A stretch of DNA of 64,000 bases from Oegoconia quadripuncta. Lineage: Eukaryota > Arthropoda > Insecta > Lepidoptera > Autostichidae. The notes beneath the pieces are model-generated. The model did no database searches, was not told where the DNA came from, and saw nothing but the letters and a program-made list of their open reading frames with translations. The position numbers were made by a program, and so were the translations under genes. This document shows positions 1-64,000 of the stretch, in pieces; the stretch's first letter is position 1; every line of letters begins with the position of its first letter. Location: the NCBI GenBank assembly GCA_949316235.1, contig OX438751.1, positions 16,988,801 through 17,052,800 on the forward strand, read 5' to 3'.

Positions 1-400
1 GCGGTGGCGATCCGATGCCGAGGTGATGTAGTGTGTGTCAATTCTTAATTTCTAGAAATATAAGAAAATTACTATTTGTGTTCTGTTCCTCTTCGACACT
101 GTTTTAATAACATGAACTGAAAATATTGAAGAGCCTGAGGAAGTAAATAATATCATCCAAGTTAAAAGTTCGATCGATAATATCTTCGAAACAGCTGAAC
201 TCATTGTCATCAAAATGGTCAGCCATGTTTGATCTCAGGATCCTTTCCCCTACTTAAATCTTGATTATAAAGAGAACTGCCCACAAATCAAAGCATGCTT
301 TATTGAAATACCACATAAAGACGGCACACACCCCAAACCATGGTTTTCAATGGGGGTTGAAAATTTTTTTTTGTGGGCTTAATGGACATTTACTACGAAC
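1..400. other. NDUFAF6 intron 3, left edge of window
   Basis: This stretch follows the donor site of the third NDUFAF6 coding exon on the minus strand. I looked for the next exon and found none, so it probably lies outside the window. A 40-codon minus-strand frame (226-104) has no recognisable relatives and is not called. Confidence 0.5.
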
Positions 401-1993
401 CTGAGTATATTGGTTATCCCTTGTGCTTTGCCCAGATGAGAAGCAGCATGATCAGCATGCACACTAGTGACACCTGCAATGCTCAGGATCAAATAATATA
501 TTGTAGACACTGTCTCTTCTGCATATTTCTCTATGTCATCCAAGCTATGAAAATGTTTTGTTTTTAGTATATTATTTCTAGATGTAATAAGCCTTTCTAA
601 ATGACGTTTGGATAGGCTGTAGGAACTGCAAACCTGGAAAATAGTCTTAGTTACTATACAAAGAATATAAAATGTTGTCACAATTATAATATCTTGTAAT
701 AGTGAAAAAATGTCATACCTTGAATAATTCTTGAGAAATTGGATTAGCAGGTATGTTTTGTAAAGTTTGCTCTTTCTTATAAATAGTTGCAAGTGCATCT
801 TTCCAGAATTGCAGTCTAAAAGCAGCTGTTTGAGGATCACTGGTTTGATCCTGTATCCGTGCTATTTCCACATTGAATGCTCTCACTACTAATGCAGGAG
901 AACGAATTCGTTTCGTCATAAGAAGAGTTGCCAAAAAATTTTCATAGTCATGCTGTCTATCTGCAAAATAAAAATAAAAGTACCAGAATACTTAAGCGTC
1001 TTAGTACCTAAATAATATTATGATTTCTTGTTGGGTATATTGTAGGAACCTGGGGTGTGTATTATTCATCTTAGTCCATTATGCTGTATGAATTGTGTCT
1101 ACAAGCCCATTAATCATTCATACATTCATCTAAGATACATAAAGATCTGCTTAAACTGCCTACTCTATGGCTGGACATTGACCTAGTGACTATATTCTCC
1201 TTGATAGATGTATTTGGTTGGTATACCACAGGGCATCCACGGGCATCTTAAAATGTTAGTAGCAACTAATGTTGATTGGAGTTTTTAATTAGGCATTGGG
1301 GTTTCCGGGTCAGTACGCTTCCACCTTTGACCTCATCTTCACTTAACATCAGGTGTGATTGAGGAGAAGTATCAATCTGTTGTGCATAAAAAAAAGAAGA
1401 TTAGTCTAAATTGTGTCATGAGATGGGTTTAAATAAATTCTTTCTTATCCTATTACTTCAATTGTATGAGTTACTGTGGAAGTCTGTGCCTAACCCTATG
1501 GGAAACAGGCGTAACTTAATGTATTGCATTTGTTCATTAATTAGGTAGGTAATGGAAATTTATTACAATCACTTGTCCGTCGCATTTGTTTTCACTTAGC
1601 AAAGTAAAATAATGTGGGGTGCCGTCAATGATGACAATTTAGTGGCACATCAAAAAAATTCCGAGCGTCGTGTCTTCAATTAAACTAAGTCGGTAGGTAA
1701 CAGAGCTGATTTGAAAAAACTGTCTGTCACATAACAACTAGTCTAGCTAGACTGACACAAGTCCTCCAATGTGTGTCGATTATAACATAGCCCTTATTCT
1801 TTTGCTATCGGAGAAGAGGCTGTAGCAGTGGGGACGAAGGGCTCTTGGTGTTGACCTGAATTATATATAATCAACAAAGTTACCTCACAATATTTGTACA
1901 ATAATTAAGACCGTCTTCGCTTGAGGTTACAGACTTGGCAAATGATCGCGTTGTAAGAGGAATCTTTTTAAATATATTTTTCAGATAAAGCAT
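401..1993 (-). CDS. NDUFAF6: NDUFAF6, complex I assembly factor (5' part; C-terminus off the window)
   Basis: Mitochondrial assembly factor for respiratory complex I, related to squalene/phytoene synthases but not known to catalyse that reaction. Three coding exons are visible on the minus strand: 1993-1884, 956-719 and 633-401. Phases agree (36 codons plus 2 bases; 1 base plus 79 codons; 77 codons plus 2 bases), giving 193 residues; human NDUFAF6 is about 333. The start begins MLYLKNIFKKIPLTTRSFAK, a basic, acid-free leader typical of mitochondrial import. Family landmarks are YCTNIVRQHDYENF, VRAFNVEIA, LQFWKDAL and HADHAASHLGKAQGI. For exon 2 the second AG (after ATAG) is used; the first would break the frame. 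Acceptors and donors are otherwise canonical (CAG, GTATGA, GTTCGT). Intron 1 carries a SINE relic. The rest of the protein should lie left of position 1. Confidence 0.92.
1213..1398 (+). mobile_element. SINE-A copy, 5' truncated and diverged
   Basis: Shares the 3' half of the SINE-A family found complete at 52138-52450: the segment TTTCCGGGTCAGTACGCTTC, then CATCAGGTGTGATTGAGG and an A-rich end after TTGTGCAT. The part before 1290 is badly diverged. It lies in NDUFAF6 intron 1. Confidence 0.75.
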
Positions 1994-2217
1994 TATGGCT
2001 TTTGTAAAGATTTCCTATCACTAAAAATAGAAGTACTTAATTTTATCGCTCATTACTGGTAAAGGGAACGTGCAAAGAACCAATTACCAACTGTCAACAA
2101 ACAGCTGAACCCGCTGAACCGAACCTGAAGCTATTTAAAAAAAAAATTATTTAGCGGCTTTGGCAACAGAGCCATTAGCCGTAAACTGAAAGCTAAAACA
2201 GCAATACAGACAAAATA

Positions 2218-2604
2218 TTTTTTTTTTCCGTTGTAATTCACTCGTCTCAGAGTAGGCAAAGGGATCTAAGCCCATACAGCCATGTCTTATTTCTCGTATT
2301 TCTTCAGTTTATAAGTTAGTCTCAGTCAAAACAAGTAATTCGTCGTATACTTGGCGTATACAGAGTCTAGTCACGGTCAAGTCATTCTTCAGTAAAGTGG
2401 CAAAATGCTTTTAACGAAAGATTTTGACGGCTTTTTGTGGGAACCCGAAAGCTACGTCATACACTTTAATTTATACTTCCCTTCACTTGCACACCATTAT
2501 TGACTTTTGCTGCATAATATTCTGCCATTAATAAGTTTCAAAACTCAGAATGCACAATAAAAACAAAACTACAACATCACTCGCTGAGTTCCCGTCAAAA
2601 AGCC
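2218..2604 (-). mobile_element. Poly-A retroelement family D, copy 1
   Basis: Minus-orientation copy of a roughly 400-bp family also seen at 2605, 29632, 29865 and 33699. It reads from GGCTTTTTGACGGGAACTC near 2604 to an A-run whose complement is the T-run at 2218-2227. It shares TCGGGTTCCCACAA and CTGTATACGCCAAGTATACG with the other copies. Abuts copy 2 head to tail. Confidence 0.85.
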
Positions 2605-3008
2605 TTTTTTTTTCATTTTAAATCAATCCTTTCGGAGAAGGCATAGCCCATACACCATGTATTATTTCTCATAATTCTTCAGTATAAAAGTCAGTCTCAC
2701 TATTCGTCGTATACTCAGCGTATAACAACTATTCGTCGTATACTCAGCGTATAGAGAGTCTAGTCACGGTCAAGTCATTCTTCAGTGAAGTAGCAGAATG
2801 CTTTACTAAAGATTTTGGCGGCTTCTTGTGGGAACCCGAAAGCTTCGTCATGCACTTTTATTTACAATTAAGGGAAGCACTTGCACACCATCATTGACTA
2901 TTGCTGCACAATATTCTGCCATTGTTATGCTTAAAAACGCAGAATGCACAAATTATAAGAAATAAAAACAAAAATGAAACATCACCGCCGAGTTCCCGCC
3001 AAGAAGCC
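2605..3008 (-). mobile_element. Poly-A retroelement family D, copy 2
   Basis: Second minus-orientation copy, directly after copy 1. Its A-tail is the T-run at 2605-2613 and its 5' end is near 3008. It carries an internal duplication of about 27 bp (TATTCGTCGTATACTCAGCG occurs twice, near 2700 and 2729). The short frame starting MAEYCAA is present but altered downstream. Confidence 0.85.
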
Positions 3009-4314
3009 CATAATTCCAATTCCAATCAGTTTGTTTAAATATTTCAAAATTAGGGCTGACAGAGACGGAATACATGTCATACCCGCAGGGGTAACCACTC
3101 CTCAAAAATACCCCTAAAATAAGAAATAATCCTAAAATATTAATGTTAAAAATATCTAGAAAATACCATAGTAGTAGACAACATGAATGATTGAAAGTTT
3201 TTTTAGTATAAAGTAGTATAATATTGGAAAATCAGTTTATTATTGGTCTCCTAACTAATTTTGACGATTTCAAATGTTATTCCTTTATCTTACGAAATAA
3301 AACTTTTTTGATTTGAATTTTGAAGCCAAAACTAAATAATATATTAATCTAAAGAAGATCTTAAAAACTGTTATCTTTTCGTCACCACTTCATAAGGATA
3401 TATTTATTGCAAACTCTACTATCTTCACCAATTAACCTGTATATCTATTCGTTATGTAGGTAATCATATGTCATCAGCATCATACCATCCACAACAGGTC
3501 GTCCACAGCTGGTCATCAGATTCCCCCATAGATTTCCAGAGCGACTGGTAGTAACAATTATTATTATGCAAGGAATAAGTTGTCTAATAAAAAATACTTT
3601 TTAATTCAATTTTTATTCTCCATCATGAGACCCTGATCACCACATATTATTGTACAATACAATACAATACAATACAAATACACTTTATTGCACAACAGAT
3701 AAGAAAATATTGTAGTACATAATTATTTCCCAAATTCCCCAATATAATTATAATCCCAAAATCAAAAGTTTTACCACATGTCGTTGCTGAGTTCCTCTGC
3801 CAACCTTCAGGCTACATCATCAGACCTTGGACACCTAATTCTCCATCATGGCACTGATCATTACATATTATTGTATTACCTACTGACCAAGACGAGTAAT
3901 ATATTTTTTTTTTATATTTTTATTATTTATATGTTGATAGTTCTATGCCCACCCTCGGCTACATTATCAGACCCTGGATGCCATCAGACTACAGACTCAC
4001 AAGGTGGACAGACTGACGACCTGATAAAGGTCGTGGGAAATCGCTGATTTACATGCATACATGCAAAATTATACGAGACCACGCATTATGAAATATGTCC
4101 TGCCAAATACTGGGCATACACATACATACACACACAACGCCACCAAACACATAACACTCGTGATTTTTCGTCGGGGGTTAAAAATGGAATAGCAGTGAAA
4201 TACCCAAATCGTTGAATCATTTCATCGTTTACCCTGCGTTTCAGCTTACGTTGCTGTTGCATAATTAGTAGAATACTCTTTTTAACCCTAGACGAAAATA
4301 ACGGGTGTTATGTG
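3009..4314. other. Intergenic repeat debris, no gene seen
   Basis: Holds a LINE-type 3' end at 3250-3320 (ACGATTTCAAATGTTATTC then TTACGAAATAAA, also in the LINE at 4315), an (ACAAT)n microsatellite beside TTTATTGCACAAC at 3655-3695 (a reversed LINE tail), two similar stretches around 3616 and 3840 (TCTCCATCATG...), and at 3960-4046 a common repeat with GATAAAGGTCGTGGGAAATCG, also at 11150. No supported gene. Confidence 0.5.
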
Positions 4315-4700
4315 TTTGACATAGTAAGGATTACAACCATTAAACGGAAACTATGTGCCAAAGGGTGGCCAAAGGCTATTATAAAATTTCTGACTATCTG
4401 TGTGATAAGAATGCGTGGACATGAACCGCTCGGCAATATCCAGTATATTTTATTCTTATCTATTTTTCTTTGTCGAATCATAAATTTAACAATTATTGCA
4501 AATTGTATTTGTATTGACTTATTTAAAAAGAGCAACCCCTGAGTTTCTAGCTCGTTCTTCAGCTGGGGAGACTGCCTAGTGAATGAGCGATAAGTGTATG
4601 TCATGACGATTTCAAATGTTATTCTTATGACTTACGAAATAAAATGCCAAATCAAATGAAATCAAAAATGTTAACTTTTTTGATTTGATTTGATTTGGAT
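4315..4700 (+). mobile_element. LINE 3' end (C-terminal relic and tail)
   Basis: Begins with a degenerate reverse-transcriptase C-terminus (the equivalent of KAYYKISDYL at 4365-4400), followed by a 3' UTR with GAGTTTCTAGCTCGTTCTTC and a simple tail TTTGATTTGATTTGATT. Same lineage as the LINE at 25145-26570, whose end reads almost the same. Confidence 0.75.
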
Positions 4701-4714
4701 ACAAGCACCGCAAT

Positions 4715-5180
4715 GATAAAAAAGGACCACTCTGGGTATCAAATCTTGATAAAGGGACTTAACGGACAGACACACAGACGGATAAAGAGTGATGGTATTT
4801 ACGAGTTTCTTTTTAGGATTCCGCACCTCAACGGTAAAAAATGACCACTCTGGGTATCAAATCAAATGATAAAGGGACGTAACGAGACACACAGGTGGTT
4901 AAAAAGTGATCGTATTTACGAGTTCCTTTTTAGGGTTCCGCACCTCAAAGGTAAAAAGGACTCCTCTGGGTATCAAATCAAATGATAATCAAACGATGAA
5001 AAGGGAAAGGGATAACATATTTACGAATTCGTATTTAGGGTCCGCACCTCCGTCTATTACTAGCCCACCAACCACTCTGTCCACCTGGTTGGATGTCAAA
5101 AGGTAAAAAAGAAAACTCTGTTGTCTGTATGTAACCCGCAGGGCACAGTATAGGTTCCGTATACTTAACATCACCATGAA
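4715..5180 (+). repeat. Tandem array of about three 105-117 bp units plus flank
   Basis: The string TATTTACGA recurs near 4796, 4913 and 5018, each followed by TTTTTAGG or TATTTAGG and TCCGCACCTC, then GGTAAAAA and CTCTGGGTATCAAATC. The last unit continues into TGTAACCCGCAGGGCACAGT. The same unit and flank occur once at 20945-21070. Confidence 0.8.
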
Positions 5181-5454
5181 CGATCTATTATGGGTTTATT
5201 ACTATAGTGCGACACCCGAGTGGCCGAAGTATTATGTTCGTGCGAAGTATGATATTATGTATTAATTCCACGAGGCATTTGAAATTAACGAATTCCTTCA
5301 CTAGTGCCAAATGACCTCCCTTCGTACCAAACTTCAATATTATACGATATAGGTCATCAGGAAGTACGTAGTATGGTAAATAAATAAGTATCCTTGGACA
5401 TATAACACACAGCGCCATTTAGTTCTACACTAAGCAATAGGCTTGTATTATGGA
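5181..5454. other. No gene seen
   Basis: AT-rich stretch between repeats; short frames only, with nothing recognisable. Confidence 0.4.
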
Positions 5455-5662
5455 TACCAGTCAAAGTCAAAGTCAAAGTCAAAAATGCTTTATTTTGTAG
5501 GTACACAGAGTACACTTAAAATAGTCAATTTTACATTTTTTAAGCTACTGCTTGTTCAAAATGCAATTTTCCCCTGAGAAGAACAAGCAAGAAACTCGAA
5601 GGGTTGCTCTTTTAAAATCAGGTTTTGATTTTACATAAAGGTTTTTATATTACAAAAAGGTT
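5455..5662 (-). mobile_element. LINE-J 3' end, reversed
   Basis: Reverse complement of the 3' UTR of the LINE at 6246-7045: AAATGCTTTATTTTGTAGGT, then CCCTGAGAAGAACAAGCAAG. The element's simple-sequence tail is the (TCAAAG)n microsatellite at 5459-5482. No coding part remains. Confidence 0.85.
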
Positions 5663-5664
5663 TT

Positions 5665-6112
5665 TAGGCACGGCTGTGCCCCCACCAAGTCGAGCAAAAA
5701 AGCCGTACCATCCTTTTCTCGAAGCAATTCAGACCATTTTCGACCCCCTGTAACTTCGTTGTGTATAAAAATAGAAGACTGAAATTTTCAGTAACTATGC
5801 AGGCATTGTAAAGACACGTATATTTCAAATTTCATTCAATTTGAACCAGTATTTTTAAGAATTATAACGGGTCAAATTTCTTAATTTTGTCACTCACTGA
5901 CTCACCGATCATCAAAATTCTAAGGCACTTCTAGCCATGGACTTATTATTTAAACAGGACTGATAACTATCAAAAGAATCATTTAGGAAAATGATCACTA
6001 TGTCAACGCAATAAGGTATTAAATTGGATGCACCATACACAAAGGCAAATCCGAGCCGAGAGAGATAGAAATAACGGAGGCCGTGTGTCTCGTTCTTACA
6101 TCTTGCCAGCAA
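5665..6112 (+). repeat. CACGGC repeat, copy 1
   Basis: Starts with GGCACGGCTGTGCCCCCACC, a short self-complementary block, followed by AAGTCGAGC and CGTACCATCCTTT. A second copy is at 62042. Later it shares GATCATCAAAAT with that copy, and TGGACTTATTATTTAAACAG (reversed) with 7570-7610. No superfamily assigned. Confidence 0.7.
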
Positions 6113-6245
6113 AAAAAATGATTATGATCAACAGTTTTGGCTACTCAAAAATTCCATTGAAACACTTATATTTTTGTTATTTTAACAATTATAAATAAAT
6201 AAATAACATTCGCATTAATTTCTTTTCATATATTCTTAAATTTCA

Positions 6246-7045
6246 TTCAGCTCTGCAGCGTATGCAGTCAAAAAAATTAGACAAATATCGGACGTAAATA
6301 CTGCTAGATTAGTATATTTTAGTTATTTCCATAGCCTGATGTCTTACGGTATCTTGCTGTGGGGAAATGCCGCGGATATCAATACAATCTTTGTTTTACA
6401 AAAACGAGCCGTTCGCGCAATTTATCAATTGAGACCTGCAGTGTCACTTAGAGACAGATTTAAAGAGTATAATATTCTAACCTTTTCGTCACAGTACATT
6501 TTTGAAAATCTAATATATGTCAAAAAAAATATAGCATCATTTAGGAAAAATAGTGATAAACATGATGTCAATACAAGAAATAAAGATAAACTTGCAGGTC
6601 ACATAAGTCGCCTCCACAAGGTCAGTAATTCATTCAAAGGGTTATGTATACGCTTTTTCAATAAAGTTCCTGTTGATATACAAAATCTTCCTTTCAATAA
6701 ATTTAAAGATACTATAAAACAGAAACTTATTAAGAAAGCATATTATAAAATATCAGATTATTTAGATGATAAACAATCATGGACATAACCAGCCCGTTCG
6801 CATAACCAGGCTATTTCTCAATTAATAATGAAATATTATAATATAAAATAATAATTTTGTAATATAAAAACCTTTTTTTAAAAGAGCGACCTCTCGAGTT
6901 TCTTGCTTGTTCTTCTCAGGGGAAAATTGCCTTTTGAACAAGCAGTAGCTTTAAAAATGTAAAATCTGACTATTTTAAGTGTACCCTGTGTACCTACAAA
7001 ATAAAGCATTTTTTGATTTTGATTTTTTGATTTTTTGAAATCAAA
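6246..7045 (+). mobile_element. LINE-J, 5'-truncated reverse-transcriptase C-terminus with 3' UTR
   Basis: Non-LTR retrotransposon fragment. The frame is open from about 6246 (SAAYAVKKIRQIS) to the stop at 6786-6788 and contains MSYGILLWGNAADIN, LQKRAVRAIYQL and IRFFNKVPVDIQNLP, the C-terminal part of CR1/Jockey-type polymerases after the catalytic domain. The 3' UTR has GTTCTTCTCAGGGGAAAATT, AATAAA and a TTTTGATTTTTTGATTTTT tail. The endonuclease and most of the RT are missing, so it is a dead 5'-truncated insert. A reversed sister copy is at 8737-9440. Confidence 0.92.
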
Positions 7046-7197
7046 CAGAAAACATACATTTTTATTTCGATTTTGTTATTTTTATGGTAACCCTGAAAAG
7101 CATGTCATGTCATGGCGGTTCGGTGTGATTTTGAATTTTCTTTGCATTAAAAGTTTTTTAAAGTATTTGTTATATTATAACAAGTAAAAGGAGTAAA

Positions 7198-7440
7198 ATG
7201 GTGAAAAAGTGTTGCGTTTATACTTGCCCAAGTGAATCCTATGGTGGTTGCAACATATCTTTCCACAGGTAAGCTAAAAATAATATTTTTGTAAATCAAA
7301 GAAGTAGGATGCCCATGAATTCTTGAAATGAGTCGAAATATGTGAAATATGTGTGATTGATTAGGGTCCTGACTGTTGCAGTTTCCCAAAAAATGAAGAA
7401 ATGCGAAATAAATGGCTCACGCCGGCTAATGTCAAAACGC
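7198..7440 (+). pseudogene. THAP zinc-finger gene, N-terminal exons only
   Basis: Exon 1 (7198-7268) encodes MVKKCCVYTCPSESYGGCNI and ends in a GTAAGC donor. Exon 2 starts at 7382 after TGTTGCAG, in phase, and gives SFPKNEEMRNKWL. The spaced cysteines (residues 5/6 and 10), the SFHSFP segment and the Trp match the first half of a C2CH THAP DNA-binding finger. The second half, which should bring the Cys-x2-His pair and AVPTIF-like end, is absent: after about 7440 the sequence turns into a repeat also seen at 5912-6112. I read it as a THAP gene broken by insertion; a distant exon cannot be excluded. Confidence 0.7.
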
Positions 7441-7740
7441 CAAAGTTTTTTGACAAATATTTTATTACAACATTTGTCCTAAGTAACAAATATATTGTGG
7501 TCACCCTGTTAGACAGAGACAAACGGCCTCTACGTTACACATCCTGCTCGGCTCGTTTTTCAGCGGCGAGTACTCAGTCCTGTTTAAATAATAAGTCCAT
7601 GCTTCTAGCAGACCTAGAAGCTTCAAATTTGGAATATAAGTAGTGTTTGGTGTATGAATCAAGGAAAAACTAAAAAATCTAGAAAAGACAGCAAAGAAAA
7701 TTAAGCCCATACAGCCAAGTCTTCAGTTAATTAAATTTTT
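7441..7740. repeat. Repeat insertion related to the CACGGC element
   Basis: CAGTCCTGTTTAAATAATAA and a preceding CTCGGCTCG segment match the minus strand of 5912-6112. It separates the THAP fragment from the basic frame at 7764, so it is a plausible cause of the gene break. Confidence 0.55.
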
Positions 7741-7763
7741 CAATATTGGCTTTATTCGTAACG

Positions 7764-8040
7764 ATGTTTTATTATTTTACGGCAAAAATTGTAACATCAA
7801 AGCCTCCCAGAAAAACCCATAGAGACAGGGAGTGGGCTCTTAGAAAAACTGTAGCTGAAGCTCAAGAAGTAGTACCGGAAAAGAGAAAACGGAAGGCTAC
7901 CTACAAAAATAAGAAAAGTTCATAAGTCAGAGAGAGGGCTTTAAGAAAATTCGTTTCTGGTAGATATACATATATACAATAAGTAGAAGGTACCGAAAAG
8001 GAAAAAAGTAGAACTGTCTACAAAATACAAAAAGAAATGA
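7764..8040 (+). pseudogene. Lys/Arg-rich coding remnant with a duplicated unit
   Basis: An ATG frame (7764-7925, 53 residues) contains HRDREWALRKTVAEAQEVVP and EKRKRKATYKNKK. It is followed by a second, degraded version of the same unit of roughly 115 bp (GAGGGCTTTAAGAAAATTCG ... ACCGAAAAGGAAAAAAGTAG ... CTACAAAATACAAAAAGAA). The codon pattern looks like a real protein with basic, coiled repeats, now broken by stops. It could be the C-terminal half of the THAP gene upstream (inference), as many THAP proteins have basic linkers. I do not recognise the domain. Confidence 0.45.
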
Positions 8041-8041
8041 G

Positions 8042-8736
8042 ATCCCATCAAAAACAATACTTGTCAAAAAAACCAAGTCTCGCAACTCAGTTGTTCTGCG
8101 GTAAAAAGTTGTGAGATCCATGTAATACCAAGTCGGTTGTTAATTTATTCAGTCTCTACTTAAGCGACTTTCTGTCTTAATACGTCCAGTCTCTAAGACC
8201 ACGATCGTGGTCCATAACAATTGAAAATCAATTGTGTCTGGAATCTCCGTACTCGAAGCATTAAGTTGTTACGTAATAATTAACAGCATCTTATAGTGAC
8301 GCATATCAATATTAAAATTCTTTAATGTTTTATATAAATATATTGAGACTTGGCCATCGCCTGAAAAGACGTGTAAATTCAATCGCCTGAAAACACATGT
8401 AAATTCAATAATTTAGTGCGATGGCCAAGTCTCGATATATTTATATAAAACATTAAAGAATTTTAATATTGATATGCGTCACTATAAGATGCTGTTAATT
8501 ATTACGTAACAACTTAATGCTTCGAGTACGGAGATTCCAGACACAATTGATTTTCAATTGTTATGGACCACGATCGTGGTCTTAGAGACTGGACGTATTA
8601 AGACAGAAAGTCGCTTAAGTAGAGACTGAATAAATTAACAACCGACTTGGTATTACATGGATCTCACAACTTTTTACCGCAGAACAACTGAGTTGCGAGA
8701 CTTGGTTTTTTTGACAAGTATTGTTTTTGATGGGAT
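8042..8736. repeat. 319-bp near-perfect inverted repeat with 57-bp spacer
   Basis: Left arm 8042-8360 and right arm 8418-8736 are reverse complements; by eye I find one difference in 319 positions (near 8345/8433). The spacer holds a 26-bp sequence twice (CCTGAAAAGACGTGTAAATT and CCTGAAAACACATGTAAATT). Each arm also contains the perfect palindrome GACCACGATCGTGGTC and a nearby ACAATTGA/TCAATTGT pair. The right arm ends inside the 3' UTR of a reversed LINE; the left arm continues from the basic coding remnant. There are no TIR/TSD signs of a standard transposon at the outer ends. Confidence 0.95.
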
Positions 8737-9440
8737 ATTTCATTATTAATCGTGAAATAGCCTGGCATGCGAACAATCTCATTATGTCCAGGGATGATTA
8801 TCATCTAAATAGTCTGATATTTTATAATATGCTTTGTTAATAAGTTTCTGTTTTATAGTATCTTTAAATTTATCAAGTGGAAGATTTTGTATATTAACTG
8901 GGACCTTATTGAAAAAGCGTATACATAACCCTTTGAATGAATTACTGACTTTGCGGAGGCGACTTATGTGACCTGCAAGTTTATCTTTATTTCTTGTATT
9001 GACATCATGTTTATCACTATTTTTCCTAAATGATGCTATATTTTTTTTGACATACATTAGATTTTCAAAATTGTACTGTGACGAAAAGGTTAGAATGTTA
9101 TACACTTTAAATCTATCTCTAAGTGACACTGCAGGTTTCAATTGATAAATTGCGCGAACGGCTCGTTTTTGTAAAACAAAGATTGTATTTATATCCGCGG
9201 CATTTCCCCACAGTAAGATACTGTAAGACATCAAGCTGTGGAAATAACTAAAATATACTAATCTAGCAGTATTTACGTCTGACATTTGTCGAATTTTTTT
9301 GACTGCGTACGCTGCAGAGCCGAGCCTTTTCGCCAATTTATGTATATGAGGACCCCATTGCATTTTGGCGTCTAAAGTAATGCCCAAAAATACAGTAGAA
9401 TCTACGAGAGTATGGTTGATTGTTCTACACAAATACATTT
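8737..9440 (-). mobile_element. LINE-J, reversed truncated copy
   Basis: Open frame 9438-8782 on the minus strand, about 218 residues, nearly the same protein as the LINE at 6246: STVFLGITLDAKMQWGPHI, AAYAVKKIRQMSDVN, ILLWGNAADIN, RFFNKVPVNIQNLP. It is intact over this length but lacks the endonuclease and RT core. Its 3' UTR is cut at AATAATGAAA, where the inverted repeat starts; the normal tail is missing. Confidence 0.92.
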
Positions 9441-10144
9441 TTTTTAGTTAGTAGTAAATTCGTTACCTGATTCTGTTACCTTTAACCCCACACTAGGCAA
9501 GCCTGTGTCTGTAATGTCTATGTAACATGTTTATTATGTTACCTGTCCATGAATATTCGAAATTAACGTAGGTATAAATAAATTTACATAACGGATGAGT
9601 TTTTCCCGTAAGAAAAAAAATATGGCATATTAGGAAGTGAAATAGAAGTTATTGGCATAGGTAATTTAATTATTTTTTTAAAAACTCACGCACCGGCCGT
9701 AGTTTGATATGCGACTGGCGGGATTTGTAGGGTTGCTATCATGCGAAAATTATTTGGAACTCATATTTTATCCAAGTTTTTTAAATTTAATGATGTAATT
9801 ATCTGGAATAGGCTAAAGGCGACCGTCAAATGACACAAATAACGCTTTATTAGATGATAGTTTTGAGTCAAATTTTTGAACCTTTGGTGTAAATACCAAA
9901 ATATTTATTTATCAATTCTCTCAATTCCTCATAGATTCCATCATCAGGGATTGTGAGGAACATGGGACGAACCTGGGAGTATGTCCTATTAAATAAAAAC
10001 AAGAATTTTCCGAATCGGTTTATAAATGACTGAGTTCTAAGGTAACAAACATAAAACAAAATAATTTTTGAAGTCGGTTAAAAACAGTATTAGTCCCCAT
10101 ATCTATCATAGTCTATCAGTCTTCCCAGTCTATCATAGGATATT
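9441..10144. other. No gene seen
   Basis: AT-rich intergenic DNA. A 63-codon minus-strand frame (10059-9868) has no recognisable motif. Confidence 0.4.
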
Positions 10145-11058
10145 GTATCCCAATATGGGGTGGTGCAACAAAAACCAAATTTTTGGAAGCTGAAAGGGGT
10201 CAGCGCAGTTATGTATCTTAAGGTTATGTATCACAAACCATTCAGATTTCCCACAGAGGAACTCTATAAATTAAGTATTGTGTTAACTATCAGAAAACTG
10301 TATGTTTTACTGATAACCCTAAGATTACATAAAGCCCTTCCATTCAATCCTGCTATTTTATCTAATAGGTGAAAAAACAAGGTCGCCCCTCTACATCTTA
10401 CCAAAACTACATTCGCTAGGAGACAATACCTAACACAATCTACGCATATTTACAACCAACTTAACGAAAAGCTAGACATTTACAAATTAAATCTACGTGA
10501 TAGTAAAAAGATCTTGATAAAATGGTTATTGACACTGAACTATGACGACACTGAAAAACTACTAACATATATTACTTAATATAAATAACAAAACCACTAC
10601 AGATTAGTAAGCACAATTTTACATATGTTTATACCCGCACATATAGTCACACTCACTCACACACCCACACACACATATGTTAGTGGAAGCTGCCCAAGCA
10701 GCTTCCGATCCCAAGATAATGTCGTAGGGCTAATATACATGAACAGATACACATATTCACATATAATCATATACAATCACACACACTCATACACACACAT
10801 ACTCACATCAAAACATAACATCCACACTTACTCAAAGGCGCTTATTATCATCTTATAAATTATGCCTTTTGATTATTGTTATTGTTATATATATAATAAG
10901 TATGTTACTTTAAGCAGTCAATGTAAGCTAGCGATAAGGATGAGCGGGGTCACCTGCCACAAGCATACTTATTATGCTTACTAGGTTGACTCCATCCACT
11001 GTTCATAGTCACTATTATTTTAGACTGAAATAAAGATTTTTGTATTTTTTTTTTAATG
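10145..11058 (+). mobile_element. LINE C-terminus with long 3' UTR (second LINE lineage)
   Basis: One frame, 10160-10579 with a single internal TGA at 10370-10372, gives YKLSIVLTIRKLYVLL, TTFARRQYLTQSTHIYNQLN and WLLTLNYDDTEKLL. This is the end of a CR1-like RT protein of a different lineage from LINE-J. The 3' UTR has CA-rich runs (10640-10810), a perfect 9-bp hairpin at 10685-10706 and ends at an A/T-rich tail near 11058 (AATAAAGATTTTTGTA). Confidence 0.8.
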
Positions 11059-11724
11059 TAAAATTACCCGACTACTGTGTATTAAAAACCTACCTATCAA
11101 AGCAAGACAAATTTACTCGATTTAAATCGAATTTGTTCCAGTCAATATTGAATCTCACAAGGTGAACAGATGGCCTGATAAAGGTCGCGGGAAATCGCTG
11201 GATGCAGGCCGCTTCCAACCGGTCACTCTGGGATTAAATTCAATGATGTGATGCGAATAATTCAATGATTTAGGCCGTAATTGAGTTTTTAAATTTTTTA
11301 TTACTCTTTTTATTATTATTAAATAATGAGAAAGATTCTTAGCCATTTTGAAGTTATTTAGCTTTTAACACAGGTTGATATAGATAGCCTATCTAGATGA
11401 TATTATTTGTTTCCTCTGGAGTTTTTTGAATTTACAATTTAAACGTAGGTACTTACAATTCCTTTGTGGTTTTCTTTCTGTATGGTTGTCACTTTGTAGA
11501 TGTGTGTATTTTGTATGCTGAGGTTATCCTTCATATTGATTCGTATTACATCCGATCTATTGTGCATAAGTACCTAACTTTTATATGTCAGAGTCATCCT
11601 GTCTACCAGTAATCCATATGCATAAACAGGATTAGTTGGGGATATCGTTCTTAAGTCACGTCATATTTCAATTTTTACTTTATCTGACCTGAAATCTTTA
11701 TTTATTCACACCAATATAAATATA
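11059..11724. other. Intergenic; one common repeat, no gene
   Basis: The segment 11150-11225 (TCACAAGGTGAACAGATGGC, then GATAAAGGTCGCGGGAAATC) repeats one at 3990-4046. The remainder shows nothing recognisable. Confidence 0.45.
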
Positions 11725-12190
11725 AGGTCTAACAAAATTAACCCGACAAACGTTGGCAATTGCACGTACATGACAATAAAATAATATATTCGTTAAAAAA
11801 GCTAGCCTTAAAAATGTTGTTTCCGAATAAAAAAATTAAATGTAAGTGCAAATGAAAATACAAATTAACAGACTTACTTCATTTCGATTGTACTTTGTTT
11901 TATCAATGAGAAAAAACAGTCAACGTTCCATTCGTAAGAAGCGAAAAGGGGTGGCGGGGCACAGGGCGCAACCGATCACAGCAAGTCGCGGCGCCGGGGC
12001 AAGGGGCAAGCGTCGCCTATCGGCGTCTTCAAAGATATCGGTCCAACTCACAAAATTTACATTTCTAAATTTATTTTTTGAATAAAATCTGTTAACTTTA
12101 ATGTTTTTTTTTTCGTAATATGTACATCCATACATTACACTCTGCAACGTTTGTCGGGTTAAAGTAAAATAACAAAATTGTTAGACCTTA
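11725..12190. mobile_element. piggyBac-like MITE inside an outer inverted repeat
   Basis: Inner element 11742-12158 has TTAA on both sides and 14-bp inverted ends CCCGACAAACGTTG, the hallmark of piggyBac-type transposons. It has no transposase. Outside it, TAAGGTCTAACAA at 11724 and its complement at 12178-12190 form a second inverted pair, suggesting one element nested in another. The core at 11935-12030 is CpG- and GC-rich (GGCGGGGCACAGGGCG, CGCGGCGCCGGGGC), unlike its surroundings. Confidence 0.75.
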
Positions 12191-13088
12191 TATATTACAG
12201 AAACTATGTCAATAAAAATCTATAGCTAATAACAAAAGATTACCTAAACCTAAATAAAATACCTAAATAAATTTGATATTGACTTGTTCTATGTGGTTTT
12301 GGCAGTGCTAATGGTTTCAATACGTAGAAAGGATAGAACCAATCCGCTTCTTCCCATGGGTGTCGTAAAAAACGACTATTCACCAACAAATATCGATTAG
12401 ATTTGTATTATGCTTTATTTAACACAGGCTCACCCCTTGTGTCACGTGTGCATTTCTGTACTATAGGTATGATATCGAATGGTCAACCATTTAAGTGTTA
12501 ATGATTGAAACATCAAACGCCAACGTCTGATACCTATATCTGTGACCACCCCATTTGGGATAATAGTCGTGGCGGTATGTATGCAGGTAAAACATGACCG
12601 CTGGTGATCGAATCCGCGGTCTTCCGCGTGGCAGTCGAAATGAATATCAATGACCTATTGATCGTCGCAGGATTCAGAGGTCGTCTCTTGTTGTTTCATT
12701 GTTCGGGGTCATAAATATAGTAGGTATTTATAAGTACCTAAGTACTGAAGGCAAAGTACTTAAAGGTTTCTCTCAAAATACGTAGTAATTACCTACTCAT
12801 ATCCATATATAAAGGTCTTGGTATACATAAATATATTTATAAAAATATACATATCGGATATCGTTTTGTAGCAGACAGGTAAAGTAGTAGGAATTTATTT
12901 AATCAACTGGCTCTACTGTCGTCATCTCATCTACATTTTCAAACCCGTTCCGCCACTTCAAAGCACAACAAGCTCGGCGGACCCACTCAGTTCATATACA
13001 AAAGTGAGGTGTATCAAAAGGCGATCACTATTCTTAATTCAAGTTTTAGTGTCGCCGCAACTTCTAATATTCCGCAAGTGTTGTGCCC
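12191..13088 (+). other. TAT upstream region
   Basis: 12315-12375 matches a common insect repeat (ACCAATCCGCTTCTTCCCAT then GGGTGTCGTAAAA). Nearer the gene, 12987-12992 is TCAGTT, an arthropod initiator-like motif, followed by a weak TATACAAAAG at 12995-13004. I cannot tell which, if either, sets the start of transcription. Confidence 0.25.
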
Positions 13089-16000
13089 ATGTCGCGAAGG
13101 TCACGAGGCAGCCACGCATGGGAGGTGCGCGCCTCTGCGTTGGCTCGGAACACCCATAACTTGATCAGGAACATTGTTGATAACCTCCACGTTGAACCTA
13201 ACCCTGAAAAGCAGTTGATAGCCCTTTCTATAGGTGAGTTCTATTGTAATGTAGCATAAATCGTCACATAGAGTGGAAAACTGGCGCTCGTGGATCAAAA
13301 TAGGTAACTACAAGGTGTGTGTTCCGGAATTGTGTATATCTAGTTAAGTTATATAATTTCCTAAAGTGGTTTTATATTATACTTTGATGCACAGACTTGG
13401 GTAGGTACCTATTTAACTTTAATACAGTAGATATACACTCGTACTCAGTCTGCACGAGTGTTTTTTTCTGGATTTTTACTAAAAGAACTTTCGAATAACG
13501 TAACCGTTCCGATTTCATCTAAGTATTTTGAAAACGTAAATTCTCCATAATTCCAGATATATTTAAAACCCTAATTACCATCGATATTACAAAAAATCCC
13601 TTAACTATGATAATTTAAGACTCTTTTTTTTAATTAACTACCTCTTTACGACCCTGCTAACTTGGTTAATTCGACAAAAATTAAATGCGTGCTTTAAAAC
13701 GTTTTATAATAGACTTTTAGTGAGATGAACGATAATGAAGGTTACCGATTTGAAAGCGTAAAAGTAGATACGGACATTTGAAATTTAAATTCTCGAAAAT
13801 GCGTATTTAATTTTTTTTCTTATGAGTAGGTCGAAAATTGGTACGAATTTAGTAACATGGTACGTTAATTTCAGGTTTACTTTTACTGTTCAGATTTCTA
13901 AAACGATTTTATTACAACTTTTTTCTGAACGAAACGTGAGTGTTCAAGTGTATAAAACCCTAAAATCGACTCTATTTACTGGTAGAAAGTGTTCAATTTT
14001 ACTGCAGTCCATGACTGTGTGGCCCAAGATACATGTAACCAAACTCAGGTTGACACTTTCCATGACAAATACCTACCGACTTAGGTACTTGTACGTGTGT
14101 GTGTCCTATAATAAATATGGCTTAATAGGGTTATTGAAATAATAATTTCTACATGAAAAGTACTTTTAAAAACGAGCTTGCTCCATCATGATTATCACAT
14201 AATATTCTGGTACAAAGACGAGTAACATAAAGTTCATTAAACGGTTCCAGTGGCAATCTTTTGGCTCCATCTTCAGACCCTTTATATGTGTAATGGAAAG
14301 TGCTCATGACAACAACACAAACTAGAACAAATTCGACTACCTTGTCATTTGCGATCAGGGAGTTCCAGTCCCTATATCCCGGCTCCATCATCTGATCAGC
14401 TCTATGGTATCATAATATTACATTGTCATCGAACTTACATAAATATACCAAATTTTAGCTCAATCAGATGCCAGCAAGTGGTTGAAAATTGCTTTGCAAA
14501 TTTTGAAACGGACAACTTCTTTACATGCGAACATTGAAATCTAAGAAAAAGCTTGTAAAGAAAGAAAAATTAAACCCACATTACTTTTCAATATAGTCTC
14601 CTAACTAGAACTAACATTTCCATATCTTTGAAGAACAGCCGCTTGCACTTCTCATCACTGGTAATTAATCTGGTGAACTGTTGCACTCTTGCCTTTATCG
14701 GCGGCTTTTCTCCCTTATAGTGCCACTCCATAGACTCGCTTTTGCTTTCAGTATCATAATAAAGCATCATCGTTTCATCACCGGTAACCACACGATCAAT
14801 CGTTTGTTCAGGATTTTCGCCACACAGTTGTAAAAACGCAGTAACACACCGCACTCTTTCCTCTCTTTGAACAGCTGATAGAAGTTTGGACACCCATCTT
14901 GAGCTCACCGTGCTCATGTGAAGATGGTCGTGAATAGCACGATGAACGGTACCCTTAGAAAGCCCAAATCTAGCTGCAATCTCAACACCTCCTCCTCGAT
15001 AATGACTGCGGCGGTTAGGGGTTGTCTTAGGGCGTTAGCACCCGTTTAGCTGCCAGCAGGTAGGTAGTGAAAGAAAAGAATACCAATTGGATGGATATAG
15101 TGGGTTTATTGTACATCCAGCTCACTCCCCTGCACCCCTCGGCAAATCTCCCTGTACGGTCACTGGCCTGAAGGTCTTGGAGCTGCAGTGGACGTAGCCT
15201 TCGAGTCCTCTCGTAGGCGACGACGACGTAGATAGAAAACTGGATGAGCGGTTTTCGGGGGAGGGTAGATCTACCCCGAATGTCTCCCAGGTGCAGACCT
15301 GGATATCGACGCCGACAGATAGTCACTTAGGACCTTGATATTATATGAAGTATGCAAGCAAGTCGGCCTTCATGGCCAGCGTCTTCGACTGTCTCTCTTC
15401 CAAAACGTTCTTCACAGTGCCATAGAAAGGGGATAACTCGCCGCACACGACATTCAAAGTTTAATTTTAGCAGGGGAATGACCTTACTTGAAAAACATTT
15501 CCAAAAACTCTCTGTGCTACTAATAGGACTATTTAATTGGCTGTCGCTTTCAGACTAATAAGTGCAGGTGGATACAATTTTTATAGATTAGAATTAAAGA
15601 GTGGAAATTATAATACTACAGTCTAACAAGGCAACACGTTTAGAAATATATCAGGCCAAGTCATTATGGGACGGTCTATGTAGATATTGAAACAGGTGTC
15701 ACAGATGCGCATCATTACAGGGTCATTTACTGGCTCTCTCATAGGTACAAGGTCACACTGGAATGCAATAATGCTTGGCAGGAGAAATAAATAAGGAGGT
15801 GGTACCCCGCCACCTAGGCGACTTCCTAGCTAAGGGAAAGGGAAAGCCCCCTTCGGCAAATATACAGAAAACTGATTAAAATATTAAAGAAATCAATTAT
15901 GTATTTGGGATTTTGATTTCAAAATAGTCACGCATTCGAATCTCAAAAATCAGTACCCAGAGGTACCGAGCACTGGTTCTTCCACTCAGTAGATACCACT

Positions 16001-19000
16001 AGTAGGTAGGTGTACACGTACGCACCGACTGACATAGAAATAATAATCCTGCATATAACTACGCATTGGTTATGGTTAGTGTCTCCCATAAACACACTCA
16101 GTTTTTGTTTTTTAATTAAATTGCTAACAAACACAAATAAACCATAAATAACGAAGTGTCAAGTTAGGTACTGATGCCTTTTTTATTGTTTGTATTTGAA
16201 AATTAGCACTAATAATTGCACTTGCTTGTATCTTTGTGGATTAAATTGAATAAATTTAGTATGTCCTATTCTGAAGCCTACTTCAGGAGCTATTAATTTC
16301 GTATACGGTCATATTTGGCTCTCCTATTCTATTCATTGGGCACTAGGAAAATTTACCCGGCTATTGCCAACAAACAAACAAACTTGGCGTCATCACCCGT
16401 ATTGTCATCCGCATAGCGTAATAGTGAATTCTTCTCAGTCGCGACGTATTATTGATGGTTCAAGGTGCAAAATAGAGCCTTTGCGATGGGAAGGTTTGGG
16501 AGCGCAACGATCAGAATGTCACCATCATTTCGAGGTGCAATTACGATGAGCAGCTTGAGACTAATCTCGCCGCTAAACGTGACGAATTAATAACTTTTAA
16601 TTAACGGTATATCCTCTCGTGCCAAAACATTAGCGACCTTCAGGCACATCAGCGCAGAACTAAGTGACAAGCCGGTCGCATCGGTCGGAGACTCAGAGGA
16701 CAACATCATCGTACAATACAGGGTGTAACGGTTAAGTGTAGTCATATTTTAAGGGCTTGTTCTACCCATCAATACGAACAACTTTTACTATGGGGGCAAC
16801 TTCGAAATCGCGAAAAAAAAATCAGCTGTTTCATACATTGCATCGGGAGGTTATTGAAATTTTCTATGGAACAGCTCATTTTTTTTCGCGATTTCGAAGT
16901 TGCCCCCATAGTAAAAGTTGTTCGTATTGATGGGTAGAACAAGCCCTTAAAATATGACTACACTTAACCGTTACACCCTGTAGAACAGTAGATTTTTCGG
17001 ACACTAACACCAATTATCTAGTCCCAAACAAGGCAAAAGCCTGTACTAGGAATACTAGGTAACGGATAAACATTAATAAACATCCTTGACTCATGAATAA
17101 ATGTTGGTATACATCACAGGAACATTTATTTCTATATAGCGGGATTTCAAGTCAACTGCTAAACCCAATTGAAGCAAATGTCCAGGATAAACCTAAGCCT
17201 CCATTTCACGAATTTTATGGGCCGTCGCTGATACCGCTTCATGGACGGTACTCCTCAAGTAATGGCGATAGTACAGATAGTTCCAGTAGGTAATTAGACA
17301 TGTCGGTACAGTTACCCATTTCTAACAGGCATGCACGTCTTCCAACAATGCTTGGCATTCCATCAATCCGGCCAACTCACGTATGGATGACGATGGAAAA
17401 TGATCTCGCTGCATAGAGCTTTGCGTTGGTAAAGCAAATGTCGGGTATTGAGTGAGCGTTCACACCGCAATTGGCGGACTCTGGCAACAAGAGTTTTTAT
17501 AATAAATTGTTATTTTCTTTACTACTTAGGTACCTACCACTACTTATAGATAGGAAGAATTCTTGTTATGTAAGACTATATAAGATTAAAAATAGTTTGG
17601 TAAAATTCAGGTTCGCAATTATAATAAGTCAAGGTTAACGTGATTTCACAACGTTGTGCAACACACGAATCTAAGACAGGAACAAAATAGAGAAATTTGA
17701 TTATTTTTATTTTTACTTATTCGTACAGCTTGTGATATTTTTAAAATTTTGGAAAATTCTACGAAATCATCACCACCTCAGAATATGTTTGTTTTATTTA
17801 GTGTCTCTTTTTAGGCGATCCTACGACTTTTGGAAATCTGAATCCACCTGAACAAGTTCTTGAAGCGGTTCGCGAGAGTATCGAGTGGACCAAAAGTCGG
17901 AGCTATGGTCCAGCTGTGGGCCATTTGGAGGCGAGGAAGGCCGTCGCTGAGTACAGTGCGCATCAAGGGGAGGTTTCACCCGACGATGTCATCCTCTGCA
18001 GCGGCTGCTCTCACGCCATTGAAATGGTCGTCGCCGTGCTCGCAGATTCGGGTCAGAATGTACTCGTGCCGCGACCGGGGTTCATGATCTATAAAACCTT
18101 AGCTGAGGGCTTAGGAATTGAAATAAAATACTACAATTTGTTGGTAAGCTTATAATTCTTTTGTTGAAATAAAATCAAACAGTTATAATTTCCAGTCCCT
18201 ATTAATTAAACATACTCGTATGCACAAATTCAGTGGCTAGTACCTAGTCCGTGTTAACAGGTAAAAAATGGTGGCGAGCGTGTTGTAATATCATCGATGT
18301 TTTATGTGTATAATCAAAAAGTAAAGCAACATTGTAAAGCTAGTATGTGAGAACGAGGAGATACAAGTTTCTAGAATCATAACAAGTTTCCAGTTTGCTA
18401 TAGACTATATTTGCATATTGCTTATACGCACAATTTTCTTGTAACTACGCAAATGGTTGTGATTGTTATGATATGATTTAAGTGTAATTAATTAGTAATA
18501 CATGACTTATATAGAAACTAGAGCAATGTCTTCAGTAATAACTCGACTGGATTATCGTGATCCACATGACTTTGTGTAAAATTTTATAATTGGTAATCAA
18601 AATTGATGTGATGTCGAATAAAGAAATACCTGCGTGCTTCTTATACCTATAACCACAGAACAGCTATGCATATTATTCTTGCACAATTAGACTTTGGCCT
18701 GTGAACGAATTTATTTTTGGAATCAGTCACTTTACTTTGGCCTACTTTAGAAAAGGTTGACACATTTCTTTATCAATTGTAGTAAGAAATGTAAAACATT
18801 ATTCAATCTGTTCGTAATACGAGTACAAGGCTAGTATCCAAGAAATCATTGCTTCTTGCATTGAATACATAATTTACCTGTTATATACTCACGTTGTTGT
18901 AAACAAGCCCTTATTGTGCTTCACATTACTCCGGTAATATAAATTATAATTGGATATTACGTTATGGTAATAAACAACCCTGATCTTTTACAGCCTGATC

Positions 19001-22000
19001 AACAATGGAAAGTAGATCTTGAGGATCTGGAGAACCAAATAGATGACGATACAGCATTGATAGTGGTCATAAATCCTTCCAACCCGTGTGGTTCAGTTTA
19101 CAACAAAAAACATTTATATGAGATATTGGACATTGCTTCAAGAAATCGCGTGCCTATTTTAGCTGATGAAATATACGAACATTTCGTATTCTCTGGAAAT
19201 GAATTCACGGCTCTATCCTCCCTGTCTAAAGATGTTCCAATACTAACTTGCAGCGGACTCACCAAGAGATTTTTAGTACCTGGATGGCGTTTCGGATGGG
19301 TGATTGTCCATGACCGTAATAATATCTTAGGAAAGGAAGTTCGAAGGGGCTTAATGAATTTTGCAGGTAGAATTCTAGGACCCAACACTTTAATACAACG
19401 AGCGTTACCGGCGATATTACGAAACACACCGCAAAGTTTCTTCGATGAAGTAGTGTTGTTTATTGAGGTGAGTTTAATAATATCCGGTTTAGATTTATAC
19501 CTATATAAGTGTATTTCTTCCATGATATTTAGAATCAAAAACGGTATCCAGGCCAGCGTAGAGCTGGCGCTTACCTTGGTCAACACAACTCAACATCGTC
19601 AAGAATTGCCATTCAACGAGGTAATGCTGCAAGTATTCTGAGTATCCTCCCGATATTGAACACGTTTTCTATCTTGCCTAGATTTCGAGGTGGAATACAT
19701 GTTTTGGAGTCTGGTTGGATAGGTTTTCTCCATTTTTTCTAGTTATGTGTTATTTGTATATTTTGATTTTTGCTTAAAGAAGTACTTTATAACTGGAAAT
19801 AAAAAATTTTGAGAATACCCGAAAGACTAGATACAAAATAACATCCGTCGTTTTTCGTCGGAGGTTAATAAATGGAACTGTGTAGACAGACAGCTGTTTC
19901 CTTGCTTTCACAAATTTTTGTGCGTAGCCCCCGTAGCATGACATCGTTTGACGCGCGCGGCGCGACGTGATACCTAGTTGTATATTTCGTCTAAGCGAAT
20001 GAGTAGGACAAATATTATCTAGCGCGACATAAACGTTTATCGCGCCTGTCGCTGGTATCCCTAGATATTAAAGTATTATAAATATGTCGGAAACTTATAC
20101 TAATCATCTAACGTAAAGATTTACATAAACATCCATAACTCGGGAATAAATGTTCGTATTTATCATACAAACATTTACCCCTCGCGGGTATCGAACTCGC
20201 AACCGTTGGTCTCGCAGACAGGGTCACTGTCCACTACACCAATCGGTCGTCAAAAGATTTTCAATGTTAACTTTTTTTAAGAGACGCTTTATTCGTTTTT
20301 TTATTAACAATTTAGATTTATGATTTAGGTACCTATTTACAGATGTTACACTTTCATTTTATTTTTTTGTGAAAAACGTAGATACAGTACGACGAGTGTA
20401 CCGTACATGTAAGCTGTTCGCGCGACTCTAGTATAGTAATGCGAATTAACGCAGCGAAACCGGCTTGGAAGAGTTACACCGTATCACAGAATAATTAATA
20501 GTACTAAAGGTAGCCGTATTCATTACAAACGAAGTGGCATAAAATTAATTTCGTGACATTAATTTCACCTATAATTTCGCGTGTAAACGTACATACAATT
20601 CATGCATTAATTTCATGACACTGAATTAGTTTCGTACCTTGCGCATTACGGTCGTCACGACCGCGTGTACAATGATATCCAAGCCCATCTAAAGCTTAGT
20701 TTGTTTTCTCTTTTCAGAATCAAGCAAAATTGGCTTATGAGGAGTTGCGACACGCGCCTGGTTTGCGTCCTATCATGCCTCAGGGTGCCATGTACATGAT
20801 GGTTGAAATTAAAATGTCCTTCTTCCCGAAGTTTAAGAACGATCTTCAATTTGTTGAGCGTATGGTTTCTGAACAGTCGGTCTTCTGTTTACCTGGACAG
20901 GTTTGTAGTATTACAACAATTTTGTTTTTATATAGGTCTTTCATAACATATTTACGAGTTCCTTTTTAGGGTCCGCACCTCAAAAGGTAAAAAAGAACCA
21001 CTTTGTTGTCCGTCTATCTGTATGTAACCCGCAGGGCACAGTGTAGGTTCGTACCAACATCACCATTGACAAACTTATAATGCGGTGACATGAAAGATTT
21101 ATTAGCGTCGGTGAATCAGCAGTTAAGACGCGGTCTCCTAATTTGGGAGGTCCGGGTTCGATTCCCAGGCAGGCCATGTACCAATGAGTTTTAAATTTAA
21201 TTACTTATGTGCATTTATTCGACTGCTCTTAAACGGTGAAGGAAAACATCGTGAGGAAACCTGGATGCCTGAGAAATAAAAATTCTAAGGCATGTGAAGT
21301 TTCCAACCTGCATTGGGCTAAAGTGGTGGACTATGGCTCATACTCCCTCATTATACGAGGGAAGGCCTATATCCCTGCAATGGGATGTTTACGGGCTGAG
21401 ATGATATTTGTTGTTATTGATTTAGGTAGTTACTTATCTACTTGTGAAAAACCTATAACTTGGTCTAGGAATACCAAAGCAATCTATTCTCAGAGTTCAA
21501 ATGAAATGTGCATTATGTATATATGTATTATTCAGTTCCAGTTTTGACGACACTTTCGAACCACGTTTCTGTACAGAGTTACATGTATTTGATGCAATTT
21601 AAACCGTTCATTATGTACCACGGCTAAAATTCTATGGTTTTCGAGATATTAGTTCTATAATTAATTTCATTCGTGTAATTCCTGTTTACTGGTGGTGGTG
21701 GCTGGTGACTAGATGATAGATAAGATGGTGGTAGCTAGCCAGGCGGACATTTAAAATGCCCTACCACCAACCAAACCGAGTACTTAAACATATACCCCGC
21801 TGGGGATCGAACCCGCGACCTCCGAATCGTAAAAACCCAATGATGTTTACTTTGGGGGGGGGACGACGACTAAGATTCCTTGGGGAAAGTTCTTCGTAAT
21901 CAAGAGTGGCGTCACCAGATAGTGAGAATTACAAGAATTCAATACAGGATTAATGTAGGAAGTGCTTTTAATAGGAATTCAAAAGTGTTCGAAAAATTCC

Positions 22001-23093
22001 AAGTCGTTTGCCCTGGTACTTTTGAGGCCTACTTCAAATTCTGAAAAAAAAACTGGTTTCATTTCACAACTTTGTCCGCATGGATCTTGAGTTGCGTATT
22101 TTAAAACAAGTATTTAGAGATACAAATTTCTTTATAAATTAGGTCAGATTCAAGCAGTCGTAATACGTCAAAATTTTTGCTTTCTATCATTAAATTTGAT
22201 ACGTTAGACGTTTATCCAGTTAGCCTTCTGGGGCGCTTACGAACGCTAAAATTTTTACGTGGTAGGTACAGGTGCATATCGTTATGCCACTGAATGAAAA
22301 ACTACTCTCTAATGTGCCAAACTATCTAGAGTTTGATTGGTGGATTGAACTATTCCCAATTTGAATTTATTTCTTTAAAGTTTAGTTGTCTTCATATTTT
22401 TAGAATTATTTCTTCTAAAGACCAATTTTCCGAGTTGTGAGCGAAATATGCAACGGTGGAAACTCTCTCAAAATCCTACACATTGCACACTTATGTACCG
22501 TAGAGTGCCCATTACCTTAGGGTCTACATGGTCTCAATTTTTAGTTGAAGGTCAGAAATGATTTTTCTTGTATAGTCTTTTATATCATAATTCTGTCTTA
22601 AACGATTTTTTTGAACTTATAAATTCAAAGAAACATAATACCTGTAGCTACTGATAGGTACTTACAGGAGATTTGATTTAGCGAGAAAATTATTTTTAAT
22701 GAGAGGTCCTAGGGTTCCAAGCGATTATGACCAGGTAAAATAAATTAAGTTTAGGTGTAAATTTGCAATATAATAACTTAATTTTAAATTACGATATATC
22801 TACCGTATATTTATGTAGATGAACCAAACAAAACTATTGTCATTGAAAATTACTGTGTAATTTTTTTTATGAATCATCATTCTTTTTTACAGTGCTTCGA
22901 ATATCCCAATTTCATGCGAATAGTACTAACGGTGCCAGAAGACATATTGCGGGAAGCGTGCAAGAGGATATCAATATTCTGTGAGGAGAACTTGGCAACT
23001 GCTGAAAAAATAAAGGAAATAGACAGCAACGTCTTGTCTGTAGCGAATGAAGCGCAAGTTATTTACGAGAACCATTTGACTCGCGCTGCTTAA
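13089..23093 (+). CDS. TAT: Tyrosine aminotransferase, complete, five coding exons
   Basis: PLP-dependent enzyme moving the amino group of tyrosine to 2-oxoglutarate, the first step of tyrosine breakdown; cytosolic in animals. Exons 13089-13233, 17815-18143, 18994-19467, 20718-20900 and 22893-23093 join in phase to 443 residues, the normal family length. Exon 1 ends IALSI plus a split Gly codon that continues as GDPTTFGNL. Landmarks: SGCSHAIEM and VLVPRPGF (exon 2); NPSNPCGS with Asn188, ADEIYEHFVF with Asp216, and SGLTKRFLVPGWR with the PLP lysine Lys249 (exon 3); GAMYMMVEI and EQSVFCLPG (exon 4); CFEYPNFMRIVLTVP with Arg386, the substrate carboxylate-binding arginine (exon 5). The start ATG at 13089 is the only in-frame one ahead of WEVRASALARNT. 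All introns are GT..AG. Intron 1 is 4.6 kb; introns 1, 3 and 4 carry transposon relics. Confidence 0.96.
13234..14587. other. TAT intron 1, first part
   Basis: AT-rich, with long runs of T. No conserved frame or repeat family recognised. Confidence 0.5.
14588..15005 (-). pseudogene. mariner-family transposase remnant, core deleted
   Basis: Minus-strand frame reads from about 15000: a helix-turn-helix (VEIAARFGLSKGTVHRAIHD), then VSSRWVSKLLS and TGDETMMLYYD with the first catalytic Asp, then MEWHYKGEKPP. It jumps straight to a C-terminal tail (CKRLFFKDMEMLVL). The segment with the second and third catalytic acids is missing. It differs in type from the mariner at 41260. Confidence 0.75.
15006..16718. 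other. TAT intron 1, middle part
   Basis: 15020-15330 is GC-richer than its surroundings, with a 99-codon minus-strand frame that I do not recognise. 16360-16700 is also CpG-richer. No gene or known repeat is supported; either patch could be regulatory (speculation). Confidence 0.35.
16719..16980. mobile_element. Foldback MITE with about 110-bp inverted arms
   Basis: 262 bp flanked by TA on each side. Outer ends are CAGGGTGTAACGGTTAAGTG and its complement; the arms stay complementary through TACTATGGGGGCAACTTCG and CGAAATCGCGAAAAAAA, leaving a loop of a few tens of bases around 16835. It has no coding capacity. TA flanks suggest mobilisation by a Tc1/mariner-type transposase (inference). Confidence 0.9.
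16986..17110 (-). mobile_element. SINE-B 3' part, reversed
   Basis: Reverse complement of the SINE-B tail (GGACACTAACACCAATTATC, CTAGTCCCAAAC, ACGGATAAACATTAATAAAC), as at 44580-45010. It sits directly beside the foldback MITE. Confidence 0.7.
18144..18993. other. TAT intron 2
   Basis: 850 bp, AT-rich, GTAAGC donor and TTTTACAG acceptor. No repeat family or hidden frame seen. Confidence 0.7.
20072..20252 (-). mobile_element. SINE-B copy with tRNA-like head, internally deleted
   Basis: On the minus strand the head reads GACCGATTGGTGTAGTGGAC (A-box-like) and GCGAGTTCGATACCCGCGAG (B-box). The opposite end carries a diverged form of the tail GATGATTGGTGTAAGTGTCC. The ends do not pair as an acceptor stem, so it is not a functional tRNA. 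It lies in TAT intron 3. Confidence 0.75.
20945..21090 (+). repeat. Single unit of the repeat at 4715-5180
   Basis: TTTACGAGTTCCTTTTTAGG, TCCGCACCTCAAAAGG and TGTAACCCGCAGGGCACAGT match the 5 kb array and its right flank. It lies at the start of TAT intron 4. Confidence 0.75.
21100..21425 (+). mobile_element. SINE-C, tRNA-headed
   Basis: The head has an A-box-like part near 21105-21125 and the B-box GGGTTCGATTCCC at 21152-21164. The body has GGTGAAGGAAAACATCGTGA, GAGGAAACCTGGATGCC, CCAACCTGCATTGGGC and CAATGGGATGTTTACGGGCT, a layout common in moth and butterfly genomes. It lies in TAT intron 4. Confidence 0.8.
21718..21855 (-). mobile_element. SINE-A, head half only, reversed
   Basis: Contains GGTGGTAGCTAGCCAGGCGG, GGCATTTTAAATGTCC (complement) and the tRNA-like head with GGGGATCGAACCCGCGACC. 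The 3' half of the family is missing. It ends at a G-run (21852-21862). Confidence 0.8.
21856..22892. other. TAT intron 4, remaining part
   Basis: AT-rich; no recognisable repeat or frame before the exon 5 acceptor (TTTTTTACAG). Confidence 0.5.
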
Positions 23094-23152
23094 TTGTCGA
23101 TTTAATTAATAATTAAACAAAAACTGCAATATACCTACTTAAATGAAATATT

Positions 23153-23158
23153 AATAAA
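23153..23158 (+). terminator. TAT polyadenylation signal
   Basis: AATAAA, 60 bp after the TAT stop codon. Confidence 0.6.
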
Positions 23159-23159
23159 A

Positions 23160-24521
23160 CAACAAGTCGTCGGGATCTCGCGACCTTTGTGATTAAGGCA
23201 TTTTTTCTGACACTTTTACTGATACGTCCACGAGAATCAGTTTTAGTCGGCGCACTTTGTATAGGTTCTTTGTGTAGGAATCACGTGATCATTTGTAGTA
23301 CACACACTCGGATTCGATAATGAATGTTGGGGAGAGCTTCCCGTACCACTCACATACACATACATACTTCATAGTACAATGTTTCGCTTGAGGCCGCGAG
23401 CTGAGTAGGGCATCTACAACATCCCTCTGAGAGGAGCAGCACCGTAACCCCAATAGCGGTGCCGCTGCGCCGCCGGCGCACAGGGATTTAGCAAGACCCA
23501 TTTGATATGACAGTCCATCCACAGGTAAGGTAAGAGTTTATATGGAAATTACATGTGTCATATCCTGAAATTTAAGATCACCTCTGGGTCAGTAAAAGTG
23601 TTAAATATTATACACCATAGGTACTCCATGCCTACCAGATGACCACGTAATGGGATATTTTAAAACAGAATTATGGGTGTTCTTATGAGATTTACCTACG
23701 TTCATCCTATATCATTATAAGGTCAGTTGGGGTAAGAACGATGATGTGGCAGGAGAATAACAGACCATACCTAAACATGGAATTAAGTTCTAGGTAGGCG
23801 CTTAATCGATAAACTATGTAGAAATGAAGAATTAGGTACTACAGAAAGTTTCTATGATTGACCCGACTCGTTTATAAAAAGATGAATGTAATTTTTAAAC
23901 GAAAAAAAAAACGAGGTCTTCTCGATCTCTTTTCTGTCTTCTGCCTGACGAATCAAGTGTAAGAGACTAGAGTAAACACCATAATGAATGTCGCAATTTG
24001 ATATTATCGTTATTACTCTATGATATTATTGATATGATTTGTTATAAGTAGATGATTAATTTTAGCAAAAAGCTAAATTTTTTGTGACATTGTGAAATTT
24101 TAGGTACCTACTTGTTAATTATGAGCGTTCACGTGGTTAATCGGTACACTTGTTTGTGCGACTCGCATCTGAATCCTCGGTGAGATTTCCGGAGGTCATG
24201 CATGGACCGTAAAGTTTAAGTACCCGTTTGGGGTCTCACATTCAGATGCGAGTTGTTCCTGTGGGTTCAATGAATATCTAGTGTGGTCGCACACCTACGT
24301 AGCTACCAAAGCACATATAGGTATTAGGTACATAGGTACTTCCAGTGGCGTGCCTAGGGTTTCAGAGGAGTGCATGCCCTAGATATTATGTTTCATGAAT
24401 GTAATTGTGATTTTTATAGCTAGCAATTATTGGTATTTGAAATACTTCATAGTTTTGAAATTAGCGTAGGTACCTATTGATTTTTCAACCATGAAAATCT
24501 GACTAACTAGAACAGCTTCAT
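23160..24521. other. Intergenic, no gene seen
   Basis: One short inverted pair stands out: ACTCGCATCTGAAT near 24160 and ATTCAGATGCGAGT near 24240, about 70 bp apart. No supported frame or known repeat family otherwise. Confidence 0.45.
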
Positions 24522-24850
24522 ATTTTTTTTAATCACAACGGGTTAGCACTTGACCTCAATCACACTGGTGTTAAGTGAAGATAAAGCCTAAGGTGGATGC
24601 GTACTGACCCGGAAACCCAAATATTTAGAGAACTGGCTATCTTATCTCTGACAACCGGAACACAACAGTGCTATTAACATTGATGTTTGGCGGCAGATTT
24701 TGGATAAGACACTGGTAGCTAGCCAGGCGGACATTTAAAATGCCCTACCACCTACCAAACCGAGTACTAAATGTACCCCGCTGGGGATCGAACCCAAGAC
24801 CACCGATTCGTAAACCCTATATGTTGTTTACATTGAGCTACGGAGGCGGT
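24522..24850 (-). mobile_element. SINE-A, nearly full length, reversed
   Basis: A-tail complement at 24522-24530, then GGGTTAGCACTTGACCTCAA, TGACCCGGAAACCC, AGCTAGCCAGGCGGACATTT and the head GGGGATCGAACCCAAGACC ... CTACGGAGGCGG. Same order as 47214-47521 and, inverted, 52138-52450. Confidence 0.9.
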
Positions 24851-24984
24851 GAATGTCAATCGCATAATCTTTATTGCACAAATTAATTATTTATTGTTAG
24901 AGCTCCAAGAGTCAAAGTATGTCTCTCATACCCCATTTGAACTATTATATTCCTTACCATTTTTGTATCTAATAAATAAATAAA

Positions 24985-25115
24985 TAAAACCTACATTTAT
25001 TAGTATTTTTATTGCACCAAAATATTACATATAACAGAGCAGGAACGATAGGTCATGTACAAAAGTGGACTTATCTCTTTAAGAGATCTCTTCCAACCAA
25101 CCTGAGCATTGAAAT
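24985..25115 (-). mobile_element. LINE 3' end, reversed
   Basis: TATTTTTATTGCACCAAAAT, GGACTTATCTCT and AAGAGATCTCTTCCAACCAA mirror the plus-oriented 3' end at 53385-53520. Confidence 0.75.
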
Positions 25116-25144
25116 AGGAATCGGAATAACAGCAAACTGTGTTA

Positions 25145-26570
25145 GTAAAATCAATTGCTGTCTTATTTCAACACCAATAATAACTTAATGACTTCAAAGC
25201 AATTTGGATTCACACGGGGTCTCTCAACAACCGATGCTGGTGTTGAGCTTATTGAGCATATCTTTGAAGCCTGGGAAGATTCACTAGATGCGATTGGTAT
25301 TTTCTGTGATCTGTCAAAGGCTTTTGATTGTGTACATCATGATGGTCTGGTCAGGAAATTTCGCCATTATGGCATCGAGGGCAGTGCCCTCGACCTCTTA
25401 GAATCGTACTTGTGTAATCGAATTCAGAGGGTGGACGTGAATGGTTAGAGATCGTCAGGGTCTGCAGTTTGCATAGGTGTTCCACAGGGCTCAATTCTCG
25501 GGCCGTTCCTGTTTCTGGTTTATATTAATGACTTACCGAATTGCATAAACGGCAACCATAAGATAACAATATTTTCTGATGACACTTCTTTGCTTATCAA
25601 AGTTAAAAGGAGACAGATATATATCTCTTGACGACGTAAATAATGCTATCTCTAAGGTGGTAGAGTGGTTCACATGAAATAATCTACTCCTTAATGAGAA
25701 AATAACCAAATGTATAAAGTTTTCACCACCAAATGTCAAACAGGTAGCCACTACTGTGTTAGTAAAAACGATGAGTTGGAGCTTGTGGACACTACTTTAT
25801 TCCTAGGTATTATTACATTGGATAAAGGACTGCAGTGGGCTCCATATATCGTTTAGTTAGCGAAGCGCCTCAGTTCTGCAGTGTTTGCGACCAAAAAAAC
25901 ACGTTATTTAACCGATGTGGATATACAAATTTCTTTAAATTTATTCCTAAGAGACACTCTGGGACCCAGTTTGTAAATCGCGCGAACCGCTCGTTTCTGC
26001 AGAACAAAGATACAATTTATGTCCGCGGCATTTCCCCACAATAGAATGCCGTAGGTCATTATGCTATGGAAATAACTGAAATAAACCAGCCTCGCGGTCT
26101 GGTTTATTTCAGTTATTTCATAGTCATACATTTAAAGAAATTAATATTTTAACATTAGCATCGCAATATGTTTAGGAAAACGTAATGTATGTAAGAAAAA
26201 ATCTAGAATCGTTTAAGAAAAATAGAGATATATATAATGTTAATAAGTACAACATATAAAAATAAACTTGCTCATGACGGCCGTTTACACAAAGTCATTT
26301 AAAGGGGCAATGTAAACGCTTTTATAACAAGGTTGCAGTGGACATACAAAATTTACCTTTAAAAAATTTAAAACCGTTATAAACAGACATTATTTACCAA
26401 AGGCTATAAAATTTGTGACTATATATGGATGATAAGCAAGCTTGGACATAGACCGCTCGGCGATATTCAGTCGAATTATACAATATAATATAATTGTAAC
26501 CCAAACTTATTTAATAGAGCAACCCTTGAGTTTCTTGCTCGTTCTTCTCTGGGGAATCCTGACGTTTTCA
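25145..26570 (+). mobile_element. LINE, degenerate RT with an internal micro-inversion
   Basis: 25155-25448 is an open RT segment (SKQFGFTRGLSTTDAGVELI, FCDLSKAFDCVHHDGLV); after a stop it continues with [20 protein letters not shown] and the catalytic box FSDDTSLL near 25575. At about 25920-26098 the sequence is turned round: MTYGILLWGNAADIN and LQKRAVRAIYKLG read on the minus strand. From 26130 the plus strand resumes with the C-terminus, full of stops, and a 3' UTR with TTGAGTTTCTTGCTCGTTCT. Same clade as LINE-J. Confidence 0.88.
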
Positions 26571-27664
26571 AGTGATAGTTTGGTTTTAGTGAAGATGAGG
26601 CCGAAAATGGAAGCGCGCTGACAGAGAACACACTATATTATGCTTATATGCTTTTAATAGTACCTAATTTGAATGATCCAATCACCCAATTTTTATCTTC
26701 AAAAGAAAATGATAACAATCTTATTAGTAATGTGAATGACTAAAATTGCGCAATTCTTATCTTCGAAAGAAAACAAGAATTCTAAAAATATTTGCTACAT
26801 AAGGCGCTACTAGAGTTCACTAGTGCCGCCATTTGAAAATGTAATGTATTTTTTTAAAAAAAGGTAAAAAAAAAATTACAAGCAACTTGTTTGTCATAAA
26901 AGTAAGTTATGCCACATTAACAAACACAAAAAATGTGTCACGGTAGATATAGTTTAAAAAATTGCGGAAAACGGCCGTTTTTAGTCCTCTAGTAACCATG
27001 GTTATACTGTGCAAATACTTTATTAAAGTTGTAACAATTTATAGGAACAGCCTGTGCATATGCATAATAAAGATCGGTTTCTAAAGAAAAAAAAATTTGA
27101 ACTTGATAGTTTGTTTGAAAAGCCGTGAAGTGTAAACGCTCTTGTACCTACGTCTCTTAATTAGAAATAAGTATGCCGGAAAAATACCATACTTTCTGAC
27201 AAACGCTACAAACGATAACGATATTGTAATTCTCATTTTTAGGGTTCCGTAGTCAACAAGAAACCCTTATAATTTCGCCATGTTCGTCTGTCTGTCTGTC
27301 CGATGCTCTTAGTACTAGAAAGCTGTCATTTGGCATGGGTATACATATTACTTACGCCAACAAAGTGGTAAATTATAATGTTGAAAAATATTCTGTTTTA
27401 GAGACCTCTCCTACACGTAGAGTGGGGATGAAGATTCTTTTATTTTTGTACCTCAACGTGTGGGATGTCGTTGGATAGTAAAAAATATTAGGGGTTTTCT
27501 TAAACAATTTTTTGTATCCTCATTTAAGAAATATTAAGCTTTAAAGTGCTCATTTTTGTTAGAGTCGAGTATTCCTCCTAAAAGCTAAGCGGTTGGTTTT
27601 CGATACGTGAGACAATTCACAACAATAGTGAAATTAAAAGGAAAACTTTTACAGGTAAGTAGGT
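26571..27664. other. Intergenic, no gene seen
   Basis: 26578-26625 has a SINE-A-like 3' echo (AGTGAAGATGAGG, GGAAGCGCGCTGAC). 27240-27310 (AGGGTTCCGTAGTCAACAAG with TCTGTCTGTCTGTC) is a common dispersed repeat. Nothing else recognised. Confidence 0.4.
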
Positions 27665-27810
27665 TTTTCAAGTTAAAGATGTACTTTCCGTTGCAAATTA
27701 TTTGCCATACAAGAAAACAAAAAGCCCCCTCTAAGTCCGCATATTGTGAGGGCAAGTACGGAATCCTACACTGCGCGTGACTCGACATGCACTTGGTCGG
27801 TTTTTAACCC
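27665..27810 (-). repeat. Dispersed GGTTCCGTA-type repeat, reversed
   Basis: AAGATGTACTTTCCGTTG, AAAAAGCCCCCTCTAAGTC, AAGTACGGAATCCTACACTG and CGACATGCACTTGGTCGG form the reverse complement of 35139-35285, in the same order. Confidence 0.75.
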
Positions 27811-27866
27811 TGACGATTTTTTTTTCAAACGGCGGCATTTGTATACAATTTCTTGTTCACTTCCAG

Positions 27867-27993
27867 GTGGTACAGGTGACTCAACGCGACTCCTTTTCCC
27901 TAGAAGTAAAAGGACTTGTCCGCGTTTTATATGGAGGGTGGTTTTTTATTCCGAGTAAATTCCGACCGGGTTGGTACTACACTGATATTAAAG
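27867..27993 (+). other. Orphan exon-like stretch
   Basis: Between a good acceptor (TTCACTTCCAG) and a donor-like GTACAA the frame reads VVQVTQRDSFSLEVKGLVRV and continues YGGWFFIPSKFRPGWYYTD. Length is 42 codons plus one base. Composition looks coding, but I recognise no family and found no partner exon. It may be part of a real gene, a transposon gene fragment or chance. Confidence 0.25.
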
Positions 27994-29436
27994 GTACAAA
28001 AATGTAGATCGTAAAACCGCTTTAAAATGAATTTTGCACACCTCCGTTTTTATAAAATAAATTAATGAAATAACTATGGTGGAATTATTTTGCGATGCCA
28101 TTGGCAACACTGGCGACTATTTACTCCACAAAAAATCGATCACGACGATCAATAAAGCAAATCGATTATTAAAACAAAAAAAATTAAAACGATTATTAAG
28201 GAAAATATTATAACCATTTCAATGTAGTACTGAAGTATAAATTCTACATCAAATCGAGCACTGAAAGATCGAATTATAAGTCACCGAAATATTTTTTTTT
28301 ATTATGACCTGGGTTTCTAGCAAAAATTGTTTTAAACAACCTCTTAACAGTTATATATAAAATAATTTTTGTCTTTATCTTTATAATTACATTTGATAGA
28401 TTTGTATGAAATCATACACAAGGATATATACGTAAATAGATTATGATCACACCAATTATAGTGAAAAATATAAAAGACAGTAAGTTATTTATTTCTGTAT
28501 TTTATGTGTTTGATAAAGTCACGATCTTTATCCCAAATGGGTTGGTCAGACATATCCCAAACACAGTGAACAAGATTTTGAAATATTTTTGAAAGATTTG
28601 AGATCATTTTGGCATAAAAGAAAATACAGTAAAAAACATGGAAACAAAAATTACTTGAAATTACAATTAGGTACTATGATTGGCACAAAAATCCATAAAT
28701 ATGATAAAAAATCACAAATATGCATAATTATATTATAATGCACAAACAAGAACCAGCATTGTTTACCGTTATACACCGTAAAGTCTGCTGTTGAGTGACC
28801 AGCCTGTTAATGCGATTTGGTTATATTTTCGGATTGAGTGACAGGATCGAGTACCGATCAGTCAGAAATCGATACTCGATCGATTAGCCAATCTCAGATC
28901 GAACAACCCTATTGCTCTTACAAGTTTGACAATGACATTTGTTTGACAGTGGGTGGATATTGTTTTAATTAACGACGGAATGTTCGTTTCAAGGAATGAA
29001 TTGCAAGAGGCTTCATTCTTTCTATAGGCCGGAGTGTTCGTTTTAAAGTAAATTGTTCTGAAACTAAAAAATACATTTTCTCGAAAACGGAGGTTTCTAA
29101 AATTGTACAATTTGTACATAACAGCTGGATATTCAAATACCTATCCAGATATATATAACTTAACCCTGTCGGAATTAATAAATATTAAAAAACCAATCTG
29201 GGACAAGTCCTTTGTATGAATAAACTCCATTCTAAAAAGCCGTAACCACCATAAGAGTCCTTAGTGACAACCTAGAGAAATTTCTCCCACATATTAATTA
29301 AACGTCTGGAAGAGTAGTAAAATACACACTGCTCAACAAAATCTAGGGAACAAACCTATTTTATTGTTTATTTTAAATTAGATATATCTTTGTACTGGTT
29401 GTAGATCAAAAGAAACGTAATTTAACACCCACCCAT
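27994..29436. other. AT-rich intergenic, no gene seen
   Basis: Long AT-rich stretch without a convincing frame; a 85-codon minus frame (29119-28862) has no motif. Confidence 0.45.
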
Positions 29437-29439
29437 TTA

Positions 29440-29612
29440 CGACGACAATATGACGACCTGTTTTGTGTAATGGTTCCTGCTGCTATACCAAAAATTCGCG
29501 GGTTCGAATCCCGCTAGGGGCATCTGTTTGTATGATGAATACAGACATGTGTTCCCGAGTTATGGAGTTTATCAACCATCTGGTATCTATAATACAAGCT
29601 TAGTTGCTTAGT
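29440..29612 (+). mobile_element. SINE-B, head and part of body
   Basis: A-box-like TTTTGTGTAATGGTTCC, B-box GGGTTCGAATCCC at 29500-29512, then the family body TTGTATGATGAATACAGACA and TATAATACAAGCTTAGTTGC. The 3' tail is cut. Confidence 0.8.
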
Positions 29613-29631
29613 GTGGAATTCAGGCAATTTC

Positions 29632-29864
29632 GGCTTTTTGGCCGGATCTCGGCGAGTAAAGTTGCATTTTTCTTTATAATTCTTATAATTTGTGCATTCT
29701 ATCTAACTGAAGAAATAAGAGAAATAAGACATGGCTGTATAGACTTAGATCCCTTTGCCTTCTCCGAGAGGAGCGAATTTAAACAGGCAATTTCATAATC
29801 TTTGCTTTAGCTCCCTTTGCCTGTCCGAAAGGACAAACAATACCAAAAAAAAATCTTTGCTTTA
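29632..29864 (+). mobile_element. Poly-A retroelement family D, internally deleted copy
   Basis: Has the 5' end (GGCTTTTTGGCCGGATCTCG) and the 3' part (ACTGAAGAAATAAGAGAAAT, GATCCCTTTGCCTTCTCCGA) but lacks about 200 bp between them (junction near 29705). Lies directly before a fuller copy. Confidence 0.85.
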
Positions 29865-30259
29865 GGCTTTTTGGCAGGATCTCGGCGAGTGAAGTAGCAT
29901 TTTTCTTTATAATTCTTATAATTTGTTCATTCTAACTTTTAAAGCTTAATAATGGCAGAATATTGTGCAGCAAGCGTTAGTGATGGTGTACTAGTGAAGG
30001 GAAGTGTAAATTAAAGTGGGTAACGGAGCTTTCGGGTTCCCACAAGAAGCCGCCAAAATCTTTTGTAAAGCACTCTGCCACTTTACTGAGGAATGACTTG
30101 ACCGTGACTAGACTCTGTATACGCCAAGTATACGACGAATTACTTGTTTTGACTGAGACTGACTTATAAACTGAAGAAATAAGAGAAATTAGACATGGCT
30201 GTATAGGCTTAGTTCCCTGTGCCTTCCCCGAGAGGAGAATAAAACGAAAAAAAAAAAAA
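29865..30259 (+). mobile_element. Poly-A retroelement family D, fuller copy with target duplication
   Basis: Runs from GGCTTTTTGGCAGGATCTCG to an A-run ending at 30259. TTGCTTTA lies just before it (29857-29864) and just after it (30262-30269), a short target-site duplication. Insertion point is about 107 bp before the EMC4 start codon. Confidence 0.9.
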
Positions 30260-30365
30260 CATTGCTTTATCTGTCTGTTGCGTTGATTTGAGAAAATTTC
30301 AGGAAATAGACGACAGATATTTAGTTATCCAGCAATTATTCACCGAAATTGAAAAGGATTTTGCG

Positions 30366-30963
30366 ATGTCTCAATTAAAGTCTAACAAAAAGTTTAAATG
30401 GGCCTTAGATTTCAATCAAAAGTGAGATTACCATTATTACATATTCACTAATGTATTGTTTCATCCTTATTCTAGATATTATTTATATACTTCTTTCTAG
30501 GTCTCGAACACAGTCTACGGAGTTACCTTCCCCACCAGGCTACAGTCAATCTACAAATGCAAATTACACTGAGTCATCTAAAGACACCGACTCGAGTTTG
30601 CTTATAATTAAGAAATTATGGGATATCGCTCTTGGACCACTGAAGCAAGTGCCTATGAACCTATTTATAATGTATATGGCTGGTAACTCTATATCTATTT
30701 TCCCTATAATGATGGTGGGCATGTTGATTGTTCGTCCAATAAAAGCCGTGCTTGCTACACAAACCACTTTCAAAGCGATGCAAGGAACTCATGCAGCTGG
30801 ACAAAAATTTGTATTCTTCATTGGTAATGTTGTGAACGTATTGCTGGCACTTTATAAATGCCAAAGTATGGGTTTACTACCAACTCATTCCAGCGATTGG
30901 CTTGCATTTGAGGAACCGCAAACTAGGGTTGAACACATTGGGGGTGGTCTGTCTTTACTATAA
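30366..30963 (+). CDS. EMC4: EMC4, ER membrane protein complex subunit 4
   Basis: Subunit of the ER membrane complex that inserts tail-anchored and multipass proteins. Exon 1 is 30366-30421 ([18 protein letters not shown] plus two bases), exon 2 is 30501-30963; the 79-bp intron has a GTGAGA donor and TTTCTAG acceptor. Total 172 residues (human 183). Family landmarks: [35 protein letters not shown], the [20 protein letters not shown] stretch and SDWLAFEEP near the C-terminus. Two hydrophobic segments (about residues 80-105 and 130-150) fit its membrane topology. The start is the first ATG after the retroelement insert and gives the conserved FKWALD motif. A polyA signal follows at 31035. Tail to tail with the STMP1-like gene. 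Confidence 0.96.
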
Positions 30964-30995
30964 AGTAAATAAGTAAGTCTTAAAAAATTTCTGTT

Positions 30996-31001
30996 TTTAT
31001 T
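30996..31001 (-). terminator. Possible polyA signal of the STMP1-like gene
   Basis: AATAAA on the minus strand, 92 bp past the STMP1-like stop and 33 bp beyond the EMC4 stop, so the two 3' UTRs would overlap. Confidence 0.4.
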
Positions 31002-31034
31002 GCTAATTATATTAAATTATCAATGTATAGATCT

Positions 31035-31040
31035 AATAAA
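31035..31040 (+). terminator. EMC4 polyadenylation signal
   Basis: AATAAA, 71 bp after the EMC4 stop codon. Confidence 0.55.
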
Positions 31041-31092
31041 TGGTATATACAAAAAGAAAATCTGTTGTTTTATGCATTTCTCCTTCATTGTA

Positions 31093-31931
31093 TCATTTGC
31101 CCTTCTTTGGTTCATCACAGCCAGTGCCCATTTTTTCATTTACATAAGATTTTGCTTTTTGAAACAAAGCCTGTGGATCATCCACTTGATCAATCTGTAA
31201 AATAACAAATCATTACTCTAAACAATCACTTGCATAGATAAAATTAGTCTCATACTATGCCCTGCAGAATCTGGACTAAGGGGGAAAGCAATGAAATAAA
31301 AAGTATTACACTCGGCTAATCTGTTTTTGTAATGTAATGGTTAGTCACACACACACTGCAACTCTTGGCACAAATATATTTAGAAAAATTTATATTATTC
31401 CTGGTTAAAAAAAAAATTGAATAACAGGCTTTAGTAACTAACCATTTTGGTTTTAATGTTTTCTCACAATCTGTTGTAACTTTCTTACAAAAAACTGCTG
31501 CAGCATCCTGCATTGAAAAAAAAAATTATGATTATAGGTAAGACTCATTTACTTACTTTACTGCAAAAGAGGCCACACTAATTTATCTGTTAATTAATAT
31601 TTTTTGAACCAGGAACAAGTTTTGAATAACATTTGTACAAAAATAATTCAGATTAAGTATAACAGATCACACAAGTAGGAATATGAAGTACGGAATGGAT
31701 GGTGATCAATAATGTGTGCATGCATGGCCTCCTTTGAGATTTCATTTTTTAATAGTGTATTTCTAAATTACTACCTGATAATTTTGTGCTACATAAACAC
31801 CTGTATAGAGCCCAGCGCCGAATATTATCTGAAAAGCAATAGAATAATACAATATCATTCATTAACTTATTGTATTATTACAAGTATTGTAAACTTACTC
31901 CATTTTTCAAAAGGAAAAATATACAACCCAT
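31093..31931 (-). CDS. STMP1: STMP1-like short transmembrane mitochondrial protein
   Basis: Small single-pass protein; the vertebrate relative STMP1 is a 47-residue inner-membrane micropeptide linked to respiratory complexes. Exons on the minus strand: 31931-31899 (MGCIFFLLKNG), 31828-31775 (IIFGAGLYTGVYVAQNYQ) and 31194-31093 (from IDQVDDPQALFQKAKSYVNE to a Lys-rich end). All junctions are phase 0 with canonical sites (GTAAGT; TTTTCAG; GTAGTA; TTACAG). Total 62 residues. The Gly-rich membrane segment followed by YVAQNY is the family signature. Another acceptor-preceded frame in the last intron (31511) could be an alternative final exon. Each exon is short, so the start exon is the least certain. 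Too short for most gene callers. Confidence 0.8.
31316..31511 (-). other. Possible alternative last exon of the STMP1-like gene
   Basis: After a pyrimidine-rich acceptor (TTTTTTTTTCAATGCAG) the minus strand opens in phase 0 with DAAAVFCKKVTTDCEKTLKP and runs to a stop at 31318-31316. Its beginning resembles the regular exon (DPQALFQKAKSY against DAAAVFCKKVTT). Joined to exon 2 it would give a different C-terminus. Confidence 0.35.
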
Positions 31932-32567
31932 TATTAATTGTTGAAATTGTGCTATATTTTGTAATTACATGCTGAAATTGTATTATATTAATTGAGTAAA
32001 CATTATCATATTTTATTTTGTTGGTTTGTTAGGTTGTTACTTTATCTGTCATTCATACAAAATTTGTCATTTTGACATTCTAATTTTAAAATAAATTTGT
32101 GACATATCTGTGGTTAGATCTATGGGTAAATTGATATCAGGTATATAATCTAAGATTGATATGCATTTTTTAGGACTCTATGTAACCTCATCAGTGTTTT
32201 TTTAGGAATGAAATGTTGAGAATGGTTAATGAATGAATGAAGTTCGTATTTAACTACTGGAAAGGATTTTATTGGATTGACCGTTACTACAAAACGATTT
32301 GGCTAAATAATTTATATATTTTAGTCTTACTTAAATGATTATTGCTGGGAAATAAACATTTATTAAGTAATACAAATGTTTACAAATCAACGAACATTAA
32401 AATTGAAATTAAAAACTATCACTTTAATTATCAGTTTCAGAACTGGCTAACTTAATTTTTTTAAACAATGCAACTTAGCTCAGACCCTTGCTAAATAATT
32501 ATTTTCTACTTAGTAGTAATTTTTCATTTAAACAACTAGTCGTTTAAACAGCTGATAAGAATGTGTA
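31932..32567. other. Upstream of the STMP1-like gene, no other gene seen
   Basis: AT-rich; likely contains the STMP1-like promoter on the minus strand, but no motif is clear. Confidence 0.4.
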
Positions 32568-32712
32568 TTGATGTCGATTCGGATGTACACCAACTAAACT
32601 AAAACCAGTTTTAAAGCATTACTGCCTCTTTCTCCCTGGAACAGTACGATGCAACGGCACCACTCCAAAACTGGTTTTAGTTTAGTTGGTGTACATCCGA
32701 ATCGACCCCATT
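32568..32712. mobile_element. MITE-F copy 1
   Basis: About 145 bp with 40-bp inverted arms: GTCGATTCGGATGTACACCA then ACTAAACTAAAACCAG, mirrored at 32664-32706. The loop has TCTTTCTCCCTGGAACAGTA. Related to the copy at 36045. No coding capacity. Confidence 0.9.
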
Positions 32713-33685
32713 GTTTATTTAGTTAGATTTTTTTGTAATGTTCCTTAAAGGGGTCTGTGTTCAGCAGTGGATGTCCCATGGCTGATAAAATATACTGATG
32801 ATGAAGTGTCCCTAATTTGTATACATCTAAAAATCATTTGTTAGATGATGTAAATCTCTTGTTTTATTTATTTACAAGACACTGCTCAGTTGGTATACTT
32901 TATTTTGAAATGGTTAATTCAATGTTGTCTGTATGTATTTTCTTTTGTAGATGCAGCCGCACAATGACTAACTGTTCCAATATTAGAAACACTCAATTCA
33001 TTAACATTTCTGATGGTGTTATGTGGTCAGTTTACACTGACAGTGTTAGTCTTTGTGCTGTGCTGCGCTGTCGATTATACAAGTAAACATCTCACTTTTT
33101 CACAAACAATTGCTGTCCCTGAACATTGAAGTGCAGTAAAGTCGAAATTACCAGTATGCTTTCAAAGTGCCTAATTATAAATATGAACTTTGATACCCAA
33201 AAGAAAAACAATTTAAAGTGCTTGTTCTACGTACGTATCTACAGCAAATATACCAACATAAATATATTCGTATTATGATACTTTTAAGTCAAAGTAAAAT
33301 ACTTAATAGCATTATTATTTTATCATGAACATTATTTTTTTATGTGTGATTGATTAGTTATCTTGTTCATTCTCAATAATCGGAACAATGACACGATGAT
33401 TTGTGCATATTGATTGTTTGTATATCTTTTAAACAATACGTATTTATGTAAACCCTTTTGTGTTGTAGAATGAGATGTTAAGAACCATGAAAACAGAGGA
33501 CGCATTCCTGCTATCAAAGATGTAATATCTATAAGTTTCTAGGTGAAGGTGATTTATATTTTGAACACTCACCAGTGCCTTCAACATTTTGAATACCTCG
33601 AAGGTGAATATGTAACTTACTTGGATCTTATAATTTATATAAATAGTACTATGCAGATTGCCAGACAGCTGATAGTCTGACTGAC
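32713..33685. other. Intergenic, no firm gene
   Basis: A hydrophobic plus-strand frame lies at 32968-33129 but is unsupported (see rejected items). The rest is AT-rich. Confidence 0.4.
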
Positions 33686-33698
33686 ACTGATCTGTCAA

Positions 33699-34097
33699 TT
33701 TTTTTTTTTTTTTTGTTTCATTCTCTCCTTTAGGAGAAGGCAAAGGGATCTAGCCCATAACAGCCATGTCTTATTTCACTTATTTCTTCAGTTTGTAAGT
33801 CAGTCTCAGTCAAAACAAGTAATTCGTCGTATACTTGGCGTATACAGAGTCTAGTCACGGTCAGGTCATTCTTCAGTAAAGTGGCAGAATGCTTTACAAA
33901 AGATTTTGGCGGCTTCTTGTGGGAACCCGAAAGCTCCGTTACGCACTTTAATTTACACTTCCCTTCACTTGTACACTATCACTAACGTTTGCTGCACAAT
34001 ATTCTGCCATTATTAAGCTTCAAAAGTTAGAATGCACAAATTATAAGACTTATAAAGAAAAATGCTACTTCACTCGCCGAGTTCCCGCCAAAAAGCC
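33699..34097 (-). mobile_element. Poly-A retroelement family D with 13-bp target duplication
   Basis: Best-preserved copy, 399 bp on the minus strand. ACTGATCTGTCAA occurs at 33686-33698 and again at 34098-34110, an exact target-site duplication beside the A-tail (T-run 33699-33714). 5' end GGCTTTTTGGCGGGAACTCG. Carries a 20-codon frame beginning MAEYCAANVSDS and, in another frame, an 81-codon open stretch ending LDPFAFS. Confidence 0.93.
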
Positions 34098-34110
34098 ACT
34101 GATCTGTCAA

Positions 34111-36044
34111 GTGCAATCCTGGGTTACCTACTCCTCCAAAAGAATACCTCTAAAAACGAGATGAAATACGCATAAATAGCCCTAAAATGAATCGTATTCA
34201 CTCGAAATACGTCCGATTCTTGCGTCCGACTTTTTCTGTACTCAGTCATTCGGGAATGACTATTCCGATTGCTTACCCTATGTAAGCAGTACTTCCCTAC
34301 TATAATGTATCCACGTAAGTAGGTACCTACTTACCTACTGGCTTGTACTAGGTATTATGTATTCTGTGCTAGTACTAAGTACCTGCAGTGAATACTTTTC
34401 AATAAATCAAAAATAAATGGTAATTGATGACTCTAACCACTTCAAAGCTTAAATTTCGTAACGGATTACACTGTATGAAAAAGCATAGGGGTACCTACCT
34501 ATTTAACGATTACAAAAGAAAATCACCGTAAATTATACGAAAATACTAGTAATAGTCGCTCTACATAATACATGTAGTTTTATTTTGGTTGGTAGAGCAA
34601 ATGTGTCCACCTCGCGCTAGTCGCTTAGATGCGAAATATTAAAACACCTATAACCGCTATTTGTGGTACTGGTGGCAACACCGTCTGCCGCTCTCTCTTT
34701 CTCTGTGACTGTGAATTGCACTGCGAGGCAAGTTCAAACATGTTCCTGTAATGTTTTCTGTAACCGGGATTAAGATAATCCAATCCATGTAGTTTCCATT
34801 CGTATTCGAATTAAACAGTTTACAGAGTATTTGTGTTGCTTCAATTCGCCAAACTCAGTACAGTTCCCTATATATTTTCATTTGTTTACTATTTTTATTC
34901 ATGTCTAAAAAATGCAGAGTGTGAACGATGCGTTCAGCGACACAAAATGTATGGACGTTATAATAATAAACACCACAGAATTGGTAAACAAAATCTTTTC
35001 GAGAATTTGATTTTCAAATGCCTCTAATTAGGCATAGAATCTCAAAAGTCGGTGTCTAGTAAGTGAAACGATAGAAAGCTTCTCGATTTAAAAAGTAGTT
35101 ATCGTACGGCGAATATTAGTGTATAATTGAATGAGAATAAACCGACCAAGTGCATGTCGGATGTCGGGCCACACATAGTGTAGGGTTCCGTACTTGTCCT
35201 CACAATATGTGAACTCAGAAGAGGGCTTTTTGTTGTTTGACTAATAATTTTCAGTGGAAAGTACATTTTATAAGTTTTTCTACTATTGCTCATTGACTTG
35301 TAATCTTACATACCTGTGATAGGTTTCCTTTTAACTTCATTATATCCTACATAACTGCCGGGAATAAAACGCAACCGTTTAGCCACCGTGGGGTGGAGAA
35401 GAATTTTGCACTGTCAAGCTTAACTTAACTTAAATTTTTTACTGTGTATATTTTTAAGTTGTGTACGACCTATCCAACCACACTTTGTTGTTGTTGAAGA
35501 AAATTCAATTTTTCAAGATTTTATATTACCACTTTGTCGGTGTGATTAATATGTGTAACCATGCTAAATTACTGCTTTCTAGTACTAAGAGCCTCTGAGC
35601 TAAGTCTCGGTCAGACAGACAAACGGGCATGGTGCAACTGTAAGGATTCCTTGTTGACTACGGAACCCTATATAAACGTTGCGAGCATTCATACGGCATT
35701 TGCGCAACGCTTAGCGCTGGCCAAACGGACATGCACGCCCAGCAAATGCTAGCATGACCGGGCTGAAGACACGCATTGGACTTTAAAATCGTCGCGAAGG
35801 GAGCCCCGTCCTAGCGGCTGGTAATAAAATAAATAATAACCTACTGAACAATGTAGGGTACCTTTTTGCCGGTGGTCTAAAATGTTGAAAATTTGGCACG
35901 TTTTGGCACAAGTGAAGGAATATGTAAACGAAAATCATTAATTTTAAATCCCGTTTGCAATTATTACGAGACAAGCATCTTTAGATTGTCAAAAAGTAGA
36001 GTGCCACATTTTATTTTTCACCATTTGGCACTATTTCAGCGCAG
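34111..36044. other. Intergenic, repeats only
   Basis: Apart from the dispersed repeat at 35139-35300 and a second common one at 35570-35700 (GGTCAGACAGACAAACGG, CTACGGAACCCT), nothing recognisable. Confidence 0.4.
35139..35300 (+). repeat. Dispersed GGTTCCGTA-type repeat
   Basis: ACCGACCAAGTGCATGTCGG, AGTGTAGGGTTCCGTACTTG, AGAGGGCTTTTTGTTG and GGAAAGTACATTTT. Same unit as 27665-27810 in the opposite direction. Confidence 0.75.
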
Positions 36045-36205
36045 TTTTTTGACAATGGTGTCGATTCGGTTGCACACGAACTAAACTAAAACCAGATAGA
36101 CTGGTGCTGTCACGTTATATTGTTCCAGATAGAAAAAGACAGGCCTGCTTTAAAATTGGTTTTAGTTTAGTTTGCTTACAATCGAATCGACACCATTGTC
36201 AAAAT
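36045..36205. mobile_element. MITE-F copy 2
   Basis: About 160 bp. Left TTTTTTGACAATGGTGTCGA, right its near complement ending CACCATTGTCAAAA. The inner arms AACTAAACTAAAACCA and TGGTTTTAGTTTAGTT match copy 1. Confidence 0.9.
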
Positions 36206-36875
36206 AGCTGAATTCCACTTTGTGTATTAAATCATCATGTACGTAATTCTCGCACTGGAAAGCAACGCAAATCGCGCCATGGTAGAGGCTTTGTATTCAG
36301 TAGTGGATTGATATATGTTGTTCATGTGTGTGTGGATTAACCTACCGAGTTTGAGAGTAGAGTGTAGAAAATACTGATAGGTACAGTCAGCAACATAATT
36401 AAGGTAGCAGGCTTAACTTTTATGATATTGTTTGGAGGGTCTTGGTTAGATTTTGTTATATTTTCCTTTACATCTTGATCGGTGTAGTTGTATAATTTGA
36501 TAGATAAATTTACATACATAACGTCATTCAGATCAGATTGTTAAATCAAATACAAAAGAAATTACTAAACATACAAACATAACGTCTCGACATCTATCCA
36601 TAATGGGGTGGTCAGAGATATTCGAAATAATAGTGTTTGGGTGTTCCAAACATTAAAAGTTTAATGATTGAAACAACATCCATCCATTGTTCACCTTATG
36701 AAATATACTGAAATGCACACACATGACAGGGGCGTGCAGGCAAACGAGCCAAACTATAGATGTTTTTTGGCTCACACGGCAAGAGCGGTTGGTTCCTTTT
36801 TAATTTAATTTCCCTTGATACTTTCTCCTTCATATGTAATTTATACATAAAGGTCTGCTACCTTAATTGTGTTAT

Positions 36876-37526
36876 CTTGATTGTGTTAATATTAAATTAA
36901 CTAGCACTGCCAGGAATCTTGGTGTGATCTTTGATAGCAACCTGTCTTGGGTGGCTCATTGCAATATGGTAAGTAAAAGGGTTCATTTCTCCTTTCATTC
37001 TCTCAAACGTCTTCAAAATTTCTTGCCCTTGAAAACCAATATTACTTTGGCCCAAACTTTACTGCTGCCAATTATTGATTATGCTGATGTATGCATGTTG
37101 GACGCTACTGAGGAACTGTTAAACAAACTAGACAGACTTCAAATTCTTTGTATACGTTTTATTTTCGGTTTGCGTAAATTCGATCACGTGTCTCAGTTCC
37201 GGTCCCAACTCAAATGACTACCAATTCGACCCCGCAGAAATAGTCATATTCTCTGTCTCTTGTATAAAATTCTCTTTAATCCTACTTCTCCAAATTACTT
37301 GCGTGAGCGATTTAATTTTATGCGTTCTCCTTCTAAACCCTCTCGATCTCACATGGCATCCCTTCTGCGCTTTCCTTCTACTCCGACTTCAGACTTCTAC
37401 AACTATTCTTTCTCCATACATGCAGTTAGACTTTGGAATTCACTTCCCACCGACGTACGCGATAGTCAGTCGTTACCGGTTTTCAAATCACGACTGAAGG
37501 AGCATTACCTTAAACTGTCTCAATAG
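36876..37526 (+). mobile_element. LINE C-terminus, one stop (third LINE lineage)
   Basis: One continuous frame with a single TGA at 37215-37217: STARNLGVIFDSNLSW, SFHSLKRLQNFLPLKTN, LDRLQILCIRFIFGLRKFDH, then PNYLRERFNFM and AVRLWNSLPTDVRDSQSLPV. This is the typical end of a CR1/Jockey-type RT polyprotein; 5' truncated. The stop marks it as dead. Confidence 0.9.
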
Positions 37527-37579
37527 ATTATTATTATTATTTGTGTACATTTGTTTAAGTATGTGCATTGTATATGAAT

Positions 37580-37805
37580 GGGCATTTTAAATGTCCGCCT
37601 GGCTAGCTACCACCATCTTATCTAAATCTGCCGCCAAGCAGCAATGTTAATAGCATTGTTGTGTTCCGGTTGTCAGAGATAAGATAGCCAGTCCCCCAAA
37701 TGTGTTGGGATTTCCGGGTCAGTACGCTTCCACCTTCGACCTCATCTTCACTAAACATCAGGTGTGATTGAGGTCAAGTACCAACCCGTTGTGCATAAAA
37801 AAAAA
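37580..37805 (+). mobile_element. SINE-A, headless copy
   Basis: Body and tail of SINE-A, from GGCATTTTAAATGTCCGCCT to GTTGTGCATAAAAAAAAAG. The tRNA-like head is missing. Lies just behind the LINE. Confidence 0.88.
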
Positions 37806-37989
37806 GAAAAAAGTATATATCATAGTAGGCTTTGTATTTATTTTCATCATATTAGATTATATATTTTATTATATTTATTTATATTATAACAACACCATAT
37901 GTCATCGACATGGTTGTTATTTTCTCTATTTATTAGTTGTATGTTTGTTTATAACTACTGTTTTTGTAAGTGTACTCGCTGTCTACTTT

Positions 37990-38150
37990 TACGTTACCTC
38001 ATCAATTTGTCTCCTTACTGAGGTTTGCTGGAAGAGATCTCTTACTATAGAGATAAGCTCGCCTTTTGTATATTTTAATATTCTCCTGTTTTTTTGTTTT
38101 GTTTGACGTGTATGCTTATATACAATAAAGTGTTAAATAAATAAATTAAT
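37990..38150 (+). mobile_element. LINE 3' end
   Basis: ACTGAGGTTTGCTGGAAGAG, ATCTCTTACTATAGAGATAA and TATACAATAAAGTGTTAAAT with an (AAT/TAAT)n end; close relative at 52540-52670. Confidence 0.75.
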
Positions 38151-38830
38151 TAATTAATTGTGTTGCCGACTGTACAATGAAATTCAAATTCTTTAAAACG
38201 ACTTGTTTAATTTTCTTTCATAGCAATCTCATGACAATTTTATATCTACGTTTGGTTTTAATTTTTCTTTTGTGAAGAAGAAAATGTATGAGTTGCGAGC
38301 GAAACAATCTCAAAAATCTATCTCTTGGACTCTAAAAATAGCGTTTACCTAAAGTTATTGTAGGTATATTTATTTCCTTTAAGACATTGCCTTGCAAGAT
38401 TTGAGCCTTATTACTAGTTGTATATAGGTATACTTATATTAGCGAAACAATTATATTTTTCACAATCAGTGGATTCAATTTCCAGCTAAGGCAAGAATAA
38501 GAGAAAGAAAACAATTTATTGAACAGAATAATAATTGGAAATCTGAAAAAATCGGAGCCTAGCTACAACAATGCGATATTTTTGCATAACATAATCTTTA
38601 TGCACAATGCCATTCTAGCACTTTGTTCGAAGAACATGACAAAAGTTTCGGTTAAATCTATACGTGAACATAATGCATTTCATTGCTAGTCTCAAAATTG
38701 AATTCATGCATCTTTCGATCACTTGTATATTCAGTTCGTAAATTATAAAATTAAATTTTACACTGTGTGACTACTTTTTATTTAAGACATAGAGTACATA
38801 TCTACCTATTAACAATGGGGTGGGAATCAG
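38151..38830. other. AT-rich intergenic, no gene seen
   Basis: No repeat family or frame recognised. Confidence 0.45.
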
Positions 38831-39096
38831 TCGGAGTCTATTTCCTCGCGGTCCACCCCGGCCAAAGGATTCACCAGTCAAACGATTCTTACTCTCATCG
38901 GCCTGCTGCTGGGATCTGCTTCTTCAGAACCTCTCAGCACTTACTCTGGTAAATAGTAGGATGAAGTACCTACTAACATATTGGCCGAAGGATAATAATT
39001 TTATTATAGGTATCTACTATACAATTAATACAATAAGTATAATAATACAATAATTATTATTAAGGTGCAGCGGCGGATTGCGAGGAACAATTCTAA
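38831..39096 (+). other. Orphan pair of exon-like stretches
   Basis: 38831-38948 reads SESISSRSTPAKGFTSQTIL then TLIGLLLGSASSEPLSTYS plus one base and is followed by GTAAAT. 39065-39096, after AAG, completes the codon in phase as GAAADCEEQF and a stop. Base composition is richer in G+C than the flanks. Against it: no ATG in frame, no good pyrimidine tract before 38831 and no upstream partner. It could be the end of an unknown plus-strand gene. Confidence 0.25.
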
Positions 39097-39350
39097 AATT
39101 AAAATTATGTATATACACATACAAAATTGTGACTATCGAAAAATCTAGGTAACTAACCTTATTTTCTAAAACTATAAAATCTATCTAAATTATGCTCTAA
39201 TGTGAAATTAAACGTAACTCAATAACATTTTTAGTAAGTAAATAATACTAATTTCACGATTACATTCAATTTGAACAACCATGAGTAAAATTATCACAAT
39301 TATTTAAATGTACTATTATAATGGACCACTTAAATAAACTATTAATTGGC

Positions 39351-42300
39351 TTATTGTTCTGCATTTCTAAATAGGTATTGTATGGAGTCTTCGTGAAGAG
39401 CTATAAGAAGCATGATGACGCCTCCGGTGAGTATACCCAAAACAGCAAGAACTAAATTAACACTTTTCCCGTGATTGTTTTCGTTTATTTCGGGAACTAG
39501 GTCCGCCAGAGCGATATAAAGGAAAGTACCAGCAGTCGCAGCGTAAATCCACTGGGAGGTAGACTCGTGGTCTTCTGCGAGCCAGATACCACCAGCCATA
39601 CCCATGAAGCTGAGTATGGATGACAGCAGGTTGTAATATAAGGCTCGCTTGATGGTCATTCCAGAGCGCAGTAACACAGCGAAATCGCCGAGCTCGTGCG
39701 GCAGCTCATGGCAGAACACTGCCAACGCTGTCGCGAAACCGGTTACAGGGTCTCCGCTGAATGCAGCGCCAATAGCCAGGCCATCCGTTAAATTATGGAG
39801 GCCGTCTCCGACTATCACCATGAGTGCCGTCGATGTCATTGGTCGCTCCACCGGCGGCGGAGGAGACCCGGGCATCATGGCTCCAAGCTCGATGGGCTCT
39901 ATTTGCTTAGTAGATTCTGTTTTAATTTCTGATTGTCCAGTTGAATGATCATGCGAGTGAGAGTGACCACCATTTATCGTTTGCATAATGGCCTCAACAG
40001 TGTAAAAAAGTAAAATTGTGAGAAATGTAACACTGCACTTGAGCACTACTTCGGTTTCTTCTTGAGGTGCGGAAGGTGGGCCGTGAGATTTCATGGCGTG
40101 GGGCAAGAGATGCAGTAAAGCGTCACCGCAAAGAGTTCCCACCGCCACCGCCACCAAGAAGTGAAGCACGTGGCTGAAGATGACAGATTTTAGCAATGGT
40201 ACTACCGCTACACCCAGTAAGCCGGTTGCGCTGATCACCAAGATGCTCAAACTTGCATAAATCCAAGCTGAAACCAATAATACATATCATCATCATCGTA
40301 TCAGCCGAAAGATGTCCACTGTTGGACAAAGGCCTCCCCCCAAAATTTCCACAACGGTCGGTCCTACGCTGCCCGCATACAGCGGCTTCCCAATAATACA
40401 TAGTATGGTTTTAAATATTGGGTCTTTACCTATGAAATTGGAGGTTTTCTTCGTTAATAATGTTCCAATTCCTGCGATTTTCAAAGCTGTATCCAAATTT
40501 GTTTTTTATTTGGAAAATGGAATATTATTTCAAGGTTTCACATGAAATATTTTTTTATTTATGGGCTAAATCACACACTAAAAAAAATTTGAACAGAGCT
40601 CTTTTCATGTGCTACCCATAATCATTTCTTAGATTCGCTGAAACTTTTATAAAGCGGTTTCTTTTAAAAATTAACGCTGCCTATACTTAACTTAATGTTA
40701 TCCGATAATACACACAAAGTTTAGCTAAATTTAGATTTGCCGTTCCCAAAAAAAAAACAAAAATACTTATTTGTATGGAGAAAACAGTCTTAATGAAATT
40801 CTTCATACAAAACGCCAATTTCATAGGTAAGGACCTAATATATCAATATGATAAATTGACGACGAATCAATTGACAATACTTATTTAAAAAACAATTATT
40901 ATACTTATGCATTAGGTATTTCGACATACTTTTGGATTAGTTATATAACTAGAGGATGTCTCCTATGCTTATCCTTGCGTGGTATTCCATAAATGACCAC
41001 GGGCCACTGTTGTCACTAATGAGTGAATACTGGTTTATTATACTAGTACTTATTAATTCTATGTGGACCAAAGTCACCCCATTTTGTTGATACGTGAAAC
41101 TCGGCGTATCTCTCAAGTGAGTACTGCTTGAGTAAGTACGTGCGTTTCGGGTCTCAAGTTAGGTTTATTAATCAACATATTTACTTGAGCCCGGTCACAA
41201 GACTGATCTCAATCTTGAGAATGGTTTATTAATACGGGCCTTAGATTCTGTCGTCTATACGTGGGACACTCAGAAAATTTTGCGAAACAGAAAAAAATTG
41301 TTCTATGGGCAAATATATTTTTATTAAATCTTTTCAAAGTACTCTCCACTAGCATCTATACAAAGTTTCATGCGTCTGAACTAATTTTCGAAACACTTTT
41401 TCCAGTCCGCCGCAGACACCTCGTCGCAGGCCGTAACCTGTTCGAACGCTGACAGCGCATCTTCCGGCGATGAAAATTGTATCCCTTTGAGCTGATTTTT
41501 TATTTTTGGGAATAAAAAGAAGTCACACGGTGCTAGGTCCGGGCTGTAAGGAGGGTGACCTAGGAGTTTGACCGGCGTGCTGTCCAGGAGGTCCCTCGTT
41601 TTGAGCGCGGTGTGCGCGGGCGCGTTGTCATGGTGGAGCAGTATAGCCCACGGAGCCCTGTGTTTGGTCGCTTGTTGCTCACAACAGAGAAAACTTCTGG
41701 CAAGCATTTATTAATATACCATTCGGCGTTGATGCTTTTTTGGTTTTGTAAAGGAATTGACACCAAGTAGCCAGTCAAATTGAAAAAGCTCGCGATCAAA
41801 ATTTTCCTCCCGCTTCTAGATCGCTTCACTTTGGTGGGCGTTGCTTCGTTTTGAAACACCCAAACTGTCGACTGGCGCTTCGTTTCTGGATCGTATTGAT
41901 ATATCCAGGACTCGTCACCTGTAATGATGTCATAAACATGCCGAGACAAACCTGCTTCAAATTTGTTAAGCATATCACGGCACCCTTCCACCCGGGCCTG
42001 TTTCTGAGCATCGGTGAGGTTGTGCGGCACCCAGCGTGAAACTATCCTCCTCACGCGAAGATGCACGTGCAGAATCTTGTGAAGGCTTCCCGATCCAATC
42101 TGCACAATGTGCTGAATCTCTTGGTATGTTACCCGCCTATTGTCTTGGATTAAATTTTTCACTGCTAACACGTTTTCTTCCGTAACAGCCGTCGAAGGGC
42201 GACCACTTCTTTCTTCATCCCCCAAAGTTAGTCGACCGCGCCTAAATTCATTATACCAACGATACACGGTTGCCTTCATCATTTCACATCATTCATCCAT

Positions 42301-45300
42301 GAATGCCATTTGAAGTCTTTCGTACGATTCTTCCGGTTTCAGGTGGCACTTGAAATCGTATAAAATCATAGCGCGATAATGTTCCCGGTGCAGATCCATT
42401 TTTCACTGAGACACGATAATTTAAATTAGCTTGCAAAAAATGTGGAGGGAAAATTTGAAATTGGAATGTGCCTATTTTTACTTATAAATAATCATATTTT
42501 TAAAATAGATTTTAACTGGCCAGTCTCTCATTCATAAAAACTGTTTTTCGCAAAATTTTCTGAGTGGCCTGGTATAATGACTGCAATGAATCAGTTGACT
42601 TGCATCATACGTCACTGCATAAGATCAGACGGATTCAGTTGGGCTGATCGTGTTCGATGCTCTTTTTGTCTAAAGTTTTATTATCATTTTATTATAGTCG
42701 CATGATATGTATGCCTGTAATAGATTATACACTTATAGTTTGTAAGATTCTGCATGTTTAATTTCTAGGTTATACTAGTGTAACAATTGTTGGCAAATCA
42801 AATAAATAAAAAATAAAAAACTAATTACTGTTATATTACAGGTACAACAGTAACTCGGACTTACTCCAGTGTCTCTCTAATTTCGGTGTGGGGGCGTCCG
42901 TCTTGTAGCATGACCGCTGATCCAGCTGGTACACCAGCGCTGGACACATCTCCAGGAATGTTTTGGGTTTAATGGTGATCACCCCAGGCTCGTTTTCCAT
43001 CCCGTACACTTTCAGTATTTCTTTCGGGGTGTAGCATAATTTTTCCGATGGCGGCGGTGGGGGTACTGTAATAGATTAAATGCTGAAGTATTTATTTATT
43101 CTGCACAGTATAGTCAATTGACATCAGAAAAATAATTTGATCTTAACGTGCTGATAAACTAACGATAATGTTTATCGGTACTTATGGGGATTAAGAGAGA
43201 ACATACATCGATATATAAAGTAAACAAGTTAGACATACTTAGGTATACTATATCTATATAGTTAGTTAATTAGATACGAGTGAACTAATCTGCTATATGG
43301 TGATACTATTATTAGGTAGGTACTTAATCAGTAAATTAATCATTTTGCCAGTTAATTTAATTAAACAAGACGGAGGTTATTGTCTAAATTCTATGGTAAT
43401 GGACTTCATTGCATCTCAATCATCGAAGTGGACAGTTGTCAAATAGTTGGATGTTATTGGTCGAATTTGACAGTTGGCGATGAAGTCATTACCATTACAC
43501 AAGCCTAATGTGGAACTAGATGGCATTGTATGCCCAAAGATATTTATTTATTTATTATTACAGTTAGATAATAAGGGTATTGTTTGAAATTGTAAGAAAA
43601 TAGCTTTTCTATTGTTTATGCGGGAATTAGGTACTTCAAATGGTACAAAAAGACTGCTGCAAGATAACTATCTCTCTACCACATTTTATCCGTTCACGTA
43701 TTTTAGAGCCTATTCTGGACAAAAAATTCATACTAAAATTTTAAAAATAATTCTTTAAACTGTATATTGTATAAAACATGTCACACTTAGATATTGGTTT
43801 AAACATTGAAAGCATATGTACCTACTCTACAATAAACATTAAATTTGGGGGCTAAGTATAAAATAATATTCTTTCTTTATTCTTTATTGCACAAGAAATA
43901 CAAACAGATTACAGTTAGAAAATGTCTACAAAGGTGAGCTTATCTCTAAAGAGATCTCTTCCACCCAACCCAAAAAGAGGTTAGAAAGGTTACACGGGAG
44001 GAGGAACAAATAAAAATGTGGAACCAAAAAATTATATACGCAGTTAATAATATGTAGATAATTATAAAGCAAATAGATTTAATAATATACTACATACTTT
44101 AAAAAAAAAACAAATAACTAAATACATATAAATAACCCATACAAATACTTTTTTTTTTTAATGATTGACTGGATTCGCGTTTGACCACAATCTCACCTGA
44201 TGGAAAGTGACGTTGTGGTCGAAGATTACAAGAAAAATACTTATGTATTTGTCCCATAAAATACGCGCCGCCGCCGCTACGTACTTTGTAATATATCTAA
44301 AACCGGTGAAATTAGATCCACTTTACGAGCAAGTATGTTGAAATAATTTTAATTACTTACATTTTATTCTCCATTACCGGCAGGCATGGTATCCTAAAAG
44401 TAGCATTTATTCAATCAAATACCTATGACGTTTTCTTTACCTTAATAACATACACCACACGGACCTAGTGCGGGTTAGTGGTTTTTATTGTTGGTGTACG
44501 GTTGCGGGGTCGAATCCCGCGAGGGGTTAATGTTTGTATGATGAATACGAACATTTTTATTTCCGTGTCATGGATGTTTATATAAATATTTATGTATGTT
44601 TATCCGTTGTTTAGTATCCATAGCACAAGCTTTACCTAGGCCCGTATTAATAAACCATTCTCAAGATTGAGAACAGTCTTGTGACCAGTCTCAAGTAAAC
44701 GTGTTGATTAATAAACCTAACTTGATACTTGAAAAGCATGTGCGTACTCAAGCAGTACTCACTTGAGAGGTGCGCGTATTAATAAACGAAACTCAAGACT
44801 ACCATTCATTCGCCGGTGAGGCGAATACTTGAGAAGTGATCTCAACTGAGTAGACCTCAAGATTGGTTTATAAATTAGCACGTAGCTTGAGATAGCGTCA
44901 ACTGCTTAAGACGGATCTCGGTTGATACAGCCTCAAGACTTGTATTGAGATTGGTTTATTAATACGGGCCTTAGTTTGGGACTAGATGATTGGTGTAAGT
45001 GTCCGAAATATTTATATATTTATTAAAAAAAAGACTAGGTTTATTAACACTTTCGCGGACGTAATAACAATGAAACATCTATTGTGTCTGGTACACTGTC
45101 CGTGAAAGTGTTAAGCCTATAGGCCACTGACTTATCGTGGCTTATCTTCAATTGAAAACTACCGGAACCGACTACTTAACGTGCCCTCCGAAGCAATGAC
45201 ACAATTTTATTTAAAAGTCACTAGTGGTCAGCCATCCCTACAAGGACTGACCGCTCTAGACCTTATTTAATTTATAGAATAGCGAATGCGACTGCGCCAC

Positions 45301-48300
45301 GAGTAATTTATAATTAATCTATTTTAAAGAAAGATAAACATCAAGTGTGATAAATGTAAGCCCACAAAATAAATCTCTATACTTTTATTCTCCAGATTTT
45401 CAAGCCCGTATTGGTAAAGTGATCCCAAGATTAGAATCAAACTTGAGTTGATCTAACTAATGCGAAAGTTTTGATGCTTATTTGTTTGTTGCTCATGCTC
45501 ACGGTTAAAAAGATGACCGGATTTGGATAAAATTTGGTACATAGGTAGAATATCCCTGGATTAAGACATAGGATATTTTTAATCCCGTTAAAGTGAGTAG
45601 TTCCCGCGGGATAAACAAATTAAATATATCGACGATAAAGTTAATCCACGTAGGCGAAGCCGCCGGTAGAAAACTAGTATTTGATATAGTGTTTTCGTAT
45701 GTTCAGATCGCTTTGTTAATATGGACTTTGGAATGAAAAATAGTGATGTCGGATCAATGTAAACAAAATAAGGTCAAAACGAAGCTCGGTACAGCGGGGT
45801 ACATATTTAGTACTCGGTTTGGTACAACTCTAGTCTCACAGAGAAATTAGAAATCATCCGGTTACTTACAATGTATACATACCTAACGTGGAACGACGTG
45901 CCAAAAGACTCATTGGTGACCATTCGATCACTGCTAAATTTGCTGAGCCTCGAACACCTTTAGTCTCTCAGTTTTTTACAGGATGCACTTCGGTGAGTGT
46001 GCGTTGGAATTAACAATCTTATTCCACAATCGCCATATCTTCGGACTACCTACTAGGCGCGGGAAGGGATTCCATCCGTATGTAGTTAACATACCGAACA
46101 TTCGCACTAAGCGGTTCCACTCTTCATTCATAATGCGAACAGCCAAGGCATGGAACTCCCTTCAGGCGTCAGTCTTTCCTGAATCCTGCAATCTTGGGAT
46201 CTTCAAGAGCAGAGTGAATAGGCATCTACTGAGATCGCGTGCTTCATCTTCGGCCACATCGTCACTTCCCATCAGGTGAGATTGTGACCAAACGCGTATC
46301 CAGTTAACATAAAAAAAAACAAATCAAATCAAAAAACCTAGGTATTAATTACCTATCTATGTCGTACAAGTTATCTAAAAAGAATTTCTTGAGTAATTTG
46401 GTGAATCTGCCTTCGTTGGACTCATTTCCAATGTGTACAGGCAAGATTGAGAAATAGATACAGGATTCTATCTCCATAATATTTAATTAGTCGAAGGACT
46501 TCGAGTTTACTTCTGACATGAATCTGATTTGCCTGACTATTATGGCTGTTGACAATAAGTAAATATATCTGTGTTTAACACTAACTGGAAGAATTTTTCA
46601 AATTTTGAGTAGCTTTCTAATTACCTTTTAACTCTTTTGTGTTTACAATTAATTACAAAAGTCTTATTAGCATGTAACTTGCATTTTATGCATGATATAA
46701 AAAAAAAGAGAGATGTCATGTCATGACGGATTTATTTCGTTAGTAGGGTCACTCGGCCCAGACCAATTTGCTATTGGAGATGTTTAACACTTACAGTGTT
46801 TTAAAAACCGGGGGCCTTGGCTTAGTAAAGCAGGGTCACGAGTAGGTACATGACTGCGCAAGAGTCCCGTAATAGGATAATCGCGGGCTCAAAATGACAT
46901 CTCATTGTTCGTCCGCGTTGGTCTCAGACAAGATGTCTCGTCATATCCTTTATAAATAACACTTATACACAATGTGTTTTTAACGTTAGTAATGTTTTGT
47001 AGGTTAGCGAATCCAATGCTTTATTTATATGGAAACGACTTAAGTACCTACTTGGTCGGGATAAAAAGTATTCTATGTTCTAATTCAAACAGCATAGTCT
47101 ACCTGTGTGCCAAATTTTATCCAATTTCATTCATCCGTTTCGCCGTGAGTGAGCAACTATCATCACACATACAAACTTTCGCTTTTTAATATTATGGTTG
47201 CAAGTTGTAGGTACTTTTTTTTTATGCACAACGGGTTAGCACTTTACCTCAATCATATCTGATGTTAAGTGAAGATGAAGCCTAAGGTGGAAGCATACTG
47301 ACCCGGAAACTCAAATATTTGGGGAACACAACAATGCTATTAACATTGCTGTTTGGCGGTAGATTTAGATAAGATGGTGGTAGCTAGCCAGGCGGACATT
47401 TAAAATGCCCTACCACCAGCACCAACCAAATAGAATACTAAACATGTACCCCGCTGGAGATCGAACCCGCTACCTCCGATCCGTAAACCCTATGTTGTTT
47501 ACATTGAGCCACGGAGGCGGTAAAGGATTGTATATGGATACATAGATAAGGCGACACATCAAATACATTATGATAATAATAATAAATATTACTTTATAGC
47601 ATAGCCTTGGTACACAGTAGGTACATCAGTAACAGTGATGTGTCATTCCAACGGAATCAACCCTCAGTTAGACCCCGAATTAGGTTTAAAGCTGTGGTAC
47701 GGATAGTAGGACTAAACTGCTACATGTCAGTTATGTAGACAAAGTATTACTGTGTGCTTACACACAACAATATTTTTTTTAAGGTTTACCAACAAAATTT
47801 TTACACCAAGACATGTTAATACACTAATGTTAATAGTTTGGCTATCTGTAAATGGTGCAAATTTAAAAATAAAAAAAAAAGAAAGGAAAATTAAAAGAAA
47901 TATAAAACCCTTTTTGTAATTTAAAAACCTCGCTTGTTCTTCTTAGGGGAAAATTGCTTAAAAAATTCACTATGTAGTGTCCCGTGTCCTAACTACGAAA
48001 TAAAGCATTTTTCACTTTGACTTTGCACACGAAATCTTGTTATCTTTCTTAAAAAGAAAATGTGTTTGTATCCCTAAGTCTTACTAACAGCTGATGTTAC
48101 TTAAAAGAAAAGAGTTGTACGACCAGCAAAATTGTCTTTCCCTTATGGAAATTGTAGCATCCACGATGGCCCGTATTAATAAGTCGTTCTTGAGATTGAG
48201 ATCGCGTCTCAGTCTCAAGACCATTTTTTCTGATGCTATTTTAATATGCAACAGATTCTCAAGCGTCAACTTGAGGCCACGTCAATCTTGAGAACGGTTT

Positions 48301-51300
48301 ATTAATACGGGCCCTGGTGTGGATGTTACAGAAAATGTATAAATATGTATGGTCCTTTTTTTGGTAAATAAACATCTTTATGTTATATATTTATATGAGT
48401 GTGTGGGTTTGGATCGTAAAAAAGAAATTGTATGGTGTACTTATGAATGTATAAAAATATGTGTAATGTATATAATAATCATTGATAGATGTACCTACCT
48501 ATGCCTTATTGTAGCATCTTTAGATTCAAGGGCGGGAAACCTTGTATGAAAATGACTTTCAGTGGTCGGTATTATTACCTAGGTACCTACTTTCAGCAAT
48601 CGATAAGAACGCGCAATTAGCCTTTCATAATAACTAAGTATACTCTGATAACATGTCGTAGATGGTAAAGCTAGTAGATAGGTATATTGCACCTATCGTT
48701 GCACCAATCATTATTAATTGATAGGTGGGGTAAGAGAATATATGTTTTTTACAATACATACAAATTTCCCATAGCTGTGGTTTGTATGGAAGAGATCGCT
48801 TTTAGGGATAAGCCTGCGTAATTGGGTTCTATTGTTATCATCAAAAAATATTGCGCAATAAAGAGTATTTGTATTGGCGGGTAGGTCACTGACTGTCACA
48901 TTCGGAGTATGTGATTGTTTAAATTTCCTATGATTAAATATGTTTTATTTTATTAGATCCCGAAATATTCATTGGGAGAGTTGGCAACCCTAGTCGCTAC
49001 AAGCATGTAGCACTAGTGATGCAGTCGAATTCGCGGTTCGTTTTCGACTAGCAGCAAGCAACGTTTGGCGTAGAAGTGTTTCGATGAGTGACTCCTTGTA
49101 GCATTAGCGTTTCCGTCGTTCCGTGTTTCGGAGGTCACTACCCTTTCACGTGCTACGAACCCGACACAATAGAAGTTTTATTGTTATAACGTCTATAGAC
49201 ATTCACTGTCCTCGAAAGTGTTAAATAATCTTAGTTTTAACCCCCGATGAAAAACGAAAATGTATTAATATTGACATAGATAAGCCGACTTGAACTTTTT
49301 TGTTCTCAATCATGAGATACTCGATAATTTGATTTTGTTTATTCGCTTAACATGGCATGTAATTTATCTTCTGTGTTTTTATTATCTATTGCAAAAACGT
49401 TCATGCCCCACCTCTGTTGCAACTATACAAAACAATATAGGTATGTGTATACTTGACCAGATGTATTTTTATGAACTTTTTTGATACCCTCGTATAGTAG
49501 ATAAAGGGAAGGGAAAGTAGAGAGACGTGGTCATTACTCCACCGACAAGAGCGTAGCTTTTAAATTGAAGAAGAAGAAGCAGTAAATAAGTCTGCTATAC
49601 CTTAGAATATGGTAAATAAGCTAGAATTCGTCAATTAAGTAAACACAGAGATTAGTTATGTTCACTGAAATGATGACTACATTGTATTGCAGCAATTGCT
49701 TCTTATTAAAAAAATTTACTGGTCTATTATTGCAATAATGTAAAAAACTTAATGGGTAATATAAGTAATTTAATTAGATAATGATAAATTATTCAAGTTA
49801 TTAATAGATACTATTAAAAATACAAAATGATCACGAGGGTCAAGATAAGACATTTCGAAGAGTCAATTTCTGCCAGATTGATTTCTTATGTAGGTACAGA
49901 GTGTAACAAATCACCTTAGTCACCAGCTACAGGTGTACTGTACCCCTCGTTGAACAGTTTTTTGAAAATACGCAATATAATTGACTTCCTATACAATTGG
50001 GACTACTTGACCACTCATATAATTATGCTGTATGAAATGTTGAAATTTTTACCTCTACTATTAGAAATATTCCTGCAAATCAAATCAATATTTCACTAGA
50101 ATGTAGGACTACTGTGTGCGAAGTGTAAGTGTTGTCTCGTTTTTAACTTTACCATCGCGTTCGCGTTTACGAAAAAAGTCCCTATGAAAAAAATCGTTTT
50201 GCAAACTATCCGCTAGAGGCGCTGCACATTTCTCCATACAAATCTTCACGTAAACGTGAACGCGGAAAAAAGCAATAAGGTCACTACTCTTGTTTGATAA
50301 TAATGCTGGTGGATTATAAGAGACCCATATTATTTCCTAGGCTGTTACTCGAGTACAGATCTCCGCTTGAGGACAGTTAACAAGGGACAGCTTTATGTAA
50401 GTTCTATAGCGGCATTCCTTTCTAACTATGCGGTAGAGACATGGCATGGGGCCATGGTGGGGACAGGAGGCGTGCCAGCTTTTCAAGTATCGAATGAACA
50501 GAAGGGTGTACTTCTCGGACCCATAGGCACAATATTGAAATTTCGGCACGAAGAAGATACCTAGATCTTATGTCCGCACAATTGAAGGAATCAATACGTG
50601 AATTGTGAAATATCAAATCACGTGTTAAAGATTACGATACAAACATTATTTGCGGTTAATATCATTAGATCCTCTAAGTAACTAAAACATATAGGTACCT
50701 ATTAGGAAAAATATATTTATTTAAAAACAGTAACAAATAAACTAAATAAAATAAACTAAATGGAATTTAAATATAAACTAGAACAAATGTAAAAAATTGG
50801 GGCCGCGAGGCAAGGTACCTATTTAAGTTTGTCGGTTTAAAACGGTTGTCAAGGGTGATGTTAGCTGCGAAACCTGAAAAGCACGTAGTCGCTGAGGTTT
50901 AGGTTTCTGGACAACATCCTAAATGATGTAAGTAGTCGTATAGTTTTGTGAATAATGACGGACGGATTTTATTTATTTACACATTATGTACTACATACAT
51001 AGTTTTGTCTATAAACCAAGAGTTTGAAACATTGGGTGCTTGGTCATCTGACATACAAAAAAATAAAAGATTTATCTATTAGACCGGTCTACGCTCTACG
51101 AAGACCTGAGAGCTGGCACCTACTTTCCTCAGCAGCTGACCTTATGCACTCAACCGAGCAATGGTACTATGCAAAGAAACAAGTTGGACGGCGTATTTTT
51201 ACTAATATGATATATTTTTATACCCCTGTAAAGATTTTGCTTGTTACTTCTCTCTATTGTGTTTTCAAATAGTATACTTATACGGATTAAATCTTCTATA

Positions 51301-53910
51301 TTATTATGTTTTATTTGTTAAATAAAAAGTTCTTAGAATTCGGTTCCATGTTCTGCGAAAAAAGAATAGGAAAGCAATAGTGCGTCGACCGTCGACCAAC
51401 AGCAAGAAACGGCAACGAATGGCAATTTAAACAAATTGGTCACACAGCTGTGAAAACGTAGCCGAAGAGTATTAGTATTTTAAAAAATTGCCAAAAAAAT
51501 ACTTAGTCGATTGTTCAGCATACCTATAATGCTGCGAAACCGTCGGGAATTTTGCCGGTTGTCAGCAAAAACTTAGTGAATAGAGTCTTATCTACACTAC
51601 AACATGCACCTATTTTTTTCTGAAGTAAATAAAATGACCTCCGATGTGAAACTAGCAAAGTGTAGTCTGTACGTCAGTAGAATTTGAAAACCATCTTGTA
51701 TTAAAATATGTATTTTTCACTTAAAATTATTTTACAATTTTTCACGCAAATTAGTTTCAGGTCTACAATCCACAACAGCTTTGTTGAAGATTTGCAAGGT
51801 TCCCTTATAATTATCGCATTAATATTTCCACTAATACCTATCCTTGTGTTGTTTACTTATGTATTATGGATTTTTTTTTCGTTTTTCGGTATTGGCTAAG
51901 GTTAATTGGCACCTCTACTGTGCAGTAACAATACCCAATAAGTACAAAATTATATACTTTTAGAACTAATCAATCATTGTAATAGTTTCCGCCTTTCATT
52001 TATTTCGCTGCACCAACTTTCAAGGACTTGTCATTTATCCAATAAAAAACTGTTTTGTACAGTAGGTTAGTAATTAGGTAGAGTCGGCTCCATAATTAAA
52101 CGGAGGGCTAGTGTCTTAGCTATTTATGATGTACCATACCGCTACCTCCGTGGCTCAATGTAAACAACATAGGGTTCACGAATCGGAGGTCGCGGGTTCG
52201 ATCCCCAGCGGGGTACATGTTTAGTACTCGATTTGGTTGGTGGTAGGGCATTTTAAATGTCCGCCTGGCTAGCTACCACCATCTTATCTAAATCTGCCGC
52301 CAAGCAGCAATGTTAATAGTAGTTGTTGTATTCCGGTTGTCAGAGATAAGATAGCCAGTCCCCCAAATGTGTTGGGGTTTCCAGGTCAGTACGCTTCCAC
52401 CTTCGATCTCATCTTCACTTAATCAGGTGTGATTGAGGCCAAGTAGCAATTTCGATGATATCATAGATTCTAGGTATATTTGATAGAAATCGTGTAAGGG
52501 TTTCGAAGATAGATATTTAGCTTTTAACATAGCTACTTACTTACTGAGGTTTGCTGCAAGAGATCTCTTATAGAGACAAGCTCGCCTTTTGTATATTTTT
52601 TAATATGTCCTGTTTTTTTTTCGTTTAATATAATATGCTTGTATGCATAAAGTGTTAAATAAATAAATAGCTGGTTTGGTCTATTTAGATTATATAATCA
52701 TTTGTGTTCTCGGGGATTTTCTAAATGTTTCAAGTTATAGTTATAAGTTTATAACTAAGAAATGGTGGTAGTAGTGGTGAGATAATCGAGATCGATATGT
52801 ATAAAAAAATGTATAATCTCTGTATGACTTCTTTTTCGTAACATTTTTATCAACTTGCAGTTATTAGAGGATCTAACAAATTATCCCAAGACACTATTCA
52901 AAAAAGTATAATGTTGCTAAAAATCCAATAGTCCAGTAAAATACGTAATTTTTGTGGTGTAACTTCATTAAACCTTAAAGGTCCTAATTTTTTGTAGAAA
53001 ACATACATACGTACTCTACCCATCAGTAATAGAATAAAAAATTTCTAACTATTCTGTTGTTTCTTTAGGTATAGTATAGGTATTTAGTTATGAAACCTAC
53101 AATATTAAATTAACACGTAAACTGCCGCGACGCAGACACACTTGAAAATCAATTGTTTTCCGGCTTAAAGTTACGACTGTGAACTTCGATCTCCTAACAA
53201 TTTGTCTAAATAATTAAGCAATGCCTACTTTATATATTTTTTAAATAGTTTATGAAGTTGTGATGCCCTCGATGAAATTTTTCATTATTATATAGAAATT
53301 ATTGAAGATTTTTTTTGAAAATAGTTACAGGAGTTGTAAGTATACTCTGCAACGCTATGAAATTAAGAGTGGTAATTTTAATCTAATATTCTAATCTTCA
53401 ATGCTCAGGTTGCCTGGAAGAGATCTCTTCAAGAGATAAGTCCACCTTTGTACATGATCTATTGTTTGTACTCTGTTATATGTAATTTTTTGGTGCATTA
53501 GAGAATATATTTTATTATTAAATATCTATGTTATATCTAAAGCAAGCTACCGATTTGTTATAAAACATTTTAATTCTACTACTGCCAGGTACTCTATCCA
53601 TGTGCAAAAAATTATTAACTTTAAGATGATAGGAAGTAAAAATCGTTCGCTTACTGGACTATTTCAACTTTTCGATAATGAGGTTATTTTTCACATTTCC
53701 GGGTACATAAATAACTTATACGGGTATGTATCTATAAAAGATTAATGTTTTTACGTATATGTACTGACTAGTTGTCGGTGCTCGTTTGTGGCGGTGCTGC
53801 GTGTCGTGCAGTTGTTTAAAGGTACCATTGATGCGGTGCAGAGCCACGTCGTGGGGAGAGTTGAACACCCGACCGCCCAACCCGAGGTTGTCCAACAGAT
53901 GCTCGAAACC
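39351..53910 (-). CDS. ZIP zinc transporter, LIV-1 subfamily (last three coding exons)
   Basis: SLC39 family metal importer. Minus-strand exons 53910-53769, 43065-42865 and 40267-39351 join in phase (0; 1 base over; 1 base over) to 419 residues, ending at the TAA at 39353. Exons 1-2 are extracellular (FEHLLDNLGLGG, LCYTPKEILKVYG, FLEMCPALVYQLDQRSC), like the ectodomain of ZIP4/ZIP12-type members. Exon 3 holds eight membrane segments, a His-rich loop (GGHSHSHDHS), the metal-site helix HNLTDGLAIGAAFS and the LIV-1 signature CHELPHELGDFAVLL, with TAGTFLYIALADLVPE after it. Family motif HExPHExGD is intact. The signal peptide and first exon(s) were not found up to 64000. Introns are 2.6 kb (with a mariner) and 10.7 kb. 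Confidence 0.92.
40283..40395. repeat. Common repeat related to LINE coding DNA
   Basis: AGATGTCCACTGTTGGACAA, AGGCCTCCCCCCAAAATTTC and GGTCCTACGCTGCCCGCATA match a motif frequent in insect LINEs; a diverged relative is at 54160-54200. It lies just inside the ZIP intron. Confidence 0.6.
41095..41240 (-). mobile_element. MITE-E fragment
   Basis: Reverse complement of the left half of 44639-44970: TCAAGTTAGGTTTATTAATC, CACAAGACTGATCTCAATC and the end GGTTTATTAATACGGGCC. TTA follows it. Left end missing. Confidence 0.85.
41260..42572 (-). mobile_element. mariner transposon, full length, damaged transposase
   Basis: 1313 bp between TA dinucleotides (41258-41259 and 42573-42574), with inverted ends sharing CACTCAGAAAATTTTGCGAA. 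The transposase reads on the minus strand from MDLHREHYRAMILYDFKCHL (42399): helix-turn-helix, then TGDESWIYQYD (first Asp), LLHHDNAPAHTAL (second) and YSPDLAPCDFFLF (third, D34D spacing). It is broken by an in-frame TGA near 42290 and by a frameshift between about 41710 and 41560 where the 240-codon frame passes to the 108-codon one. All three catalytic acids remain. Inserted in ZIP intron. Confidence 0.95.
43066..43869. other. ZIP long intron, first part
   Basis: Contains an inverted pair, GGTAATGGACTTCATT near 43394 and GATGAAGTCATTACCAT near 43479, about 100 bp across; perhaps a tiny MITE. Otherwise nothing. Confidence 0.4.
43870..43985 (-). mobile_element. LINE 3' end, reversed
   Basis: TTTATTGCACAAGAAATACA, AAAGGTGAGCTTATCTCTAA and AGAGATCTCTTCCACCCAAC; same signature as 24985-25115. 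Confidence 0.75.
43986..44451. other. ZIP long intron, no feature
   Basis: 44160-44225 has a worn repeat (TCACCTGATGGAAAGTGACG). Nothing else recognised. Confidence 0.4.
44452..45017 (+). mobile_element. SINE-B split by a MITE
   Basis: Head and body 44452-44638 (B-box GGGGTCGAATCCC, GTATGATGAATACGAACA, GTATCCATAGCACAAGC) are followed, after the inserted MITE-E at 44639-44970, by the rest of the tail TTTGGGACTAGATGATTGGT and GTAAGTGTCCGAAATATTTA. Confidence 0.88.
44639..44970. mobile_element. MITE-E, complete copy
   Basis: 332 bp with inverted ends GGCCCGTATTAATAAACCA and its complement. Flanked by CTA and TTA, compatible with a 3-bp TTA duplication (PIF/Harbinger-like, tentative). Inside, CTCAAG or CTTGAG occurs about ten times. 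No coding capacity. Confidence 0.9.
45044..45114. mobile_element. Very short palindromic element
   Basis: 71 bp with ends TTAACACTTTCGCGGAC and GTCCGTGAAAGTGTTAA. A partial relative is at 49195-49225 (CACTGTCCTCGAAAGTGTTA). Confidence 0.7.
45470..45690 (+). repeat. Common insect interspersed repeat
   Basis: ATTTGGATAAAATTTGGTAC, TAGTTCCCGCGGGATAAACA and CCACGTAGGCGAAGCCGCCG, a layout widespread in Lepidoptera (from memory). Class not assigned. Confidence 0.6.
45865..46330 (+). mobile_element. LINE C-terminal relic
   Basis: VERRAKRLIGDHSITAKF (about 45890-45945) and, after a frameshift, FHPYVVNIPNIRTKRFHSSF, MRTAKAWNSLQASVFPESCN and KSRVNRHLL. It ends in an A-rich tail with AAATCAAATC. 5' truncated, frameshifted. 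Confidence 0.85.
46331..47213. other. ZIP long intron; common repeat at its end
   Basis: 47100-47205 carries CCAAATTTTATCCAATTTCA, CCGTTTCGCCGTGAGTGAG and ACTTTCGCTTTTTAATATTA, a frequent insect repeat end; a relative is at 57790-57910. Nothing else. Confidence 0.5.
47214..47521 (-). mobile_element. SINE-A, reversed, nearly full length
   Basis: T-run 47214-47223, GGGTTAGCACTTTACCTCAA, TGGAAGCATACTGACCCGG, AGCTAGCCAGGCGGACATTT and the head ending GAGCCACGGAGGCGG. A small internal deletion near 47325. Confidence 0.9.
47522..47915. other. ZIP long intron, no feature
   Basis: AT-rich, nothing recognised. Confidence 0.4.
47920..48025 (+). mobile_element. LINE-J 3' end
   Basis: ACCTCGCTTGTTCTTCTTAG, GGGGAAAATTGCTT and AATAAAGCATTTTTCACTTT; matches the end of the LINE at 6246-7045. 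Confidence 0.75.
48168..48313. mobile_element. MITE-E, short copy
   Basis: 146 bp, ends GGCCCGTATTAATAA and TTTATTAATACGGGCC. Inside TCTCAAGACC, TCTCAAGCGTCAACTTGAGG and ATCTTGAGAAC repeat the family motif. No clear 3-bp duplication. Confidence 0.88.
48314..50340. other. ZIP long intron, no gene seen
   Basis: 48725-48870 holds a worn LINE-like 3' end (GAAGAGATCGCTTTTAGGGA, reversed). 49195-49225 echoes the element at 45044. Otherwise nothing recognised over 2 kb. Confidence 0.4.
50341..50430. mobile_element. Fragment of the MITE at 54849
   Basis: GATCTCCGCTTGAGGACAGT, AGGGACAGCTTTATGTAAGT and TATAGCGGCATTCCTTTCT align with 54880-54950. No terminal repeats. Confidence 0.75.
50431..52137. other. 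ZIP long intron, no gene seen
   Basis: AT-rich; frames of 60-80 codons have no recognisable motifs. Confidence 0.4.
52138..52450 (+). mobile_element. SINE-A, full-length reference copy
   Basis: tRNA-like head with CTCCGTGGCTCAATGTAAAC (A-box region) and GCGGGTTCGATCCCC (B-box, 52193-52207), body GGGCATTTTAAATGTCCGCC, AGATAAGATAGCCAGTCCCC, TCAGTACGCTTCCACCTTCG and end AATCAGGTGTGATTGAGG. About 313 bp; the A-tail is lost here. Transcribed by RNA polymerase III by analogy with other tRNA-headed SINEs. Confidence 0.92.
52540..52670 (+). mobile_element. LINE 3' end
   Basis: TTACTGAGGTTTGCTGCAAG, AGATCTCTTATAGAGACAAG and GCATAAAGTGTTAAATAAAT; sister of 37990-38150. Confidence 0.78.
52671..53768. 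other. ZIP long intron, end nearest the 5' exon
   Basis: 53385-53520 is another LINE 3' end in plus orientation (CAATGCTCAGGTTGCCTGGA, AGAGATCTCTTCAAGAGATA). The rest shows nothing. Confidence 0.5.
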
Positions 53911-54136
53911 CTGCAACACAATGATTTTTTTTTACAGAAAGAAGCCAGATTTTTTTTTCAATAAAAGATAAACTGAATAAATTAGTAAAGTAGGAAATAT
54001 TAGTATAAATTAGGTATGGCTTTGAACTTCTGACCGCAAACAACCCGTAGCCAAATGACCCTTTCATGCACCTCTACTGAAAACGTTGGTCGCATTTGAT
54101 TGTCGGCCTGTACCCGAGTTCTATGTTCAAGATATT

Positions 54137-54460
54137 TATTATCATCACTGGCTGATCACAGGCCTTCCACTGCTGAACATATAGGCCTCCCCCATCGATA
54201 TCTAGAACAAATGGTTGGAAGCGACCTCATGCATCGAACGATTTGGTGCTTACCTTTATTATGTCATGCGTCCACTCACTATGGGCCTCACAAGAAAGCC
54301 CAAGGTCACACAACGAGGGCGACGCTGGGTATTTCTTTACAAGATCGAATCGTATGAGCAAATCCGTAGAGGAACGACAGTCAAGGCCATAGCCCAGCGG
54401 ATTAGTCATCTGAAGTGACATTGGGCATAGCTCGAAGAGCTAAGGGCCGATGAGGCATTA
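54137..54460 (+). mobile_element. LINE RT C-terminal relic, frameshifted
   Basis: Starts with TGAACATATAGGCCTCCCCC (relative of 40320), then MRPLTMGLTRKPKVTQRGRR in one frame and LGISLQDRIV / EQIRRGTTVKAIAQRISHLK in others. Typical of the end of an RTE/Jockey-like RT; no intact frame. Confidence 0.7.
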
Positions 54461-54848
54461 AGTTTTTAGAGTGCAGAACAGCAGTAAGATATTGATTGAA
54501 ATATATCTACTTATTGCTAAAGTTTACAATACGACTGTTATCTCCTTACCCTTATAAAGAGCAATCACTACCAAGACTATTAGGTATAATACTTCATTCA
54601 TGTATCCTGACGACGACAGTGCAGTTGATGCATATCCTTCTTGCACTTGTATCCTCTCAATGGAACGACCTTCATCTCTTTGTGTGATATGACGGCTAGC
54701 TCTTCTAAAATACATAGACTGAAATCTATAATTTGTCTATCTCAGGGTTTAAGGCAGACGGCTGACACGATCCTTGTCGCGCTCTCGTAATACTAGCGCA
54801 TAACTCTTTCTTCAACGACATAACTAAGTATTTGTGTACCCGAACTCT
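54461..54848. other. Intergenic or ZIP upstream intron, no feature
   Basis: Nothing recognised. Confidence 0.35.
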
Positions 54849-55000
54849 AAGGCCCGTATTACAGATGTTACTCAAGCTGAGATCTCCGCTTGACGTCAGT
54901 TAAAAAGGGATAGCTTTATGTAACTTGTATAACGGCATCTCTTTCGAACAATGCTCAAGCGCAAACCTACGCTTAAGTAACATTCTGAAATACGGGCCTT
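54849..55000. mobile_element. MITE related to MITE-E
   Basis: 152 bp, ends AAGGCCCGTATT and AATACGGGCCTT variants, inner arms ATGTTACTCAAGC and CGCTTAAGTAACATT. An extra AATACGGGCC follows at 55010-55019. Confidence 0.85.
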
Positions 55001-56702
55001 AATCTTTCAAATACGGGCCATAATCTTTAAAATAGTCGCTGAACATAATTCAACGGAGTATTACTGTAATACTGTGGTATTACTGTCCAGTTAAAGGTAT
55101 TAAAAAGTCAAGTTCAAGGCCACCTCATTGAATGATATCGTTCGTAAAATACGTACAAATTCGTTCAGAAGCGTACGACTGGTGATAAGTATTGATAAAT
55201 AAAATGTAATATATATACAGTAATCTTTATAATTCCGATGATATTGCTTTTCGTTACCTTCCGCATGGTTGTAACCGCAGGGACGATATCAATGTAGATA
55301 TATAGTATGTACTATACTATATGGAATTTTTATTTATTTTGGATTGTCAACAGAGAGGTGCGCCTCAGAGATATAATATTATGTTTTTACATCGGCAAAT
55401 CACTCGCTCAAATGATTCTAATAATCTTGAAAACTAGATCAAGAATAACTTTATTCATTATTAATGCAGCACACAAATATAGCAACAGGTCAATAATGAA
55501 AATAAAGAAAGAAGACAATGATAGATCCTGTGCCCTGCATCAGGCAATGAAATGGATTTGACTCAGCATATTTTTATGGACGTAGAATGTTCGATCTGTT
55601 TTAAAGAAAGATAAAGAAGTTGTTTTTGAGAAGTTGAATTTAAAAGTGGCGAGTGTACTCTTTCGAAGTTGCATTAACTTACATTCCATGATCCAATTCT
55701 CAAAAACATCATATTTAAAAGTATTTGTATACGCGCATCGAAATTTGATTACAATTTAACGCGTTGCAAATTATTTATGGATCAGATTTTTAGAATGCTT
55801 AGAATAAGTAATTTGCGAATAAACGAAAAATTAGGCTATGGGAAGTCCATAAATCGATCAGCATCGATCTAATTCAGTTATTTGAGGTAGCGAAATAATA
55901 TAAATATCTACCTACTACTCTATCACTCTACTCTCGGTCTCGCAGACTACAGATTGTATGTATACTCGAATCATTGTTCAATTTCTACTATTCTTTTATA
56001 TCTAATTAGCTTCGCCCGCACCTTTGTAGCGGGCTCTTGTCATTTGCGTATTTTAAATTTATTTATTCAAAACAACTTATTTTACAATACAGTTTATGTT
56101 AGTTGATAAGTTGTTTACTATTAGCTAGGTACGTAATAGATAAAAAAAAAATACACAACGCAAAAAATACGCAACCCATTTGTTGCAGTAGCCTGATCAA
56201 AATGTTAGATACGGGATGTTTGAGGAGCAAGTGGACTGTATAAATTGAATGATAGGCAGATCGCTAGCTAATAATAAAATATAATAGTAAAATAACCTAA
56301 AATAGCACTTCACTGCAAGAGCAGAGAGACCAAGACAACATCACATCTACAGAAAGAAACAATCTTCGAACTTAAAACTAAAGCTGTCAGGTCTGATTGC
56401 CAGTACCCAACATATTTTAGAAAAAGTTAAAGAGCATTACCTCCTCCAACTTTCATGATCATCATCATCACCAGCCGAAAGACTTTCATGATATTATTAC
56501 GTATATATGTTATGTTTTATTAATTTGTTATTATTATTTTTTAAGTATTATTTAAATAGGTACTTATATCTTATGTCTTTCATACATATTGATAGTTTTC
56601 TTTTGCACACAATTAGCTGCTTAACTCCAAATTTACACCGTTTCCTATTTCAATGTTCAGGTTGGATGGAAGAGAACTGGACCTATCGTTTGTACTATAT
56701 TA
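55001..56702. other. No gene seen
   Basis: I searched the minus strand here for the missing first ZIP exon without success. 56640-56700 is a worn LINE 3' end (TTCAATGTTCAGGTTGGATG). Confidence 0.4.
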
Positions 56703-57646
56703 GAGGAAAGTAACCAAATATGGAATAGTATCCCTAATTTGGAATACCGGCATTTAGTGTAAACAAAGACTTCTAGACGTAATAATTAGTAATCTTTTAT
56801 GTCTATCTATCCCTATACACGCGTACCGGATTCGACGTGTCAGCCCAGCGAGTGCCTTGCCCATGGTGAAACAGTTTTGTTTTGTTGCTTTCAGAAAAGT
56901 TATTCAAGTACGTAAATATTAAGTATTTTTCGTAATATAATAGCAAATATTATTATATTTATTGCCTCTATGTATTGTATAAATGTTTGTTTGATAGTTT
57001 GGAGGCATTTAATTGCAATATTTAATTGAAATTTGAAAAATACGAATATAAGTTTAAATTATGGAGAAATCCCAAACATGGACAGTTCATGGGGTCCAAA
57101 TATGGACTATCCCATCCAACTCAGTATTTTGATTTTGATCTTGTTTTATTAGAATGGCGGCTATCAAAACAAAAGCAAAACGAAAAGAATGGAATACAGA
57201 TTATATGGCAGAGGCTATAAACGTGGTTGAGAGATAAAAAAATGGGTTATATAAAAATCACTTTGATGTACCGAGATGTACTTGGTTTGGCTTATGCCAG
57301 AAAAAGAAACTGCCTCCAGATGAAGCCGCAACCACTACATTAGGAAGAAAAACTACTTCCTTTTTAAATTTGACTGATAAAGTTCATAGAGATACTCAAT
57401 GAAGGTTGATTTTTGATAGTTTCTATAGTGATCCATATTTGGGGTACCTATTCCATTATTAGATACCTTTATGTTAATTTTGATTTTGAGAATTTACAGT
57501 ACTTATAATAAATAAATATAAAAAAGACTATTTAGAGCGCAAATATATGATTGTTTATAATTACGAATAAAAGTTATTGATTTCTTTAATATATTTTATT
57601 TATGCCTAAAAAACAAAACGGTATTCCATATTTGGTTACTTTCCTC
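56703..57646 (+). mobile_element. pogo/Tigger-like DNA transposon, 944 bp, non-autonomous
   Basis: Exact 25-bp inverted ends (GAGGAAAGTAACCAAATATG plus GAATA) with TA on both sides (56701-56702, 57647-57648). A broken frame from 57154 reads MAAIKTKAKRKEWNTDYMAE then, after a stop, FDVPRCTWFGLC and KKLPPDEAATTTLGRK, resembling the N-terminal helix-turn-helix of pogo/CENP-B-type transposases. The DDE core is missing. CCAAATATGG-like motifs recur inside both ends. Confidence 0.85.
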
Positions 57647-57779
57647 TATTATAATGTTCTGGTGCAAAGAATATAATATATAAAATGATAGATATAAATA
57701 GAAATGTGTATTTTTTGCTTATGTGTGTATTTGAGTAGTTGTGTGAACGTGTGAGTGTGTCTTATCTTGTCTTATCGTA

Positions 57780-57912
57780 AAGTAGCCTATGTCCTTCTCC
57801 AGGTCCTAGGTAACCTCTTTGCTAAATTTCAATACGATCTGTTCAGAGGTTTAGTCGTCAATAGATAACAGACAGACAAAACAACTGTTGCATTTTTAAT
57901 ATTAGTGCGGAT
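57780..57912 (+). repeat. Common insect repeat end
   Basis: GTAGCCTATGTCCTTCTCCA, AAATTTCAATACGATCTGTT and TGCATTTTTAATATTAGTGC. Related to 47100-47205. Confidence 0.6.
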
Positions 57913-60161
57913 ACGTACTAACTACGTCATACTCACTTTGGTTGAACAGGGATTTAAATGTATTTCCTATAAAGATTAGGAATTAACAATGAATAACAAA
58001 CTGCTTTTGATAATGACATGGTAACGACATGTACATGTATGTGTCCACGGTATTTAGATATATACATAAGTACCTGTAGGTGTATTCTTTAATTTGATAA
58101 TGAATCCCATCCTTTAAAAATGACTCAGTACAACAGCCGTGGTACAACGTAGACAGACATTAATAAAGAGATATCAAAATTAATATCGAATTTAAGTTGA
58201 TACGAGAAACTATTTTCATATACTTACAAGTAAAATAGTATCACGGGTTAACTCAAGTTGATCACATTCAAGAGATCGCTTTATTGTAAATATGTAGCTT
58301 ATTTAAAATTGCTTGTGAACCTTTACAATTAAACATCGCTTATATCCCGTAGTAAGTAATAAAATACACTAAGAATACTTAGTTAATTATAAAACAATTT
58401 TATACACCTACCTACTGTAGTCGTATCATTCATTCTATCTTCCTACTCCTAGTCAGTAAAGTACAACCAGTGGCCGATTTTTATTAGAATATCGTGTAAT
58501 TTGAAGTGTGTTTACCCTGAAGTGAAGATGGCTTTACTATTACTAAATAGTCCTCATGGTAACTATAGCTGCCAAAAATGTTTAATGTTAGAAACTGCAT
58601 AAGCCTGGTGCTTCTGTCATACATCCATGCTGATAAACTTTTTATCACAATTTGGTAGAGCGGGATTGGTCATTTATTTATTTAATTACACTACACTAGC
58701 GTTGTACCTCTAATAGGTACTATATAAGATATAAGTATTTATTACTTTTTCCAATTAGGTACATTGAATTCTGTAGGCTTCACATCCGTAATAGGAAATC
58801 CTGTATAAGGGGAAGTGATAATTTTTTATACTGAGTAATCTTAGGGTACATCTAGTTTTTTGTGGCAAGACCGCTTCAAACTTCAAAAACTTCAAGCATT
58901 TATTTCAACGTAAGATGCATGATATCATTTGTTGAATGACAATTTAAATCTATTGGAAATAAAAATAGGGCTTAAGCATTTTTCGGTCAGTCAGTACAAA
59001 CTACCACCGCTTTGGAAAGGGAAATCATATTCTGTGGGAAAAGCGCAAGAAACCCACAGGATCATTTTTCTTTTCTTTCCTTTTTTTATAAGCCTTGTAT
59101 AGTTGGACACCGATTTTAAACCTCGACGGAAATTTTTTTCACATTTAACTTTTAACAACTTGTATACCTGGAAGATACTTTCGTCGGGGGTTTTTTAAAT
59201 TTTCAATTTATGTTATAGTGCTGCGCTTCGCATGTCGCATGTACATTTACGTTGAGCAGTTAAACTTCAACTGCCGTGTTGTTTACATAAGGTAACTAAC
59301 GTTTTTAATGAACCTTTGTACTGTGGTACTTATCATTGTGATCGTTTTCGAAGAGCTATCGGATAATGTAAATTGTCTTTGGTGTAGGTATGTTATATGT
59401 TTTTTTTTGGCGCAATTATGTTCTTTTTAACACTCGATGTAAGAAGGGTGTTGTAGGCAAGTTTGAAGCCTGGCATTGCAGTATTCGTAGCCATATTTGT
59501 AGGAAATCGTTTAATTATTTAACAGTATATTTAACGCAGTTGGTTTCTCATTTTGGATGATTTTAAATGGCAACATAAAATAACAGGTAGGAATTTATTT
59601 CTCATTTTCAAATATAATTACCAGCTTTAAATTATAGTATGCCGTGAACGTGGAAAAAATTTATTGTCAATAAAATTTTAATTTTACTATGACGGAAAAA
59701 CTTAATACTTCACCGTATCTATCACCGCACCGTAACCGACAAGAGCCTGTTTCAGTTGTATGTATAACATGATCTCAACAGCAACGTCGCAGCAAAATGT
59801 ATGAAATTCGGACAACAATTTCCTGATTTTTTGAATAATTGGATTATAAATTGTAGAATTTGAGTTGCTAGGGAAATTCACAAATTTTATATCACTCTTT
59901 GATCATGGAAAGTTATTTTATACCTGTGAGGTGACATTCCCCATTACCTACCTATCGATTACCTATTTTATGTTTAAGATCATGTGCCGGCGACCTCGAG
60001 CCACACTATCACTTTCAGTTTGGAGACCTCGAGGGAAATTTCCTTACGGCATGCCTGCGCAAGACTCGTGCGTTTCATTTAAAATTCCGCTCCTTTATTA
60101 CATACCTAAATTGACGTTTAATTTAGAAGCACTCTTAGCGCAGTCATATTCTTTATTGGTT
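57913..60161. other. No gene seen
   Basis: AT-rich DNA without recognised repeats or convincing frames; 59985-60060 is briefly GC-richer. Confidence 0.4.
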
Positions 60162-60215
60162 TGCGATTAGCGAAGTTGAGCAACGTCTGGCACGGTTGGG
60201 TGACCTTTTTACCCG
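60162..60215 (+). other. 5S rRNA-like sequence (pseudogene or SINE head)
   Basis: GCGATTAGCGAAGTTGAGCA, ACGTCTGGCACGGTTG and GGGTGACC follow the order of the 3' half of animal 5S rRNA (GATCACCGAAGTCAAGCAAC ... GGCGTGGTTAGTACTTAGAT ... GGGTGACC) with about 11 bases missing. This part overlaps the internal control region. The 5' and 3' ends of 5S RNA are absent, so it cannot be a working 5S gene. It is followed by TTTTTACCCGACTGCCCGAG. Confidence 0.6.
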
Positions 60216-60799
60216 ACTGCCCGAGGAAGGAGGGTAATGTTTTTTTATGAGTGTTTCCATGATTTGAAGAGCATGATAAAGTAGTGGTCCCTGTTGTTTT
60301 CAATTGGAGGCAACGATGCCCCATAAACACTGACAGAAAGATAGCCACACATAAATTTTGTTGCCTACAAACATTCAAAAGTGACATCCGTGCTCTTAGA
60401 GATCCATAACAATTTTATTTGTTGTATGCTAGGTTGGTACCATTTTATTTTATTACCCGACTACCTCAGGCAGGAGGGCTATGTTTTTCGAGTGTATGTA
60501 TGAATGTATGTCGATTTTTATGTTACCTCCTTAGCCTAAACGGTTTGATCGATTTCGAAGTGCAGCCCAGACTGTCAAAGGAAACATTCCAAATCCAACA
60601 TGGCGCCCGTAAAATACAAAATATGCTGTCGGGTTTTTTGATTTTTAATTACCTACTAATAGTTATTTTATTTATTTATTTACCAAGTTTATAACTATCA
60701 TTACAGATTACTCCAATGCGATAGTTAACTAATGACAATTATGTATACCAAATATATGTACATAATACAAATAACGCGACTTTTTGAAATTCGCTCATA
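60216..60799. other. Repeat debris
   Basis: ACCCGACTGCCCGAGGAAGG with AGGGTAATGTTTTT at 60210-60246 recurs as ACCCGACTACCTCAGGCAGG with AGGGCTATGTTTTT at 60455-60489, so the unit is dispersed. No gene. Confidence 0.5.
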
Positions 60800-60975
60800 C
60801 TGCATATGACAATATCTGTTCTGTCGGCTATCTCATTGAGTACGTGTAGTGCTCGTGTCATTGGGCCTTTATTTAAAAGATTTGTATTGCCTCTTGGTAC
60901 TTCAAATAGTCGAGGCATCCTTCTCCTATCGATATACCCATCAGGTACGCACAATTTCAATTGTTGTAGAATTGT
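60800..60975 (-). mobile_element. LINE RT extreme C-terminus, reversed
   Basis: Minus frame RRRMPRLFEVPRGNTNLLNK then GPMTRALHVLNEIADRTDI, the usual last 50 residues of a Jockey-like RT polyprotein (VPR..TN...PM.RAL..LNEIA...DI). Confidence 0.75.
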
Positions 60976-62041
60976 CGTATTACAAATCTTACCATGAAAT
61001 ACCTTCTACAAGTACAATGCCATCGCTAGTTCCCTTCTAACTTCCAGTTTATTATATCCCGTCATCCCAAGAACAAATAAGGTGGGATACATCAAGGGAT
61101 AAAACGGATATACTCCGTACAGGTATAAATATCTGGTAAATTTATTTTGTATATTTTATTGATTGTAAGTTCCGGTTTATTAGTTGAATACAAAGTTTGA
61201 TTAAAACTTGTTTTTTGAGTGTAGTCTGCCCAAATTCGCAAACCTGCAATGGGCTCGCATAGTGGTTTATGGAGTAGAGGATTAAGGGAGAGCCCCAACA
61301 GTAGGCTTGTAAGGCAGTTGCTTTTGATGTGAGGATCAAGTTCTCAACAGCTAGAATCATCATCTCATGTTTAACGTTTGTACGTCCAGTAAAAGCATTA
61401 GTAGCAAGACAGGGGCGATAAACGTTTAAAGCGAAAACTCATGAAAATATTTATCATGGTCATTCGTTTGGACGATATAAATAACTATCCAGGGGACCAA
61501 TCGCGCTGTTTTACAACGGTTTTACCGTTCGAATGGAACGATTTTGGTTTTGGTGAAGCTTTAGTTTAGCTAATGGTGGTGTGGTGTCAAAAAAATATGT
61601 CCATGTCTAATGTAAAAAATGGTATCGCGCTATTTTTTGTGTACGATTATATGGCTACCAAAGTAAAACCAAACCCAACTTGTGTGGAGCTAAACCACGA
61701 GCGTTAGTACTATATTAATTCTGTGCCACGAGTATTAAGAAAAGCTAGGTTCATTTTCGATGAAATGATTAGCGCGATTCGAAATGTGTTTAAAGTAACG
61801 TTTTTGGTTATGGTTTAGATTTGAAAGAAAGAGAGACAGAAAGAAAATTTTTTTGTTTCACTCCATTACTTGGTATATTATCGTTCAAACTTGCTGCGCT
61901 CACTTACACACTGGTAGTGTAACGGTCGTCGTGTTGTCGACTGTACCTATATTTTTTCTTTTTGTAGGGAAACTCATGAAAATTTTGTTATGAGATTTTA
62001 GCATTTTAACATTCTATCAGCAGATCTACTACCTAATACAT
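60976..62041. other. No gene seen
   Basis: Nothing recognised on either strand; no ZIP first exon found. Confidence 0.35.
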
Positions 62042-62550
62042 CTGGGGGCACGGCAGTGCCCCCGCCAAGTCGAGCGCGAAGCAAACACTGCCGTACCATC
62101 CTTTACTGGAACCATTTCGCCGCATTTTCAGGCCCCTATTTTAGAACCTCTGGATAAGACTAGAACGCAGAAATTTTCGTCATCCAGTAAGCTATAATTA
62201 CATACTTAAAATCCAAAATTTCAAGTCTGTAGGTCATTTAGTTCGGAAGTTAAGCGAAAGCAAAGTTTCGCATTTATGACACTCACTCACTCACTCATGA
62301 TCATCAAAATAGAACTAGTACTTCCCGTAAACTCAGAGAGCTGAAATTTGGTACAGAGTTATGGTTCAATGGCCACATAAAGGGAAAACTATAAAAACTA
62401 GGATAATCGAAGATCTGGAGTACCTGGTGACCCTGATTAGGAAACACAAGAGCCCAACCAAACTATTAGAGATCGACATATACCGCCTTTACAAAAAATA
62501 TTCAACTTGGTGGACCGCTTCATTTGATGTCAAAAATCGAAGGTCTGAAG
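62042..62550 (+). repeat. CACGGC repeat, copy 2
   Basis: GGGGGCACGGCAGTGCCCCC is a perfect hairpin block, followed by GCCAAGTCGAGCGCGAAGC and CTGCCGTACCATCCTTTACT, as at 5665. Then CACTCACTCACTCATGATCA and a frame from 62361 (MVQWPHKGKTIKTRIIEDLE) that I do not recognise. Confidence 0.7.
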
Positions 62551-63135
62551 TATCTGATGAAGAACCCTCAGCTGGTCTCAGCTGTATTAGAGATATGGTA
62601 ATGCCCCCATCTACTATTGGCACATAGAAAAATCGACTGTCATTGCAAAAATCCAGCGTAGTGGGACACATCTTCTAATTTAATCTAGCCTATAGCATCC
62701 CACTGCTGGGCGCATGCTTCCCCTTCTGCTTATAATACGCATATAAATAAAATTAAAGGAAAACTCAGGATAAGACTACACTGGCTTTTATACTTATACT
62801 TACAAGTTTACAAGAAGAAATAGTCGAACGATTAACTTTATATCTGACGAAGAACCCTCAGCTGGTCCCAGCTGTATTAGAGATATGGTAATGCCCCCTT
62901 CTACTATTGGTACATAAAAAAATCGACTGTCCAGCGTAGTGGGACACATCTTCTAATTTAATCTAGCCTATAGCGTCCCACTGCTGGGCGAATGCCTCCC
63001 TTTCTGCTTTTAATACGAATATAAATAAAATTAAAGGAAAACTCTGGATAAGACTAGACTGGCTTTTATACTTATACTTACTTATACTTATTACAAGTTT
63101 ACAAGAAGAAATAGTCAAACGATTAATTTTATTCT
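62551..63135 (+). repeat. Tandem duplication, 290-bp period
   Basis: Unit 1 (62551-62840) and unit 2 (62841-about 63135) begin TATCTGATGAAGAACCCTCA and TATCTGACGAAGAACCCTCA and stay alike through ATCTTCTAATTTAATCTAGC and GGAAAACTC[A/T]GGATAAGAC. Unit 2 lacks about 10 bases (TTGCAAAAA) and gains a short CTTATACTTA run. Confidence 0.9.
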
Positions 63136-64000
63136 ACTCGAACATTACACAAATTAAATAAACAAACGAAAATTTGGTCAAAATATAATGCATTGGCTAA
63201 GAGTGGCGGTGATACCCGCACGCGTCGCTAGATGGCGTTGACTGTATTTTAAAACGCGCTTACGTTTTGTTTTTCCGATAACCTTATATGGCAAAGTGGC
63301 AACCGGCCGCGTTACAGTCGTTTACGACATTCTTCTATTGCGCTTGAAAATGTTTGCTAGGGATTAGGAGGGATTATTTGCATTTCGTTGATTTCGCTGA
63401 TTATTTCGTGAGGTTTGCTAAGGTTAATTGGCAGGTTGTTATTATATTAATTCAAAGATTTAAACAGGTTAGGAATTATATGGTTGTGACGGATTACTGA
63501 TTATTACTTAATTATCAGAATTAAAAGAAGTTTCAATTGAATACTTTATTTAATTGTTAATTATTTAGTACCTACTTTTAGTTTTCTAGGTTTAATTTAC
63601 AGTTAGGCAGTACTTCGAATCGCGTTCGTGTTTATAAGTACTTTTCTAGTATTCTAGTTTAGTTTATTTAGTTAGATATTACTTCGTTTCGTTTAAAAAT
63701 ATCATTAATTTAGCTGTATTTCAGTACTAGGTAGGTAGTACCTTTGGTAGAAAGTTCATTGATAATTAATTATATTGACACTTGTCTAATAATTAAGAGT
63801 TAACGTTTTGCTTATAGTTTGTATAGATTGAGTAGGCAGAGTAATATTTTCTTTAAGTTTTTTTTATTAAGACAAAAGAATAAGTAGGTTTTAGTCTAAA
63901 TATTATCGGTATTTCTGATTTGTTGTCCATATACTAAAGGTCGTTGAGTTTAATTGTGTTTGATTTCGCAAGATAATAATTATCGTAAAAAATGTCGATA
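63136..64000. other. Right edge, no gene seen
   Basis: 63200-63350 is CpG-richer (CCGCACGCGTCGCTAGATGG, CAACCGGCCGCGTTACAGTC), which could be a promoter area, but no coding start follows. From 63400 to the end it is AT-rich without frames. Confidence 0.35.

Follow-up and report, generated by a model that had tools for sequence, protein, structure and literature searches.

The inverted repeat at 8042-8736 of the window, the 64,000-nucleotide stretch of Oegoconia quadripuncta DNA that was analysed, is best explained as the 3′ end of a non-autonomous Helitron that has recently been amplified. According to this joint explanation, which we regard as very probable, the element is moved by a RepHel protein, ends in a long hairpin, and owes the near-identity of its two arms to their pairing with each other.

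Structure of the inverted repeat

Comparison of the arms placed the proximal arm of the 3′-terminal repeat at 8042-8360 and the distal arm at 8418-8736, each 319 nt long, with a loop of 57 nt at 8361-8417 between them (all on the plus strand). The earlier note on this DNA had described two 319-bp arms with one mismatch and with nested palindromes, and both descriptions hold: the single mismatch, T versus C, lies at arm position 303, and the palindrome GACCACGATCGTGGTC occurs in the proximal as well as the distal arm. At the loop there is a 26-bp tandem duplication (8356-8381 and 8382-8407, plus strand), which is a single unit in some copies. When the 695-nt stretch was folded as RNA, a free energy of -579 kcal/mol was obtained, and the mean of 20 shuffles was -138 (sd 7). 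A search of the window against Rfam at gathering thresholds gave 0 matches to known RNA families.

Because a transcript through this stretch would form a near-perfect 319-bp duplex, the structure might owe its preservation to hairpin RNA and siRNA made from it, for host silencing or for regulation of the element. We consider this unlikely, as the position of the repeat at the 3′ end of a transposon and the spacing of the motifs within it, both described below, fit a role in transposition without siRNA.

Genomic distribution and extent of the element

The sequence of the arm end was compared with the genome, which comprised 622 Mb in 45 contigs. The 31-mer gave 574 forward and 571 reverse matches with up to 3 mismatches, and the reversed control gave 0; as each repeat has two arm ends, the total of 1,145 suggests roughly 570 repeats. 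When exact matches only were paired on contig C1, 56 of the 73 arm ends formed 28 inverted pairs, and the span was an identical 691 bp in 20 of the pairs. Assemblers are known to have trouble with long, nearly perfect palindromes, which speaks for reading the repeat as an assembly artefact, or else as one local inverted duplication. The number of arm ends in the assembled genome, the inverted pairs of constant span on C1, and the existence of a second family with another arm sequence and the same architecture make such a reading extremely improbable, and the artefact that the earlier note had entertained is thus disfavoured.

In the 21 copies listed, the sequence on the proximal-arm side was conserved and that on the distal side differed from copy to copy. 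The upstream conservation covered 440 bp in most copies and then jumped to the segment at 5667-5935 in the window. The complete unit was found in 13 of 15 regions, and consisted of ATCTGGGGGCACGGCCGTGCCCCCACCAAGTCGAGC at the left, a body of about 715 bp and the inverted repeat ending in TTGATGGGAT; the 5′ end of these 13 copies is ATCTGGGGGCACGGCCGTGCCCCCACCAAGTC. This set excludes L049, in which the distal dinucleotide is AA and not AT, and L053, which is the window's own place. With the AT ends included, ten copies measured 1,384-1,411 bp, and three copies with a different middle measured 1,676-1,700 bp. The layout of the element is therefore A/TC followed by a 22-nt palindrome and CCAAGTC, a body of about 0.7 kb, and the 319-bp inverted repeat ending in GGGA/T, where the slash marks the element boundary. 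The inverted repeat belongs to a young, abundant, dispersed element of about 1.41 kb, so that the repeat at 8042-8736, previously taken as a unit, is real, but takes in no more than the 3′ half of the actual element. The statement of the earlier note that the arms are not a recognised transposon is wrong, as they belong to the 3′ end of a Helitron.

These limits also bear on the possibility that the repeat is an independent fold-back element, or a MITE derived from a cut-and-paste transposon, that has terminal inverted repeats of 319 bp and a 2-bp AT duplication. The near-perfect arms with little between them, and the AT at both ends, are what such an element would present. However, the copies compared keep the proximal side and vary only on the distal side, the true left end has another sequence, and the coding relative that was found encodes RepHel; a cut-and-paste MITE would have inverted repeats at each end of the moving unit together with a duplicated target, a combination not present here. 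This candidate, to which we give a very small probability, was dropped because one flank is conserved and the other variable.

The age of the family was judged from the body, in which 27 of 7,837 sites carried a substitution relative to the majority in 11 copies, most of them picked by a perfect arm match. This agrees with the earlier suggestion that the structure is young. A perfect arm match had been the criterion for some of the copies sampled, and since this applies to most of those compared here, the divergence of arms versus body is unusable as a test.

The window copy and its nested insertion

The Helitron copy of the window extends from 5667 to 8736 and is interrupted by a P-element-like insertion of 1,666 bp. 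The 5′ part (5667-5935, plus strand) matches at 95-96% the segment that adjoins the counterpart of 7602-8041 in most other copies compared, and the body, which separates the nested insertion from the inverted repeat (7602-8041, plus strand), is about 99% identical over 440 bp to most other copies compared; a variant has a different middle. The subterminal CCAAGTC motif at 5685-5691 (plus strand) has its counterpart 26 nt from the 5′ end in L041. About 7 bp at the extreme 5′ end are absent from the window copy and its terminal palindrome is accordingly truncated, so this copy is probably a poor donor. The distal arm ends in TTGATGGGA/T, which is the true 3′ end, as the flanks beyond it vary among copies; similarity to a LINE-like copy at 6836-6672 starts at 8735. 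The window copy itself showed no identifiable coding capacity.

The nested insertion (5936-7601, plus strand) has perfect terminal inverted repeats of 28 bp starting with CATGGACTT, and contains a LINE-like 3′ piece with the ORF 6339-6788 and a THAP-coding remnant (Pfam PF05485, E 2.9e-8, for a peptide spliced by eye), because of which we read it as P-element-like. It is flanked by an 8-bp target duplication, CTTCTAGC, with the left copy at 5928-5935 and the right copy at 7602-7609 (both plus strand).

Insertion site

At the distal end, AT was found in 20 of the 21 copies listed and AA in one. Empty sites were sought by joining the flanks of 14 copies (13 short, one RepHel) with a single AT and matching them against the copy regions. 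Clear paralogous empty sites were obtained for 2 of the 14, one RepHel copy and L047, with no duplication longer than AT. For the RepHel copy, the seven empty-site sequences listed belong to a dispersed repeat that spans the junction, and have AT in six cases and AC in one, with small gaps nearby in two; for L047, a neighbouring duplicate is empty and has one AT. The joined flanks of L042 aligned to copies of a repeat, most of which, among those listed, lack 4 nt next to the site; those of L044 matched only themselves and weak sites. The other 10 joined flanks had no spanning match among those listed. Judged by sequence, insertion is into AT, and an undivided duplication of AT would look identical. 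The repeat in which the RepHel element is inserted appears by eye to be SINE-like and is abundant, with copies at L043:2614-2791 and, in the window, at 52145-52317 and 47339-47522.

A RepHel-encoding relative of 8.4 kb

Pfam Helitron_like_N was found at three places in the genome. On C1 and on C11 the domain is part of an open frame of 2,069 codons, and these two loci show 100% identity over the 3,543 bp compared in both. The third, L054 on C12, is a broken RepHel with stops inside the match, and looks by eye like a canonical Helitron type. The frame on C1 encodes, in order, OTU, DUF6570, Helitron_like_N and PIF1 domains. In an alignment of 20 sequences, the query included, the two HUH histidines were present in all 19 sequences without a gap at these sites, and the two Y2 tyrosines in all 16. 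Among PDB entries, the family profile matched Helraiser best (7lcc, E 2.3e-44), with the helicase part as the best stretch and other PIF1-type helicases close behind.

The element that carries this frame is 8,437 bp long, AT ends included, starts with ATCGGTGGGCACGGCAGTGCCCCCGCCATGTCGAGC and ends with GGTGGGAT. Its 5′ limit was set by 29 of 45 matches (self excluded) that start exactly at L059:260, with 7 more starting at 252-259, and its 3′ limit, L060:1936, by comparison with the C11 copy. At the 3′ end there is an inverted repeat of 225 bp with 48 nt between the arms, which differ by 1 mismatch in 224 when a chance flanking base is left out. The 8.4-kb relative is putatively autonomous and apparently intact.

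A deletion derivative of this element, L061, aligned with it at 97%, 90% and 99% over 906, 1,085 and 459 columns, and retains the inverted repeat at its 3′ end, there with a longer loop (arms of 204 nt separated by 221 nt; the coordinates give about 180 nt between full arms). When 40 of 4,189 first-look candidates were scored for RepHel-type arms, the second arm was also present at 36 of the 38 places with a proximal arm, C1 and C11 aside, among the matches listed.

Of 7,490 candidate proteins, 40 were matches at E 1e-10. They include sequences from Argiope (72% over 57% of the query), from Diaphorina (56% over 63%), from Chrysoperla (51% over 98%) and from Parnassius (95% over 32%). No RepHel relative was confirmed in the viral contigs or in the bacterial and archaeal genome contigs.

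Motifs and likeness shared by the two families

CCAAGTC occurs three times in each arm. In the proximal arm of the window the outer (8073-8079, plus), middle (8128-8134, plus) and inner (8347-8353, minus) motifs start at arm positions 32, 87 and 306; in the distal arm the inner (8425-8431, plus) and middle (8644-8650, minus) motifs were placed from the near-identical copy L041 together with the window sequence, as was the outer motif (8699-8705, minus), which lies 32 nt from the 3′ end, likewise in the RepHel element. The corresponding positions in the 225-bp arm are 32, 94 and 148, with the orientations in the same order, and three motifs per arm were matched by 0 of 5,000 dinucleotide shuffles of either arm type. 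At the 5′ end, CCAAGTC stands at position 26 in L041 and CCATGTC at position 26 of the RepHel element, and L061 also has CCAAGTC near its 5′ end. We read CCAAGTC as a candidate RepHel-binding site.

The short and RepHel families are 71% alike over the first 140 bp or so and 81% over about 59 bp where the proximal arm begins. When whole arms were aligned between the families, the score was 0.745, and 200 shuffled controls had a mean of 0.682 and a maximum of 0.742. Since this score is barely above the controls, common ancestry of the inner arms is not supported, and the likeness consists of the outer part and the motifs. With ends that are only 71% and 81% alike, mobilisation in trans by this particular RepHel can be proposed only conditionally, and a closer donor may have been lost. 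The very long hairpin seems to be built into both Helitron families, rather than being an oddity of the window locus.

Exchange between the arms

The arm changes were counted in 20 copies, each from a different place and each with two full arms and 25 bp of flanking sequence on either side. Seven distinct changes were shared by the two arms of a copy; five of these were private, and the other two were each found in the same set of five copies. Changes in one arm amounted to 23 observations, 21 of them distinct. At arm position 303, the pair T/C was found in 17 copies, T/T in two (L048 and L033) and the swapped pair C/T in one (L049). The orientation of the 57-nt loop was readable in 19 of the 20 copies, L039 being left out; it was standard in 18 and inverted relative to the body in L049, which combines the inverted loop with the swapped arm mismatch and with distal AA instead of AT. 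One further symmetric difference was found between the RepHel element and its derivative L061.

The symmetric changes and the inverted loop of L049 indicate that the arms exchange sequence, and to this extent they support the earlier proposal that the arms are kept alike by gene conversion. Such exchange could take place on the chromosomal copy or in an intermediate of transposition. The one-arm changes show that the arms are not completely homogenised, and two of the seven symmetric changes may be single subfamily events.

The low number of substitutions in the body and the 23 one-arm observations would also fit arms that are alike only through the youth of the family, with no homogenisation. 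We hold this to be quite improbable, because youth accounts neither for seven distinct changes present in both arms nor for an inverted loop, which is a sign of arm exchange. Moreover, two families with largely different arms are each nearly perfectly self-complementary, which the youth of one family cannot explain. Selection for a perfect arm in some of the copies would lower the number of changes seen, but creates no symmetric ones.

Comparison with known Helitrons

The 8.4-kb relative carries the RepHel that characterises the Helitron superfamily, with HUH, two tyrosines and a PIF1-type helicase. Canonical 3′ palindromes are given in the literature as 16-20 bp (PMC6544945), and lepidopteran Hel-2 elements as having a 3′ hairpin and CTAG (PMC4344730). 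The families described here resemble Helitron1 and Helraiser (PMC4778049) in the HUH/Y2 RepHel with PIF1-type helicase, the 5′ TC, the A/T insertion and the 3′ hairpin, and differ in having no CTRR, in the OTU and DUF6570 domains in the frame and in the 5′-terminal palindrome. In addition, the 3′ hairpin of 225-319 bp reaches the terminus, whereas the palindrome of Helitron1 has 16-20 bp and lies about 11 nt before the end. In both families the 3′ end is GGGA/T; a CTRR 3′ end and a short hairpin before the 3′ end were both absent, and for these reasons the element is not a canonical Helitron.

Helitron2 is described as having hairpins at both ends and asymmetric repeats of 8-15 bp (PMC3627910), and FoHeli as having inverted repeats of 12-16 bp (PMC5148889). 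The likeness to these two consists of hairpins at both ends, here a 22-nt 5′ palindrome and a long 3′ inverted repeat, and of an inverted motif common to both ends (ACCAAGTCGAGC at the 5′ end and GCGAGACTTGGT near the 3′ end). Unlike in the accounts of Helitron2 and FoHeli, the motif stands here behind the 5′ palindrome and inside the arm of the 3′ hairpin, 26 and 32 nt from the ends; the repeats of those elements are given as 8-16 bp, and the target of Chlamydomonas Helitron2 lies after TTTT, versus AT here.

Helentrons are reported to have OTU proteases, an endonuclease and TT targets (PMC4067079). The OTU-type protease that Helentron/DINE-1 elements sometimes carry, their subterminal inverted repeats and their abundant non-coding derivatives are all found again here, but the target is AT and not TT, and the short 3′ stem loop is lacking. 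No Pfam match to a C-terminal AP-type endonuclease was found at E 0.05 in the last 465 aa of RepHel. The assignment as a Helitron, by the RepHel relative and the insertion, is well supported, and the element fits neither Helitron1, nor Helitron2 (because of the motif placement), nor Helentron. In a search of openly available papers by their titles and the beginnings of their abstracts, none was recognised that deals with an inverted repeat of hundreds of bp at the 3′ end of a Helitron.

A possible role of the 3′ hairpin

Our proposal is that the RepHel of the relative would move the short elements in trans, recognising the 5′ end by its palindrome and CCAAGTC and the 3′ end as a hairpin studded with CCAAGTC. 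One strand would be peeled off in the 5′ to 3′ direction, and the 3′ inverted repeat would then fold into the long hairpin. This hairpin would act as the stop signal for transposition, in the manner of the 19-bp hairpin of Helraiser, which according to PMC4778049 is a terminator that is not strictly required and whose loss raises read-through. While the element is single-stranded, the arms may pair and repair or copy each other, by which they would stay alike. More speculatively, the paired 3′-OH could prime second-strand synthesis. From this analysis we infer for the 3′ hairpin the role of a terminator and perhaps that of a self-primer.

In hairpins of the parvovirus type the folded-back 3′ end primes the second strand, and the hairpin interior occurs flipped and unflipped. 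The likeness to the present element lies in the fold-back 3′ end and the flipped loop forms and is an analogy only, for there are no capsid genes and no linear virus genome here. In a stronger form of the proposal, which we think doubtful, the Helitron would have a parvovirus-like end, at which the snapped-back 3′-OH primes the whole second strand, and repair of the stem homogenises the arms and sometimes flips the loop. If this is true, such Helitrons would move via a hairpin-capped intermediate, and not only via a circle.

How Helitrons end a round of transposition and make the single strand duplex is only partly known. The long 3′ repeats, the matching motifs in two families, the exchange between arms and an intact-looking RepHel together offer a natural system in which the role of a 3′ hairpin can be tested. 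The Helitron reading also accounts for a class of long palindromes that might otherwise be taken for siRNA loci or assembly errors.

Lone 5′ ends and other features of the window

The 30-mer of the left end gave 1,566 matches, more than the number explained by the 3′ ends, and for 6 of the 45 exact left ends on C1 a range of 4 kb contained no exact 3′ end. Two of the 6, L057 and L058, were compared, and had only 42 bp and 88 bp, respectively, in common with the element, which would fit truncated or read-through transposition. In L057:1-3031 and L058:1-3031 unrelated DNA follows the lone 5′ end, and in L057 an EGF-like exon was seen by eye, possibly captured or belonging to a host gene.

Elsewhere in the window, the C-terminal part of a LINE-like ORF was assigned by eye in two copies, at 8782-9438 (minus strand) and 6339-6788 (plus strand), neither of which had a Pfam match; the short Helitron sits just behind the minus-strand copy. 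The ORF at 14588-14917 (minus strand) looks by eye like a fragment of a mariner-type transposase, with no Pfam match at E 0.01. An aminotransferase class I/II coding stretch lies at 18964-19641 on the plus strand (Pfam PF00155, E 1.6e-31).
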